Assembly: GCA_016928395.1 (NCBI GenBank)
Contig: JAFGKV010000021.1
Coordinates: 1-57,493, forward strand
Origin: Candidatus Fermentibacterota bacterium
Lineage (GTDB): Bacteria > JAFGKV01
Direction of reading: 5' to 3'
Length of the DNA: 57,493 nucleotides
How positions within the stretch are numbered: position 1 is the stretch's first letter; each line of letters opens with the position of its first letter. The position numbers and the translations under genes are program-made. Positions 1 to 57,493 of the stretch are shown one piece after another. A model generated the notes under the pieces. The model saw only the letters and a program-made list of their open reading frames with translations, had not been told where the DNA came from and did not search any database.

Positions 1-1620
1 AGTCGCTGGGGTCCGCTTGTAGCTCAACAGAATCGTCAGATCCTCGGTTTCATCAGCATCGGGATCAGAACCACCGGGAACCTGATCGTCGGTCGCGTTC
101 CAGACGACCCAGATGCTGTCCTGGTAGACGGTCTGTGCCTGAGGCGCCAGCAAGTCGATGCTGGGACGAACGATGTCGATGACTTCATCGGGGGGATAGA
201 AGTAGCTAGTATTGTCCTCCATGATAGGGCCAAAACCCTCCGGCGGTGACGCGGAATCCCACACTTTGACCACCATGCTGTTGATGCTCTGGCCTGCGTA
301 TGCTGTCCAACCCCCGGCGGGCTCCGGCACGGAGAAGCTGTAAGTAGCCGGGTTACCGGGAGGATCGCCAGGAACCGTGAAGGACACGGTCGAAGGTTCG
401 TTCTGACCCAGGCGATACTGGAGCGTGCCATGCACAAACGGCCCCCACGGATACTCCAGTTCGACATCGTGCACCCGGATGCTACCGTTCCATGGGCCGA
501 CACTCGTCTCATTCAATTCTGCAGTCGACCAGGAATCCAACACGGGCAGATCGTAATCGGCTACGCTACTGGTTGGCTCGCCATAGTGGAACTGGCCGAG
601 CTGATCCTCGAATCCAACCCGGAACCAGTATTTCGCCCCATTGGCCAGTCCCCCGGCCCAGATGGTGCCGTAGGTGCTACCGACCGTCACATCACTCTGG
701 CCTTCAATGCTGCCGAAGTTCTGGTCAAAGGACCACTGCAGCCGGAACGTGGTCGATCGCCCCGGCTGCTCATCTGGAGAAGGGAACCGCTGGCTGCCTT
801 GGGGTATCCCGTACGGAGAAACCTGTGCCTGGCCGATAGCTTCCACCGTCTCGTAGAAATCCACCCAGCTCTCGTTTACCCAGTACGAGGAACTCGTACC
901 GTCCGGCTCCGCTGCGTTGTCGACACCGTGCACCCTTATACGCACCTGGCCTCCCGCCATACTTCCCCAGCCTCCGGCAGGAGGCGGAATGGAAAACGAG
1001 TAGTAGCCATCCCCGATACCGGGCATAGCGGCTTCGCCGGCATTCCCACTGCCATAGTCCCAGATAGCATAGGCTCGCATGACACTCGCTGGATAATCGA
1101 CGATGCGCACGGATCCCATGGCATTGCCGCTGGAGCCGGCATGAAGGTCGGTACACGTGAATGAGTCTGGTGGAATCCAGGGCCCCTGGTTGTCCTGCGT
1201 CGATGTTGTCTCCCCGTACTGATCCAAGGGATCGGGCACCGAGTTCACCTGATATCGTATCAGCCGCTGATGCAGCAGATAGCTGAACGGGAATCCCGGA
1301 TCAGGATAGGCAAAGTCGTACTCCGTTCCGGAGATCGTCGTCCATTCGATGAGATCTGGCCGGGCCACGTAGATAAGGTTGCCGTTGCCGCGGGTGAATT
1401 GGGGCTCCTCGAATGCCACCCCACCACTGGCATCCGCCACAAGGCACCGAACACGATACTGCGCAGCCCCGGTGGGACTCCAGAACACCGTGTTGAACAC
1501 CTGGCCGCCCATGTCCGTCGTGAATGAAGGCTCAGGGGTCACACTCGGCGGATACGCCCAGACAGCGGTGAGCGAAAGGGCCAGAATCCCCAATATCCAT
1601 GTCGCGGCTGTGTTTCTCAT
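1..1620 (-). CDS. Secreted fibronectin-type/Ig-like protein, 3' end outside the window
   Basis: The frame is open from an ATG at 1618-1620 to the window edge (540 codons, no stop), so the C-terminus is missing. Residues 1-22 form a signal peptide (MRNT, hydrophobic core ILGILALSLTAV, then WAYPP). The rest has no predicted membrane segment and is rich in Trp, Tyr, Gly and Pro, as in exported beta-sandwich proteins. A stretch near residues 285-345 (LANGAKYWFRVGFED) resembles the end of a fibronectin type III domain. A module is duplicated: YYSFSIPPPAGGW near residue 206 and YSFSVPEPAGGW near residue 427, each followed by a Gly-rich strand. An AAAGGGG sequence lies 12 bases before the ATG. A minus-strand TTGACA at 1681-1686 could be a -35 box, but its -10 partner is poor. 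It is probably a cell-surface or secreted structural or binding protein. No catalytic motif is seen. Confidence 0.8.
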   Translation of the reverse strand, partial: MRNTAATWILGILALSLTAVWAYPPSVTPEPSFTTDMGGQVFNTVFWSPTGAAQYRVRCLVADASGGVAFEEPQFTRGNGNLIYVARPDLIEWTTISGTEYDFAYPDPGFPFSYLLHQRLIRYQVNSVPDPLDQYGETTSTQDNQGPWIPPDSFTCTDLHAGSSGNAMGSVRIVDYPASVMRAYAIWDYGSGNAGEAAMPGIGDGYYSFSIPPPAGGWGSMAGGQVRIRVHGVDNAAEPDGTSSSYWVNESWVDFYETVEAIGQAQVSPYGIPQGSQRFPSPDEQPGRSTTFRLQWSFDQNFGSIEGQSDVTVGSTYGTIWAGGLANGAKYWFRVGFEDQLGQFHYGEPTSSVADYDLPVLDSWSTAELNETSVGPWNGSIRVHDVELEYPWGPFVHGTLQYRLGQNEPSTVSFTVPGDPPGNPATYSFSVPEPAGGWTAYAGQSINSMVVKVWDSASPPEGFGPIMEDNTSYFYPPDEVIDIVRPSIDLLAPQAQTVYQDSIWVVWNATDDQVPGGSDPDADETEDLTILLSYKRTPAT

Positions 1621-2160
1621 CCTAGAATGCTGGCCCCTTTCTTACCACGAAACCTACCCGAATGCTCCGAGCGACCGGGCTGTCAAGCCCGCGCCTTTCG
1701 CCCACGACTGATCAGCAAGAGTGCTGCGCTCACTCAGGCGGAAGAAGCCTCCCACCCGACGTACATGACCCTCCAACCCGGACAATAGCACCAGAGATAG
1801 CCGTGCTGTGCCCCCGGGGTCAAGAATGGAGACACGGCCCAGCATGGGTTGCTGCTGAAGAGCAGGCAGCTCCACGGTTCCATACCAATCGCCATCGCAA
1901 TCGATTTCGCAGTCGGATTGGCGGATCCTGTATCGACCCCGATGCCGATATCGACCACGACACCCCTCCCCGGCGGGCGACCGGGGGCGGTCGCCCCTGC
2001 GGCGGTTGATGCACATCTCCGTGGGGGTGGGACCAGTGCCCGCTCGAGCGGCTAGTGCCGGTGAGCTCCGCCGTACTCCCAACCCTGAGAAGCCGTAATG
2101 CACGCCGCACCCTCAGAGGCCCGACTGAATTGCGAACCGTCACCCGCTCGGGTCGTCAGC
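1621..2160. other. Gene-free stretch with repeats
   Basis: No convincing gene lies between the secreted protein and the permease; open frames here have Arg/Pro-rich shadow composition. The stretch contains one copy of the GC-rich hairpin repeat (1967-2000). It also contains a degraded segment (2070-2129) that resembles 10906-10963: both carry GCCGTACTC, AACCCTGAG, GCACCCTC and GAGGCCCGACTGAA in the same order. It looks like repeat-derived spacer DNA. Confidence 0.6.
1967..2000. repeat. GC-rich hairpin repeat, copy 1
   Basis: The arms GGGCGACC (1975-1982) and GGTCGCCC (1989-1996) are perfect inverted repeats around a six-base loop GGGGGC, preceded by CCCCGGC. The 56701-56735 copy has the same arms and loop length with one base changed over about 30. 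A third, interrupted copy lies at 10736-10832. All three are intergenic and follow a run containing GATnCCGA-like bases. Confidence 0.75.
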
Positions 2161-3942
2161 TCACGGGTACAGAGGCCAGAACAACAAGATCAAGGGGGTC
2201 GCCACGAGCGCGATGATCAATTCCAGCAACAGCCCCATGCGCCAGTAGTCGCCGAACTTGTAGCCGCCCGGCCCCATCACCAGAGTATTGGATTGATGGC
2301 CGATGGGAGTTAGGAACGCACACGAGGCGCCGACGGCGATGGCCATCAGGAATGGATCGGCCGAGGTGCCCAACCCCTGCGCCACGCCTATGGCGATCGG
2401 CGCGGTCAGCACCACCGCGGCCGCATTGTTCACCAAGTCAGAGAGGAACATCGTCAGCACCAAGACAAGAACCAATACCCAGGATGCGGGCATTCGATCT
2501 GCGAGGCGAAGTAAGGAACCGGCGATCAACTGCGCACCGCCCGTGGTCTCCAGCGCCTCGCCCACAGGGATCATCGCGCCCAGCAGGATGATGATGCTCC
2601 AGTCGATGCTGTCGTATGCTTCGCGCAGGGAGACACACCCGGCCATCACCATGATTACGCAGGCCATGACGAAAGCGACCGGCGCAGGGACTAGGCCGAA
2701 CGCGGTTGACAACAGGGCGAGACCGAAAACTGTGAGCGGCAGGATAAGCTGCCGCCGCTGGCCTATGCGCAATTCACGCTGCGCCAAGGGAAGGCACTCC
2801 AAGGTGGCCAGCACTTCCCTGGCCGTCTGCACATGGCTCTGCAGCAGCACCACGTCGCCCCCCTGCAAACGGATGCGATCCAGCCGCGAGCGTAGACGAC
2901 GGCCCTGGCGCGACACTGCCAGGAGATTGACGCCGTGCCGCCTTCGAAGATCGAGACCGAAGGCGGTGCGACCGACCAGCGGTGAGTTGATCCCGATCAC
3001 AGCCTCCATGAGCCCGACCTCGTCAGACTCTAGATCCTCGCGGACGATTCGCTCGCTGCCGACCAGCTCAAGCCGCGCCTTGGCCACGAGGGTTTCCAGG
3101 TTCTCGGCGTCAATCTGCAGAATCAGGATGTCGCCCTCACGAAACACGAGCCCCGGCGACGGAGCCAGGCGTCGTTCATTGCCGCGAACCAACCCCAGGA
3201 TATTGACCCCGCCGTCGATGAAGGTATTGATCTCAGGCAGTCGCTTCCCGACCAGCTTGGACTCCTCCGGGAGGCGAACTTCAGTGACATACTTCTCGAT
3301 CTCGAACAAGTCATGGGCCTCTGCGCTTCCCTGACGCCGTGGGATAAGCCGCCACCCGAGCAAGACTATGAACAGCAGCCCGACCAGCGCCACTCCAGCG
3401 CCGACAGGCGCAAACTGGAACATGCCAAACGGTGCAGCGCCGGTCTGAGAGCGGAACGAAGCGACGATGATGTTGGGCGGTGTGCCGATCAGCGTGGTCA
3501 TACCACCCAGAAGCGAGGCAAAGGCTAAAGGCATGAGGAAGACCGAAGCCTGGACACCCTTCTTCCGGGCAACCTGTATCGCCACTGGCATCAACAGCGC
3601 CAGCGCGCCGATATTGTTCATGAACGCCGAAAGCGCCGCGACGATGCCGGTGAGAGCCGCCAACTGCACAATCACCCCACCCTTAAGACGCAACAGCCTT
3701 TCGCCGATCAGATCCACGATGCCCGAGTTCCGCAGGCCGCGGCTGATCACCAGAACGGCCGCCACGGTGATCACGGCGGGGTTACTGAAACCGCTGAAGG
3801 CGTGGCCCGCCGGGACAAGACCGGTCAAGACCACGATCATCAGCGCAACCAGCGCGACGATGTCATACCGCCACCGTCCGGTGATGAAGAGACCGAGCGT
3901 CACCAGGAGGGTGCCGAAGATAATCCACTGGTGGACGGGCAT
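2161..3942 (-). CDS. SLC13/DASS-family permease with central RCK_C (TrkA-C) domains
   Basis: A 593-residue inner-membrane protein with two hydrophobic halves (about residues 1-190 and 395-593) around a soluble centre. This is the layout of SLC13-type anion or dicarboxylate transporters that carry two TrkA-C domains. The N-half has the helix-rich start MPVHQWIIFGTLLVTLGLF and a loop GTPPNII (about 150-160); the C-half has a matching loop GHQSNTLVMGP (near 560). These paired hairpin loops carry the Asn/Pro-rich sodium and substrate sites of the family. The centre (about 210-380) contains FREGDILILQ and LQGGDVVLLQ, the typical ends of TrkA-C domains. The ATG has AAGGATG eight bases upstream. It stands alone, so substrate (sulfate, phosphate, dicarboxylate) cannot be told. 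Confidence 0.88.
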   Translation of the reverse strand: MPVHQWIIFGTLLVTLGLFITGRWRYDIVALVALMIVVLTGLVPAGHAFSGFSNPAVITVAAVLVISRGLRNSGIVDLIGERLLRLKGGVIVQLAALTGIVAALSAFMNNIGALALLMPVAIQVARKKGVQASVFLMPLAFASLLGGMTTLIGTPPNIIVASFRSQTGAAPFGMFQFAPVGAGVALVGLLFIVLLGWRLIPRRQGSAEAHDLFEIEKYVTEVRLPEESKLVGKRLPEINTFIDGGVNILGLVRGNERRLAPSPGLVFREGDILILQIDAENLETLVAKARLELVGSERIVREDLESDEVGLMEAVIGINSPLVGRTAFGLDLRRRHGVNLLAVSRQGRRLRSRLDRIRLQGGDVVLLQSHVQTAREVLATLECLPLAQRELRIGQRRQLILPLTVFGLALLSTAFGLVPAPVAFVMACVIMVMAGCVSLREAYDSIDWSIIILLGAMIPVGEALETTGGAQLIAGSLLRLADRMPASWVLVLVLVLTMFLSDLVNNAAAVVLTAPIAIGVAQGLGTSADPFLMAIAVGASCAFLTPIGHQSNTLVMGPGGYKFGDYWRMGLLLELIIALVATPLILLFWPLYP

Positions 3943-4404
3943 GACGATTCATCCTTGCCGGGTTTCGGCCTGGTTATGGAGAGAGGTACTGTGCGTCGCG
4001 AGAGCGCCTGCCAAGCAAGGCAATGATAATGACCCATGCCGTCTCACGCCAGATGAAGCGCCGCAAGTCTCTCCCCCGGAGGGATGCGGTTCCCAGAGCT
4101 AGGAGTGCGCAGGAGATGGATAGTGTCGGTTCAGGACAGTGACCCATTCCATCGGACTGAGGCTCCCTCGTGAAACAGCGACGTTCGGGGAGGATCGATC
4201 TTCAGTGGCCTCTCCTGTCTCGTTCTCCAAGTTCCACGTGGCAAGACTGTACGATGAACCATGGCGTTTGTATAGGACGAATCATATATATGACTCGTCC
4301 TATATTCAGAAGCAGTTTGGAGTGACTTCCGGAGGGACTCCTGCGGAGTTCACGGTGAAGACGGTGCGGCGTTCGCAGACTATCGAGAGATGATCTCTAC
4401 GAAC
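3943..4404. other. Gene-free stretch with an AT-rich palindrome
   Basis: The stretch lies between the permease start and the 3' end of the protease gene, both on the minus strand. No coding frame is credible. Its only striking feature is the palindromic repeat at 4259-4308. It should hold the permease promoter and the 3' end of the ABC operon, but I see no clear -35/-10 pair and no U-tract terminator. Confidence 0.5.
4259..4308. repeat. AT-rich palindromic repeat, copy 1
   Basis: Bases 4271-4304 form a near-perfect 34-base palindrome: arms TATAGGACGA and TCGTCCTATA flank a core containing CATATATATG, with a single mismatched pair. A second copy lies at 56875-56925. From the core through ATTCA the two copies match at 26 of 27 bases (4282-4308 against 56899-56925), with weaker similarity to the left. 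The AT-rich core is out of keeping with the GC-rich surroundings. It could be a protein-binding site, a small mobile repeat, or the stem of a 3'-end structure for the protease gene. Confidence 0.75.
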
Positions 4405-6267
4405 TCACTCGTACAGGTTCGCCAACCGTAGCGTCGCGACCAGGACCTGGCCGTCGCGGACCAGGCTCAGCTCATACTCCGTGCCCGCGGAAGCGCGGAG
4501 CATTTCGCGAATACGTAGAATACCACCCAGCTCCTCAGCGCTCTTTCCGTCGATAGCAGACACAACATCACCCCTCTGGATGCCGGCTATGGCTCCCGGG
4601 GTGCCCTCCGGTACGGTCAGAACCTCGACCTTTCTGCTCTCACCCATGATCACTTGCAGGCCGCTACGGTCGACCGGCGACTCCGTGTCGAAACCACCGC
4701 CCTTCTCGACGATCACCTGTTCCCGTGTGTAGTCAAGGAACAGGGTGAAGCGTGAGAGAAAGTCGTTCCCCGCGTTGCCGGTGATCTCGCTACTGGCGAA
4801 TGACCCGGTTCCCTTCGCTGCAGGAATCTCTATCAGGGGTTTGATCACGGTAAGACCCGCCATGCTGATGGAGTCGAATTGGGCAGTCGTGGCCTCCTGG
4901 TCACCCCCCGCTCCGAATCCAATGCGGGTGACTCCCGCACGGCCCAACAGGCCATGCTCTTCGGCGTACGGATAGAAGAATGTCGTCCCGCCTGCACCAA
5001 GATCCAGGTCCCACAACCCGTGGTACCGCCCATCCACCGTGATGGGAATCTGGAGCATGTTCGACTTCGAGAGCGGAGCATCGAGTACGACGCCGTCCCC
5101 TGCATAGGAGAAGCTATCCGGATCACAGAAGGTGAGCCGCTCATTGGCGAAATCCACCTTGGTCACGAGCCGTGAAAGGAAGTCGTACCCGAGGATTCCA
5201 CCGACCTCGAAGCCGAGGACCTTTCTCATCATATCGTTCAAGCTGAACACGGCCACCGTCTGGGAATCGAACTCAACGCCACCGATCTCGAAAGGTGGCA
5301 GCCTGGACAAGGAGAACTCCGCGGTGCTGGTCGCGCCCCTTCCGACGAGCTTCCCCTCTTGGGGGAGGTCCAGCGCAGTCGCGAACTCCTTCTCGATTAC
5401 GGTCGCCCCTGCGCCCGAATCCAGAATCCACAGGCGGCTCTGTCCTCCGACGGTCAACGGAAGGTACACATGCCGCTCGATGAACTGGAAGGCCACCTCG
5501 ACGCAGGCCAACCCCGGAGGAAAGCGAAAGTCCCGCGCACGTTCCTGCGGCGGTTCGAACAGTGCCTGGTCCATCGGTGCGTTGACCTCAAGCGAGACGA
5601 TACGTATCGTGGTGCTCTGGCTGGTTGGGAGCTCGAGTTGTTCCACGGTGAATGGATAGAGAACTCCCTCGACGTCACGATAGTCCCGGTTCACGGTATG
5701 AACCTCGCCGTCGGGCTTGACCACAATGCTCTTGATCAGGAGGTACGATGTCGTGTCGTAGTAGTCATTCTGGATGAAGCTGTTGATCGTATTGGTCGTC
5801 GTGAGTACGTGGCAGATCGACCCGGCCGCGGTGTCCTCCCGGGCATAGGTGACGGTGAAGACCGCGGAGCCTCGCTTGATGTGTTCGCGCGTCGCTTTCA
5901 AGACCTCCAGTTGGCGTTCCTTGACCGTTGCCGCATCCCGGGCGATCTGCAGTTTGCCGTTCTGATCCACCCGCCAGGCATAGTCGCCATTGTCCCCTGA
6001 TACTTGACTGATGACCTGTATGTCGAACTCCTGGCGTGACTTGTCGGGCAGCATGCTCCAGGTCTCAATGGTTCCGCCGAGCCCGGTGCCTTCAAGCACC
6101 AGAGTCCCCTTGGAGTGAATCGCCTGGTGAGAGTCTATGGCCGTCCATCCTCCCATTGCGACGATGTGTTGGTCAAGGATCACATAGGGATCGGGGGTCT
6201 CAGACAGGCCGACAGCCGCGGTCTCCACGACCGATAGCACGAGTAACCCAATGTGCACTGTGTTCAC
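4405..6267 (-). CDS. LolA-like / two-lobed aspartyl protease / PDZ protein
   Basis: A 620-residue exported protein. Residues 1-22 look like a signal peptide. Residues 25-240 resemble an outer-membrane lipoprotein-sorting (LolA-like) fold, with beta-strand-rich text such as WRVDQNGKLQIARD and YRDVEGVLYPFTVEQ. Two retropepsin-like lobes follow. The first has the catalytic-type motif LDSGAGATV (Asp283) and a later GILGYDFLSR. The second has LDLGAGGTTF (Asp422), where the usual Ser/Thr after Asp is Leu, and a later GNAGNDFLSRF. Residues about 535-620 form a PDZ domain (GTPGAIAGIQRGDVVSAIDG). GTG start with GGAGG nine bases upstream. It is the last gene of the ABC exporter cluster, 62 bases after the LolA-like lipoprotein gene. 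A periplasmic protease or peptide-binding role tied to export is inferred; substrate unknown. Confidence 0.82.
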   Translation of the reverse strand: MNTVHIGLLVLSVVETAAVGLSETPDPYVILDQHIVAMGGWTAIDSHQAIHSKGTLVLEGTGLGGTIETWSMLPDKSRQEFDIQVISQVSGDNGDYAWRVDQNGKLQIARDAATVKERQLEVLKATREHIKRGSAVFTVTYAREDTAAGSICHVLTTTNTINSFIQNDYYDTTSYLLIKSIVVKPDGEVHTVNRDYRDVEGVLYPFTVEQLELPTSQSTTIRIVSLEVNAPMDQALFEPPQERARDFRFPPGLACVEVAFQFIERHVYLPLTVGGQSRLWILDSGAGATVIEKEFATALDLPQEGKLVGRGATSTAEFSLSRLPPFEIGGVEFDSQTVAVFSLNDMMRKVLGFEVGGILGYDFLSRLVTKVDFANERLTFCDPDSFSYAGDGVVLDAPLSKSNMLQIPITVDGRYHGLWDLDLGAGGTTFFYPYAEEHGLLGRAGVTRIGFGAGGDQEATTAQFDSISMAGLTVIKPLIEIPAAKGTGSFASSEITGNAGNDFLSRFTLFLDYTREQVIVEKGGGFDTESPVDRSGLQVIMGESRKVEVLTVPEGTPGAIAGIQRGDVVSAIDGKSAEELGGILRIREMLRASAGTEYELSLVRDGQVLVATLRLANLYE

Positions 6268-6329
6268 GTCTTCTTCCTCCCATTCCTCAACGGGTGCGCA
6301 ACCTCGCCACGCGTTCTTTTGGCCCGCGT

Positions 6330-7079
6330 TCAGCGTCGCAAGGCTGCCTTGGTGAAGATATGATCAGGTATCTCCTGGTCGAACTGTATCCCGGTCATCC
6401 TGAATTCGGTGCCATCGCCCTGCTTCAGCATATCCTTGAAGAGAATGGTAGTGGGGAACCAACGGCCCTCGATCTGCATGACATCGGAGAACGACGTGCG
6501 TTTCAAGAGCTGGCCGCTCTTGGCGTAAAGCTCCTCCCGCAGGGGCACGTAGCGCTCGGTGTCGATCCATATCGTGCGTGAACCGTAGGCGATATCGGTG
6601 ACGCGTGCTTTGAGATGCAGCACATAGGTTTCGCGGTCATCGACGAAGTCTTCGCCCCGCAATTCGGCGGTGTACACGTCGGTGAGCCTGCGGTCTTCCA
6701 TCATGTCTTCATACGAGAGATCGGAACCCATGACCGACTGCCTGAGCATGTGGCCGGAAATCTGGATGATGCGGTCGGTGGGAGGAGAGTAGATCCAGAG
6801 CTGATCTTCCAGCTTCAGCATCTTCGTCCCCGCCTCCCGGGCCGGTGAGAGGTACTCGGTGAAGGATTGCCTGTCGCCCACGGAGTAGGTACGGGAAGTC
6901 ATGGTGCGGCTGCCCCGCCGTCCATGAATGGTCATCCTCGACTCCACGATGCGATTCTCGGAATGCATGTTGCGGTCTACCCGCTCCAAGATGACGTCGG
7001 CATTGGGCTGGGTGCATGCTTCAACCCCAAGGAGCAGCACGCCGACTGCCGCCAGAAGACCTGATCCACTGATACTCAC
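6330..7079 (-). CDS. Outer-membrane lipoprotein-sorting protein (LolA-like lipoprotein)
   Basis: A 249-residue protein with a hydrophobic N-terminus ending LLLGVEAC, a plausible lipobox with Cys22, so it is probably membrane-anchored. The body matches the LolA-like family often encoded beside MacB/FtsX-type ABC transporters: an early RMTIHGRRGSRTM strand, DQLWIYSPPTDRIIQISG, a YAGSRTIWIDTE-like strand (here YGSRTIWIDTERYVPLREE), and a closing FPTTILFKDM. GTG start preceded by GGGAG. It lies 18 bases after the second permease gene, so it belongs to the same operon. It likely accepts or carries a lipid or lipoprotein moved by the transporter. The exact cargo is not shown by sequence. Confidence 0.85.
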   Translation of the reverse strand: MSISGSGLLAAVGVLLLGVEACTQPNADVILERVDRNMHSENRIVESRMTIHGRRGSRTMTSRTYSVGDRQSFTEYLSPAREAGTKMLKLEDQLWIYSPPTDRIIQISGHMLRQSVMGSDLSYEDMMEDRRLTDVYTAELRGEDFVDDRETYVLHLKARVTDIAYGSRTIWIDTERYVPLREELYAKSGQLLKRTSFSDVMQIEGRWFPTTILFKDMLKQGDGTEFRMTGIQFDQEIPDHIFTKAALRR

Positions 7080-7097
7080 TGCTCGCTCTCCCTTCTG

Positions 7098-8372
7098 TCA
7101 GGCCTCCAACTCCTTGAAGAGCTGGGACGTCTGCCTCCGGAAAATGCCGATCCCCGAAAGGGCGGTCCCGATCACGGTAGCGGCCAGCCCGGGGATGAAG
7201 CCGATATAGTAGGCCGGCGGCGTGATGCGGGCCCTGATGGTCGTGGGGAACATCAGGGATGCGCCTTCCATCAGACCCTCGACATTGATGCCATACTCCT
7301 GGAGGAGCCAGGCGACGAACAGGCCCAGGGCGGTGCCGATCACCGAACCCGCGATACCGATACAGACTGATTCGTAGATCATGGTTCGGTATACATGGCC
7401 CTTTTCTTCACCCATGGCCAGGCGCACGCCTATCTCCCCATACCGGCGCAGCCCACCCAGGAGGCCGGCATTCCACAATACCAGAGCCATCGCGACGACG
7501 AACACCAGGGAGATGTAGCCCGCCCAGACTTGGCCGAACTGCACATAGGGACCCATGCTCCCTTGCTGACTCAGTGCCTTCATCAGGGGTGCGAACTCGT
7601 CGGGATCGCTTTGGTATGCCGCATTGAACGCGTCAGCAGTGTGCCGGGCTGTGGCATCATCATAGAAGCCGCCGGGCAGAAACCCTACGATCTCCCCGGC
7701 GGCATCAGGCATGTCCAGGGCAAGGCGGGCGTCCTCGATATCGAGGATGAGGGTGCCGCGGTCCAGGATATCCATTCCGAACAAAAGGGTTCCGGCGACC
7801 CGGAAGTTGTGCATGACCATGCTGCCGTTCATGCTGACGCCGATGAGTGTAATATCGTCGCCGGGCTCGATGAGCAATCTCTGAGAGAATGCCTCACTGA
7901 TCAGCGCCTCGCCCCTCTCCTTGGGTAAGCCACCTCTGATCAGCGCCCGCGGCAGTCCGAGCCGCTGTATTTCGTTCGAGTCTTCGGACAGCAAGTCCAA
8001 CGCGAGGCCGACGGCCGGCCCCTGGGCGCGGGTTTCGCCCTGCTCATCGGGCACATCAATTAGGCCGCCGAACCGGATGCGCGGCGCCCATTCCATGGCC
8101 GGGAACCTCTCCGAAAGCTCCTCATTCAGGGTGGACACCTCGAGCAGAGCCAGGTCGTTGGGCAGTAGCTCCGCCTCCTCGGCATACGCTCTGGTCATGA
8201 CCTTCACATGGCCGTACGAGAACGTGGCGTTCATCTCGAGGGTCTCGCCCATGAAACCCTTGACATACGCATGCATCGCCACGGTGAGCATCACACCGAG
8301 GGTCACTACGATGACGGGCAACCTGCTACGGCTCTTGTCACGGATCAGCCCCTTGATCAGGAATCGTATCAC
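7098..8372 (-). CDS. ABC transporter permease, FtsX/MacB type (second permease)
   Basis: A 424-residue inner-membrane protein with the four-helix FtsX/MacB layout: one N-terminal membrane segment (about residues 18-38, LPVIVVTLGVMLTVAM), a long periplasmic domain (about 40-280), and three C-terminal segments (about 290-310, 335-360, 390-412). LRRYGEIGVRLAMGEEKGHV follows the second helix and is the typical cytoplasmic loop that contacts the ATPase. It overlaps the upstream permease by four bases (ATGA), a sign of translational coupling. With the neighbouring permease and ATPase it should form a heterodimeric mechanotransmission-type transporter acting in the periplasm or on outer-membrane-bound cargo. 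Confidence 0.9.
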   Translation of the reverse strand: MIRFLIKGLIRDKSRSRLPVIVVTLGVMLTVAMHAYVKGFMGETLEMNATFSYGHVKVMTRAYAEEAELLPNDLALLEVSTLNEELSERFPAMEWAPRIRFGGLIDVPDEQGETRAQGPAVGLALDLLSEDSNEIQRLGLPRALIRGGLPKERGEALISEAFSQRLLIEPGDDITLIGVSMNGSMVMHNFRVAGTLLFGMDILDRGTLILDIEDARLALDMPDAAGEIVGFLPGGFYDDATARHTADAFNAAYQSDPDEFAPLMKALSQQGSMGPYVQFGQVWAGYISLVFVVAMALVLWNAGLLGGLRRYGEIGVRLAMGEEKGHVYRTMIYESVCIGIAGSVIGTALGLFVAWLLQEYGINVEGLMEGASLMFPTTIRARITPPAYYIGFIPGLAATVIGTALSGIGIFRRQTSQLFKELEA

Positions 8373-9544
8373 TGCAGCTTCCCTCTCAGGGCATCGGTGG
8401 GGTTCATTCGTGCGATTCTCCGCGAAGGCACATAGCTGACGACGGCCGTGGCCAAGGTCACCAGCAGCGCCGTGGACACCACCAGGCCCACCGTGTATAC
8501 AGGATAGAGGGTTTGCGCCATGGCCATGCCGAACTCACTGGCTTCCATGGGTATGGTCCATCCCGCCTTGGCCTGCCAGGCTAGGAAGGGCAGGCCGTAC
8601 AGCGTGGCGACGAAGGCGGCCAACACCGCGTGCATGGCGCCTTCCACGGTGAAGAGCCCAACAACCTCCTTTCGGGTATAGCCCAGGGCGATGTATGTGC
8701 CGATTTCTTTCTGGCGCCGGAAGATGGAGAGGACCTGCGTGTCAAAGATGGCCAGCATGGCCAGCAAGAGCAGGACGCCGTAGAAGATCGACTGCCCCAC
8801 TGTCTTTGCCTTGATCATGTCATCTACCTGGCGAGTCAGCTCCGCCTTCGTCTTCAATATCCATCCCTCGATTTCCGGCCTCTGGGACCGGCCGTCACGA
8901 AAGGTCAGGATGGTCGCCTGGTCGTGCATCACCGCCATCTTTCGCAGGCGTTCCAGCGGGACATACACCTGCCCGGCTTCCGCAGACGGCACATTGGAGG
9001 AGAAGACCGCCGTGATCAGGATCTGTGCGGCATCGAACGTGCCGTTGGTATCACGCCAACGGATCATCACCCGGTCGCCCTGTCCAAGGCGGGTCCCGTT
9101 GGCCATGACCGCCCCGATCATGGCGGGGATGGCATCGGTATCGGCGTCGAGTTCTCCGGTGGGCAGCTTCCAGATGGTCTGGGCGGGGTTGATGCCTTTG
9201 ATCACGACAGATTGCATGCGACCCCGGGGAAAGATGTGCCCCGGCACGACCAGAACAGGCTCCATGTCCCCGGCTTGGATCTCGTCTTTGACGTGGGAGG
9301 GAACCGGGGCATGGCTGTCGCTGAGGCTCAGGGGGTCATAGGGATCGTAGAGGTGATGCCAGTATTGCCCGCCGCCGATCTCGTAGTCGGTCATGTCATT
9401 CTTGGCCTGGTGATCCCAGCCGACCATGATTCCCTTGAGCCAGATTATCACGACAAAGGAAAACGACAGCACGAGCGCGTTCAACCAGGTGCGCAGCCCG
9501 GCCCCGATCAAGTTGCGCACGGCCAGTCTTAGTGCGAGTAGCAT
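8369..9544 (-). CDS. ABC transporter permease, FtsX/MacB type (first permease)
   Basis: A 391-residue inner-membrane protein with an N-terminal helix (about residues 22-42, LNALVLSFSFVVIIWLKGI), a periplasmic domain (about 45-265), and three C-terminal helices. FRRQKEIGTYIALGYTRKEV is the conserved cytoplasmic coupling loop. Unlike many MacB relatives there is no fused ATPase. The periplasmic domains of the two permeases differ clearly, so a heterodimer is likely. The gene starts six bases after the ATPase gene and ends overlapping the next permease by four bases. Confidence 0.9.
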   Translation of the reverse strand: MLLALRLAVRNLIGAGLRTWLNALVLSFSFVVIIWLKGIMVGWDHQAKNDMTDYEIGGGQYWHHLYDPYDPLSLSDSHAPVPSHVKDEIQAGDMEPVLVVPGHIFPRGRMQSVVIKGINPAQTIWKLPTGELDADTDAIPAMIGAVMANGTRLGQGDRVMIRWRDTNGTFDAAQILITAVFSSNVPSAEAGQVYVPLERLRKMAVMHDQATILTFRDGRSQRPEIEGWILKTKAELTRQVDDMIKAKTVGQSIFYGVLLLLAMLAIFDTQVLSIFRRQKEIGTYIALGYTRKEVVGLFTVEGAMHAVLAAFVATLYGLPFLAWQAKAGWTIPMEASEFGMAMAQTLYPVYTVGLVVSTALLVTLATAVVSYVPSRRIARMNPTDALRGKLQ

Positions 9545-9550
9545 TGCCGC

Positions 9551-10255
9551 CTAGTCTTTCCGGACGGTTTCGTCTCTGTCGACCCTGCCGTCGAGCAGGT
9601 AGATCATGCGGCGCAGATAGCCGATGACCTTGTCGTCGTGGGTGGCGAAGAGAAGGGTGGTGTGGAGTTCACGGTTCAGCGTTTCCATGGTCTTCAGGAT
9701 GTGATGGGAATTGGCCGCATCCAGATTGGCCGTTGGCTCGTCGGCCAGCACCAGCGGCGGTCGCTTGACCATGGCGCGGGCGATGGCCACCCTTTGACAC
9801 TCGCCGCCTGAGAGCTGGGGCGGCTTGGATTTCTCCTTGTCCACAAGCCCGACCCATTCCAGCGCATCCATGACCATCCTCCTGCGCTGGGAACCGTTGT
9901 GCTTCAACAGCAACAGCGGGAACTCCACGTTCTCGTACACCGTGTGCACCTGCAGCAGATTGTAGCTCTGGAAGATGAACCCTATGCTCTCTTTTCGAAG
10001 TTGGGCGGCTTCCTTGGCACTGAGTGTGCCGATGGAGTTGCCCAGTACGTTCACCCAGCCTTCGGTAGGTACATCCAGCGAACCGATTATGTTGAGCAGG
10101 GTGGTCTTGCCTGACCCGCTGGGGCCGACAAGACCGGCGAACTCGCCCTTGCCGAACGTCAGGGTGATTCCCCTGAGAGCCGTGAACTCCCCCTTACCCA
10201 TCGGAAACCGTTTCACGAGGCCTTGGATCTGTATGATCTCGCTAGTTCCGTTCAT
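9551..10255 (-). CDS. ABC transporter ATP-binding protein (LolD/MacB class)
   Basis: A 234-residue cytoplasmic ATPase. Walker A is GPSGSGKTT, the Q-loop is FIFQSYNLL, the signature is LSGGECQRVAIARA, Walker B is LVLADEPTANLD, and the switch His is in LFATHDDKV. The length and the ANLD text after Walker B fit the LolD/MacB/FtsE group. The frame is open upstream, but I chose the ATG at 10253-10255 (MNGTSEIIQIQGL) because it gives the family N-terminus and has AGGAG about 11 bases before it. An upstream start at 10303 would add 16 atypical residues. It is the first gene of the five-gene operon, preceded by a repeat-filled 808-base gap with no obvious promoter. Confidence 0.93.
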   Translation of the reverse strand: MNGTSEIIQIQGLVKRFPMGKGEFTALRGITLTFGKGEFAGLVGPSGSGKTTLLNIIGSLDVPTEGWVNVLGNSIGTLSAKEAAQLRKESIGFIFQSYNLLQVHTVYENVEFPLLLLKHNGSQRRRMVMDALEWVGLVDKEKSKPPQLSGGECQRVAIARAMVKRPPLVLADEPTANLDAANSHHILKTMETLNRELHTTLLFATHDDKVIGYLRRMIYLLDGRVDRDETVRKD

Positions 10256-10438
10256 AGTTCTCTGACTCCTGCAGGCATCAGGGTGTGCTCCTCCTGCTGA
10301 CACTACCCAGATGCCGCGGTTCAGGGTTCAGTCGTGCCTCGGTTGAGAGAACATGAGACTCCCCGGCAGCGAGGGAATCCCTTCGGGACCGTAGAATGCG
10401 GGCACGGACGCCGCCCGATACGAGCCGCAACGCACTGT

Positions 10439-10519
10439 GGAGTGCGCACGCTTGCGTGCGCTTTGGTTCGCGGGAGCTCAGCTCCCGCTCGTGAGAGCGT
10501 TGCCGAGCCACCGCACTCC
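10439..10519. repeat. Nested hairpin (cruciform-like) block
   Basis: Outer arms GGAGTGCG (10439-10446) and CGCACTCC (10512-10519) are perfect complements. Between them lie GCGCACGC/GCGTGCGC around two bases (about 10444-10461), a perfect 9+1+9 palindrome GCGGGAGCT-C-AGCTCCCGC (10470-10488), and a small CTC-GTGA-GAG hairpin. The arrangement resembles multi-hairpin intergenic repeats (REP/BIME-like). It is unlikely to be a terminator, because no U-tract follows on either strand. Confidence 0.65.
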
Positions 10520-10735
10520 GCAGGGATCCAGCAGGCCGCAGGCAGAAGCCTATCAAATCCATACGATCGCCCATCCCCATCATTCCAGCATTCCCCACTC
10601 TCAACCTCCAAAACTCTGACAGCGCGGGCGGCAGAGGCCCGACCTTGTTCCCGAGAACATGCAAAGCTCGTACTCGTACTCGACTGCGTCGGCTCGTCGA
10701 TTACGACAACGACAACGGTAGCGATACCGACCCCG

Positions 10736-10832
10736 CCCCGGCGGGCGGCCAGGGGCCAAAATGGACAGAGTAGGAGGGCCTTCAGGCCCGACAGAGGTGG
10801 CGTGTCGCGGCTGTGAAGCCGGTCGCCCCCGC
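10736..10832. repeat. GC-rich hairpin repeat, copy 2, interrupted
   Basis: The left part (10736-10756) matches copies 1 and 3, and the right part GGTCGCCCC resumes at 10821. Between them sit 64 extra bases containing their own hairpin, GGGCCT-TC-AGGCCC (10776-10789). Either this copy carries an insertion or it is the full-length form from which copies 1 and 3 were shortened. Confidence 0.6.
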
Positions 10833-10959
10833 ACGGCTGGGCGGGCATGATAGCTGAGGGCCAATGGCTGACGGCCGATAGCTGACAGCCGATAGCCAAC
10901 TGCCTGCCGTACTCTCACCCTTGAAAACCCTGAGTGCCCCGCACCCTCGGAGGCCCGAC

Positions 10960-10987
10960 TGAACCCTGAACCCTGAACCCTGAACCC
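10960..10987. repeat. Tandem heptamer TGAACCC x4
   Basis: Four exact head-to-tail TGAACCC units, following GAGGCCCGAC. A single-unit relative of the same flank occurs in inverted orientation at 10321-10340. This is simple repeat DNA at the edge of the palindrome island. Confidence 0.8.
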
Positions 10988-11063
10988 TTTCTCCTACTCC
11001 TCTCTATCTTACCCAAAGCGACTCGCCGCATTTCTCCCCGGACGCGTGGGCAGACACCTCCTG

Positions 11064-12263
11064 TTAGTGGTGGAACACCACCATGACCTGGAAGCCTCTT
11101 TTGGCGAGCATGTCGGCGCTATCCGACCGCTGCGGCAGCGGACCGGTCTTGGGATTCCAGAATGCCATCAAGTGAAAGGTGAAGCTATCGAGCTGCCGTC
11201 GCCAGCTCACAAACGCATAGGAGTCTTCCTTCGTCCAGTTCCGATAGAGGATGGCGCTGATGCTGTCAAGGATATTCAGGGGATACAACAGGGATACTGC
11301 GGAGATATGCGTGGCACTGCCGAAGGTGAAGGGATCACGGTCGTAGGAGACGAGCAACTGCTCCGCAATGGCGTTGAGACCATTGCCCAGCCCGAAGGTG
11401 TAGTCAGCGCCAAGGTTCAGGATATGCTGGTTGGTATACGAACCGATATCCCTGCGGGTGGACATCCAGGTTCCTTCCAGCCACAGGCCGATTCCCACGT
11501 CGACCTTGGCATCCACGCCCCATCGGTTCTCAGAAGCGTGCGAATCGCCCACACCGGAGAGCCCCGGGGATGTGAGATCAGCGGTGCGGTGATGGAAAGA
11601 CAAAGCCGCTTCGCCTCGCGGCACCGGGACTTGTGCCCTCCCACCGAACTCCGGAGTGTTCGTGGCCGTCCGGCACAGCTCCCAGGATTTCGGCCCTTCA
11701 TTACCATAGAGCCCCCAGAGCCAGATGTTGGCGTTGCTGAGGAAGTAGTAACGGCCCAGAAGGCCCCACACCCCATTGGTGATCTGCAGCGGATCGCGGG
11801 GGTCCACCTGGTCGAACCACATGAGCGGGCGAAGCACAGAGGCCGATCCGAAGTTGATCTTCTGGAGGCCAAGCCGCAGTTCCATCCGGGGCATGGCGAC
11901 GCGCGCCCAGGCCCGGTAGGCCCTCAAGGCACCTTCGGTATGCGTGCTGTCGAAAGGATGCAGCCCCCCGAGGCCGTGGATGGTGGCTGACAGCTCACAG
12001 TCGAACCGGCGGTCTCCTTCACGAAGCAGTGGAAAGTTGACCTGGGGCGTGTACCGTGCCCCCAGCCACACAGAGAGCTCCTCATCCGGGTTCACATCGA
12101 TCCAGGCCGAAGCCTGTCCCTGAAACGAAAGGGCAGGCTCCGCCCACAGCTCGCCACCCAGCAGCAGCATGCCAAGCCATATCCAACACCGCCAGCCAGC
12201 TACACAGACGCCCTCTCGTGGGCTTGTCCGCCTGGGTGACCGGTGTGGATGATTCCCCTTCAT
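11064..12263 (-). CDS. Outer-membrane beta-barrel protein (porin-like)
   Basis: A 399-residue exported protein. The N-terminus has basic residues and then a hydrophobic core (WCRCWIW-like text, LGMLLLGGELWA) with probable cleavage before EPALSFQGQ. The mature part alternates polar and aromatic residues in short strands (RAWARVAMPRMELRLGLQKI, RYYFLSNANIWLWGLYGNEG, ISAVSLLYPLNILDSISAILYRNW) and ends VMVVFHH, with a terminal aromatic/His end as in barrels. It resembles large hypothetical barrels often found near ABC/LolA clusters. The start codon overlaps the hydrolase stop by four bases (ATGA), so it is coupled to the hydrolase and phosphatase upstream. Function as pore or surface protein is inferred. 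Confidence 0.75.
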   Translation of the reverse strand: MKGNHPHRSPRRTSPREGVCVAGWRCWIWLGMLLLGGELWAEPALSFQGQASAWIDVNPDEELSVWLGARYTPQVNFPLLREGDRRFDCELSATIHGLGGLHPFDSTHTEGALRAYRAWARVAMPRMELRLGLQKINFGSASVLRPLMWFDQVDPRDPLQITNGVWGLLGRYYFLSNANIWLWGLYGNEGPKSWELCRTATNTPEFGGRAQVPVPRGEAALSFHHRTADLTSPGLSGVGDSHASENRWGVDAKVDVGIGLWLEGTWMSTRRDIGSYTNQHILNLGADYTFGLGNGLNAIAEQLLVSYDRDPFTFGSATHISAVSLLYPLNILDSISAILYRNWTKEDSYAFVSWRRQLDSFTFHLMAFWNPKTGPLPQRSDSADMLAKRGFQVMVVFHH

Positions 12264-13033
12264 GGCACGCCTGCGAGCAGAGGCACGTAGTCAGGGCTTT
12301 CCGAAATCGTAGTATGGCTCGTACCGGCCACTACCTTCAGCGAGGCGACGCCGGGGTGGAATCTCTGGCACAGGGCCTCTGTGCTGCTGCGCGGGATGAC
12401 CTCGTCGTGCTCGGCCGCGATGATGAGTGTCGGTGCCCGTATGTGCGGTGCGTGACGCCATGACTCAAACGGGTCGCGCAGAAGCCAGCGAACCGGCAGG
12501 TAGGGGAACTGCCGTGAGGCGAGTTCCCGGAGGCTCGCGAACGGCGTGACAAGGACCAGGCGCGCCACTGGCCTAGCCCGCGCCACCTTGATCGCGACAC
12601 CTGCGCCCAGACTCCTTCCGACCACAACGATGCGGTGATGATCCCCCTTGACCTTGTCGAAGAGGGCCAGGGCATCGGTGGTCAGTGCGGCCTCGGAAGG
12701 CCTCCCTGTGCTTCCCCCGTAGCTTTGGTAGTGCAGCAAATAGACGGCATGGTCCGGTAAGGCGGCTGAGACGCTCGGAAGGCTGAGCGACACGTCTTCC
12801 GCATTGCCGCCGAAGTAGATCACCGCACAGGGCCCGCGGTTGAGACGCGCGGTGATGACTATCGCGGCCTCGCCGGAGTGCAGCAGTATCGTCGTGGCGC
12901 CGTCCATAGGCGATCGCGACTGAGGATAGTAGATCAGTCTCCGCTGGAAGAGGAACAACACCCCGCATAGCGCACAATAGAGGAATACGCCGCCGGCGAG
13001 GAGGGTGGCTATGGCTCGTACCATACCGGCCAC
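12260..13033 (-). CDS. Membrane-anchored alpha/beta hydrolase (ABHD13/YfhR-like)
   Basis: A 257-residue protein with an N-terminal membrane anchor (about residues 5-30, LLAGGVFLYCALCGVLFLF) followed by RRLIYYP, a hallmark of the BEM46/YfhR/ABHD13 group. The nucleophile elbow is GRSLGAG (Ser near 146), the acid is probably in AAEHDEVIP (near 212), and the catalytic His in GTSHTTI (near 241). The oxyanion strand YFGGNAEDVS fits the family. It lies 35 bases after the phosphatase gene and overlaps the barrel gene by four bases. It probably hydrolyses an ester or lipid near the membrane; substrate unknown. Confidence 0.88.
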   Translation of the reverse strand: MAGMVRAIATLLAGGVFLYCALCGVLFLFQRRLIYYPQSRSPMDGATTILLHSGEAAIVITARLNRGPCAVIYFGGNAEDVSLSLPSVSAALPDHAVYLLHYQSYGGSTGRPSEAALTTDALALFDKVKGDHHRIVVVGRSLGAGVAIKVARARPVARLVLVTPFASLRELASRQFPYLPVRWLLRDPFESWRHAPHIRAPTLIIAAEHDEVIPRSSTEALCQRFHPGVASLKVVAGTSHTTISESPDYVPLLAGVP

Positions 13034-13068
13034 TACGTCCTATGCGGGAATGCCACCACCGTTCCCTT

Positions 13069-13983
13069 TCATGGAGTGGCAGTATGCGCAGGAACCGACA
13101 AGGCCTTCGTGGAGCCGGGGTACCGGGCAAAGAATCGGTCCTTCTCGATCACCAGGCAGGCGACCGGGCCGCCGTAGCAGCTCGACATGCCGACATCGAT
13201 GAGGATAACACGGCCGCCGCACCGCACCTGAATGCCATCCTTGAAGACCGTGTGGCCCGCAACCACAGCCCTGGCGCCGTGGAACCGAAGCGCAGACTCC
13301 AGTTTCTCCTCTAGATCGTCAGGATCGCACCGCGCGAGGCTGCGCGTCCAGAGCGCTCCCTCGCGGTTCACCGACATGGCAGGCGAAGCCCTTCCCGCGA
13401 GCTCGGCGCGGATGGCCGCATTGATCGTCTCCAGGGGGAGGGGGGGAGCATCCAGAGGCAGGCCGCCATGCACGAAGAGCACGTCGTTTAGTCGAATGAC
13501 CGCGTTGTGGCCGCAGATCCAACGGCCATACGCGCCTCCTGGGCTCAGGGCTCGCTCGAACTCCTCCTGTCCCCCATGGGATTGGACCTCGCCCGGATGC
13601 ACGTAGCGGTAATCCTTCTGCAGGATCATCGCTTCGTGGTTCCCGATGAGAGCGTGCACGCGCCCTCCGGCCTTCAGGGCCTGCTCTTCCAAGCTTATCA
13701 GGAGATCCATGGCCTTGCGCGAGTCCGGCCCTCGGTCGAGCACGTCACCCGTGTGCACCAGATGAGTCCTTCCGCCGATCCACTGATTCTGCGCATCGAT
13801 GACCTGCCCAAGTTGCAGGGCACGGACCAGTTGATGGTAGTCGCCATGTATATCACCGATGGCCACCACCCGCTCCACGTCGGTCCATACGCAGGGAACA
13901 TCGCCCGCGGGACCGCACCGGGCGATCAGAAACAGGCAAGGAAAGAGAAAGGACAGGCTGCGGAAGCGAGGCCTCAATTGCAT
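13069..13983 (-). CDS. PPP-type metallophosphoesterase lipoprotein (Shewanella-like phosphatase group)
   Basis: A 304-residue protein. Metal-binding motifs occur in order: GDIHGD, GDVLDRG, GNHEAM, then HGG (VHGGLPL) and GHT (VVAGHTVF). The GDxHG/GDxxDRG/GNHE trio is that of the PPP phosphatase superfamily, and spacing and length fit bacterial Shewanella-like phosphatases. The start at 13981-13983 gives a lipoprotein signal (LFLIARC, Cys about 23) and has AGGAG nine bases upstream. The frame is open 53 codons further, but that extension lacks coding character. A likely promoter is at 14015-14044. It should sit in the periplasm or on a membrane and dephosphorylate proteins or small substrates. 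Confidence 0.9.
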   Translation of the reverse strand: MQLRPRFRSLSFLFPCLFLIARCGPAGDVPCVWTDVERVVAIGDIHGDYHQLVRALQLGQVIDAQNQWIGGRTHLVHTGDVLDRGPDSRKAMDLLISLEEQALKAGGRVHALIGNHEAMILQKDYRYVHPGEVQSHGGQEEFERALSPGGAYGRWICGHNAVIRLNDVLFVHGGLPLDAPPLPLETINAAIRAELAGRASPAMSVNREGALWTRSLARCDPDDLEEKLESALRFHGARAVVAGHTVFKDGIQVRCGGRVILIDVGMSSCYGGPVACLVIEKDRFFARYPGSTKALSVPAHTATP

Positions 13984-14569
13984 GGGTTGTGTCTCCTGTG
14001 AGCTGACATGCATCATGATACGAAATCCGAGTGCACGGCCGCAAGCTTGACTCCACCTCTCCCTGCCGCTTGTCCGCAGGTGGCGGGCACCCATCCTCCG
14101 CCCGACCGATTCGGGCATGTGTTCCCATTCAGCATTCAGCATTCGCTTGGGCTTCCCAGTGCGCGCGACGCATTCGGGTCTTTCGAGGTGGTAAGTTCAA
14201 ACCTGTTGCAAAGCAGGGGATCTGCGGATGTATGCTATTCGGGAACCGGTCACGGTCCCGCTCGCAGGCTTGAGGATTTTGAGTTCAGGCCGAACCGCAT
14301 GCTCCCGAAGAAGCCACCGGCCGGGGGAGGGCGTGCGCTGATTTAGCTTCGTGCGTGTCGTTTTTGGTCAGCCTCCTTTGCCTTCCCAGGCAAACCGGGT
14401 TACTTCGTACGCTGTCTCATGACGTGAGTTGCGGAAAGGTACGCAATCCGGAAGGGTTCCCCCCAAGGAGTCGAGAGCCGGGTGCCGACCTGCCTGATGG
14501 GTCGGCCTCCGCCTTGCGTTCATGGCGCTCATACCCCAGTAAAAATATACCACACGAGAGAGGACGCTT
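13984..14569. other. Divergent intergenic region
   Basis: This is the space between the minus-strand phosphatase and the plus-strand radical SAM gene. It contains the phosphatase promoter candidate and a leader for the radical SAM gene. Around 14163-14300 the sequence looks able to fold: a GGGAACC/GGTCCC stem (14241-14259) and a short CCTG/CAGG stem with a GCAA loop (about 14202-14216). I could not match it to a riboswitch class. No gene is supported. Confidence 0.5.
14015..14044 (-). promoter_or_regulatory. Putative sigma70-type promoter for the phosphatase operon
   Basis: Read on the minus strand, TTGCGG (14039-14044) and TATCAT (14015-14020) are 18 bases apart. The -10 box lies 31 bases upstream of the chosen ATG, which would leave a short leader containing the AGGAG site. 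The -35 box is only partly consensus. Confidence 0.4.
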
Positions 14570-16024
14570 GTGAGAATTGCCCTTGTGGTTCCCCCGTGGG
14601 GACCTGACATCATTAGAGCGAAGGACACGAGAGGCATCTCTGGATGCTGGCCCACGCCGGGCCTGCAATACGTCGCTGCCGTACTCCGCGACGCCGGCCA
14701 CGAAATTCTCTTTCTCGAGGGTTTCTTCTACGGCAATGATGAAATGCTTCAGAAGATCGCGGATTTCAAGGCCGAGGCCCTCGGTGTATACGTGATAAGC
14801 CTACTCTGGGACAAGGCACGATCTCTCATCGAGGAGGTCAAGAAGGCTTTCCCCTCCATATTCACATTCATCGGTGGACATGGCGCCAGCGCATTGCCCG
14901 AGATCTTGATGAGAGACACCGATGCTCTGGACGTCATCATAATCGGGGAGGGGGAGCTGACATCCAGGGAACTCATCGAGGCGCTGGAAACGAAGCAAGA
15001 TCTCCGTGCGGTCAAAGGCATCCTGTTCAAAGACGGCAACAACCTTCACAGGACACCGCCCAGGGAACTCATCGACAATCTGGACCAGCTCCCCTTCCCG
15101 GCCGTGGACCTCTGCGAGATGAAACGGTACTACCCGAGCTTCGAGCAAGTCTCCACCGTACCCGTCATGCAGATGCTGGCCAGCAGAGGCTGCAATGGTA
15201 CGTGCCTCTACTGCTACAAGATGTATGGCAGCAGGATCCGCCTCCGAAGCCCGGTACGTGTCGTGGACGAGATGGAGTACTATGTAAGAACCTACGGCGC
15301 CAAAGAGATCAAGTTCTGGGACGAGCATTTCTCATACGACCATGCGCACGTCTACGCCATCTGTGACGAGATCATGAGAAGGAGACTGAAGATCCGTTGG
15401 TGGGTCTCATGCAGAGCCGATTCAGTCGACCTTGCCCTCCTCAAAGCCATGAAGAGGGCCGGGTGTTGGTGCATAAACTACGGAGTGGAGAGCGGCGTAC
15501 AGAAACACTTGGACACCCTTCTGAAACGGGAAACGCTGGATCAGATCGCCGACGCCGTGAAGCTGACCCACAAAGCCGGAATAAAGACCCATACCACCTA
15601 CATTTTCGGCATACCTGGCGAAACCTTCGAAGACGGGTTGAAGACCATTGAATTCGCAAAGAAACTGAACTCCTTCACCGTTGAGTTTTTTCCCATCACA
15701 CCGTTCCCCGGAACCGCCCTCTACAAAGGCGTGAATAAGGGCCTATTTGGAACGATGTCGGCGAACCTCTCCGATCAGGGTATGCTGCTTGACCGCCCTT
15801 GCTTTGTGCCTTTCACCATGACCGCTGATGAGATAATGGAGTTACGGAGACTGGCCTATATGAAGTACTTCCTAAGGCCTCGGTTTCTTATCTATAGATT
15901 CACACACATAATGTCGCTGTTTCAGGTACGGGCCATTTTCCATGGAGCAGGGAGCCTGTTCCAGATGTTCCGGGAACAGGTGGAAGCCCTCTGGAAGAAA
16001 ACGGCGCACGTCTTTCATTCTTGA
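14570..16024 (+). CDS. B12-binding-domain radical SAM protein
   Basis: A 484-residue enzyme. Residues 1-140 have the cobalamin-binding-like layout common to this class (IALVVPPW, then GLQYVAAVLRDAGHEI, IGGHGASALPE, IIIGEGE). The radical SAM cluster motif is C208-x3-C212-x2-C215 (SRGCNGTCLYCYKMYG), followed by EIKFWDEHF, an SCRADSVD strand, and INYGVESGVQ, the usual SAM-binding Gly/Glu elements. No DxHxxG cobalamin-ligand motif is seen in the N-domain. The C-terminus (430-484) is basic and aromatic and may touch membranes. GTG start with AGGA seven bases before it. It stands alone between unrelated clusters, so the substrate (methyl transfer, lipid or cofactor modification) is unknown. Confidence 0.88.
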   Translation: MRIALVVPPWGPDIIRAKDTRGISGCWPTPGLQYVAAVLRDAGHEILFLEGFFYGNDEMLQKIADFKAEALGVYVISLLWDKARSLIEEVKKAFPSIFTFIGGHGASALPEILMRDTDALDVIIIGEGELTSRELIEALETKQDLRAVKGILFKDGNNLHRTPPRELIDNLDQLPFPAVDLCEMKRYYPSFEQVSTVPVMQMLASRGCNGTCLYCYKMYGSRIRLRSPVRVVDEMEYYVRTYGAKEIKFWDEHFSYDHAHVYAICDEIMRRRLKIRWWVSCRADSVDLALLKAMKRAGCWCINYGVESGVQKHLDTLLKRETLDQIADAVKLTHKAGIKTHTTYIFGIPGETFEDGLKTIEFAKKLNSFTVEFFPITPFPGTALYKGVNKGLFGTMSANLSDQGMLLDRPCFVPFTMTADEIMELRRLAYMKYFLRPRFLIYRFTHIMSLFQVRAIFHGAGSLFQMFREQVEALWKKTAHVFHS

Positions 16025-16380
16025 TGCCGCGGGCGTGGGGGCCGAGGCGACTGAAGCTGGCGGATACAGAGGCAGCGTGTGGGACACTGGCGGACTGGCA
16101 TATCGAGCCCCTTCGCCGAGCGCGAATCCTGAGCGCCCAGCAGCTCCCCGTCTCGTAAGTCGGAGTCCTGCATAGGTCCCAGCTCCATGACCATGGTTGC
16201 CTTCACCTCCCGAAAGCTCCCCCAGGGTAGCGCTCTGTCCGGCCTGAACCCGAGCCCAGCGGTGCCGGGAGCCGACTGAGTCTGCCGATGGAGACCCGCT
16301 ATCCCGCATTGACCCGGGGGCCGTATCGAAGCTATATTGATACGATGCTATAACCACACACCGAGGTAGTTCTAGAAGAG
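16025..16380. other. Intergenic region upstream of hrcA
   Basis: The first 280 bases hold nothing I can name. A minus-strand frame (16015-16206) with a GGGAGG-like site was considered and not accepted. The last 70 bases carry the hrcA promoter candidate and a direct repeat. Confidence 0.45.
16309..16352 (+). promoter_or_regulatory. Putative promoter and direct-repeat operator of the hrcA-grpE-dnaK-dnaJ operon
   Basis: TTGACC (16309-16314) and TATATT (16333-16338) are 18 bases apart. The decamer CGAWGCTATA occurs twice, at 16327-16336 and 16343-16352, overlapping the -10 box and the start region with a 16-base period. The usual HrcA operator (CIRCE, TTAGCACTC-N9-GAGTGCTAA) is not present, although the first gene is hrcA. 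The direct repeat is the best operator candidate here. Confidence 0.5.
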
Positions 16381-17421
16381 ATGATGACTCCCACACTCGA
16401 TTCTCGCCATGAGGCTGTTCTCGAGGTCGTTGTCGAGCACCATGTCATGACCGCGCGGCCGGTGAGTTCCGCCGTGGTTGCGCGCCGGTCGGGCCTGAGG
16501 CTCAGCTCGGCGACCCTACGTACGATCATGGTGGGGCTTGAGGCTGAAGGACTGCTGCATCAACGTCATACATCCGGCGGCCGGATCCCCACTGACAGAG
16601 GATACCGCCTGTACGTGGATAAGCTCATGAGGGTCCGTGGCCTGACCACCGGAGAAAAGCGCCTGATCTTGTCTTCCATGCGGGACGCATGCCGTGAGGT
16701 CGATGACATCCTCAAGGCTGCCTGCAATGTTCTCTCCAGAATCTGGGGACAGCTCGCCGTGGCTCTCGGGCCCTCGGCTACCGAGGGAGTCCTCCGGCGT
16801 ATCGATCTGGTCCCCGTGGCCTCCGACCGGGTGTTGGTCGTAGTGTCCGTGGCCTCCGGCGTCATCAGAACCGTGCTGGTGGATGCGGTGCAATCCGTGG
16901 ATGCCCTGCGTCTTGAGACGGCAACGCGTCGGATGAACGAACGCTTGGCAGGGCTGGCTCTTTCGGATGCGCTGCACATCGTAGCCTCGGAGCCCCATGA
17001 GTTCTGCGCCGATGATTCGTCGGTGCGGCAGGTGCTTGTTCGATTGGCTGGCCGCTCGTCTGTATCCAAGCTAGAGGGCGGGCTCTACGTTGACGGGGCT
17101 TCCCGCCTGTTCACACAGCCAGAGTTCGAATCAGGTGCTATGATGGGGACGTTCTTGCGGGTAGTTGAGGCGAAGGAGCAGCTTATCCGGGAGCTGACTC
17201 TGCACCGGCATCACACCGTACCCATGGTCATCATCGGAAGCGAGAACGCGGCGGATGAGCTGAAGCACTGCAGCATGGTGACCGCGGGCTATCGGGTGGG
17301 CGATTCATCGGGGGCATTGGGGATTCTGGGGCCGATCAGAATGCCGTACTCAAAGCTTCTGCCTGCCGTTCAGTTCGTCGCCGGAACGGTGGGTGACCTG
17401 CTGTCTCAAGGTCGTGCCTGA
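16381..17421 (+). CDS. hrcA: Heat-inducible transcription repressor HrcA
   Basis: A 346-residue DNA-binding repressor. The N-terminal winged-helix part contains RHEAVLEVVVEHH, RPVSSAVVARRSGLRLSSAT and HTSGGRIPTDRGYRLYVD, the diagnostic HrcA signature at the end of the DNA-binding domain. The C-terminal part has the family end IIGSENA and LGPIRMPYSKLLPAVQF. In other bacteria HrcA binds CIRCE and represses groE/dnaK genes. Here it heads a grpE-dnaK-dnaJ operon, but no CIRCE is visible upstream. The start MMTPTLDSRH gives the normal family N-terminus; an AGAAGAG site lies close before it. Confidence 0.95.
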   Translation: MMTPTLDSRHEAVLEVVVEHHVMTARPVSSAVVARRSGLRLSSATLRTIMVGLEAEGLLHQRHTSGGRIPTDRGYRLYVDKLMRVRGLTTGEKRLILSSMRDACREVDDILKAACNVLSRIWGQLAVALGPSATEGVLRRIDLVPVASDRVLVVVSVASGVIRTVLVDAVQSVDALRLETATRRMNERLAGLALSDALHIVASEPHEFCADDSSVRQVLVRLAGRSSVSKLEGGLYVDGASRLFTQPEFESGAMMGTFLRVVEAKEQLIRELTLHRHHTVPMVIIGSENAADELKHCSMVTAGYRVGDSSGALGILGPIRMPYSKLLPAVQFVAGTVGDLLSQGRA

Positions 17422-17492
17422 CGATAGGCGGGCGCCGCCGATTCACGTCCCGGATCGATACATGAAAATGATCTGTTCTTTGGAGGTTGTGC

Positions 17493-18098
17493 GTGGACGA
17501 TAGCACCCCAGACGTCCCTCAGGACATCGAGACACCTGCGAAGCACCCACGCAGAGGAAGAGGCAAGGCCCTGGCTGAACAAGTGCGCCGTCTCAAGGAA
17601 GATAAGGCCGGGATGGAACGCCGCGCCGACGAGCTTGCCGCGCGAATCGCCGAATTAGAGGATGAGCGCCTGAGGCTTCTCGCCGAGATGGAAAACATGC
17701 GCAAGCGATCCCAGCGAAGGCTGGAGGATGAGCGCTGGGGATTGCTGGCTGAAATCTCACGCCCGGTTCTCGAGGTGGCCGACAACCTGGAGCGGGCAGC
17801 GCACATGGGGGAAGCAACCGGTGCCCAGGAGGCAACGGTCTCCGGCATACGAATGGTGCACAGCCAGCTGCTTGAAGTGCTCCTTCGGTGGGGTGTCGCG
17901 CCCATAGACGCGGTAGGCCGTGACTTCGATTTCAACTTTCATGAAGCCATCGCCCACGCGCCCTCTCAGGGTGCCCGCGACAACGAGATACTCACGGAGG
18001 TATCCCGGGGCTACCTTCTCAACGGGCGCCTTTTGCGTCCCAGCAAGGTCGTCGTCGCCAAGGGCGCCGAGCAGGACCAGGCGGAGGCGTCCCCGTGA
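17493..18098 (+). CDS. grpE: Nucleotide exchange factor GrpE
   Basis: A 201-residue DnaK cochaperone that releases ADP. The N-terminal half is a charged coiled coil (about residues 25-90, LAEQVRRLKEDKAGMERRAD, LRLLAEMENMRKRSQRRLED). The C-terminal beta domain ends with the GrpE signature around DFDFNFHEAIAHAP and LTEVSRGYLLNGRLLRPSKVVVAKG. The GTG at 17493 was chosen: GGAGG lies six bases upstream, while a TTG at 17487 would abut the site. It follows hrcA after 71 bases and precedes dnaK by 69. Confidence 0.95.
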   Translation: MDDSTPDVPQDIETPAKHPRRGRGKALAEQVRRLKEDKAGMERRADELAARIAELEDERLRLLAEMENMRKRSQRRLEDERWGLLAEISRPVLEVADNLERAAHMGEATGAQEATVSGIRMVHSQLLEVLLRWGVAPIDAVGRDFDFNFHEAIAHAPSQGARDNEILTEVSRGYLLNGRLLRPSKVVVAKGAEQDQAEASP

Positions 18099-18167
18099 AG
18101 AGGCTTACCATCGCCACGGAAGCCTATCGGCATCCGCATACGAAGAGGGCAAGGGGGTTAGAGAGCC

Positions 18168-20063
18168 ATGGGTAGGGTTGTAGGGATCGATCTGGGAACC
18201 ACCAACAGCTGTGTCGCGGTCATGGAGGGCTCCGGCGCGGTAATCGTGCCCAGTGCCGAGGGAAGCAGAGTGACACCCTCCATCATTGGTTTCACTCCCG
18301 AGGGGGAACAGCTGGTAGGAGAGGTCGCCAAGCGGCAGATGGTCATGAACCCTCTGACCAGCGTGCACAGCATCAAGCGATTCATGGGCAGGCGGTTTTC
18401 GGAGATCACCCGCGAGTCGGAGATGGTGCCCTACCGGGTGGTCGAGGGTAAGAACGGCGATGTGCGAATCATCCTGGGCGAGAGAGACCTGAGCCCACCA
18501 CAGGTCAGCGCCATGATCCTGCAGGCCTTGAAGCGTCGTGCCGAGGAATTCCTTGGCGAGACCGTCGACCGGGCGGTAATCACGGTTCCCGCATACTTCA
18601 ACGACGCCCAACGACAGGCGACAAAAGACGCCGGCCGCATCGCGGGGCTGGAGGTCCTTCGGATCATCAACGAGCCAACAGCCGCTGCCCTGGCGTACGG
18701 CCTGGAAAAGAAGCGGGATCAGAAAATCGCAGTGTTCGACTTGGGCGGCGGTACATTTGATATTTCCATTCTTGAGATGGGAGACGGCTTCTTCGAGGTC
18801 AAGGCGACCAATGGTGATACTCATCTGGGCGGCGACGACTTCGACCAACGACTCGTGGATTGGCTGGCCAAGGAGTTCGAGAAGGAACATGGGATAGACC
18901 TCCGGAAGGACCCGACCTCGCTACAGAGACTCCGCGAAGCCGCGGAACGGGCCAAGTGCGAGTTATCCAACGTACTTCAGACCACGGTCAACCTTCCCTT
19001 CGTCGCCGCAGACCAGGAAGGACCAAAGCATCTCCTCTCAATAGTCACCAGAGCCCTTTTTGAGCGGCTGGTGGCGGATCTCATCGAGAGCACTGAAGAC
19101 CCCTGCCGACAAGCCCTTGATGACGCGGGCCTTGCTCCTTCCCAACTGGACGTGGTGATCCTGGTGGGCGGCTCGACGCGAATCCCGGCCGTACGGGAGA
19201 AGGCCCGTGAGATCTTTGGCAAGGAACCATTTCAGGGCGTGAACCCCGATGAAGTAGTCGCCGTGGGCGCCGCGATCCAGGCAGGCGTGCTGGATGGGCA
19301 GGTGAAAGACGTTCTTCTACTGGATGTGACCCCGCTCTCGCTAGGCATCGAGACCGCGGGCGGGGTCTTCACTCGTCTCATCGACCGGAATACGACCATA
19401 CCTACCCGTCGCAGCCAGGTCTTTTCGACCGTAGTGGACAATCAACCGGCAGTCAGCGTGCATGTGCTGCAGGGTGAGCGCCCGATGGCGGGGGACAACC
19501 GCACTCTGGCCCGCTTCGAACTGGTCGGCATTCCACCGGCACCCCGGGGCTTGCCCCGTATCGAAGTCATGTTCGACATCGATGCCAATGGAATCGTGAG
19601 CGTCTCTGCCAAGGATCTCTCCACCGGCAAGGAGCAGAAGATCCGAGTGCATTCCTCCAGCGGGCTCACCGAAGAGGAAATCCAGCGGATGATCCGAGAC
19701 GCCGAGCAGTTCCAGGAGGAGGATACCCGCAAGAGCGTTCGTGCCCAGCTGAGAAACCAGGCTGACGCCCTCCTCTATGACACTGAGTCGGTGATGACGG
19801 AGCAGGGTGCCCGGCTTCCCCCGACGGAGTGTCTTCGGCTGACTGACGCTCTTCTGAACCTGCGGAGCCAGCTATCCCAAAGCGATGAGGAAGGCGTGCG
19901 TCTCGCCATGCGTGAGTTGAGCCAGGCAAAGATACCGTTGGACGAACTGGTCTTCGGCGGTCAATCATCGGGAACAGAAGGTGGCCAGGAAACGGACGCG
20001 GAGGCAGAGGCAGAGGCAGAGGCAGAAGTAGAGGAAACGCCCGACTCGTGGTCGTGGCGCTGA
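18168..20063 (+). CDS. dnaK: Chaperone protein DnaK (Hsp70)
   Basis: A 631-residue Hsp70. The ATPase domain (1-380) has [47 protein letters not shown] and [13 protein letters not shown]. The substrate domain (about 390-500) has [14 protein letters not shown], and the helical lid follows. The C-terminus is unusual: a short acidic repeat of Glu-Ala (from GAGGCA units at about 20003-20032) runs to SWSWR, instead of the common EEVxD-like acidic tail. ATG start with AGGGGG about 12 bases upstream. It is the third gene of the heat-shock operon. Confidence 0.97.
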
Positions 20064-21982
<1,919 letters not shown>

Positions 21983-22044
21983 TGTTTGCATTCTCGTGCC
22001 GGGAGCATTCTCGGCTGAACCGTTGTCAGTAAAGGAGGACATCT

Positions 22045-22239
22045 GTGTCGTCTATTCGTGTGAAGGACAATGAATCATTCGAAGGCGCCCTGAAGCGCTT
22101 CAAGAAGAAGATCGAGAAGTCGGGGGTTTTGTCGGATCTTCGGAGGCACCAGCACTTCGAGAAGCCCAGTGTCCGCCGCAAGCGCAAGCTGTACGCGGCC
22201 CGCCGCAAGATGCGACAGCAACAGCAGTTGCAGAAGTAA
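22045..22239 (+). CDS. rpsU: 30S ribosomal protein S21
   Basis: A 64-residue, strongly basic protein with the bS21 layout: RVKDNESFEGALKRFKKKIE, SGVLSDLRRHQHFEKPSVRR and a Lys/Arg/Gln-rich tail. It acts in 30S-dependent initiation. GTG start with a strong AAAGGAGG site. It lies 62 bases after rsmE and four bases before the yqeY start, heading the classical rpsU-dnaG-rpoD macromolecular synthesis gene order. Confidence 0.96.
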   Translation: MSSIRVKDNESFEGALKRFKKKIEKSGVLSDLRRHQHFEKPSVRRKRKLYAARRKMRQQQQLQK

Positions 22240-22243
22240 TCCC

Positions 22244-22693
22244 GTGCTCTCCGAGCGACTGGCCGAAGATCTGAAGGGCGCGATGAAGGCCAAGGATGAT
22301 GTGGCCCTGCGCACCGCGAGGATGCTGCGAACCGAGTTGCGGTATCGGGAGGACGAGGTGCGACGCCCCCTCAAGCCGGAGGATGAGGTCGCCGTGGTGC
22401 GAACCGCAATTCAGAGGAGGCGTGACGCGGCGGGCCAGTTCCGTGCTGCCGGCAGGGTGGATCTGGCGGTGAATGAAGAGGCCGAGGCCGAGTTCCTCAA
22501 CCGGTACATGCCCGAGCAACTGGACGAGACGGCCGTCGAAGCCCTCATCACGACGGTGCTGGCCGAGACGCATGCGGCTGGTCCACGCGATTTTGGGCGC
22601 CTCATGAAAGTGTTGATGGAACGGGTCGCCGGTCGCGCCGACGGAGGCACGGTGAGTCGACTGCTGCGCCAACGGTTGCAGGCCATGGCGTGA
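22244..22693 (+). CDS. yqeY: GatB/YqeY domain protein
   Basis: A 149-residue protein of the YqeY family, related to the tRNA-binding tail of the amidotransferase subunit GatB. Typical text: LSERLAEDLKGAMKAKD, LRTARMLRTEL, FLNRYMPEQLDE and a C-terminal AGGRVDGGTVSRLLRQRL-like helix (here AGRADGGTVSRLLRQRL). The GTG at 22244 comes four bases after the rpsU stop and gives the family N-terminus. The frame extends upstream inside rpsU but is not coding there. Its role is not firmly established; it is often found between rpsU and dnaG. Confidence 0.93.
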   Translation: MLSERLAEDLKGAMKAKDDVALRTARMLRTELRYREDEVRRPLKPEDEVAVVRTAIQRRRDAAGQFRAAGRVDLAVNEEAEAEFLNRYMPEQLDETAVEALITTVLAETHAAGPRDFGRLMKVLMERVAGRADGGTVSRLLRQRLQAMA

Positions 22694-22714
22694 TTCTCAA
22701 CCTCCACCGTCACT

Positions 22715-24472
22715 ATGTCCCGATTCTCCGACGAACTTCTGGATAGGGTCCGGCAGGCCGCACCACTGGAACTGGTGGTGGAAGACTATGTGACCCTCAA
22801 GAAGGCCGGCAAGCATCTGAAGGCCCTGTGCCCGTTCCACGAGGAGAAGACACCATCGTTCGTGGTGTCGCCGGAAACTGGGCTTTTCTACTGCTATGGC
22901 TGCCACAAGGGCGGCAATGTGTTTACCTTCCTCATGGAGATGGAGAACCTCCCGTTCCCCGATGCGGTTCGGCAGATCGCGGAGCGGTTCGGCGTACCGC
23001 TTCCATCCCAGGTGGCATCAGGGGAGGGAGCCGACATTCTCTCGGTGAACCGGTGGGCGGCGGAGCTGTACGGGCGATTTCTCCTGGCCGAACCAGGTGG
23101 CCGCCCGGCGCGGGAGTATCTCCGTGGAAGAACCCTCGCCGGGGAATCCATCCGAGGATTCGGCCTTGGCGCGTCACCTGACGAATGGCAGTTTCTAGTC
23201 AACGCGGCCCACCGCGAGGGAATACCCCCTGGCGTTCTGCTGGAAGCGGGGCTCGCCATCAAACGCCGGGACGGCACTGGCCTGCTGGATCGATTCCGCA
23301 ACCGGCTCATGTTCCCCTTGCACAGCCCGGCGGGACAGGTGGTTGCCTTCGCGGGCAGGGTCTTACCGGGAAACCCCGACGATGCGAAATACGTCAACTC
23401 CCCGGAGACGGCCGCCTACCACAAATCACGATTCATCTACGGCATGCACCAAGCCAGAAGGGCGATGAGTGACAAAGGCAGGGCACTTCTGGTGGAGGGG
23501 TACTTCGACGTCATCCGCTGTCATGAGCGTGGTTTCACCGAAGCTGTCGCGGTCAGCGGGACCGCTCTCAGCCCCGAGCAGGTCTCCCTCCTGCGGCGAA
23601 AAGCGCCGGAAGTGATCGTGATGTTCGACGGTGACGATGCCGGCCAATCGGCTGCCGAGAGGGCCGTTGGTCTGCTTCTGGAGGATTCCCTGCCATGCAG
23701 GGTGGCGTGCCTGCCCAAGGGGGAGGATCCTGACCAGGTCCTCCAGGCCCACGGCGCCGAGGCATTGGATGCCTTCATTGCAAAGGCCCTGCCTGCAGTG
23801 CAATTCTTGGTGGCGAGGGCTCAGAAGACGGCGCGACGTGACCGCGACATCGTACACGCAGTGGGGCCCACCTTGGCTCGTATACCGGATCCGCTTCTGC
23901 GCGAGGAGATGGCCGGCGAGCTGGCACAGGCCCTCGGGTTCACGAGGGATGCCGTGTTGGCGTCCCTGCGCCAGGTCAAACAGAGCCGCAGGGCATCTGC
24001 CCCGGGCACGGCATCACACCGTATGACTGCGTGGGAAGAACAGGTGTGCCGCCATCTGCTGCTTCGGCCGGCCGAGCGCGGGTCCATTCTCGAAGACATC
24101 GCTCCGTCTGACTTTGTCAGTCCATTACTGCGAAGGCTCTATGAATGGATCGCCCTCCATGGAGGCGACTTGGAGGCACGGAAGGTCGTCGACAAGATCG
24201 AGGACACCGCTCTCAAGCGTGTAGCCACGGGTTTGACCGTATCCGAAACGCCTCTTGGCCCGGTTGAGAAGGATGTGATGCGCTTCAAGATCGAGAAGCT
24301 CGTCCGAGCGATGCGTGAGGTTCGGCAGCGCATCGAGGCCGCGGAGTCTAATGGTGCGAGCAGGGAGGTACAGGCCCTGCTGGCAGAGTTAACCGATCTA
24401 GGCGCCACGGTGGACGGGTTGCGGTGTACGCTGAGCGGCATGTCATCGCTGCCGTGTCGGCCCGGTTCCTGA
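22715..24472 (+). CDS. dnaG: DNA primase DnaG
   Basis: A 585-residue primase. The N-terminal CHC2 zinc domain has CPFHEEKTPSF and YCYGCHKGGN. The catalytic core (about 115-430) includes the Toprim elements LLVEGYFDVI (Glu) and VIVMFDGDDAGQSA (Asp-x-Asp). The C-terminal 140 residues form the helicase-interaction region, consistent with a DnaB also encoded in this window (27424-28773). No strong ribosome-binding site precedes the ATG, so coupling to yqeY 21 bases upstream is likely. It ends two bases before the rpoD start. Confidence 0.96.
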   Translation: MSRFSDELLDRVRQAAPLELVVEDYVTLKKAGKHLKALCPFHEEKTPSFVVSPETGLFYCYGCHKGGNVFTFLMEMENLPFPDAVRQIAERFGVPLPSQVASGEGADILSVNRWAAELYGRFLLAEPGGRPAREYLRGRTLAGESIRGFGLGASPDEWQFLVNAAHREGIPPGVLLEAGLAIKRRDGTGLLDRFRNRLMFPLHSPAGQVVAFAGRVLPGNPDDAKYVNSPETAAYHKSRFIYGMHQARRAMSDKGRALLVEGYFDVIRCHERGFTEAVAVSGTALSPEQVSLLRRKAPEVIVMFDGDDAGQSAAERAVGLLLEDSLPCRVACLPKGEDPDQVLQAHGAEALDAFIAKALPAVQFLVARAQKTARRDRDIVHAVGPTLARIPDPLLREEMAGELAQALGFTRDAVLASLRQVKQSRRASAPGTASHRMTAWEEQVCRHLLLRPAERGSILEDIAPSDFVSPLLRRLYEWIALHGGDLEARKVVDKIEDTALKRVATGLTVSETPLGPVEKDVMRFKIEKLVRAMREVRQRIEAAESNGASREVQALLAELTDLGATVDGLRCTLSGMSSLPCRPGS

Positions 24473-24474
24473 CC

Positions 24475-25764
24475 ATGGCCATTCCAGAGCCCTGGCGTCG
24501 CCAGCTCAGAGACCTGATGGCCGCCAGTGCGTCGCGGGGCTATGTCACCTACGACGAACTCAGTCAACGGCTTGCCGGAATCGAGGCTGATCCGGCCGCC
24601 CTGGAGGCGGCTCTCGGCATGCTGGAGGCCGCTCATGTTGAGCTCGTTGACTCGCAACCGTTGGGCAAGCCCGGCCCCTCTGAGGAGGCCGTGCCCGCCG
24701 CTCAGGACGGCGATGTCCCCGACATTGTGGCAGCTTACCAGCGAGACCTGGCACGGGTAGAGCCCTTGGCGGAAGAAGCACAGCGTGCCATTGGCGCCAA
24801 GCTTCAGCGAGCACTGGAAGCGCTTCAAGGAATCCTCGATGAGTTGCCATCCACGGCATCGAGCCCAGCTCCAGTGGCGTGGAGACAAGGCTCTGCAGGT
24901 GATGATGCGCCGACGCCTGACGTGAGCTCATTGTATGAGAGGGCCGTCGCCTTGGAGCGATGTGCCTCCAATCGTGATTGCAGCGAATCCACGCCTGGGC
25001 TCAACACCGCAATAGCAGCGCGAATACGACAGAGTAGAGAGGCCCTTGACGATGCCCGGGAGCAACTCGTCCGGGGTACGATGAGGCTGGTCTTTTACTT
25101 GGCCCGCCACTACGAGAATCGTGGGGTTGAACTCCTCGATCTTGTTCAGGAAGGCAATGCCGGCCTCCTCCGCGCCGCGCAGCGGTTCGACCCCCGACGG
25201 GGTCACCCCTTCGCCTCCTATGCGACCTGGTGGATTCGCCACGCGCTTGCCAAAGCCGTGCGAGAGCAGGGCAAGTCGTTCAAGATCCCTCCCGAGTTGG
25301 ACTCCCAGATACACCGGCTGAATCTGGAGCGACGCCGCCAGAGCCAGGCTTTGGGGCGTGAGCCTTCCACCGGAGAGCTGGCTTCGGCCCTTGGCGTTGA
25401 TGAGTCGCACGTCACACGGCTGCTGCGCATGGTGGCCGCACCTCTGCGCCTCGACGGACCCGCAGGAGAGGCGGACGGCTCTCTGGAAGGCGTCCTGGAT
25501 GCCGGCGCTGACGACACGGGGCTTTCGGTGGCCGATCAGGCCATCCTCAAGACCGAGGTGGCCCGGGTGCTGGAGACGCTGGATCCCCGGGAGCAGGAGG
25601 TTATGCGTCTTCGCTTCGGCATTGCCGACGGCGTGACAAAGCCGATCGAAGAGGTAGCAGCGCTCCTCCGCATGACTCGGGAACGGGGACGTCAAATCGA
25701 GGAGCGCGCCCTCAGGAAACTCCGACACCCCACCCGCCGCCATCGCCTCGAAGGGCTGGACTGA
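24475..25764 (+). CDS. rpoD: RNA polymerase sigma factor RpoD/SigA, divergent
   Basis: A 429-residue sigma70-family protein in the normal position after dnaG. Residues 1-60 resemble region 1.1 and about 83-115 (DIVAAYQRDLARVEPLAEEA) a weak region 1.2. Region 2 has LVRGTMRLVFYLARHYENRG, LLDLVQEGNAGLLRAAQRFD and FASYATWWIRHALAKAV. Region 3 follows, and region 4 has LDPREQEVMRLRFGI and TRERGRQIEERALRKLRHP. In region 2.4 the residues matching E. coli Gln437 and Thr440 are His and Ala, and the following IRIPxHM is FKIPPEL. In region 4.2 RERIRQIE is RERGRQIE. The ATG at 24475 sits two bases after the dnaG stop. Confidence 0.92.
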   Translation: MAIPEPWRRQLRDLMAASASRGYVTYDELSQRLAGIEADPAALEAALGMLEAAHVELVDSQPLGKPGPSEEAVPAAQDGDVPDIVAAYQRDLARVEPLAEEAQRAIGAKLQRALEALQGILDELPSTASSPAPVAWRQGSAGDDAPTPDVSSLYERAVALERCASNRDCSESTPGLNTAIAARIRQSREALDDAREQLVRGTMRLVFYLARHYENRGVELLDLVQEGNAGLLRAAQRFDPRRGHPFASYATWWIRHALAKAVREQGKSFKIPPELDSQIHRLNLERRRQSQALGREPSTGELASALGVDESHVTRLLRMVAAPLRLDGPAGEADGSLEGVLDAGADDTGLSVADQAILKTEVARVLETLDPREQEVMRLRFGIADGVTKPIEEVAALLRMTRERGRQIEERALRKLRHPTRRHRLEGLD

Positions 25765-25825
25765 TTCACTTGCGGCCGGTGGTGCTATGCCTAAGTTCGG
25801 TCAGTGGCGGAATGTGTGGAATCGA

Positions 25826-25900
25826 GGGCCCATAGCTCAACGGTAGAGCGTCCGGCTCATAACCGGCTGGTTCCTGGTTCGAATCCGGGTGGGCCCACCA
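25826..25900 (+). tRNA. tRNA with CAT anticodon (elongator Met or Ile2)
   Basis: Full cloverleaf: acceptor GGGCCCA pairs with TGGGCCC, D stem GCTC/GAGC, anticodon loop CTCATAA (anticodon CAT at 25858-25860), T loop TTCGAAT with stem CCTGG/CCGGG, discriminator A and encoded CCA. One T-C mismatch closes the top of the anticodon stem. The first base pair is G-C, so it is not the initiator tRNA. Elongator methionine or lysidine-modified isoleucine-2 cannot be separated by eye. Confidence 0.93.
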
Positions 25901-26077
25901 TTTCGTGCCGCAGGCTCGCGTCGCGGGAAGGCAGTCGGTAACGGCATGACCATCGAGATCGTCTACGCGGGAAAGGCACCCTGTGAACGCGGTGGCTGCG
26001 TTCTTCTTCCGCCGCGTACCTGATTTCCCCCTTGATCCCCATGGGGGCAACGATGCTCTCGGCTCAGCGCTCGACGG

Positions 26078-27427
26078 TCAGCGACGCCGTCTGATCAGTC
26101 CCACGGCGTCGGCAACGGTTGCGACCCCAAAACACTCCAACGTTCCGGCTACCTCGTCGCTGTTGCGAAACGGCACGATTATCTTCGACAATCCCAGCTT
26201 GGCCGCTTCCCGGGCCCGTTTCGATGCCTGAGTGATCCGGCGGACTTCACCCGCCAAACCGACCTCGCCGCACGCGGCGATACGCCCGGGAAGGGCCTCA
26301 TCAATAACCGCAGAGGCCACAGCCAGCACCACACCCAAGTCTGCCGCTGGCTCGACGACCTGGACGCCGCCCACCACGTTTACGAACACATCCTTGCTGC
26401 TGGTGTGAATGCCCGCACGCTTCTCCAGCACTGCCAGCAGTAGAGAAAGCCGCTGCCGGTCGATACCCGTGCAGACCCGTTGCGGGGTTGGGTATGCTGT
26501 GGGCGACACCAGAGCCTGCACCTCCACCACGAGAGTCCTGCTGCCTTCTTGTGTGGCGATGAGTACGCTCCCGGATACCGGCTCGGCATGCTCTTCCACA
26601 AAGAAGCGAGACACGTCAACGGCATCTATCAGCCCTCGTTCTCCCATCTCGAACACGCCGATTTCATTGGTGGACCCGAAGCGATTCTTGGTGGCCCGCA
26701 GTACGCGGAAGCTCTGGAACCGTTCACCCTCGAAGTAGAGCACCGTATCCACCATGTGTTCGAGAACGCGGGGACCGGCCAGAGCACCTTCCTTTGTGAC
26801 GTGGCCCACCAGAAATGTGGCAACGTTTCTGGTCTTTGCGAGCCGCATGAGCCGGGAGGCGCACTGCCGGACCTGCGAAACCGTTCCCGGCGCACCGGAG
26901 ATGGAAGGAAGATAGAGAGTCTGCACCGAATCAGCGATGAGTACCGCGGGCGAGAGATCGGTTGCTGCCTGCTCTACGGCCTCCACATCGTTGTTCGCCA
27001 TTACCTCAATGCCCTGGGTTGGCAAACCCAAACGCTGCGCCCGCAACGCGAGCTGTTGGCTCGATTCCTCACCGGATGCGTAGAGAACCTTGCGGCCTGT
27101 CGACGCCACCCGCGCCGCAGTCTGGAGCAACAGCGTTGACTTGCCGATGCCCGGGTCGCCCCCCAGAAGCACCAAAGAGCCGGGAACGATGCCCCCACCT
27201 AACACCAGATCCAACTCGGCTGAACCCGAAGTGAACCGAAGTGCCTCGGCGTCACCGACCTCAGACAGTGGTGCGGGCCTCTCGCCGCCGGGGATTGCGA
27301 AGGCGGGTTGGGGTTCGTCACGTTCTTCGCTGTAGGTGTTCCATTGCCCGCATTCGGGGCAGCGACCCTGCCAGCGAGGGCTTTGGGCACCGCACTCGTT
27401 GCAGCGAAATACCGTGTGCTTCGTCAC
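26078..27427 (-). CDS. radA: DNA repair protein RadA (Sms)
   Basis: A 449-residue branch-migration helicase for recombination intermediates. The N-terminal zinc finger is CNECGAQSPRWQGRCPECG. Walker A is GDPGIGKST, the RadA-specific motif is KNRFG, and the C-terminal Lon-like domain has VFVNVVGG and GLAGEVRRITQ. GTG start, overlapping the dnaB stop by four bases. It is the last gene of the ten-gene minus-strand cluster and converges on the tRNA. Confidence 0.96.
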   Translation of the reverse strand: MTKHTVFRCNECGAQSPRWQGRCPECGQWNTYSEERDEPQPAFAIPGGERPAPLSEVGDAEALRFTSGSAELDLVLGGGIVPGSLVLLGGDPGIGKSTLLLQTAARVASTGRKVLYASGEESSQQLALRAQRLGLPTQGIEVMANNDVEAVEQAATDLSPAVLIADSVQTLYLPSISGAPGTVSQVRQCASRLMRLAKTRNVATFLVGHVTKEGALAGPRVLEHMVDTVLYFEGERFQSFRVLRATKNRFGSTNEIGVFEMGERGLIDAVDVSRFFVEEHAEPVSGSVLIATQEGSRTLVVEVQALVSPTAYPTPQRVCTGIDRQRLSLLLAVLEKRAGIHTSSKDVFVNVVGGVQVVEPAADLGVVLAVASAVIDEALPGRIAACGEVGLAGEVRRITQASKRAREAAKLGLSKIIVPFRNSDEVAGTLECFGVATVADAVGLIRRRR

Positions 27428-28773
27428 GGCGCCACCACCCGGGACGAGGCGCTGTAGAATCGGGTGGTGTCTGACTTGAACACGAGGTCTACAGTCCCCG
27501 TAGGACCATTCCGCTGTTTGGCGATGATCAGTTCGGTCTTGCTTTGGTCTTCGTCACGGTCATATGCTCCGGGACGATAAATGAGCAGCACAACATCAGC
27601 ATCCTGTTCGATGGCGCCGGACTCCCTGAGGTCCGAGAGCTGCGGCCGCTTGCCCTCACGGCGATCCTCGGGTTTGCGGTTGAGTTGGGACAATGCAATC
27701 ACCGGGATCTCGAGTTCCTTCGCCAATGCCTTCAGTCCCCGGGAAATCTCGGAGATCTCTATTTGCCGTGATTCTGAGCCTCTCCCCGCCGACATCAGTT
27801 GGAGGTAATCGACCACCACGAGACCGATCTCGTGCTCCGATTTCAGACGGCGCGCCTTGGCACGCAACTCCGCTACCGAGAGACCGGCACTATCATCCAC
27901 CCATAGCTGCGCGTCGGAAAGCACACCCATCACACCCGTCACTGCACGCCAGTCGCTCTCGCCCATGCGGCCTGTACGCAAACGATGCGAATCCACATTG
28001 GCTTCTGCGCTCAAGAGGCGCTGGGCAATCTCGAAATGGCTCATCTCCAAGCTGAAGAAAGCGCAGGGGACCTTTTCGCGGACGGCGACGTGCCGCATCA
28101 CGTCCAATGCCAGGGCGGTCTTCCCCATGGCGGGACGCCCGGCAATGATGATCACATTGCCCGGGTGAAGCCCACTCAGGCGTTCATCGAGATCAGTGAA
28201 CCCTGTGGCCAGACCTGATCGTTTCCGGTCACCACCATGGATCGCATCCAATTCGACCAAGGCCTCGGTAACGAGTTCCTTGAGCGGCCTGAAGCGCCCG
28301 GTCCGGCGTGACTGCCCGACCTTGTACACCGCCTGCTCGGCCTCATCGAGGAACCGTTCGACATTGTCAGGGCCCTGATAGCACTCGGACGTTATCCTGG
28401 TCGCAACGACGATCAGCTCCCGCAGCTTGGCCTTCTCGGCGACGATGCGGGCATAGTAGTCGACATTGGCTGCCGTTGCCACGTGCTCCAGTAGCTCTGT
28501 GAGATAGAGCAAGCCCCCTACTGCGTCCAGACTCCCTGCGGCTCGCAGACTCTCCTGCAACGTCACGAGATCGATGGGAACCCCCTTGGCCTGGAGGCCC
28601 AGCATGGCACTGTAGATCGTTCGATTGGCCGGGGAGTAGAAGGCATCGCCGTCCAGAGTCTCCTGCACGGTGAGCAGGGCATTTCGGTCCAGCATCACGG
28701 CACCCAGGACCGCCAACTCCGCTTCGGGTGCCTGGGGAGGAACGAAACCGGCGCTGCCGCGTTCGGTTCTCAT
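27424..28773 (-). CDS. dnaB: Replicative DNA helicase DnaB
   Basis: A 449-residue hexameric helicase. The N-terminal domain begins VPPQAPEAELAVLGAVMLD. The RecA-type domain has Walker A GRPAMGKTALALD, Walker B-like LVVVDYLQLM, and the DnaB signature RESGAIEQDADVVLLIYRP. The ATG at 28771-28773 overlaps the stop of the glycosylase gene (ATGA). The open frame extends 23 codons further, but those overlap the upstream gene and are not family-like. dnaB is followed directly by radA. Confidence 0.96.
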   Translation of the reverse strand: MRTERGSAGFVPPQAPEAELAVLGAVMLDRNALLTVQETLDGDAFYSPANRTIYSAMLGLQAKGVPIDLVTLQESLRAAGSLDAVGGLLYLTELLEHVATAANVDYYARIVAEKAKLRELIVVATRITSECYQGPDNVERFLDEAEQAVYKVGQSRRTGRFRPLKELVTEALVELDAIHGGDRKRSGLATGFTDLDERLSGLHPGNVIIIAGRPAMGKTALALDVMRHVAVREKVPCAFFSLEMSHFEIAQRLLSAEANVDSHRLRTGRMGESDWRAVTGVMGVLSDAQLWVDDSAGLSVAELRAKARRLKSEHEIGLVVVDYLQLMSAGRGSESRQIEISEISRGLKALAKELEIPVIALSQLNRKPEDRREGKRPQLSDLRESGAIEQDADVVLLIYRPGAYDRDEDQSKTELIIAKQRNGPTGTVDLVFKSDTTRFYSASSRVVAP

Positions 28774-29498
28774 CTTCCCGCACTTCCCGTGAGAAGGCCC
28801 AGGTCTCGTGCAAGGTGCCAGATCCTCTTGATATCTCGCCATGCCTCGACACGATAATCGTCGGTATGCAGAAGGGCGGAGGGATGGTAGGTCACAATCA
28901 CGGCAGCATCTCCTCGACGATGAACAACGCCTCGCATGTCGCGGAGCAGAAGATCACCTCGCCGCAGCACCTCCCTTCCCGCGAACCGACCCAAACAGAC
29001 GATGAGACGGGGCGCCACGGCCACGAGCTGCGCATCGAGGAACGGCCTGCAGGCGTCGATCTCCTCCGGTGCAGGATCCCGATTACCCGGCGGACGACAC
29101 TTGAGCACATTGAGCAGGTAGTAGCGGTCGTCTGCTATGCCGGCCAGGTTGAGCAACCGGCGAAGAAGTTGGCCGCTGGGGCCTACGAAGGGCTTCCCTT
29201 CCCGGTCTTCCTGGTTTCCTGGGGCCTCGCCCACCATAACCAGGCTCGCGTTCGGATTCCCTGCTCCAGGGACAGCCGTTCGCCGTGTCTGGTGAAGGGC
29301 GCACGCACGACACGCTGCGACAGCCTGCTCCACGGATTGCAGAGACGGTGATACAGTGGGCCCGTTCACCATGAGAGCAATGGAGAACGGCGTGGCGCAG
29401 TAGATCTCGCCTTCGCCCAAATCACGCAGTTGCCGGAAGTAACCGAGGGCTTGGCGTCTGCTATTCGCCCTCGGCGAATGCGGGCTGACTTCTCTCAA
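28770..29498 (-). CDS. udg: Uracil-DNA glycosylase, family 4
   Basis: A 242-residue iron-sulfur type uracil-DNA glycosylase that starts base-excision repair of deaminated cytosine. Motifs: AACRACALHQTR (cluster cysteines), VMVGEAPGNQEDREGKPFVG (motif 1), LNVLKCRPPGNRDP (third cysteine region), LIVCLGRFAG, and TYHPSALL (motif 2 His). The start is uncertain. The only upstream start codon in frame is a TTG at 29496-29498, 38 bases inside rpoZ; no ATG or GTG gives a normal N-terminus after the rpoZ stop. The stop overlaps the dnaB start. Confidence 0.9.
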   Translation of the reverse strand: MREVSPHSPRANSRRQALGYFRQLRDLGEGEIYCATPFSIALMVNGPTVSPSLQSVEQAVAACRACALHQTRRTAVPGAGNPNASLVMVGEAPGNQEDREGKPFVGPSGQLLRRLLNLAGIADDRYYLLNVLKCRPPGNRDPAPEEIDACRPFLDAQLVAVAPRLIVCLGRFAGREVLRRGDLLLRDMRGVVHRRGDAAVIVTYHPSALLHTDDYRVEAWRDIKRIWHLARDLGLLTGSAGR

Positions 29499-29688
29499 CG
29501 TACCGCCATTTTACATCCTTGGCCATGAGCCGTTTCAGCGATTCCACCGTCGGCTTCACTGCACCTTCTGGCGCCCCTCCGGCGGCGAGGCGCAGCGCAG
29601 TGATGCGGCGGGCTTCCCGTGATGCCACGATGATGGCCTCATACTTGTTCCCGAATGTCTTTGCTATCTCGTCCACAGGAAAAACCAT
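29461..29688 (-). CDS. rpoZ: RNA polymerase omega subunit
   Basis: A 75-residue protein with the omega-subunit pattern: an N-terminal VDEIAKTFGNKYEAIIVASREARRI-type helix and a later PTVESLKRLMAKDVKWRYVE. It helps assemble RNA polymerase. It begins three bases after the gmk stop, matching the widespread gmk-rpoZ pairing. The 3' end overlaps the chosen udg start. Confidence 0.9.
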   Translation of the reverse strand: MVFPVDEIAKTFGNKYEAIIVASREARRITALRLAAGGAPEGAVKPTVESLKRLMAKDVKWRYVERSQPAFAEGE

Positions 29689-29691
29689 ACG

Positions 29692-30312
29692 TCACGCTCC
29701 TTCTGAGGATCGCCGAACCGCGTTGAGCCTCCACGCTCGCGACCTCTCGGCATCGATAATTGACCATACAGTATCAACGCACTTGTCTATCTTGTCATTG
29801 ATCACCAAGTAATCATACGCGGCCATGCCTTGCTCGATCTCTCGGGTAGCCTCCCGAAGACGTGTGGCCACGGCATGTTCGTCGTCGGTTCCCCTCGTCC
29901 GCAGCCTGGAGGCCAGATCCTGGAGGGAAGGTGGGAGTAGAAACACGGCCACGGATCCGGGCACCGACGACATCACTTGCATGCCACCCTGTACATCGAT
30001 ATCAAGCAAGGTGATTCTCCCGCCCTCGGTGCCCCTCTGGATCTCCGCCCGAGGCGTCCCGTAGAACTGGTCGTACACGCACGCCCATTCCAGCAGAAGG
30101 CCGTCACCTATGAGTCGAGTGAAAGCGTCGCGAGTCACGAAATGATAGTGGATACCATCAATTTCGCCACCCCGGAGAGGGCGTGTCGTTGCGGACACCG
30201 AGACGTAGAACACTTCAGGATGCGTGGTTACCAGCTGCTGTACCAGTGTCGTCTTGCCCGTACCGGATGGCGCGGAGATAACCACCGGAAAAGGCGAGGG
30301 GCTACTCAACAT
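29692..30312 (-). CDS. gmk: Guanylate kinase
   Basis: A 206-residue kinase converting GMP to GDP with ATP. The P-loop is SAPSGTGKTT; the GMP-binding part has VSATTRPLRGGEIDGIHYHFV and LLEWACVYDQFYGTP; the lid has SRLRTRGTDDEHAVATRL. The start overlaps the yicC end by 11 bases. Gene order yicC-gmk-rpoZ is common across bacteria. Confidence 0.96.
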   Translation of the reverse strand: MLSSPSPFPVVISAPSGTGKTTLVQQLVTTHPEVFYVSVSATTRPLRGGEIDGIHYHFVTRDAFTRLIGDGLLLEWACVYDQFYGTPRAEIQRGTEGGRITLLDIDVQGGMQVMSSVPGSVAVFLLPPSLQDLASRLRTRGTDDEHAVATRLREATREIEQGMAAYDYLVINDKIDKCVDTVWSIIDAERSRAWRLNAVRRSSEGA

Positions 30313-31165
30313 TGGCGACTTGCTCCCTCATCTGGTCGACCAAGGCCCGAGCGGCGAGAGTCAGTCTCGTTACCTCCAACAACGTCGTCTTGCCCGCCAG
30401 CGTGTTCAACTCCCGCTGCATCTCCTGAAGGAGGAACTCCAGCATCTTACCGTGAGGTCCCGCCGTATCCATCCGCTCTCTCCACGCCGACACATGTGCC
30501 TGTACCCGCACCACCTCTTCCCGTGCGTCGGAGCGCACTAAGAGCAATGCCACCTCTCGTGAGATGCGGTCCGTGTCCGCCAGCGCATCCACACCGGCAT
30601 CGCCGAGTCTTCGCATAGCGGTCTCCAGCCGCTTCTTGGTCTCTCGTGCGATCTCCGGCGTCAGCGCCTCCACCTCTGTCATGCATGCGCCGATGGCATC
30701 AAGCTGTGCCGTGAATTCGGCATGAATCTCCTTGCCCTCGGCCTCGCGAGCCCGGATCAACCCATCAATCGCCTGTTCTACCAGTGTGATGCATAGTGCC
30801 CCATGGTCATGGGGGGAGAGACCACCCGAGTTGCCCACTCCCGCAGACAGAACCTGGAGGATATCACTCCGGGATACCGACCCGGGTTGGATGGCGCGAA
30901 GCTCCCTGGCACTGGAGCGGTAGAGCATTCTCGATAGCGCTCCACCGTTGTTCTCCCCACCCTGCCAGAACACGGAGACAACCACTTTGCCCCTTGAGAT
31001 GCGTGCGCGCACGGCTTTCGCCAATGGCCCCTCCAGATGCTCCCAGCGGGGGGGCAAGCGAAATGTCATATCCAGGAATCTCGCATTGACGCTGCGCACT
31101 TCAGCCGTGAGCCCTCGTCGGCCAATTGCGCCCGATGCACTTCCGAATCCGGTCATGCTCCTCAT
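30302..31165 (-). CDS. yicC: YicC-family endoribonuclease
   Basis: A 287-residue protein. The N-terminus [10 protein letters not shown] and the following VEVRSVNARFLDMTFRLP-type text (here AEVRSVNARFLDM) define the family. The C-terminal DUF1732 part has ISREVALLLVRSDAREEVVR and the hallmark LEFLLQEMQRELNTLAGK. YicC proteins have been reported as endoribonucleases. The ATG at 31163-31165 overlaps the prmC stop by four bases; a longer frame upstream is shadow. Confidence 0.94.
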   Translation of the reverse strand: MRSMTGFGSASGAIGRRGLTAEVRSVNARFLDMTFRLPPRWEHLEGPLAKAVRARISRGKVVVSVFWQGGENNGGALSRMLYRSSARELRAIQPGSVSRSDILQVLSAGVGNSGGLSPHDHGALCITLVEQAIDGLIRAREAEGKEIHAEFTAQLDAIGACMTEVEALTPEIARETKKRLETAMRRLGDAGVDALADTDRISREVALLLVRSDAREEVVRVQAHVSAWRERMDTAGPHGKMLEFLLQEMQRELNTLAGKTTLLEVTRLTLAARALVDQMREQVANVE

Positions 31166-32025
31166 TGTTCGCACCCAGCCATGGCCCCTCGCATCACTCG
31201 GCTGCGGCCCGCATAGTCCTCCACTATCTCTGCGCTTTGGAATCCGTGCGTCAGTGCGCATTCCACCGCTCGACCTGCCTGTTCGGGGCTGATTTCGAGA
31301 ATGAGGAATCCTTGGGGGTTGAGATGTCGAGGCGCATGGGCGATAATCTCCCCCAGATGGGAGAAGCCATCAGGCCCCCCGTCCAACGCGACATGAGGCT
31401 CCCACTCTCTCACCGAGGGAGGGAGCCCTGGGATGGCGGTGGCTGCGATATACGGAGGATTGCTGACGATAAGATCCCACTGGGCACTGGTCCAGGCCAA
31501 CCAGTCGGCTCGAACGAGCCGCACACGACCGGCACGCATCACACTGGAGAGGTTCCGTGCCGCCGTGTCCAAGGCGGGTGGCCAGATGTCGGTTGCCGTT
31601 ATGCGCGCCTGGGGGATTGCATGGGCCAAGGCCAATGAGATACAGCCGCTTCCCGTACCCAACTCCAGGATATATGGCTCTGCCAGACCGGCATCCTTGC
31701 ACGACTCGATGGCCGTATTGACTAGAACTTCAGTCTCCGGCCTGGGTATGAGTGTGCCGGGATTCACTTCAACCTCTACCTCGTGGAAAGGGACCTTCCC
31801 CAACACATACGCCTCGGGTTCGCCGGACGCCAGGCGATGGATGGCCAGAGCCATGGATCGCGAGAGAGGAGGCGGAATCCGATCCGCCGCGCCTGCCGGC
31901 AGGAAAAACGACGACATCCCTGCCAACCGGGTAGTAAATCTCCACGCTTCCGCCCGCGCATGTTGTCCGGGAAGAGACTCCCCCAGGACGCCCGCTACGG
32001 TCTCAACTGCGTCGAGCCAGGTCAT
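31162..32025 (-). CDS. prmC: Peptide chain release factor N5-glutamine methyltransferase
   Basis: A 287-residue SAM-dependent enzyme that methylates the Gln of the GGQ motif in release factors. The methyltransferase core has [16 protein letters not shown] (SAM loop) and [10 protein letters not shown], the NPPY active-site motif that holds the glutamine. [10 protein letters not shown] precedes the core, as in the family. The ATG at 32023-32025 ([12 protein letters not shown]) overlaps the prfA end by 23 bases. Its substrate, release factor 1, is the preceding gene. Confidence 0.95.
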
Positions 32026-33109
32026 CGCGATCGCGCTCCAGTTCGGCGAGCTGCGCCTCTGTAGCATGCTGCTGCAATCCTTCTACGAAGGCATCAAGAT
32101 CCCCGTCAAGGGTCTCATCCAACCGGTAGATGGTGAGGCCGATCCGGTGATCCGTCACGCGGGATTGCGGGAAGTTGTACGTACGTATCTTGGCGCTGCG
32201 GTCGCCGCTTCCAACATGAGAACGACGCTGCCGGGAAAGCTCTTCATCGCGTTCTCTGATTGCCTGATCCAAGAGCCTTGACCGTAGTACTTTCAGTGCC
32301 TTCGCCTTGTTCTTGTGCTGCGATTTCTCATCTTGACACTGCACGGTCAGACCTGATGGCAGGTGGGTGATCCGCACCGCCGAATCCGTGGTATTGACGC
32401 TCTGACCCCCGGGCCCGCTGGAACGGAATACGTCGATGCGCAAGTCCTTGGGGTCGATCTCCACGTCGACCTCCTCCGCCTCAGGCATCACCACGATGCT
32501 GACGGCAGAAGTGTGAATACGCCCTGATGCCTCGGTTGCCGGGACACGCTGAACGCGATGCACGCCACTCTCGTACCGAAGCAGCCCGAAGGCACCGTCT
32601 CCCATCACCGAACAGATCACTTCGCGTGCACCACCTAACTCGGTAGTGCTGGTGCTCAGACGCTCAGTCCTCCACCCCCTGCGCTCGGCATACCGAAGGT
32701 ACATGCGCAACAGATCGGCAGCGAACAGTGCGGCCTCTTCACCCCCGGTACCTGCTCGAATCTCTAAAATGGCATCCTTGTGATGATGAGGATCGGGGGG
32801 TAAAAGATCACGGATGACCTTTCCCCGAAGCCGGTCCACCTTGGGCTCCAGCTCGTCCACCTCCTCTCTCGCCATTGTGGCCAGATCGGAGTCAGCGTCG
32901 CCCAGAAGAGAGCGGGCCTCTTCCAGGCGCTTCTCCAACCGTTGCAGGTGGACGATCTCGTCAGCAACGTGCTGAAGCCTGGCTCGCTCGCGGCCGAGGC
33001 CCTTGAACAACCCTCCGTCATGCGGCAGTACGGGAGAGGAGAGCTGACTGTCAAGCTCTCGCATGCGGGCTTGAAGAGCCTCAAGCCGTGCCCCCAAATT
33101 GGCCGTCAC
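32003..33109 (-). CDS. prfA: Peptide chain release factor 1
   Basis: A 368-residue class I release factor recognising UAA and UAG. The tripeptide anticodon region is [12 protein letters not shown] (PAT, as in RF1), and the catalytic loop is [18 protein letters not shown] (GGQ). The N-terminal coiled coil and [15 protein letters not shown] fit the family. GTG start. It lies 25 bases after rpmE and overlaps prmC, its modifying enzyme. Confidence 0.96.
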
Positions 33110-33134
33110 ACCGGCTCCCCGTCAGAATGAAGGG

Positions 33135-33344
33135 CTACCGTCTCGCCTCGGTTCCGTAGCGTCGACGGTACTTGTCGACACGGCCGGCCGTATCGATGAG
33201 TTTCTGCTTTCCCGTGAAGAAAGGATGGCACCTGGAGCAGATCTCCACACGGATGTTCTCGACCGTGGAGCGAGTCTGGATGATGTTGCCGCACGCGCAG
33301 GTGATTGTGGTGTCGGAGTATGCCGGGTGAATCTTCGGTTTCAT
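33135..33344 (-). CDS. rpmE: 50S ribosomal protein L31
   Basis: A 69-residue bL31. [20 protein letters not shown], then [20 protein letters not shown]. Cysteines in CAC and CSRC make it the zinc-binding (C+) form. AAGGAGCG-type sequence precedes the ATG. It lies between rho and prfA, the classical rho-rpmE-prfA order. Confidence 0.96.
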
Positions 33345-33361
33345 GTCAGCGCTCCTTATGC

Positions 33362-34741
33362 CTATTCGCTCATCGAATCGAGGAACTTCTTGTTGCTCTT
33401 CGTCTTGCGCATCCGCTCGATGAGCAGCTCCAGCCCCTCTTGCGGGCTCAGTTCACTGAGGAACTTCCGCAGAATCCATACCTTGTTCAGGGTCTCCCTG
33501 TCAAGAAGAAGCTCTTCTTTCCGGGTTGAAGTGCGGTTCACATCCAATGCGGGGAAAATCCGCCGGTCAGCCAGCTTCCTGTCAAGTACCATCTCCATGT
33601 TGCCGGTGCCCTTGAACTCCTCGAAGATCACCTCATCCATTCTGCTGCCCGTGTCCACCAAAGCAGTGGCAATGATGGAAAGGCTTCCTCCTTCCTCCAC
33701 GTTGCGGGCCGCCCCAAAAAACCGCTTGGGGCGCTGCAGCGCATTGGCATCGACACCTCCCGAGAGGATACGCCCGGAGTGAGGAATCACGGTGTTATGC
33801 GCCCGGGCAAGACGGGTGATTGAATCCAGCAGGATGACGACGTCGTGCCGATGTTCCACGAGACGCTTGGCCTTCTCGATGACCATGTCGGCGACGTGCA
33901 CGTGACGCTCGGCAGGTTCGTCGAAGGTGGAGCTTACGACTTCACCCTTGACCGACCGCTCCATGTCGGTCACTTCCTCAGGCCGCTCATCGATGAGAAG
34001 CACGATGAGGATGGTCTCGGGATGATTGGTTGAGATCGCGTTGGCGATCTCCTGCAGAAGCATGGTCTTGCCGGCCTTCGGCGGCGATACGATGAGTCCC
34101 CGCTGCCCCTTGCCCAAAGGAGACAGCAGATCAATGATACGGGTCGAGATCTTGTCGGGGTCGAACTCAAGACGGAACTTCTGCAGTGGGTAAAGCGGCG
34201 TGAGGTTGTCAAACAGCGGCGTGTTCTTCGCGACATCGGGATTCTCTAGATTGACGGCCTCCACCCTCAGCAGCGCATAGTACCGTTCTCCGTTCTTTGG
34301 AGGCCGGATCTGACCGCTGATGGTGTCACCCTTCCGGAGGCCGAATCGCTTGATTTGCGAAGGAGACACGTAGATGTCATCAGGACCTGGCAGGTAGTTG
34401 TACGATGGCGTACGGAGAAATCCATAGCCTTCCGGAAGAATCTCAAGCACACCCTCGGAGAAGATGAGCCCGTTACGCTTGGCCTGTCCCTCAAGGATCC
34501 GAAAGATGAGATCCTGCTTCTTGAGGCCTGTGTAACCCTGTATCCCGAGTTCTTCCGCAACCTCCGAAAGCTGGGGAACCGTCTTCTTCTTGAGAACGGA
34601 GATATCAAGGTGGGATGGCTCTCGGATGATCCTCTCTCGCCGCGCAAGCCGGTTTTCGGAGTCCGCAGGAGCAGTGAGGTCGGTGTCGGCGAGAGTGTCG
34701 AGGTCGTCCAGAGTCTGGTTGATCTGGTCCCTTTGGGTCAT
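33362..34741 (-). CDS. rho: Transcription termination factor Rho
   Basis: A 459-residue hexameric RNA helicase. The N-terminal Rho-N part has [25 protein letters not shown]-type text; the primary RNA site has [23 protein letters not shown]; Walker A is [11 protein letters not shown]; Walker B is [13 protein letters not shown]; the secondary-site loop follows. The ATG at 34739-34741 has AGGA seven bases before it. The frame is open 44 codons upstream, but those residues are not family-like. A strong promoter lies about 257 bases upstream, giving a long leader as known for rho in E. coli. Confidence 0.97.
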
Positions 34742-35471
34742 GCTACATTCCTGGTGAGAAGTCACGGGGCTTTGTCTGCGCTGTGCGGCGCAGATCATAC
34801 TAGGAGGGATCACATCATGCCCGGGCCCGGTGAAAGTCGGAGTAACCCGCCAACTAGTGAGGCGCAACAACAATAGCGGCTCGTGGCGTGGTGAAGAAGC
34901 TGGGGAAACCCGTAGCGTCTGGTGCGGGGTTCAGAGAGACCCGGCATCCCAACGCGGGCAGCGATGGTGCCCTCGCATATCAAGTAGGACGTCAGCATTG
35001 TACATGCGTCGATGGTCTCTGTCAAGAGAATGTGTTGTAGATTCCTCCTCGACGGCAAAGCAGGCCGTTTCCACCAGTGACGGCGGCGGCTCGGATACCC
35101 AGACTCAACCCCTCCCGGGTTGCCGCCGGCCGCAGGACGACATCGAGATGCGCAGAGTGCGAAGCGCATTCACCAAGAACCGTGAAGCGAGGAAGTCGTG
35201 CGAACCCAGAGGTGAGGCTACTGTGTCTGTCCTCCGGCGGCCATTCTGGTGGCGGAATCAGTAAAACCCGAGCTCGTAGATCCCGACACGCGTTGCCTCT
35301 TTCGCTCTGCACATGAACGGTTACCTTCCTGTGCACCGGAAGGTGATGGCGTGCGTGGATGCAGCTCGCACCATCGTTCCGCAGAATGGTGATTTCTCCA
35401 TCGGCTGCGGGAATCCGGCGGCAGGAGCTCATCGCGGTGGACGATTCACTGCTCAGAGAGGAGAAACCACC
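34742..35471. other. Divergent intergenic region between rho and the unknown secreted protein
   Basis: The stretch holds the rho promoter (34998-35026) and about 250 bases of rho leader. The leader could encode a short peptide starting near 34993 that contains a Cys-Cys-Cys run, but nothing supports its translation. For the plus-strand gene I see only a GAGGAG site before 35472. No RNA gene was recognised. Confidence 0.5.
34998..35026 (-). promoter_or_regulatory. Strong sigma70-type promoter of rho
   Basis: On the minus strand TTGACA (35021-35026) and TACAAT (34998-35003) are exactly 17 bases apart: a perfect -35 box and a five-of-six -10 box. Transcription would start near 34991, leaving a leader of about 250 bases before the rho ATG. 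It may drive the whole ten-gene cluster down to radA. Confidence 0.75.
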
Positions 35472-36017
35472 ATGTACCGCGCGATCGTGCTGTGTCTGCT
35501 CCCGAGCGTGCTCCATGGCAACGTGGTCACCCTCAGCCCTTTGCCGGCAGACGTGCAGACTGCAGAGCTAGAACGGCTCGCGGGCATGTGGCAATGGAGA
35601 GAGGAGGTGGTGCATGTGACCGTGGAAGATGGGGCGGCCATTGTGGCGGCAGTGGCCTGGAACGGCAGCAGCTTCGTCGAGAGACGAGGAGAACTGACTG
35701 TGACCCAAGGCGAGCACCGATCCTTCCTCTGCGTGGCGGGGTATGATCCGAGTCTGCCCGGTGACCAGTTCATCTTTGCCCAGTATCGCCTTCTCTCGGA
35801 CGATCATTTGCTTGTCTGGGTGCCACGGATCACCGCCTTTGAGTCTGCTGTCGAGCAAGGCGTGCTTGCCACTGCTGAGGCGTCCACCGCCGATCGCCTC
35901 GTACTGGACACCGAGTCCGACGCACTGCTGGCTTTTCTAGATGATCCTTTGCGCACCGACGTGTTCGATTATGAGAATCCGGTCCTGCTGTGCAGGGCCG
36001 GGCGCTACTGGAAGTAA
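35472..36017 (+). CDS. Unknown exported protein
   Basis: A 181-residue protein I do not recognise. The ATG at 35472 (MYRAIVLCLLPSVLHGNVV) gives a short signal-peptide-like start, and GAGGAG lies about nine bases upstream. The frame is open to 35313, but the extension has no coding character. The body is acidic and strand-rich (LAGMWQWREEVVHVTVEDGA, FIFAQYRLLSDDHLLVWVP), reminiscent of small lipocalin-like folds, without a decisive motif. Its 3' end overlaps the convergent sulfatase gene by 13 bases. Confidence 0.7.
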   Translation: MYRAIVLCLLPSVLHGNVVTLSPLPADVQTAELERLAGMWQWREEVVHVTVEDGAAIVAAVAWNGSSFVERRGELTVTQGEHRSFLCVAGYDPSLPGDQFIFAQYRLLSDDHLLVWVPRITAFESAVEQGVLATAEASTADRLVLDTESDALLAFLDDPLRTDVFDYENPVLLCRAGRYWK

Positions 36018-38266
36018 CCCAACGCTTCCAGTTGCCGAGATAGGCCTTCGCTCACATGAGCGGCCGGCGTGGAATCATCCGCGACAAGAGGCGGGAGAAC
36101 TCGGCCAAGGACACGTTGCAGGCTGTCACCCATGACTCGGGCGAGATACGGCCTTCGCCCCGAGAGATTGCTGAACTCTCCCGGATCCGTTAGAGCATCG
36201 TAGACCTCGACACCTGCGGGATATGTCACGGACGGGAAGAGCCCAGGGCGCCGGGGCCGTGCACGGTGCGTGACCTCTATGTACTTGAGGGTATCCCCGA
36301 ACAGGGCAACAGCCTCCCAGAGCACCGGAGGATTGCTCAGATTGGCGATGACCGGCGTTGGCCGGTCTAGGGGCCGTTTTTCGAGCAAAGGGCGCAGCGA
36401 GACGCCGTCAACTTCTCCACGCCACTCAAGTCCCAAGACATCCACCGCCGTAGGCAACAGGTCGACGGCGCTCACCTCGGTCGCAACGTGACTAGGGCCT
36501 TCCAGACCAGGAACTCGAAAGATAAAGGGTATGTCTGTCAGCTCGGAATAGAGCGTCTGCCCGTGCTGGGCGTACAAGCCGAGATGCTCTCCAAACTCCT
36601 CACCATGATCGCTCAGGATCATTACCGCCGTGGTCTCCCACAGATTCAATTCATCCATACGGGCGAAAAGATCGGCCACCGCATCACAGACGATCCTCAC
36701 GTGACTGTCATACAGGGCTTGGAGATAGAGACTCTCGGCGTCTGCAATCTCAACGGAGTCTATGTGAGCCCGGAGAAGACCTCGATCACCACCAGGAACG
36801 GGCAAAGAGCCACGGTCCAGCCCTTGGTCGAACGAACCTGTGAAGTAGGGCAAGTGTGTTTCGTAGGTGTGGACGAATAGAAAGAACGGCTCATGCCGGC
36901 GCTGGAGCCATTTCATCGCTGGTGGGAACACGTCACAGGACTTGCCAAACGACTGACTCCAATGGTATTCGTGGAATCCCCGCTCGAATCCGGCGTGCCG
37001 CAATACTCCCCCACCAGTGTGGGCGACGCAGTAGTACCCTTCGGCCCGCAGGAGTTCGGCCAGCATGGGCGGCGTCCGAAGGAGGCTGGCGCCGCTGGGG
37101 GACAGGTTTTTGTGGAGAAAGCGGGATGTCATGATTTTCATGATCGAGGGTAGTGTGTAGGGCGCCGCGGCCCTGGCTCGATCACAGACGGTGAAACCCT
37201 TGGCCGCCACTATTGAGTCCAACCGCGCAGAGGTTGGACGCAGTTGGTAGCCATAGCAGCCCAATCGGTCGCTGCGGAGCGTGTCGAGCAGAAGCACCAG
37301 CAAGTTCATCCGTCGCGAAGGCGTTGTTGGCACGAGCACGGGGTCTCCCACCGCGATCATGCCCCGCAGTCCCCGTGCGTGGAACCGCAATGACTCCGGC
37401 TGCGCTGACCCCGCCTCGAGGCTGATGGCCTCCACAGTCCATCGATGCAGAGTAGCGATACCTTCCCCGCGCAGGGTCTCCCATCCATTGGGCATCAGGC
37501 CCATCACCTCCAGATCACACCCAGGTTGGAGGCCGGTGGCGGCGAACTGAAGGGCCCAGTGCATACGTCCGCGAGCAGGCATTGCCACCGAGAGCGAATC
37601 CCCGGCGTGGAGCACAACTGAGACCCGTGTGCAACCATCAATCGAAAGGGGGAGACGGCGCCCTGGGGGCAGCCCCCTCCGCAGGTCGACTGCGTCCTTC
37701 TGAATGATGAGCCAATTCAACCACGAAGACATCCGCACCATGGTATCTTTTTGATGCACGGCATCCGTGATGCCTGCAGCCACAGCTTTCAACGGTAAGA
37801 CAGCCCCCCGCGCCATCCGATGGACGACTCGCAGCATGATCCCGGATCCCCCGGGATAGTAGAGACGTACCGATGGAGTAGCTCCGCGGAGACGGATTGC
37901 CTTGTAGTCTACAACAGTGTTTCCCCTGACCAGCATGATGGAGAGGGTGTCGTTCCCGGTCCACCGTGCTGCATAGGCCAGCCTCACCTCCATCGTGCCT
38001 TCCGGTGCCGGGGGAAGCAAGAACCCAAGCCCGCTGGTGTCCGCTTCCTGGACTGCCGTGCCCCCTCGAATAATGATGCCGTCAGCGGCGCGGAAAAGGC
38101 TCTTCGGTGTCTTCTCCAGGAGGATCGTACGCCACGGAACGGAGAAATCCGCTTCGGTGCTCGTATCCAGCAGACTGATCACCCCTGGGCCGTGATCCGG
38201 CGCGCATGCAGCTATCAGCCCCGCAGCCATCACGAGGATCCGGGCTGTGGGAATCAAATGCTTCAT
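36005..38266 (-). CDS. Sulfatase/phosphoesterase-superfamily lipoprotein
   Basis: A 753-residue protein. The start at 38266 gives a lipoprotein signal (LVMAAGLIAAC). Residues about 25-310 form a beta-rich N-terminal part without a known motif. The C-terminal part is a sulfatase-type domain: LLVLLLDTLRSDRLGCYGY (metal Asp), the nucleophile region APYTLPSIMKI, and ILSDHGEEFGEH (metal Asp-His). Where classical sulfatases have Cys or Ser in C/S-x-P, this has Thr, as in LtaS-type phosphotransferases, so it may act on phosphate esters or transfer groups to envelope polymers. A start at 38311 with GAGGGAG nearby is also possible. It follows potD by about 100 bases. Confidence 0.82.
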   Translation of the reverse strand: MKHLIPTARILVMAAGLIAACAPDHGPGVISLLDTSTEADFSVPWRTILLEKTPKSLFRAADGIIIRGGTAVQEADTSGLGFLLPPAPEGTMEVRLAYAARWTGNDTLSIMLVRGNTVVDYKAIRLRGATPSVRLYYPGGSGIMLRVVHRMARGAVLPLKAVAAGITDAVHQKDTMVRMSSWLNWLIIQKDAVDLRRGLPPGRRLPLSIDGCTRVSVVLHAGDSLSVAMPARGRMHWALQFAATGLQPGCDLEVMGLMPNGWETLRGEGIATLHRWTVEAISLEAGSAQPESLRFHARGLRGMIAVGDPVLVPTTPSRRMNLLVLLLDTLRSDRLGCYGYQLRPTSARLDSIVAAKGFTVCDRARAAAPYTLPSIMKIMTSRFLHKNLSPSGASLLRTPPMLAELLRAEGYYCVAHTGGGVLRHAGFERGFHEYHWSQSFGKSCDVFPPAMKWLQRRHEPFFLFVHTYETHLPYFTGSFDQGLDRGSLPVPGGDRGLLRAHIDSVEIADAESLYLQALYDSHVRIVCDAVADLFARMDELNLWETTAVMILSDHGEEFGEHLGLYAQHGQTLYSELTDIPFIFRVPGLEGPSHVATEVSAVDLLPTAVDVLGLEWRGEVDGVSLRPLLEKRPLDRPTPVIANLSNPPVLWEAVALFGDTLKYIEVTHRARPRRPGLFPSVTYPAGVEVYDALTDPGEFSNLSGRRPYLARVMGDSLQRVLGRVLPPLVADDSTPAAHVSEGLSRQLEALGYFQ

Positions 38267-38364
38267 CCACAAGGGGAGCCGATGTCGATTCCCGGAGTCC
38301 TCGATGCCCATGCTCCCTCGACACCGCCCGCGGGGGAAAGGGCATATACGCAGTCCTACGCGCC

Positions 38365-39402
38365 TCATTCCGCTGCCTTGATGGCGTCCCACGCGGCGAC
38401 GTAGAGTGAATTGTCCTCTCCCAGGTCTTTGATGACCTCGCACTTTTCCAGGAGGTCAGGTTGGAGGAACACGGCGGGGTCCTCGAGGATCTGCCGGTCG
38501 AGCCGCTCGTAGCTGCCCATGTTGGGGCACAGGAATGCAACGAACTCGGTGTTCTCCGCAGCCACCTCGGGATCGTGAAGGAAATTCATGAACGCGTGGG
38601 CCAAATCCGGATTCCTGGCATCCTTGGGTATGACCATATCGTCACTGGCAATGGAGGTCCCCTCCACGGGAATCGAGTAAGCGATGTCATCATTCTCCTC
38701 GATGACCTGCAGAATGTCGCCATTGTAGCCGTGGACCAGGAGAAACTCGGCGCTCACCAGCCCGTTCTTGTATTGTTCCGACTCGAACTTGGCGATGTTC
38801 TTCTTCCACCGTATCACCACGTCACGGGCTTGGGCAATCTCCTCGGGATCCGTGGTGTTGAGACTGTAGCTTAACCATTTGAGCGCGGCGCCCATGGTCT
38901 CGCGCATATCGTTGAGCAGGGTCATCCGACCCGAATAGGCGGGAAGGTCGAACATGGCCCAGCTGGGCTGGAAATCCACCACACGGCTTTTCAGATAGCC
39001 TATCCCTGAATTTGAGAGCATGTAGGGAACGCTGTGGTGCATCTCTGGATCCATAGTGAACCGAAGGTAGGAGCGGTCAATCTGCCGGAGATTGGGGATT
39101 CTAGCTGCCTCGACAGGCCGGATCATGCCTTGCTCCCACATCACATGGACCATGTAGCTACTGGGGAAGATGAGATCGTAGCCGGAGGCGCCAGCTTTCA
39201 GTTTGGCAAACATCACCTCGTTGGAGTCGAAGAAGTCAAGAACGACGCGGCACTCGTGTTCCCGCTCGAATCGCTGGATCAGCTCGGGCTTGATGTAGTC
39301 GGCCCACGTATAGACATGGAGGATTGGCCTGTCACTCCCACACCCGGCGAGCACGCCGGCGAGGAGCATGCCGAAGGTGCTGAGTGCGCATGCACGGATC
39401 AT
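38365..39402 (-). CDS. potD: Spermidine/putrescine-type ABC transporter substrate-binding lipoprotein
   Basis: A 345-residue periplasmic binding protein with lipobox LLAGVLAGC. The mature start LHVYTWADYIKPELIQRFE is the PotD pattern; FPSSYMVHVMWEQGMI and later KDARNPDLAHAFMNFLHDPE also fit PotD/PotF. It should capture polyamines or a similar cationic or organic solute and pass it to PotBC. The start overlaps the potC end by four bases. Gene order potA-potB-potC-potD matches the standard operon. Confidence 0.9.
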   Translation of the reverse strand: MIRACALSTFGMLLAGVLAGCGSDRPILHVYTWADYIKPELIQRFEREHECRVVLDFFDSNEVMFAKLKAGASGYDLIFPSSYMVHVMWEQGMIRPVEAARIPNLRQIDRSYLRFTMDPEMHHSVPYMLSNSGIGYLKSRVVDFQPSWAMFDLPAYSGRMTLLNDMRETMGAALKWLSYSLNTTDPEEIAQARDVVIRWKKNIAKFESEQYKNGLVSAEFLLVHGYNGDILQVIEENDDIAYSIPVEGTSIASDDMVIPKDARNPDLAHAFMNFLHDPEVAAENTEFVAFLCPNMGSYERLDRQILEDPAVFLQPDLLEKCEVIKDLGEDNSLYVAAWDAIKAAE

Positions 39403-40178
39403 CTCTTCACCTCTGCCTTTCCGATGAGACGTTGGGTTGCATAGGCAACAGTCAGAGTCAAAGCCAGTAGAATGGTCGACAGGGCATTGATCATGGGTGG
39501 CGAGCCATGCTTGATCATACTATAGATCCTGATCGGGAGCGTAGTCGATCCAGGCCCTGAAACGAAGAAGGTGATAACGAAATCGTCAACTGACAAGGTG
39601 AACGCCAGCAACCCCCCCGCGACGATGCCAGGCGCCAGGAGTGGGAGGAGAATGCGCCAGATGATGGTCCTCCATCCCGCGCCCAAATCCTGGGCGGCTT
39701 CAACGATCGTGAAATCAAAATCCTGAAGCCGGGCCAGAACAACCATAGCGACGTAGCTTGCACAAAAGGTAATGTGGGCCAGAGTGATAGTGGCCAGCCC
39801 CAGCGGAATGCCCACGGCGACGAAGAAGAGCAGCAGGCTCATACCCATGAGTATCTCAGGCATCACCAGCGGGGTATAGATAAGCGCATAGTGGTAGTCC
39901 TGGAGACGACTCCTGTATCGATGGAGCGCAAAGGCGGCCATGGTGCCGATAAGCACGGATCCCCCCGTGGCGCCCAGGGCTACGATCAGCGTGTTGCGCA
40001 GGGCCAGCCAGACCGCCCGGTCGTGAATCAGCCGCTCGTACCACACAAGAGAGAATCCACCCCATACGGTGCTGAATCGAGAGCTATTGAAGGAATTGAC
40101 GACCAGAATCAGAATAGGAACATAGAAGAAGGCGAGGCACAGTGCCGTGACGGCAGCGGGGAATCGGCTATGTCTCAC
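39399..40178 (-). CDS. potC: Polyamine-type ABC transporter permease PotC
   Basis: A 259-residue inner-membrane permease with about six helices. The cytoplasmic EAA loop, which docks the ATPase, is EAAQDLGAGWRTIIWRILLP. The N-terminal helix LCLAFFYVPILILVVNSFNSS and the next WYERLIHDR stretch are PotC-like. It overlaps potB by 11 bases and potD by four. Confidence 0.92.
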   Translation of the reverse strand: MRHSRFPAAVTALCLAFFYVPILILVVNSFNSSRFSTVWGGFSLVWYERLIHDRAVWLALRNTLIVALGATGGSVLIGTMAAFALHRYRSRLQDYHYALIYTPLVMPEILMGMSLLLFFVAVGIPLGLATITLAHITFCASYVAMVVLARLQDFDFTIVEAAQDLGAGWRTIIWRILLPLLAPGIVAGGLLAFTLSVDDFVITFFVSGPGSTTLPIRIYSMIKHGSPPMINALSTILLALTLTVAYATQRLIGKAEVKR

Positions 40179-41082
40179 GGCGTAGCCCGGCAGGGGATCG
40201 GCTTGCTCTTGTCAGGAGGACCACAATCATCGGGGCCACGACCGAGAGGGTAAGCAGGGCAGAAAGCGCGCTGGCATGGGGAAGATGCCGATCGACGAAT
40301 ACCCGTTGTGCGATCTTGTTGCCGATCATCTCGCCTGCAGGTCCGCCCATGATGTCTGGGATCAAGTACGATCCCAGTGCGGGAATGAAGACCACCAAAG
40401 CCGCGGTCAGCAGACCCCGGCTGATGCCCGGTAGGAAGACCAGAACAAGAGCCTTGATCCTGTTGCACCCCAAATCCAGAGCCGCTTCCACCAGGCTGAA
40501 ATCGAACTTCTCCGCCGCGGCGAAAATCGGCAGTATGGCGAAGGGAAGGTAGGTATAGATCAGCACCAGGAGCACGGCCTCCTCATTGTACATCAGAGTC
40601 TGCTCGGGCCGGATGAACCGTGCCGAAAGAAGCGCATTCCGCAGGAATCCCTCGGGGTGAAGAAGGACCTTCCAGGCGAATATCCTGACAAGGAAGTTGG
40701 TCCAAAACGGCACGACTACCAGGAGCAGCAGTGTCTGCCTCCATCGAAAGGGTGCCCGGGCAATGGCATACCCGGCCGGCAGCCCCAGCAGCAGACACGC
40801 TACGGTTGCTATGCAGCTCAGCCGGATAGTCCGCCATACGATTGCGGGATAGTTGGGGTCACCTAGGCTCCGCCACGTGGCGAGGGTCCAGCCGGATCCG
40901 ACGCCGCCATAGGGGTCAGCTGGCTTGAACGCCATGGCGAGGATGATGGCAGTGGGAACGACAAAGAGGACTCCCAACCACAGCAGGGAAGGCAACGATA
41001 GTACCAGTTCCCCAGGGGCCGATGCAGGACGACGCCCCACGAGGCGGGGCCGTGCGAATCCCGGCCAGGGATCACTCGCCAC
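40168..41082 (-). CDS. potB: Polyamine-type ABC transporter permease PotB
   Basis: A 304-residue inner-membrane permease. Its EAA loop is EAALDLGCNRIKALVLVFLP; a large first periplasmic loop and YTYLPFAILPIF fit PotB/PotH. I chose a GTG at 41080-41082 (VASDPWPGF), which overlaps the potA end by 11 bases. The frame is open to 41130, but those residues overlap potA further and are atypical. Confidence 0.9.
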   Translation of the reverse strand: MASDPWPGFARPRLVGRRPASAPGELVLSLPSLLWLGVLFVVPTAIILAMAFKPADPYGGVGSGWTLATWRSLGDPNYPAIVWRTIRLSCIATVACLLLGLPAGYAIARAPFRWRQTLLLLVVVPFWTNFLVRIFAWKVLLHPEGFLRNALLSARFIRPEQTLMYNEEAVLLVLIYTYLPFAILPIFAAAEKFDFSLVEAALDLGCNRIKALVLVFLPGISRGLLTAALVVFIPALGSYLIPDIMGGPAGEMIGNKIAQRVFVDRHLPHASALSALLTLSVVAPMIVVLLTRASRSPAGLRRET

Positions 41083-42232
41083 GTGGCTCGTCCGAATCGT
41101 TTGGGGGAAGCGACATGAGATCCTCGTCACGCTCCCGATAGCGTTCTAGCATATACCCATCGTCGGCATGCCAGTCAAGCCAAACCCCATCGTCCCACGT
41201 GATGGGCTGCTCATCGAGCAGGGTTCGCTGATGCTGCCGCAACACCGTGAGAAGGTATTCGCTGACGCGCACCCGGTACTTCGTCTGCGAACCCAAGTAG
41301 ATGACATCTTCGACCACGCCGTTGACCACATTGTGATGCAGCCGGTGGGGGGGCCGCTCGCGCGTAATGGCCAGTTTCTCAGGCCGTAGGCTCAAGTGTA
41401 CGAGGTCACCAACGGTGCGGGGACGATCATTGAAGCACAGCACATCCGGGAAGCCATTGATGCCCAGCAGGCTGTACTCCCCGTTCACCGCTTCCATGAC
41501 AGTACCATCGAAGAAGTTGGTATCGCCAATGAAGGCTGCGGTGAAGCTGCTGAGCGGCGCTTCATAGATCTCCAACGGGCTGCCCACCTGTTCGACCTGC
41601 CCGTTGTTCATGACGGCGATGTGATCGCTCAGGCTCATGGCCTCACTCTGGTCATGGGTCACGTAGAGGAACGTGGTTCCAACCTCATCGTGAATCATGT
41701 CCAGTTCGATGAGCATCCGCTGCCTGAGTTTCAGATCCAGAGCGGCCAGGGGTTCGTCCAACAGGAGCACTTGGGGCCGGTTGATAAGCGCACGAGCGAT
41801 GGCGACGCGCTGCTTCTGGCCACCGCTGAGTTGCGCAGGCTTCTTATGCACCTGGTCCTCCATCTGCACCAGACGCAACATCCTCTGTACCTCTTCTCTC
41901 ACTTCCCGCCGAGGACGGCCCGCAACCCTGAGGCCAAAAGCGATGTTCTCGCCCACATTGAGATGGGGGAACAGGGCGTAGTTCTGGAAGATGGTGTTGA
42001 CCCGGCGACGGTTGGGCGGGAGCTCCGTGATGTCCTCGCCGTCGAGCCGCACCCGTCCCTCGTCAGGGCGCTCAAACCCTGCGGCGACCCGCAACAGGGT
42101 GGTCTTGCCGCAACCGCTAGGCCCCAGCAGGGAGAATATTTCACCCTTTCGGATAGAGAGCGTGACGGTTCGCAGCGCCTGAACCTCGCCGAATGCCTTG
42201 GAGATGCCCTCAAACTGGAGAAACGCGGGCAT
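41072..42232 (-). CDS. potA: Polyamine-type ABC transporter ATP-binding protein PotA
   Basis: A 386-residue ATPase. Walker A is GPSGCGKTT, the Q-loop TIFQNYALFPHL, the signature LSGGQKQRVAIARA, Walker B VLLLDEPLAALD, and the switch His is in YVTHDQSEA. The C-terminal 130 residues form the regulatory TOBE domain (VHLSLRPEKLAI), as in PotA/FbpC importers. It is the first gene of the potABCD cluster; the ribosome-binding site is weak and no promoter was recognised. Confidence 0.94.
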   Translation of the reverse strand: MPAFLQFEGISKAFGEVQALRTVTLSIRKGEIFSLLGPSGCGKTTLLRVAAGFERPDEGRVRLDGEDITELPPNRRRVNTIFQNYALFPHLNVGENIAFGLRVAGRPRREVREEVQRMLRLVQMEDQVHKKPAQLSGGQKQRVAIARALINRPQVLLLDEPLAALDLKLRQRMLIELDMIHDEVGTTFLYVTHDQSEAMSLSDHIAVMNNGQVEQVGSPLEIYEAPLSSFTAAFIGDTNFFDGTVMEAVNGEYSLLGINGFPDVLCFNDRPRTVGDLVHLSLRPEKLAITRERPPHRLHHNVVNGVVEDVIYLGSQTKYRVRVSEYLLTVLRQHQRTLLDEQPITWDDGVWLDWHADDGYMLERYRERDEDLMSLPPNDSDEPRGE

Positions 42233-42813
42233 CTTATCTGGCCTGACCTACAGCGTCCCGCCGGCCTGAACGGAACCCAGGCAGGCATCGAGGATCGAGT
42301 ACAAGATGAACAAACGACCATGAACCACGATGTTCATCGGGACCTCCGGATCTGGAAAGGGTCCTAGAGCAGAGACAGCGAGTAACGTTGGGGCATGCGG
42401 GCCGGGTGCGTCAAGTGATGATCTCGACCGTCAGTGGTCTAAGGCCACCTTGGATACGGGAGGAAGGAGCCACCGCCCGCATCGGGGCCGTCGGCGACAT
42501 CAATCCCACTGGCTGGACTGTGGTGGGAGGCACTACGGCCGCGGAAATATGAAACCCTTTCGTGCAATGGACTCATCCGGTCTTGACAAAGCATCCGAAC
42601 AATGGCTGTGTGTGACGTCGCAACACCGGATGAGCTGCGGGCATTCCGACGGAACCGTCACGGTGGCGGCCCGCGACCCGAAATCCCAGCAGTCTGGATC
42701 GAGAGTGTACTCACTACCTTGGTGCGTGCACCTTGAGCGTTCGGCGAAGGATGTCTTTCGCCGTATGCCAAGACACGTTACCCACCGTCCCTCAAGGGGA
42801 AAGGAGCGAAGCG
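42233..42813. other. Divergent intergenic region
   Basis: This region separates potA (-) from the BON-LysM gene (+). A short plus-strand frame at 42418-42552 (44 codons, containing IREEGATARIGAVGDINP) looks mildly protein-like, but it has no clear start signal and could be a gene remnant. A TTGACA at 42583-42588 lacks a -10 partner. Confidence 0.4.
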
Positions 42814-43341
42814 ATGGGTCTCTTCGATTTTGTCAAAGGCTCGGGTCAACGGCTCTTCGGGAAGAGCCAGGGGAACAAAGAGCAGGATGAAAAGGAGAAG
42901 TCGCAGAAGTTGGCCGCGATGGTGACCGACCTGGGCTTCAGGGTCGGGAGCCTCTATGTCGCCTATTCTGAGGGCACCGCTACGGTCGCAGGAGTCACCC
43001 AGTCGCTGGAGGACAAGGAGAAGATCATCCTGGCCATCGGTAATACCCAAGGCGTCGACCGGGTAAACGATAGGCTCCGAGTCGCCGGCGCGAAGCAGAA
43101 AGCCGCTCCGATACAGCCTGTCATGCCCAACGTGGAAGTAGTGGAGCCGGCGGAAGAAATCCCGGAGCCGACGGCAACCTTCTACACGGTAGAATCCGGT
43201 GACACCCTCTCCAAGATCGCAAAGGCGCAGTACGGAAACGCCAGTAAGTACCAGGTGATCTTCGAGGCGAATCGGCCGATGCTCACGCATCCCGACAAGA
43301 TCTACCCCGGCCAGGTATTGCGCATCCCGCCTCTCGAGTAG
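42814..43341 (+). CDS. BON and LysM domain protein (Kbp/YgaU-like)
   Basis: A 175-residue protein. MGLFDFVKGSGQRLFG opens it, as in E. coli Kbp (YgaU). Residues about 38-95 form a BON domain (VGSLYVAYSEGTATVAGV, GVDRVNDRLRV). A Pro/Glu-rich linker follows, then a LysM domain (about 125-175, YTVESGDTLSKIAKAQYGN, PDKIYPGQVLRIP). Kbp in E. coli is a cytoplasmic potassium-binding protein, and there is no signal peptide here either. AGGAG lies seven bases before the ATG; a longer frame upstream is shadow. Confidence 0.92.
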   Translation: MGLFDFVKGSGQRLFGKSQGNKEQDEKEKSQKLAAMVTDLGFRVGSLYVAYSEGTATVAGVTQSLEDKEKIILAIGNTQGVDRVNDRLRVAGAKQKAAPIQPVMPNVEVVEPAEEIPEPTATFYTVESGDTLSKIAKAQYGNASKYQVIFEANRPMLTHPDKIYPGQVLRIPPLE

Positions 43342-43380
43342 ACGCGCATGACGGTGCCCGGGTAACCAGACCAGACGTGG

Positions 43381-43412
43381 GTCAGCCGGAGCCGAAATTG
43401 GATCCGGCTGAC
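43381..43412. terminator. Candidate 3'-end stem-loop (no U-tract)
   Basis: Perfect 10-base arms GTCAGCCGGA (43381-43390) and TCCGGCTGAC (43403-43412) around a 12-base loop, 40 bases after the BON-LysM stop. A weaker GGTGAG/CTCACC hairpin follows. There is no run of T, so it may mark a processed or Rho-dependent 3' end instead of an intrinsic terminator. Confidence 0.4.
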
Positions 43413-43644
43413 GGGAGGGTGAGTTCTCCCTCACCTATCTGCCTCGCTCACGGGATTGCGGCTCCAACGAGTCAAGAACGCGAGACCTCCCAAATCCGTT
43501 CACCGGTTCATCAAGGCCCCCCGGGTATCGGGCACTCCGGTGGCTGGTCCACGTTCAGCAATGCGGGCTCTGCTACCCGCTACGGATCCCGCACAATCGC
43601 GGGTCTTGCAGGCGTTTCCTGACGCGTTGCCGAGGCCGTGGTGC

Positions 43645-43673
43645 TTGACAGATTGCCCGGCACAGGCTATAAT
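43645..43673 (+). promoter_or_regulatory. Perfect consensus sigma70 promoter of the DEAD-box helicase gene
   Basis: TTGACA (43645-43650), a 17-base spacer and TATAAT (43668-43673). Transcription from about 43680 gives a leader of roughly 107 bases with pyrimidine-rich stretches before the AAGGA site and GTG start. Long leaders are common for cold-shock helicase genes. Confidence 0.85.
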
Positions 43674-43786
43674 GCGTTTTCGTTTTCAGTTCACAGGGCG
43701 GCGATTCGTCATTTGTACCTGCCGAGATCCTACCTCCCTCATTCTCTCTCCAGGCATTCTGCCAATATTCAAGAGAAGGAACCTTC

Positions 43787-45055
43787 GTGAGTTTTAATCA
43801 GTTCAACCTGGACTCCCGCATAGTGTCGGGAATCAATCGGGCGGGCTACGTCACGCCGACGCCCATACAGCTAGCAGCTGTCCCCCCTGCCCTGGCCGGT
43901 CACGATCTCATCGGCACCGCCCAGACTGGTACCGGTAAGACGGCCGCGTTTGTGTTGCCCATTCTTCATCATATCCTCACCGGCCCACGCCAGCAGACCC
44001 GGGCGCTGATCGTCACACCGACCCGCGAATTGGCGGAGCAGGTTCATCATGTGATCGGCCAACTGAGTGCCGGTACGGGGATCCGCAGCGCCACCGTCTA
44101 TGGTGGTGTGGGAGCAGGTCCGCAACTCCGTGCAATGCGAGAAGGCGTGGAAATACTCGTGGCCTGTCCGGGCCGTCTGCTGGATCACATCGGCCAGGGA
44201 CACGCCCGTCTGGGCCGCATCCAGATCGTGGTGCTGGACGAGGCAGATCGCATGTTGGACATGGGCTTCCTGCCGGATGTCCGCAGGATTCTGGGTCATC
44301 TTCCCGTCCAACGGCAAACGCTGTTGTTCTCCGCCACATGCCCGCCCGAGATTGAGCGCCTCGCCGCAGGAGCCATGGCAAACCCAAAACGCATCGCCGT
44401 TGGGCTCAGCTGTCCCGCGCACACAGTGTCCCATGCGCTGTTCCCAGTGCCCCTCCCGCGAAAGACACCACTGCTCTTGGCGCTGCTTGAGGAGACGGAC
44501 ACCGAATCGGTGCTAGTCTTCACTCGCACGAAGCATCGCGCCCAACGCCTTGCGCAGCAGGTCGCCAGAGCAGGATACCGCGTGACGAGCCTCCACAGCG
44601 ACCGCACCCAGTCTCAGCGTCAAGCTGCACTCACCGGATTCCGCAGGGGTGACTACCAAATCATGGTCGCCACCGACATCGCGGCGCGGGGGCTGGACGT
44701 GGAGGGGATCTCCCATGTTGTGAACTACGACATGCCCAATACCGTCGACGACTACATTCACCGCATCGGCCGGACAGGGAGGGCAGAGCGCACCGGCGAT
44801 GCCTATACCTTTGTCACCCCAGACGATGCCTCAGCGGTGCGCGCCGTGGAACGGATGATGGGGCAACCACTTCCTCGTCGAGCACTGCCGGGCTTCGACT
44901 ACGCTGAACTCCTCCCATCCAAGAAGCCGGTCGCCAGAACGGCCCATGGAGTCTCCGCCCGGGCATCAACATTGCCAACCCAGCTATCGGCTCGTCCGGC
45001 GGGTCGTCGAAACGTCCGCCGAGTCCGTCCGGCGGTACGCTTCGCAGTGCGGTAA
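43787..45055 (+). CDS. DEAD-box ATP-dependent RNA helicase (RhlE-like)
   Basis: A 422-residue helicase. Motifs in order: Q-motif YVTPTPIQ, Walker A AQTGTGKT, PTRELAEQ, GG, VLDEAD, SAT, then VFTRTKHRA, ATDIAARGLD and HRIGRTGR. The C-terminal tail is basic (Arg-rich), as in RhlE-type RNA-remodelling helicases. GTG start with AAGGA upstream and a perfect promoter further up. It may serve in ribosome assembly or RNA decay; no partner gene is adjacent. Confidence 0.95.
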   Translation: MSFNQFNLDSRIVSGINRAGYVTPTPIQLAAVPPALAGHDLIGTAQTGTGKTAAFVLPILHHILTGPRQQTRALIVTPTRELAEQVHHVIGQLSAGTGIRSATVYGGVGAGPQLRAMREGVEILVACPGRLLDHIGQGHARLGRIQIVVLDEADRMLDMGFLPDVRRILGHLPVQRQTLLFSATCPPEIERLAAGAMANPKRIAVGLSCPAHTVSHALFPVPLPRKTPLLLALLEETDTESVLVFTRTKHRAQRLAQQVARAGYRVTSLHSDRTQSQRQAALTGFRRGDYQIMVATDIAARGLDVEGISHVVNYDMPNTVDDYIHRIGRTGRAERTGDAYTFVTPDDASAVRAVERMMGQPLPRRALPGFDYAELLPSKKPVARTAHGVSARASTLPTQLSARPAGRRNVRRVRPAVRFAVR

Positions 45056-45811
45056 CAGAGGTGCCCCAAAGATCCCGCGACGAGTTGGTGTTCGTCGGCC
45101 GGGGATCACACGACGGAACGCGGCTTTGCTGTCGTGGAGTCAGATCTTCATACTATCGCACGAGCCCGGAACGCTCGCCTATGTGACGAATGAAATCGGG
45201 AAGATGTGCGGGCATCCCGCATGAGTGCGATCCATCCTTGCGTGACTTCTCCTACGGGGCGGTGAATCCGAACATTGCATACCGGTGGGAGTATGCCCGG
45301 GTCAACGCGTTTCCTTGTGTGGACGCACACCCGTAACCGTTTCGACTACCGCGCGAACCCGTCATTCGCAGGCAGATTCCACAATGACTTCGACACCTCG
45401 CCCCTATTCGAGAACAGACCAGAGAACTGCGCCATGTCCAAAGTCAGCTTTTGGTCTTCTCTGTAGATGGCCAATCACGCCCCCCACGCCAAGGAGCCCT
45501 GCTGGTTGCGATCAATTGGGCTCCCGTAGCCCACACAACGGCACTGCTGATGTCCTCCGCCGGCTGAGCGATTTCAGGCGTGGGAGCTCATGTGCGGGGA
45601 TAGTCCGCTGGGGGCTTGACAAACGCACCTGCTTCCTCAACTACTGTGCCGCATGTGACGGATTCTGCCGTCACGCGGAGATTCCCGGGAGTCATGATAC
45701 CCGCCACCGAATGCCTCGTGCCGGTTAGGCTACCAGGCATTCGTCTTTGACAGAGCACGCACATCTGCGCCGACCCTTGGTCCGCCGCGGTACGGCTTGA
45801 AAGGACCTCGT
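45056..45811. other. Gene-free stretch
   Basis: About 750 bases with no credible gene or RNA. A TTGACA at 45616-45621 has TACTGT 20 bases later, too far for a good promoter. A second TTGACA at 45747-45752 has no -10 partner. One small GCGGG/CCCGC hairpin lies near 45210-45222. Confidence 0.45.
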
Positions 45812-47452
45812 ATGTACACGCTGACTGCGTTCACGCTTCGGGAAGTCATCGTAAGCAGCGCCGCCCATTACGGTGACAGAATAGCCGTGGGCTACGTGGG
45901 TGCTCAGGGAACCAGCTACCATGCCTTGGGGGCTGCCTCTGCAAGATTTGCCATTGCTCTACGGGAGGCGGGCTACCAGGCGGGAGACCGCATCGCCCTC
46001 CTCTCGGAGAACAGGCCGGAGTGGGTCGTGGCGTACTTCGGCATCACCGCCGCCGGCTTCGTTGGCGTACCCATCCTGACCGATTTCGGCAGCGAACAAA
46101 TAGGCAACATCCTCGCACATTCGGAGGCGAGAGCGGTCGTCGTCTCGGAAAAGCAGCGGATCAAGCTGGGCGCCGGGGCGCCAAGGGCATTCCCAGTTGA
46201 GGAACTCCTGCTGCCTCAAGACGGCCCAGACCCGGATCCGGCATCGGTCTTCTCGCCCCTTGCTGAGAGCTGTCTGGCCGTGATACTCTACACGTCAGGT
46301 ACCACGGGCAACTCCAAAGGCGTGGTGATGACCCACAAGAATCTCGTCTGGAATGCATGGGCAACCCGCTCCATTATCAAGCAGCACAGGAACGATCGGC
46401 TCCTGTCGATCCTCCCCTTGGCGCACACCTACGAATGCACCATCGGCATGCTGGCTCCCATCATGCAGGGCCCCTCAATCTGGTATCTGAACAGACCGCC
46501 GGCGGCCTCTGTCCTGATCCCGGCCATGGAGACTGTTCGGCCGACAATCATGCTGACAGTCCCCATCATCATCGAGAAGACCTATCGCGCCAGCATTAAG
46601 CCGTCCCTGGAGAGGACTGCATTGTACAGAAAGCCCGCGTTCCGGAAACTCCTCTGCCGGGTCGCAGGCAGGAAACTCATGAAGAAGTTCGGAGGCAAGC
46701 TGCGGTTCTTCGGAATAGGCGGGGCTGCCCTTGCCGCGGACGTCGAGGCATTCCTCAGAGCAGCCAAGTTCCCGTACGCCATCGGCTACGGTCTGACTGA
46801 GACAGCGCCGCTATTGGCGGGCGCCCACCCGTCGAAGACTGTCTTCAGGTCCACCGGCCCGGCCATGAAAGGAGTTGATCTCCGCATTGCCGACCCCTCC
46901 CCGGAGACCGGTGAAGGCGAGATCCAGGCCAGAGGCCCCAATGTGATGCCCGGGTACTACAAAGACCCCGAGAGGACCGCCGATGTCTTCACACCCGATG
47001 GATGGTTCCGGACGGGAGACCTCGGCTACTTCGACGAGAAAGGGAACCTCTATGTACGGGGTCGATTGAAGACCGTGATTCTGAGCGCGACCGGCGAGAA
47101 CATCTACCCAGAGGAGATTGAATCCCTCCTGAACGCCCACGAATACGTGGCCGAGTCTTTGGTTTACGGTGATGGCAACGGCGTGGCAGCCCTTGTTCAG
47201 CTCAGGCCGGAGGTCATCGAGAACCTCGAGGCCGTCGTGGCTGACCAGCTTGACAACGCCAACGAGCTGCTGGAAGCGATTCGTCGGGAGATCAATCCCC
47301 GCCTTGCCGCATTCAGCCGTATCGGGAGGATCCACATTCAGAGGGAACCTTTCGAGAAAACCCCTAATCAGAAGATCAAGCGCTTCCTCTACCCCAGGAG
47401 ATCTTCTGAGCCGGATCCTGAAGCAGCTCACCCCGGGGGCCGGACTGCCTAG
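45812..47452 (+). CDS. AMP-dependent long-chain acyl-CoA ligase
   Basis: A 546-residue adenylating enzyme. The ATP-binding P-loop is LYTSGTTGNSKGV; the adenine region GYGLTETAPL; the hinge region GWFRTGDLGYFDEKGNLYVRGRLK; the catalytic Lys lies in the C-terminal NQKIKR. It activates fatty acids (or similar carboxylates) with ATP and CoA. ATG at 45812 with AAAGGA upstream; a TTG five codons earlier overlaps the binding site. It stands alone and converges with the molybdenum hydroxylase genes after 51 bases. Confidence 0.93.
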   Translation: MYTLTAFTLREVIVSSAAHYGDRIAVGYVGAQGTSYHALGAASARFAIALREAGYQAGDRIALLSENRPEWVVAYFGITAAGFVGVPILTDFGSEQIGNILAHSEARAVVVSEKQRIKLGAGAPRAFPVEELLLPQDGPDPDPASVFSPLAESCLAVILYTSGTTGNSKGVVMTHKNLVWNAWATRSIIKQHRNDRLLSILPLAHTYECTIGMLAPIMQGPSIWYLNRPPAASVLIPAMETVRPTIMLTVPIIIEKTYRASIKPSLERTALYRKPAFRKLLCRVAGRKLMKKFGGKLRFFGIGGAALAADVEAFLRAAKFPYAIGYGLTETAPLLAGAHPSKTVFRSTGPAMKGVDLRIADPSPETGEGEIQARGPNVMPGYYKDPERTADVFTPDGWFRTGDLGYFDEKGNLYVRGRLKTVILSATGENIYPEEIESLLNAHEYVAESLVYGDGNGVAALVQLRPEVIENLEAVVADQLDNANELLEAIRREINPRLAAFSRIGRIHIQREPFEKTPNQKIKRFLYPRRSSEPDPEAAHPGGRTA

Positions 47453-47503
47453 CCTCCAGCCGGTAGCGAGCAGTGTCCTCGAAGCGTGACGGGACGCCAG
47501 AGG

Positions 47504-49768
47504 CTACTGCCGATCGTGAAGCAGCCACAGCACGCGCTCCGGGGTCAGGGGAATCTCCCTCACTGGAACCCCCACGGCGTCACTCACTGCATTGCCGATG
47601 GCGGCGGCCACACCGATGAGCGAGGGTTCACCGATGCCCTTGGCGCCGAACGGCCCCCCCTTCCAGGGCTGCTCGATCACCTCCATCCGAATGTGGGGTG
47701 TATCGGCGATACCCGGGACCACGTAGTCGGTGAATCCCGGATTGTGGAGGATGCCCCCCCGCGTGACCAATGATTCAAAGAGCGCATAGCCCGCGCCCTG
47801 CACGATCCCCCCCTCGATCTGACCTCGCAAGCCCTCGGGAAAGATGACCCGCCCCACGTCGTGCACTGCCGTGACCCGTACAAGCCTCACGAGGCCCGTG
47901 CCCTCATCCACCTCCACCTCCGCTATGTGGGTCGTGTACGAATTAACGGCATAGGGTCGTCCCTGCCCCGTCGTCGCATCGTAGGGACGAGGCGGAGGGC
48001 GATAAAACCCTGTGGCGCTCATTTCGACACGCTGGGCATAGCAGAGGCCCACCAGATCGTCCCAGGTCATCACCTGGCCTGAGGAACGACTCACAACCAT
48101 TCCCTGCCGGATATCGGCATCGGCGATACCCTCTCTCCTGACAGTGCGCACCATCCGGAGCCGCAACGCCGCGGCAGCCCGGCGCGTTGGCATGCCCGCC
48201 ATGATCGTGCCCCGAGACGCCACGGTGGGCCCGCTGTCCTGCACCGCGTCAGTGTCCACATGGGCCACGACTACCCGCTCCTTGTCCACCCCAAGTTCCT
48301 CTGCCACGATCTGCGCCACGGCAGTCAGGAGTCCCTGGCCCATCTCAGTCAGACCCACCGCCACATTGACGCTGCCGTCTGCATTGATCGTGACCCTGGC
48401 GTGGCTTCGATCGTGGCGCTCGCCGCCCTTATGCAGGTTGCTCCCGTAGTAACTGGTGGCCACACCGACGCCTCGCAAGACCCGTTCGTGTTTCGTGTCC
48501 AGCCTCCTCGGCCGATACCCCGCCGCCCGCACGGCTCTGCGCAATGTCTGGAGTACCGGCACACTGCCCGTCAATACCTCTCCCGACGCCGTGACGCTGC
48601 CGGAACGCCACAGGTTCATCTCCCGAAGGAGAACTGGGTCTATTGCCAGTCGCCGCGCCAGTTCATCCACTTGGCGCTCCGTGGCAAAAGTAACCTGGGG
48701 AGCGCCGAACCCCCGGAACGCTCCTCCGAAGAGGCCATTGGTGTAGACAATCGTGGTGTGCACATCAACGGCGGTGAGCCCGTAGGGACCGCAGGCGGAG
48801 CTATTGCCCCGCTCGGCCACGACCACGCTTAGCCCGGCATACGCACCCGCGTCGTACAGCGCCTCGATCTGCATGCCCAGCATCCGGCCGCTGGAAGTTG
48901 CTGCCAGCCGGTGCGTGATTACGGTGCGGTGACGCTTGGTGGACCATCGGAAATCCTCGGCACGGTCATAGACAAGCCGCACGGGATGGCCCGACGCCGT
49001 GGCCAGGAGGGCCGCGCATGCTGCGACTTCGGAAGGATAATCCTCCTTGCCACCGAATGCACCCCCGGTACAGGCCTGTACGACCCGCACCATGCTCTGG
49101 GGATACCCCAGCACATCGGCCACGGCGCGGCGAACGTAGAAGGGACACTGGCACGTTGAGTAGACCACCATGCGCCCATCCACCCCCGGCACCGCCACAG
49201 CGCCCTGGGGTTCAAGGTAGGCATGCTCCTGGCAACCCGTGCGGTACTCGCCTTCGACAATCACATCGGCCTGGGCAAAGGCCGCATCAATATCACCCCG
49301 GACCACCTGCAGCCTGGCGACGATATTGCCGCCTTCATGAATGGACGGGGCGTCGGCGGACATGGCGTGACGGACATCCTCCACCACGGGCAAGGGTTTT
49401 AGATCGGCGGATACGGCATCTGCCAGAGCCCGGGCCGCCGCCCGCGTCGGCGCCGCAACGATGGCCAAGCGGTCTCCTGCGCTTCGCACGCGGTCACTGA
49501 CCAGAAGCGGCTGATCTCGTTGCACAATGCCTATCTGGTTGATGCCGGGCACGTCGGCCGCGACCATCGCCACACCCTCGGCGCGATCCACAGGGGGAAT
49601 CGTGATGCGCCGCACCAGGGCGTGGGCCACCGGCGGCGTTGCCACGGCGGCCTCCCACATGCCCTGAAACCTCAGGTCAGCCAGGAATCGGGCCTCACCC
49701 CGCACCTTGTCCGCCGCATCCACGCGATGGGCCGGCCGACCCACGCAGGAGAATCGCTGACGCGTCAA
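47504..49768 (-). CDS. Molybdenum hydroxylase, large (molybdopterin-binding) subunit
   Basis: A 754-residue xanthine-dehydrogenase-family subunit. The start of the fold is CVGRPAHRVDAADKVRGEAR. Cofactor-binding text includes QACTGGAFGGKEDYPSEVAA, GGAFRGFGAPQVTF and, at the end, GPFGAKGIGEPSLIGVAAAI, whose Glu is the catalytic base in this family. The CO-dehydrogenase motif VAYRCSFR is absent, so it is not a form I CODH. I chose a TTG at 49766-49768 that overlaps the small-subunit stop (TTGA) and has GGAGGAG just upstream. The 151 residues open further upstream are a shadow of the small-subunit gene. Substrate unknown; nearby nifS-selD suggests a selenium-dependent form. Confidence 0.93.
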   Translation of the reverse strand: MTRQRFSCVGRPAHRVDAADKVRGEARFLADLRFQGMWEAAVATPPVAHALVRRITIPPVDRAEGVAMVAADVPGINQIGIVQRDQPLLVSDRVRSAGDRLAIVAAPTRAAARALADAVSADLKPLPVVEDVRHAMSADAPSIHEGGNIVARLQVVRGDIDAAFAQADVIVEGEYRTGCQEHAYLEPQGAVAVPGVDGRMVVYSTCQCPFYVRRAVADVLGYPQSMVRVVQACTGGAFGGKEDYPSEVAACAALLATASGHPVRLVYDRAEDFRWSTKRHRTVITHRLAATSSGRMLGMQIEALYDAGAYAGLSVVVAERGNSSACGPYGLTAVDVHTTIVYTNGLFGGAFRGFGAPQVTFATERQVDELARRLAIDPVLLREMNLWRSGSVTASGEVLTGSVPVLQTLRRAVRAAGYRPRRLDTKHERVLRGVGVATSYYGSNLHKGGERHDRSHARVTINADGSVNVAVGLTEMGQGLLTAVAQIVAEELGVDKERVVVAHVDTDAVQDSGPTVASRGTIMAGMPTRRAAAALRLRMVRTVRREGIADADIRQGMVVSRSSGQVMTWDDLVGLCYAQRVEMSATGFYRPPPRPYDATTGQGRPYAVNSYTTHIAEVEVDEGTGLVRLVRVTAVHDVGRVIFPEGLRGQIEGGIVQGAGYALFESLVTRGGILHNPGFTDYVVPGIADTPHIRMEVIEQPWKGGPFGAKGIGEPSLIGVAAAIGNAVSDAVGVPVREIPLTPERVLWLLHDRQ

Positions 49769-50247
49769 GGCGTCTCCTCCATGAGCCGAGCCGCCCGACG
49801 CACGGCCCGTAGTATGGAAAGATAGCCTGTACAGCGGCAAAGATTCCCCTCCAAAGCGCGCACAATCTCGTCGTCCGTGGGGCTTGGATCTTCCTGCAAG
49901 AGCGCATACGTGCTCATGATGAACCCGGGCGTGCAGAAACCGCACTGCACGGCACCCTCCTCGATGAATGCCTGCTGAATCGGATGCAGCCCTTTGTCCG
50001 CCAAACCCTCGATGGTGACGATGCGGCCTCCCTGGGCCTCCAAGGCCAACACGAGGCATGAGTCCACAACCCGGCCGTCCAAGAGGACGGCGCAAGCGCC
50101 GCACTCCCCTTCCCCGCACCCCTCCTTGCAGCCCGTGAGCCCCAGGTCGCTCCGAAGCACATCCAGTAGACGGGCCGTGGGAAGCACCCGTAGGTTGACC
50201 GACTGACCGTTGACGGTGCATTCCAGAGGCATGGTATCATCGCTCAT
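49765..50247 (-). CDS. Molybdenum hydroxylase, small [2Fe-2S] subunit
   Basis: A 160-residue electron-transfer subunit. The plant-type cluster motif is GCKEGCGEGECGAC plus a later Cys (SCLV); the second, buried cluster is CGFCTPGFIM and CRCTGY. It carries electrons from the molybdenum centre to FAD. The start overlaps the FAD-subunit stop by four bases, and its stop overlaps the large-subunit start, so the three genes are translationally coupled in the order FAD, FeS, Mo. Confidence 0.96.
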   Translation of the reverse strand: MSDDTMPLECTVNGQSVNLRVLPTARLLDVLRSDLGLTGCKEGCGEGECGACAVLLDGRVVDSCLVLALEAQGGRIVTIEGLADKGLHPIQQAFIEEGAVQCGFCTPGFIMSTYALLQEDPSPTDDEIVRALEGNLCRCTGYLSILRAVRRAARLMEETP

Positions 50248-51074
50248 GGCGCACCCTCGTGCAGAAACCTCGTCACCAAAACCTTGACCACTGCCCTGCG
50301 ATACTCCGCCGATGCGCGGATGTCATCGACGGGGCTGCACTCTGCCGCCGCCAACCGGGCGGCTTCGGCGATCTCCGCGTCGCCAAGACGCCCCGTATCC
50401 GCGATAAAACGTTCCGCGCGCACCGCCCTGATGGGAGTCGGCGCCACCGCGCCCAAACCAAGACGAAGCGCACACCCTTCATCGAACACCGTCAGCAGGC
50501 CGGCTACGGCGACCCGAGAGATAAAATGACGGGAGCGGGGCCCGACTTTGCGGAACCATGGCCGGGAGTTCGGGGGAGGTCGAGGGACGATCACCGCCCG
50601 CAGCAACTCATCGTCACCAATCGCGGTCTGTTTGGGGCCGATCACGAATTCCCGTACCCGGAGCCGCCGTACGCCACAGGCCGAGACCAGCTCAACCTGC
50701 GCATCCAGAACCAGCAGGCTGAGCACCATGTCGGCGGCGGGAGACGCGGTGCACAGATTGCCGCCGACCGTGGCCCTGTTTCGAACCTGGGGGCCGCCAA
50801 GCCACGAGGCTGCGGATGCCAAGAGGGGAACCGCATCCCTGAGGTCGCGCGCGATGACGGATGCAGTGGTCATCGCGCCGATGTGTACGGCATCATCGCC
50901 AAGGGTGATGCCGTCCCACCCCAGGCGTCGCAAAGACACGAGGGAATCCGGCCAACCGGCTGCCCGGGCCGAGACCATGAGGTCGGTCCCTCCTGCCAGC
51001 GGCAGAGCGCCTCGCCCGAGTCTGCCCCTCAGCTGTAGGGCTTCGGCCTCATCGGTGGGACAGAAGTAGCGCAC
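50244..51074 (-). CDS. Molybdenum hydroxylase, medium FAD-binding subunit
   Basis: A 276-residue FAD subunit. The FAD pyrophosphate motif is LAGGTDLMV and the second is TVGGNLCTASPAAD; the C-terminal CO_deh_flav_C part follows. The GTG at 51072-51074 (V/M-RYFCPTDEAEAL) has a strong GGAGG five bases upstream and gives the standard family N-terminus and length. Open frame to 51263 is not family-like. It is the first gene of the hydroxylase operon, divergent from the barrel protein with a 145-base gap. Confidence 0.93.
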   Translation of the reverse strand: MRYFCPTDEAEALQLRGRLGRGALPLAGGTDLMVSARAAGWPDSLVSLRRLGWDGITLGDDAVHIGAMTTASVIARDLRDAVPLLASAASWLGGPQVRNRATVGGNLCTASPAADMVLSLLVLDAQVELVSACGVRRLRVREFVIGPKQTAIGDDELLRAVIVPRPPPNSRPWFRKVGPRSRHFISRVAVAGLLTVFDEGCALRLGLGAVAPTPIRAVRAERFIADTGRLGDAEIAEAARLAAAECSPVDDIRASAEYRRAVVKVLVTRFLHEGAP

Positions 51075-51151
51075 ATCATCCTCCGCGGGGGATCTGAACA
51101 GACTGTGTGGGTTTCCTCCAAGTATACACACACGCCCTTCGCCGTCATCTG

Positions 51152-51180
51152 TTTCCACAGAGGCCGTCTTGTCGTATACT
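51152..51180 (+). promoter_or_regulatory. Putative promoter of the peptidase/barrel gene
   Basis: TTTCCA (51152-51157) and TATACT (51175-51180) are 17 bases apart, giving a start near 51187 and a short leader with GGGAGG before the ATG at 51220. The -35 box is weak. Confidence 0.4.
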
Positions 51181-51219
51181 CCACGCATCACCGGAATGAC
51201 CAAGAGGACGGGAGGATTG

Positions 51220-54078
51220 ATGAAGAATTCAATGGTGTGGGCTCTCCTTGCCACGCTTCTCACAGCCAGCGCATCGGCCCAGTATTTCGGTCAGAACAAG
51301 GTGCAGTACCACCGGTTCCATTGGGAAGTGATTCACTCGGATCACTTCGATGTACACTATTACGGAGACACCCGTGAAGCGGCCCTCGATGCGACCAGGC
51401 TGGCAGAGCGGTGCTATTTCGAGCTTGCGGAACTCTTTGGGTACGAAGTACGAGAGCCGATCCCGTTGCTGCTGTATGCGTCTCACGGCCATTTCGCCGA
51501 GACGAATATCACTCCCTCGCTTATCTCCGAGGGCACCGGCGGCGTGACCGAACTGATCAAGCGGCGGGTGTTTCTGCCTTTCACCGGATCCTATGCGGAG
51601 CTCTCGCATGTGCTCAAGCATGAACTGGTCCACGCATTTCAGATCGATCGGCTCTTGGGCAGCGGCAAGAGCTTGCTAGGCAGTCAGGTCGTTTTCCCTC
51701 CCCTGTGGCTGATCGAAGGCATGGCGGAGTTCTACAGCATCGGCGAGGTCGACCCCAACACGGAGATGTGGCTTCGGGATGGCGCACTCAACGGCTATCT
51801 GGTCGATCTGCCAACTCTGGCCAATGTGGGAGACATCCGGGTCTACCGCTTTGGTCAGAGCATCCTGGCCTTCATCGCCGAGCGATACGGCATCGAGAAA
51901 GTCGGCGAATTGTGGACCAGGGTCATGAGCCAGACCCCGTTCGAAAAGAGTGTGGAGCGTACCCTGGGCATGTCGGTGGAAGACTTGTCGCGGAAGTGGC
52001 AGCTTCACGTTCGCCGCACGTATCTGCCCCAGTTGGAGGGCCGTGAGGCCCCGGCCGAGGCGGGCAGGCTCCTGGTGGGCGGCCCTGAGTCCCATGCCAA
52101 TTACAACCTCGCGCCATCTCTAAGTCCCGGTGGGAATCGGCTGGCCTTTATCTCCGATGAGAGCATGTTCATCGACCTCTGCGTACGCTCAGACGAGGGA
52201 GACATCAAGCGCCTGGCCAAGGGCGAACGTTCCGGCACCTTCGAGTCACTGCGGTTTCTCTCCACGTCCATGTCATGGTCGCCCGACGGGAAACTGATTG
52301 CGGTGTCAGTGAAGTCCGGCGGCAAGGAGGGGATCTACCTGCTGGACAGTGAGACCGGCCGGATCACACAACGTATCTTCCCCGACTTGGATGGCATTCA
52401 GGGGCCGGCTTTTAGCCCTGATGGGAACCACCTCGCCTTCGTCGGATTCTCCGGAGGCCAAAGCGATTTGTACCTGTACGAGTTGGCTTCTGAGGAGGTG
52501 ACACGGCTGACCGCTGATCGCCTTGCCGAACGGGACCCCGCCTGGTCGCCCGACGGATCCCGTCTGGCCTTCGCCACGGATCGCTCACCCTACACGGATT
52601 TTCACACGATGACCATTGCCGACTGGGGCATTGGCATCATGTCGCTGGACGATGGTTCAGTGGAGATGCTTCCACGGCTTCCGGGCAAGAACATCGATCC
52701 CTCCTTCTCCCCCGACGGCCGGTACTTGGCATTCGTATCTGATGCGGACGGCATCCCAAATCTCTACCTTTGGGATCTGGATTCCCGTCTCGTCGGCAAG
52801 ATAACCAACGTATTCACCGGCGTGGGAGGGCTCACGGAGTCAAGCCCCTGTCTCTCCTGGGCCCAGGAGGCTGACCGTATCGCCTTTTCCTCCTTCGAAG
52901 GTGGGCGGTGGAATATCTACTCCGTGGATGCTCCGGTGGAACGCGTCTCGGAATGGACGGAGGCTCCCGAGATGAAGGCCTTGACGACTCCCGTGCTGGC
53001 TGAGCTGCCAGACACCACGGACTTCGCCATTTCTCGTTACCGGGTCAGGTTCTCGCCCGACTACCTGGCAGGGGGTGCCATCTATGCGCAGAATCTCGGG
53101 CTCGCCGGAGAATCCTACGTATCGTTGAGCGATGTCCTGGGGAATCACACTATTACCATCGGCGCCGCCCTTTACGGTTCCCTCACCGATTCTGATCTTC
53201 TTCTGGGCTACACCAATCTGGCGCGACGGCTGAACTGGGGCGTGGCGCTATACCAATATCGCAACGATTACCTGCTATTCGAAGCATCCGATTCCGACGA
53301 GTACATACGCAATATCTACCGGGGAGGCGAACTGGGTCTCACTTGGCCGTTCTCAAGGTTCTCCCGGGTCGAGTGCAATGTGGCTCTGCTGTCGATTCAC
53401 CAGCGGACCTACAAACGATTCATCTGGGATCCATACTATCTGTATGAAGTCGACCGCGACAACTACTACTATGCTGAACCATCGGTGGCCTGGGTGACAG
53501 ACAACACGTTCTGGGGTTACACCGGGCCCATCTCAGGGCGTCGCACCAGGGTCGAGTTCTCCGCTGCCGCAGGGGACCTTCGCTTCCGCACTGGCGTCGC
53601 CGACCTGCGGCGCTACGTGAATATCTCCCGGGAGTACCTCTTTGCCTTCCGCGGGGTGTTCGGCTTCAGTGATGGCGACACGCCCCAGCGATTCAGCATC
53701 GGAGGCTCCCAGAGCTTGCGGGGCTACGGATCCGGCAGCCTCTCCGGGACCAGGGCCTTTCTAGCCAATGCGGAGTTCCGGTTTCCCCTGGTCCACAGGC
53801 TCTGGCTTGGGTTCCCTCTACCCTTGGACATCCGTGACATACGCGGCTGTGTCTTCCTGGACGGAGGCAGTGCATGGGATAACGGCAGTGTCTCGTTCTT
53901 CACGAAAGACGAGGAGACACGGTTGCCCAAGACCAAGGACCTCCTTGCTTCGTACGGTTTCGGGGCCCGCCTCAATTTAGGCATCTTTGTGCTGAAGTAC
54001 GACCTGGCCCGCCGCACCGATCTGGTCTCCAGCACGGGATCGTGGAAGTCGTTGTGGACCCTCGGAGCGGAGTTTTAG
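51220..54078 (+). CDS. Outer-membrane metallopeptidase / PD40 propeller / Omp85-like barrel protein
   Basis: A 952-residue exported protein. Signal peptide 1-20 (LLTASASA). Residues about 30-280 form a gluzincin-type peptidase MA domain: HELVH (134-138) supplies zinc ligands, and IEGMAEF (165-171) supplies the third Glu. Residues about 290-640 contain repeated PD40/TolB propeller blades (SLSPGGNRLAFISD, SWSPDGKLIAVS, AFSPDGNHLAFVG, AWSPDGSRLAFATD, SFSPDGRYLAFVS). The C-terminal 310 residues are a beta-barrel of the bacterial surface antigen (Omp85/BamA) type, with SIGGSQSLRGYGSGSLSGT and VFLDGGSAWD, ending in Phe. GGGAGG precedes the ATG. It may be a surface- or periplasm-facing protease anchored by its own barrel. 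It lies between the Mo hydroxylase and nifS-selD, but a shared role is not evident. Confidence 0.87.
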   Translation: MKNSMVWALLATLLTASASAQYFGQNKVQYHRFHWEVIHSDHFDVHYYGDTREAALDATRLAERCYFELAELFGYEVREPIPLLLYASHGHFAETNITPSLISEGTGGVTELIKRRVFLPFTGSYAELSHVLKHELVHAFQIDRLLGSGKSLLGSQVVFPPLWLIEGMAEFYSIGEVDPNTEMWLRDGALNGYLVDLPTLANVGDIRVYRFGQSILAFIAERYGIEKVGELWTRVMSQTPFEKSVERTLGMSVEDLSRKWQLHVRRTYLPQLEGREAPAEAGRLLVGGPESHANYNLAPSLSPGGNRLAFISDESMFIDLCVRSDEGDIKRLAKGERSGTFESLRFLSTSMSWSPDGKLIAVSVKSGGKEGIYLLDSETGRITQRIFPDLDGIQGPAFSPDGNHLAFVGFSGGQSDLYLYELASEEVTRLTADRLAERDPAWSPDGSRLAFATDRSPYTDFHTMTIADWGIGIMSLDDGSVEMLPRLPGKNIDPSFSPDGRYLAFVSDADGIPNLYLWDLDSRLVGKITNVFTGVGGLTESSPCLSWAQEADRIAFSSFEGGRWNIYSVDAPVERVSEWTEAPEMKALTTPVLAELPDTTDFAISRYRVRFSPDYLAGGAIYAQNLGLAGESYVSLSDVLGNHTITIGAALYGSLTDSDLLLGYTNLARRLNWGVALYQYRNDYLLFEASDSDEYIRNIYRGGELGLTWPFSRFSRVECNVALLSIHQRTYKRFIWDPYYLYEVDRDNYYYAEPSVAWVTDNTFWGYTGPISGRRTRVEFSAAAGDLRFRTGVADLRRYVNISREYLFAFRGVFGFSDGDTPQRFSIGGSQSLRGYGSGSLSGTRAFLANAEFRFPLVHRLWLGFPLPLDIRDIRGCVFLDGGSAWDNGSVSFFTKDEETRLPKTKDLLASYGFGARLNLGIFVLKYDLARRTDLVSSTGSWKSLWTLGAEF

Positions 54079-54249
54079 CCGGCCAGGCAGCGCCGGAATC
54101 TGCCGACGCGCCTCCTTGGTGATCTCATGTGGAACTCTCGTTCCTGCGGAGGGTCGTCAGCGGCGCGGCTTTCAGCGTGTGACTGGGGGCGCGCGGCATA
54201 CGATCTGTGAGTAGACCGAAACCCGATCCCCAAACCCCCACGGGGGGTG

Positions 54250-56451
54250 CTACTGCACAGAAATCCGGCCGTCCCCTTCCGTCGTGAAGCAGCCGATCTC
54301 CACGGCGTCTACACCCGCTCCGTGAAGTGCCTCAAGCGCCGCCTCCATCTGCTGCGGGGATATCGCGACCAGCAGGCCGCCTGAGGTCTGGGCATCGCAC
54401 GCCAGTAGCCGGTAGGTCTCTGATACGGCGTCGTGCCACGAGACGTGCGGAGCAACATGCTGTCTGTTGTTCAAGGTGCCCCCTGGGACAACACCCCCCG
54501 TGGCCAGCTCAGCCGCGCCTCCGATCAGCGGGAGTGCGCGATGGTCGATCTCGACGTTGACGTTGCTCCCCGCAGACATCTCGCGCAAATGCCCCAGGAG
54601 CCCGAAACCCGTCACGTCGGTACAGGCATGGACGTCAAAGGCCTTCAGGACCTCGGCCGCGGCTCTGTTGAGTGTGCCCATGACCTCCTGGATGATCTGC
54701 TCCTGCTCCCGGCTGAGCAGGCCGCGTTTCAAGGCGGTTGTCATGACGCCCAGGCCGAGCGGTTTGGTCAGAATCACACCATCGCCCGGAAGGGCCCCGA
54801 AGTTCTTCCACAGCCTGTCCGGATGGACGAACCCCGTAACCACGAGCCCGAACTTCGGCTCTGGATCGTCGATCGTATGCCCTCCGAGAATCGGGATCCC
54901 TGCCCGCCCGCATGCATCATGCCCGCCGCGCAGGATGTCTTCCAGTACTCGCAACGGAAGCCGGTTCGAGGGGAACCCCACGATACAGAGCGCGAAAGCT
55001 GGCTCCGCACCCATGGCATAGATATCGCTCAGCGAATTTGCTGCGGCGATGACGCCGAACTGGTAGGGATCATCAACCACCGGTGTAAAGAAGTCCACGG
55101 TCTGCACCACCGCCACGCTCTCCGTGATCCGGTACACCGCCGCATCGTCGGCGGTCTCGGTGCCCACTAGGACATTCGCATTCTCCCTCATCCGCGGGAG
55201 TGCCGCCAGAACCCGCTCCAGGGCTTGAGGCCGCAGCTTGCAGGCACACCCTAGCCCGCTGGTGAAGCGAGTGAGCCGTATCGTCTCATCTGAAGGCCTC
55301 GCGCATGACGTCTCGGCCTCGGGTCTCAGGCGCCGGATCACCCTGACTATCGCTTCCCCGGCCCGATCCACCTCGGCCTCGGTCAGCATCGCTCCGGTGG
55401 AAAAGCGTATGGTTCCCATAGCAAACTCAAGGGGTACATTCATGGCCGCCAGGGTCGGTGACATTTGCACCTCGTCGGCGTGGCACGCCGCACCTGCCGA
55501 TGCCGCCACCTCCGCCAGTTCCGACAGGATCATGGTGGCCTCAATGCCCCGGAAGCTCAAGCTGAGCGTGTTCGGCAGCCGCCTTTCCGGGTGGCCGTTC
55601 AGCCGCACATCAACGACACGCGCGACAATGCATTCATGAAGCCGGTCTCGAAGGCTGCGCATATGCGCAGCCCGCGACTCAAGATGCCTCGCGGCCAAGT
55701 CGCAGGCCGTTCCCAAACCGACGATTTCCAGCACATTCTCGGTTCCCGCGCGCCATCCTCGCTCGTGATTCGCACCGTAGATCAGCTTCTCCAGCTTCAC
55801 TCCCGTGCGAACATAGAGCGCACCGACTCCTTTCGGTGCGTAGAGCTTGTGGCCCGCGAGAGACAGCAGATCCACGCCCAATTCATCGACCTGCACCGGG
55901 ATCTTCCCCGCTGACTGCGCGGCATCGGTGTGCATGACAATCCCGTTACGCCGGGCGATGTCGGCGATTTCGCGAATGGGCTGCACTGTGCCGACCTCGT
56001 TGTTGGCGTGCATGACCGAGATGAGAATCGTCCCCGGGGTCAAGGCCCGCTGGATGTCCGCCGGATCCACCATGCCGTATTCGTCGACCGCAACCACGGT
56101 GATGCGAAAGCCTTGAGATGCCAGATAGGTGCATACCTCGCTGACCGCGGGGTGTTCAACCGCCGACGTGATGATGTGGTTGCCCTGCCCGCGTCTCGCA
56201 TGGGCGATACCGCGGATCGCCAGGTTGTTCGACTCCGTCCCGCCGCTGGTGAAGATGATCTCCTCGGCGTGGGCCCCCAGCATCTCGGCCACGTGCCGGC
56301 GCGCACGCTCCACCGCGGTTTTGGTGCGCGCTCCGTAGAGATGGCTGCTGGAGGGATTGCCGAAATGGGTCTCCAGGTAGGGGCGCATGGCTTCCACCAC
56401 CCCGGGATCCAACGGTGTCGTGGCATTGTAGTCCAGATAGATCGGATCCAT
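54250..56451 (-). CDS. selD: Cysteine desulfurase - selenophosphate synthetase fusion (NifS-SelD)
   Basis: A 733-residue fusion. Residues 1-380 are a NifS/IscS-type, PLP-dependent desulfurase: YLDYNATTPLD start, SGGTESNNLAI, HTDAAQSAGKIPVQVD, PLP lysine in LSLAGHKLYAPKG, and catalytic Cys in ASAGAACHADEVQ. From about 390 a complete SelD follows: RLTRFTSGLGCACKLRP (catalytic Cys, not selenocysteine, and Lys), DDAAVYRI, TVDFFTPVVDDPYQFGVIAAANSLSDIYAMG, DVTGFGLLGHL, and CDAQTSGGLL. The desulfurase or lyase half could hand selenium directly to SelD, which makes selenophosphate from ATP. The ATG at 56451 gives the family start and has GGGGGA upstream; a GTG at 56508 with GGAGG is an alternative. 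No stop or frameshift separates the halves. Confidence 0.95.
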   Translation of the reverse strand: MDPIYLDYNATTPLDPGVVEAMRPYLETHFGNPSSSHLYGARTKTAVERARRHVAEMLGAHAEEIIFTSGGTESNNLAIRGIAHARRGQGNHIITSAVEHPAVSEVCTYLASQGFRITVVAVDEYGMVDPADIQRALTPGTILISVMHANNEVGTVQPIREIADIARRNGIVMHTDAAQSAGKIPVQVDELGVDLLSLAGHKLYAPKGVGALYVRTGVKLEKLIYGANHERGWRAGTENVLEIVGLGTACDLAARHLESRAAHMRSLRDRLHECIVARVVDVRLNGHPERRLPNTLSLSFRGIEATMILSELAEVAASAGAACHADEVQMSPTLAAMNVPLEFAMGTIRFSTGAMLTEAEVDRAGEAIVRVIRRLRPEAETSCARPSDETIRLTRFTSGLGCACKLRPQALERVLAALPRMRENANVLVGTETADDAAVYRITESVAVVQTVDFFTPVVDDPYQFGVIAAANSLSDIYAMGAEPAFALCIVGFPSNRLPLRVLEDILRGGHDACGRAGIPILGGHTIDDPEPKFGLVVTGFVHPDRLWKNFGALPGDGVILTKPLGLGVMTTALKRGLLSREQEQIIQEVMGTLNRAAAEVLKAFDVHACTDVTGFGLLGHLREMSAGSNVNVEIDHRALPLIGGAAELATGGVVPGGTLNNRQHVAPHVSWHDAVSETYRLLACDAQTSGGLLVAISPQQMEAALEALHGAGVDAVEIGCFTTEGDGRISVQ

Positions 56452-56522
56452 GGCTTCCCCCTTGCTGAGGTCGAGCACAAAGACGATATCCGTGTCGGTG
56501 AGCCGCACGGTTCTTTCCCTCC

Positions 56523-56552
56523 AGTATGCACCGCGAGGTCGCCGGCACGCAA
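56523..56552 (-). promoter_or_regulatory. Putative promoter of nifS-selD
   Basis: On the minus strand TTGCGT (56547-56552) and CATACT (56523-56528) are 18 bases apart. Transcription would start near 56516, about 65 bases before the ATG at 56451 and only a few bases before the alternative GTG at 56508. This favours the internal ATG. Confidence 0.3.
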
Positions 56553-56700
56553 GGGCCTGTCGCGGCTGTGAAGAAGAACCAGCGGGAGTGTAGTGCCACC
56601 ATTACACGCCGATCACTTCACGTGGGGGAGAACGTTCAACCCGGAGGAATCGCGACCACGGTCTCCCGAAGGCGGATGCGGTCCCACGATCCCGACTCTC

Positions 56701-56735
56701 CCCCCGGCGGGCGACCAGGGGCGGTCGCCCCTACG
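56701..56735. repeat. GC-rich hairpin repeat, copy 3
   Basis: Arms GGGCGACC (56709-56716) and GGTCGCCC (56723-56730) with loop AGGGGC. It is nearly identical to 1967-2000 and related to the interrupted copy at 10736-10832. Confidence 0.75.
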
Positions 56736-56874
56736 AGGCAACGCTCCCGCGCACATCTAATGTAGGAGACCCGCATCCGACGGTGCGTGACCGAGCTGCG
56801 CGGCATACTCTCAGCCGTGAATTCTAAGGATCTGCTCGCGAAGCATGCTGGTCGCCCGCCATCGCACGAAAGCG

Positions 56875-56925
56875 ATGGTCTTGGGCATATGGGACGTGTC
56901 ATATATATGATTCGTCCTATATTCA
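56875..56925. repeat. AT-rich palindromic repeat, copy 2
   Basis: TCATATATATGA followed by a right arm TCGTCCTAT and ATTCA matches copy 1 (4282-4308) at 26 of 27 bases. The left arm ATGGGACG is less well matched to the right arm than in copy 1. It sits in the gap upstream of both the nifS-selD and DUF488 genes. Confidence 0.75.
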
Positions 56926-57076
56926 ACTGGACGCACGGCGGGGCGCCATCCCCATGCCGCTTGACCCGGAGACACTCGACCCTCTTCTTGTCTTCTGCCT
57001 TCGCGAGGGGTCAGCCCTGGCTTTCAGGGCAGGTACACAACCTCCGTCTTGCCGATTGGACGCCGAAGAGCCTCAG

Positions 57077-57493
57077 ATGCAACGGACGCCAGACGAACGC
57101 CCCGGAAAGGTCTACACAATCGGCCACTCGACCCTGGCACTGCAGGATCTGTGCGCCATACTGAGAGACCACGGCATCTCGGTGGTGGCGGATGTGCGCC
57201 GGTTCCCTGCATCCCGTCGCAATCCCCAGTATGCCCGGGAGACCCTCTCTTCTGTGCTCGGCGATGCCGGCATCGGCTATGTCTGGCTGGGTGATGATCT
57301 GGGGGGTTTTCGAGCGGACGGCTACGAAACCTACATGACCACCGATGGGTTCGGCCGAGGCATCTCAGCCCTGGAGACCATCGCAGGAGAATCCCCCACC
57401 GCGGTCTTGTGCGCCGAGCGTGACCCCGCGGCCTGTCATCGCCGCTTCATCGCCGATGAGTTGACTCGCCGCGGCTGGGAAGTCATTCATATC
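57077..57493 (+). CDS. DUF488 family protein, 3' end outside the window
   Basis: 139 codons are visible from the ATG at 57077 to the window edge with no stop. The N-terminus VYTIGHSTLALQDLCAIL, the strand VVADVRRFPASRRNPQY, the LGDDLGGF stretch, and the cysteine motif LCAERDPAACHRRFIADEL identify DUF488, a family of unknown biochemical function. The frame is open back to an ATG at 56954, but family members start close to the YTIGHST strand, and GAAGAG precedes 57077. It is divergent from nifS-selD. Confidence 0.88.
   Translation, partial: MQRTPDERPGKVYTIGHSTLALQDLCAILRDHGISVVADVRRFPASRRNPQYARETLSSVLGDAGIGYVWLGDDLGGFRADGYETYMTTDGFGRGISALETIAGESPTAVLCAERDPAACHRRFIADELTRRGWEVIHI

Follow-up and report, generated by a model that had tools for sequence, protein, structure and literature searches.

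A predicted zinc-peptidase, beta-propeller and Omp85-barrel protein in a Candidatus Fermentibacterota bacterium and its relatives across diderm phyla

Results

The window analysed here is a 57,493-nucleotide stretch of DNA from a Candidatus Fermentibacterota bacterium, in which an ATG at position 51220, inside an open frame at 51169–54078 of the forward strand, starts a gene for a protein of 952 residues (51220–54078 with the stop codon, + strand, as are all features below) with full-length homologues. Its neighbours in the window, a molybdenum hydroxylase, an AMP-binding acyl-CoA-synthetase-like gene and NifS-SelD, give no hint of the envelope. The start of the protein, MKNSMVWALLATLLTASASAQ, looks by eye like a cleavable signal peptide (residues 1–21, 51220–51282) with no lipobox cysteine, modelled with a helix at residues 4–20 and a pLDDT below 50 in the full-length AlphaFold2 model, and is followed by YFGQNKVQY (residues 22–30, 51283–51309), the nearly invariant mature N-terminus in the alignment described below. 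The chain continues with a gluzincin-type zinc peptidase domain (residues 35–282, 51322–52065), a TolB-type beta-propeller (residues 283–590, 52066–52989) and a 16-strand Omp85-type barrel whose strands span residues 612–948 (53053–54063). It ends in LGAEF (54061–54075), and the final position is aromatic (F, W or Y) in 71 of the 72 aligned rows. Pfam returned 18 matches to the 952-residue protein at E up to 1, including six PD40 stretches (whole-protein E 9.9e-32) and, at the N-terminus, a weaker match to BSP alongside Peptidase_MA_2. With the 72-row alignment as input, the full-length AlphaFold2 model reached a pLDDT of 90.2 and a pTM of 0.89, and on this model a single chain almost certainly comprises peptidase, propeller and Omp85 barrel. 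The frame and the positions of HELVH, IEGMAE (residues 165–170) and SLRGY were as given in a preliminary description of the DNA.

At least 572 of 595 pattern-matched stretches in a genome collection encode relatives, and the best 80 serve here as named loci, with record titles including Gemmatimonadetes, Zixibacteria, KSB1, Marinimicrobia, Calditrichota, LCP-89, Eisenbacteria, Latescibacterota, Aminicenantes and others. The patterns were drawn from the N-terminal region and built on eight closer sequences, and the named loci are therefore biased towards peptidase-bearing members. The alignment holds the window protein and 71 homologues from these loci, nine of which (L061, L072, L092, L097, L098, L099, L108, L111 and L114) were left out as partial, cut or fused frames. 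In a wider sample of 193 relative genomes, mostly one per family, a profile of the peptidase domain (E up to 1e-20) matched 107 places in 70 genomes. A scan of viral sequences with the protein yielded one stretch fitting a pattern, and none encoding a relative.

Peptidase_MA_2 (PF13485) covers residues 67–264 with an E of 9e-5, scoring 22.8 bits on the whole protein and 27.1 bits on the domain alone against a cut-off of 32.4, and matches 64 of the 72 aligned rows at E up to 1 (best 3.1e-17). Modelled alone, the domain has a pLDDT of 91.6, and comparison with PDB structures places it closest to the Grimontia collagenase 7wss (Z 17.8 over 232 residues, 4.1 Å), followed by collagenase H (Z 16.9), the M30 peptidase lugdulysin (Z 16.3) and IRAP/M1 aminopeptidases (Z 15.0 and below), all of which we take to be gluzincin-type zinc peptidases; the best Foldseek match was collagenase G (E 6.4e-5). 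The HELVH helix thus sits, in the domain model, in a gluzincin-type peptidase fold and not in a non-peptidase fold. A profile of the domain also matches the sequence of 7wss (E 9.5e-4), aligning HELvH with HEYVH, EGlaEY with EGVAEY, and the tyrosine segment YkgG with YRWG. The pair mutated in the lugdulysin entry 7bb9, E242/Y315, is 73 residues apart, and E135/Y209 of the window protein 74.

HELVH (residues 134–138, 51619–51633), whose two histidines and glutamate are the same in all 72 rows, would provide two zinc ligands and the catalytic glutamate, with E166 of WLIEGMAEF (residues 163–171, 51706–51732) the likely third ligand from conservation and the 7wss alignment, and the invariant Y209 (51844–51846), aligned with the tyrosine of 7wss, the likely catalytic tyrosine. 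Residues H134, E135, H138, E166, G167, E170 and Y209 are identical in every row, despite 70 of the 71 homologues being only 31–43% identical to the window protein (the remaining one is 78% identical), and HExxH was found in the gene at all 80 named loci. A second sample took in 100 of the 107 places matched by the peptidase profile, leaving out the window, G197:C45:11027, G157:C140, G112:C57, G141:C1, G189:C55 and G053:C59, with five copies identical to rows of the first sample. Residues H134, E135, H138, E166 and Y209 are intact in 98 of these 100 copies, the exceptions being a fragment spanning HExxH only (L231) and one copy in which the site is lost (L227, G236:C21), recovered even though the profile was built from intact sites. 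As E170 differs in nine of the 98 intact copies, E166 is favoured as the third ligand. The suggestion that HELVH and IEGMAE form a full zinc-peptidase site is therefore supported, and the retention of zinc site and tyrosine in 98 of 100 copies points to selection for activity, making it highly likely, as far as sequence can tell, that the protein is an active peptidase. Mean identity to the window protein is also highest in the peptidase domain, by a small lead (39.0%, compared with 35.5% and 33.6% for the other two domains).

The features of gluzincins (clan MA(E)) are all present, namely HExxH, a likely downstream glutamate ligand, a likely catalytic tyrosine and a predicted thermolysin-like fold. 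Membership of the M9 collagenases (PF01752) was rejected, with the window domain scoring 14.8 bits against a cut-off of 26, as was membership of M48, the family of BepA (PF01435), which gives no match to the window protein at E up to 1. The M48 profile weakly matches eight of the 72 rows (best E 0.016), and none of the 50 PDB matches listed for the domain is named M48, which excludes nothing.

The PD40 blades noted earlier were recovered both as Pfam stretches and as a fold, with the propeller matching TolB 2ivz at Z 27.5 (243 residues, 2.2 Å). Pfam Omp85 matches residues 653–931 (E 1.8e-13, 51.1 bits, above the cut-off of 24), and 16 strands, counted from the elements of the AlphaFold2 model, run at high confidence from residue 612 to residue 948. 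Structure comparison, alongside which Foldseek was also run, matches this barrel with BamA 8bnz (Z 23.8, 306 residues, 4.5 Å), the SAM complex chain 9nk7 (Z 23.4) and TamA 8us1 (Z 21.7). The expectation of a barrel end with SLRGY held, but its estimated size of 310 residues did not, the region being about 340 residues long. In the model, SLRGY (residues 832–836, 53713–53727) lies in the loop between strand eleven (807–819) and strand twelve (845–863), the usual position of the loop-6 motif in Omp85 proteins; G835 is invariant and R834 is found in 90% or more of the aligned rows. No POTRA domain was found in the model, where residues 22–602 form peptidase and propeller, or among the 18 Pfam matches, so the protein has, on this model, a 16-strand Omp85 fold without POTRA domains, and its best reading is that the protein would anchor itself in the outer membrane by its own barrel. 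The barrel and the loop-6 RG motif place it in the Omp85/TpsB superfamily as defined, on the barrel, in the main text of PMC4104836, and outside the narrower wording of at least one POTRA domain used in PMC11116518.

To offset the N-terminal bias, a profile of propeller and barrel without the peptidase was run over the 193 genomes. At least 81 places reach into the barrel, and 79 of the 81 listed are accompanied by a peptidase match no more than 2.5 kb away on the same contig, including G154:C88, where the match runs on into a second frame; the other two (G206:C268 and G131:C344) lie at contig ends. The three-part architecture is accordingly the rule in this branch and not an oddity of the window, and a survey of architecture across phyla, as the preliminary description had recommended, finds the peptidase-propeller-barrel chain to be widespread with its site almost always intact. 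The architecture is less clear in more distant members, with a Pfam peptidase and PD40 at the cut loci L025 and L030 and no barrel seen in the part covered, and no Pfam match in the cut locus L024, although a barrel match lies further along its frame (G035:C14). In a quick tree with long branches, which serves only to see whether phyla cluster, the Zixibacteria fall into a single supported group, as do the Marinimicrobia (Fidelibacterota); the window protein is placed with the 78% identical homologue, a Candidatus Eisenbacteria record.

Discussion

Amongst the ten Omp85 subfamilies of Heinz and Lithgow (2014; PMC4104836), the window protein falls with WD40-Omp85, having the N-terminal WD40/TolB-like propeller and Omp85 barrel by which that subfamily is recognised, and being alike in the placing of the propeller before the barrel in a subfamily grouped with the non-POTRA architectures. 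The main text of that paper likens WD40-Omp85 to a fusion of BamA and BamB and contains no word starting with “peptidase”, whereas the window protein and nearly all of the relatives found carry a gluzincin-type domain before the propeller. Judged from sequence and model, the window protein belongs to the WD40 type of Omp85 proteins and carries a genuine zinc-peptidase site, one that nearly all sampled relatives retain. The “Metallo” group of the same paper, named there as a metalloprotease, similarly bears an N-terminal metal-dependent enzyme domain on an Omp85 barrel, but is defined by PF00149, which in Pfam is Metallophos, a calcineurin-like phosphoesterase, and which is absent from the 18 matches of the window protein at E up to 1.

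Other known systems resemble the window protein in part. PlpD also bears a periplasmic hydrolase domain on an Omp85 barrel (PMC11116518), but the hydrolase is a lipase joined by one POTRA domain instead of a peptidase joined by a propeller. BepA, an M48 zinc peptidase described in PMC8423444 and PMC13067283 as acting on proteins assembling at BamA, is comparable in how it works, as a HExxH-plus-glutamate enzyme on the periplasmic side of an Omp85 machine (PMC8423444), but is a separate periplasmic protein with a TPR domain. The pairing of Omp85 barrel and beta-propeller recurs in BamA with BamB, which are, in contrast, separate proteins with POTRA domains and without a peptidase. The M9 collagenases and M30 peptidases share the fold of the peptidase domain; they are secreted enzymes not known to carry an Omp85 barrel. 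A literature search that covered few subscription papers found no account of a protein joining all three parts, the peptidase, the propeller and the Omp85 barrel.

Taken together, the modelled architecture and the conserved site make it somewhat probable that the protein is exported, anchors itself by its own barrel and acts as a zinc endopeptidase of the envelope, facing the periplasm and cutting envelope proteins. Its sequence suggests export by Sec followed by cleavage of the signal peptide, after which the C-terminal 16-strand barrel is predicted to insert in the outer membrane with both ends periplasmic, and the propeller below the barrel to bear the gluzincin domain, which would keep the active site periplasmic and a set distance away from the barrel. 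Both ends of Omp85 barrels lie on the periplasmic side. Since the enzyme domain of PlpD has likewise been shown to stay in the periplasm (PMC11116518), the peptidase would be placed there under its own barrel, and a periplasmic active site is very probable. Propeller, barrel or both may capture envelope proteins, with the peptidase cutting those captured, the most likely clients being unfolded or stalled outer-membrane proteins or lipoproteins. The simplest use for this layout would be to cleave envelope proteins near the outer membrane; one chain would then do the work of BepA docked on BAM, as if BepA, BamB and BamA were combined. That its purpose is envelope quality control is a tentative proposal. 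A fuller scheme, in which stalled barrel proteins or lipoproteins would be caught in the barrel seam and presented by the propeller to the gluzincin for cutting, so as to replace or add to BAM-BepA in many diderm phyla, in some lineages together with MCE lipid transport, is speculative and rather doubtful.

The protein might instead be an assembly factor, mainly inserting or moving proteins in the manner of a BamA-BamB-like fusion, as proposed for WD40-Omp85 (Heinz and Lithgow; PMC4104836), with the peptidase only trimming or regulating. The Omp85-type barrel, the loop-6 motif and the C-terminal aromatic residue would suit this role; however, the model has no POTRA domain, and a peptidase site preserved with hardly an exception is more readily explained by a main than by a minor role. 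Furthermore, the genome has its own BamA amongst seven Omp85 places, on contig C299 (TIGR03303 475.8 bits against an equivalog cut-off of 297.15) with LpxC/FabZ two genes downstream, and the window protein was rejected as the BamA of this genome, at 44.6 bits against the same cut-off. The window protein would therefore add to BamA and not substitute for it, and assembly as its main role is unlikely. The seven places also include the window gene and a paralogue on contig C25, which is 31% identical to the window protein, has the same three parts and scores 47.8 bits with Peptidase_MA_2, above the cut-off of 32.4. The genome additionally encodes two M48 peptidases, of which one or both begin, by eye, like a secreted protein, and thus has other candidates for quality control, which weighs against that purpose for the window protein.

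Partnership with MCE/Mla lipid transport, in which the barrel would form the outer-membrane end of a lipid route controlled by the peptidase, is suggested by the MlaE permease in the flanking DNA covered at 14 of the 80 named loci (neighbour identities being taken from one or two representatives scanned per gene cluster). At eight loci MlaE is the immediately following gene in the same orientation; an MlaF-like ATPase comes after it at seven of these (L063, L068, L071, L073, L080, L084 and L087), and the contig ends after it at L113. At five others (L102, L106, L107, L108 and L111; with a clustered ATPase in three) the downstream DNA carries MlaD and MlaE in the opposite orientation, and MlaE is about 5 kb away at L074. 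About 0.4 MlaE would be expected by density for 50 loci, but the choice of these 50 followed inspection of the neighbourhoods and takes in all 14 cases, and the related loci are not independent. On the tree, from which L108 and L111 are absent because they were left out of the alignment, the Mla states require five changes. MlaE is not beside the window gene, and in the 70 genomes of the broader sample, with 93 MlaE places, an adjoining peptidase gene was found only at G207:C6, with MlaE about 13 kb from the peptidase gene at G141:C1. A general Mla partnership was rejected on this single adjoining case amongst 107 peptidase places, and an Mla-bound role is decidedly unlikely for the window protein; we read the linkage as an operon restricted to certain lineages, compatible with an envelope role without defining it.

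It is improbable that the N-terminal domains cross the barrel and face outward to degrade environmental protein. The closest folds of the peptidase domain are indeed those of secreted bacterial collagenases, and PlpD was once held to be at the surface (PMC4104836), but its enzyme domain has since proved periplasmic (PMC11116518), about 570 residues of peptidase and propeller would need to traverse the barrel, and the whole chain is modelled with the high pTM given above. An inactive peptidase fold serving as a chaperone or scaffold, for which the copy with a lost site might speak, is very improbable given the ligands, catalytic glutamate and tyrosine kept in all 72 rows and nearly all copies of the second sample.

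To our knowledge, the Omp85 proteins studied so far are assembly factors, translocases and one lipase. A broad, conserved Omp85 branch with a genuine metallopeptidase site would add a further enzymatic kind to these, with outer-membrane proteolysis built into the barrel, and the use of “metalloprotease” for the PF00149 subfamily appears to need correction. With the peptidase domain in 70 of 193 sampled genomes, such proteins may commonly contribute, so far unstudied, to maintaining the envelope in phyla including Gemmatimonadota, Zixibacteria, Marinimicrobia and Calditrichota.

Other genes also recur near the gene at the named loci, with a MurA-type cluster (one representative scanned) at eight and an LpxH-like cluster, whose scanned representative scored below its cut-off, at nine; like the MlaE cases, these speak for an envelope setting in some lineages. 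Recurrent neighbours not connected with the envelope include a tRNA-ribosyltransferase at nine loci and a RadA-like ATPase at eight.

Variable and conserved segments of the peptidase–propeller–barrel protein

A strongly conserved part of the protein encoded at 51220-54078 (+) lies outside its three folded domains, with the motif FGxNKVQY at the mature N-terminus (residues 22-30; 51283-51309) nearly invariant, and with residues 22-34 of the homologues sharing a mean identity of 67.7% with the window protein, above that of each of the peptidase, propeller, and barrel domains. Loop 6 of the barrel, which joins strands 11 and 12, is variable in length, with 28-48 residues ahead of the RG motif in 42 of the 72 aligned rows and only 3 in the other 30, the window protein having the short form. 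The 'metalloprotease' subfamily of Omp85 proteins (PMC4104836) is defined by the domain PF00149, which Pfam names as a phosphoesterase family.

Among the relatives, the copy L227 (G236:C21:226829-227632) is a paralogue that has lost the zinc site and retains a barrel match. The peptidase domains of L024 (G035:C14) and of G230:C61:265660-266388 lie in frames of ~1520–1530 aa, compared with the usual 950–1100 aa; in the L024 frame a barrel match lies close to the end as well, so that an additional part may be placed between peptidase and barrel there.

Neighbouring genes

At L071, where Mla genes follow the peptidase gene, a 425-aa protein (8663-9937) without matches in Pfam and NCBIfam scans is encoded close to those Mla genes and has cluster mates in two further such loci (L063 and L068). 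In the window, a single 752-aa frame (54250-56508, -) combines a NifS-type cysteine desulfurase (residues 23-396) with a SelD selenide, water dikinase (411-720). A three-gene molybdenum hydroxylase set (47504-51263, -), encoding the molybdopterin, 2Fe-2S, and FAD subunits, runs divergently to the peptidase gene, and a similar set, judged by eye from frame order and start, adjoins the peptidase gene in the same-family genome G002.
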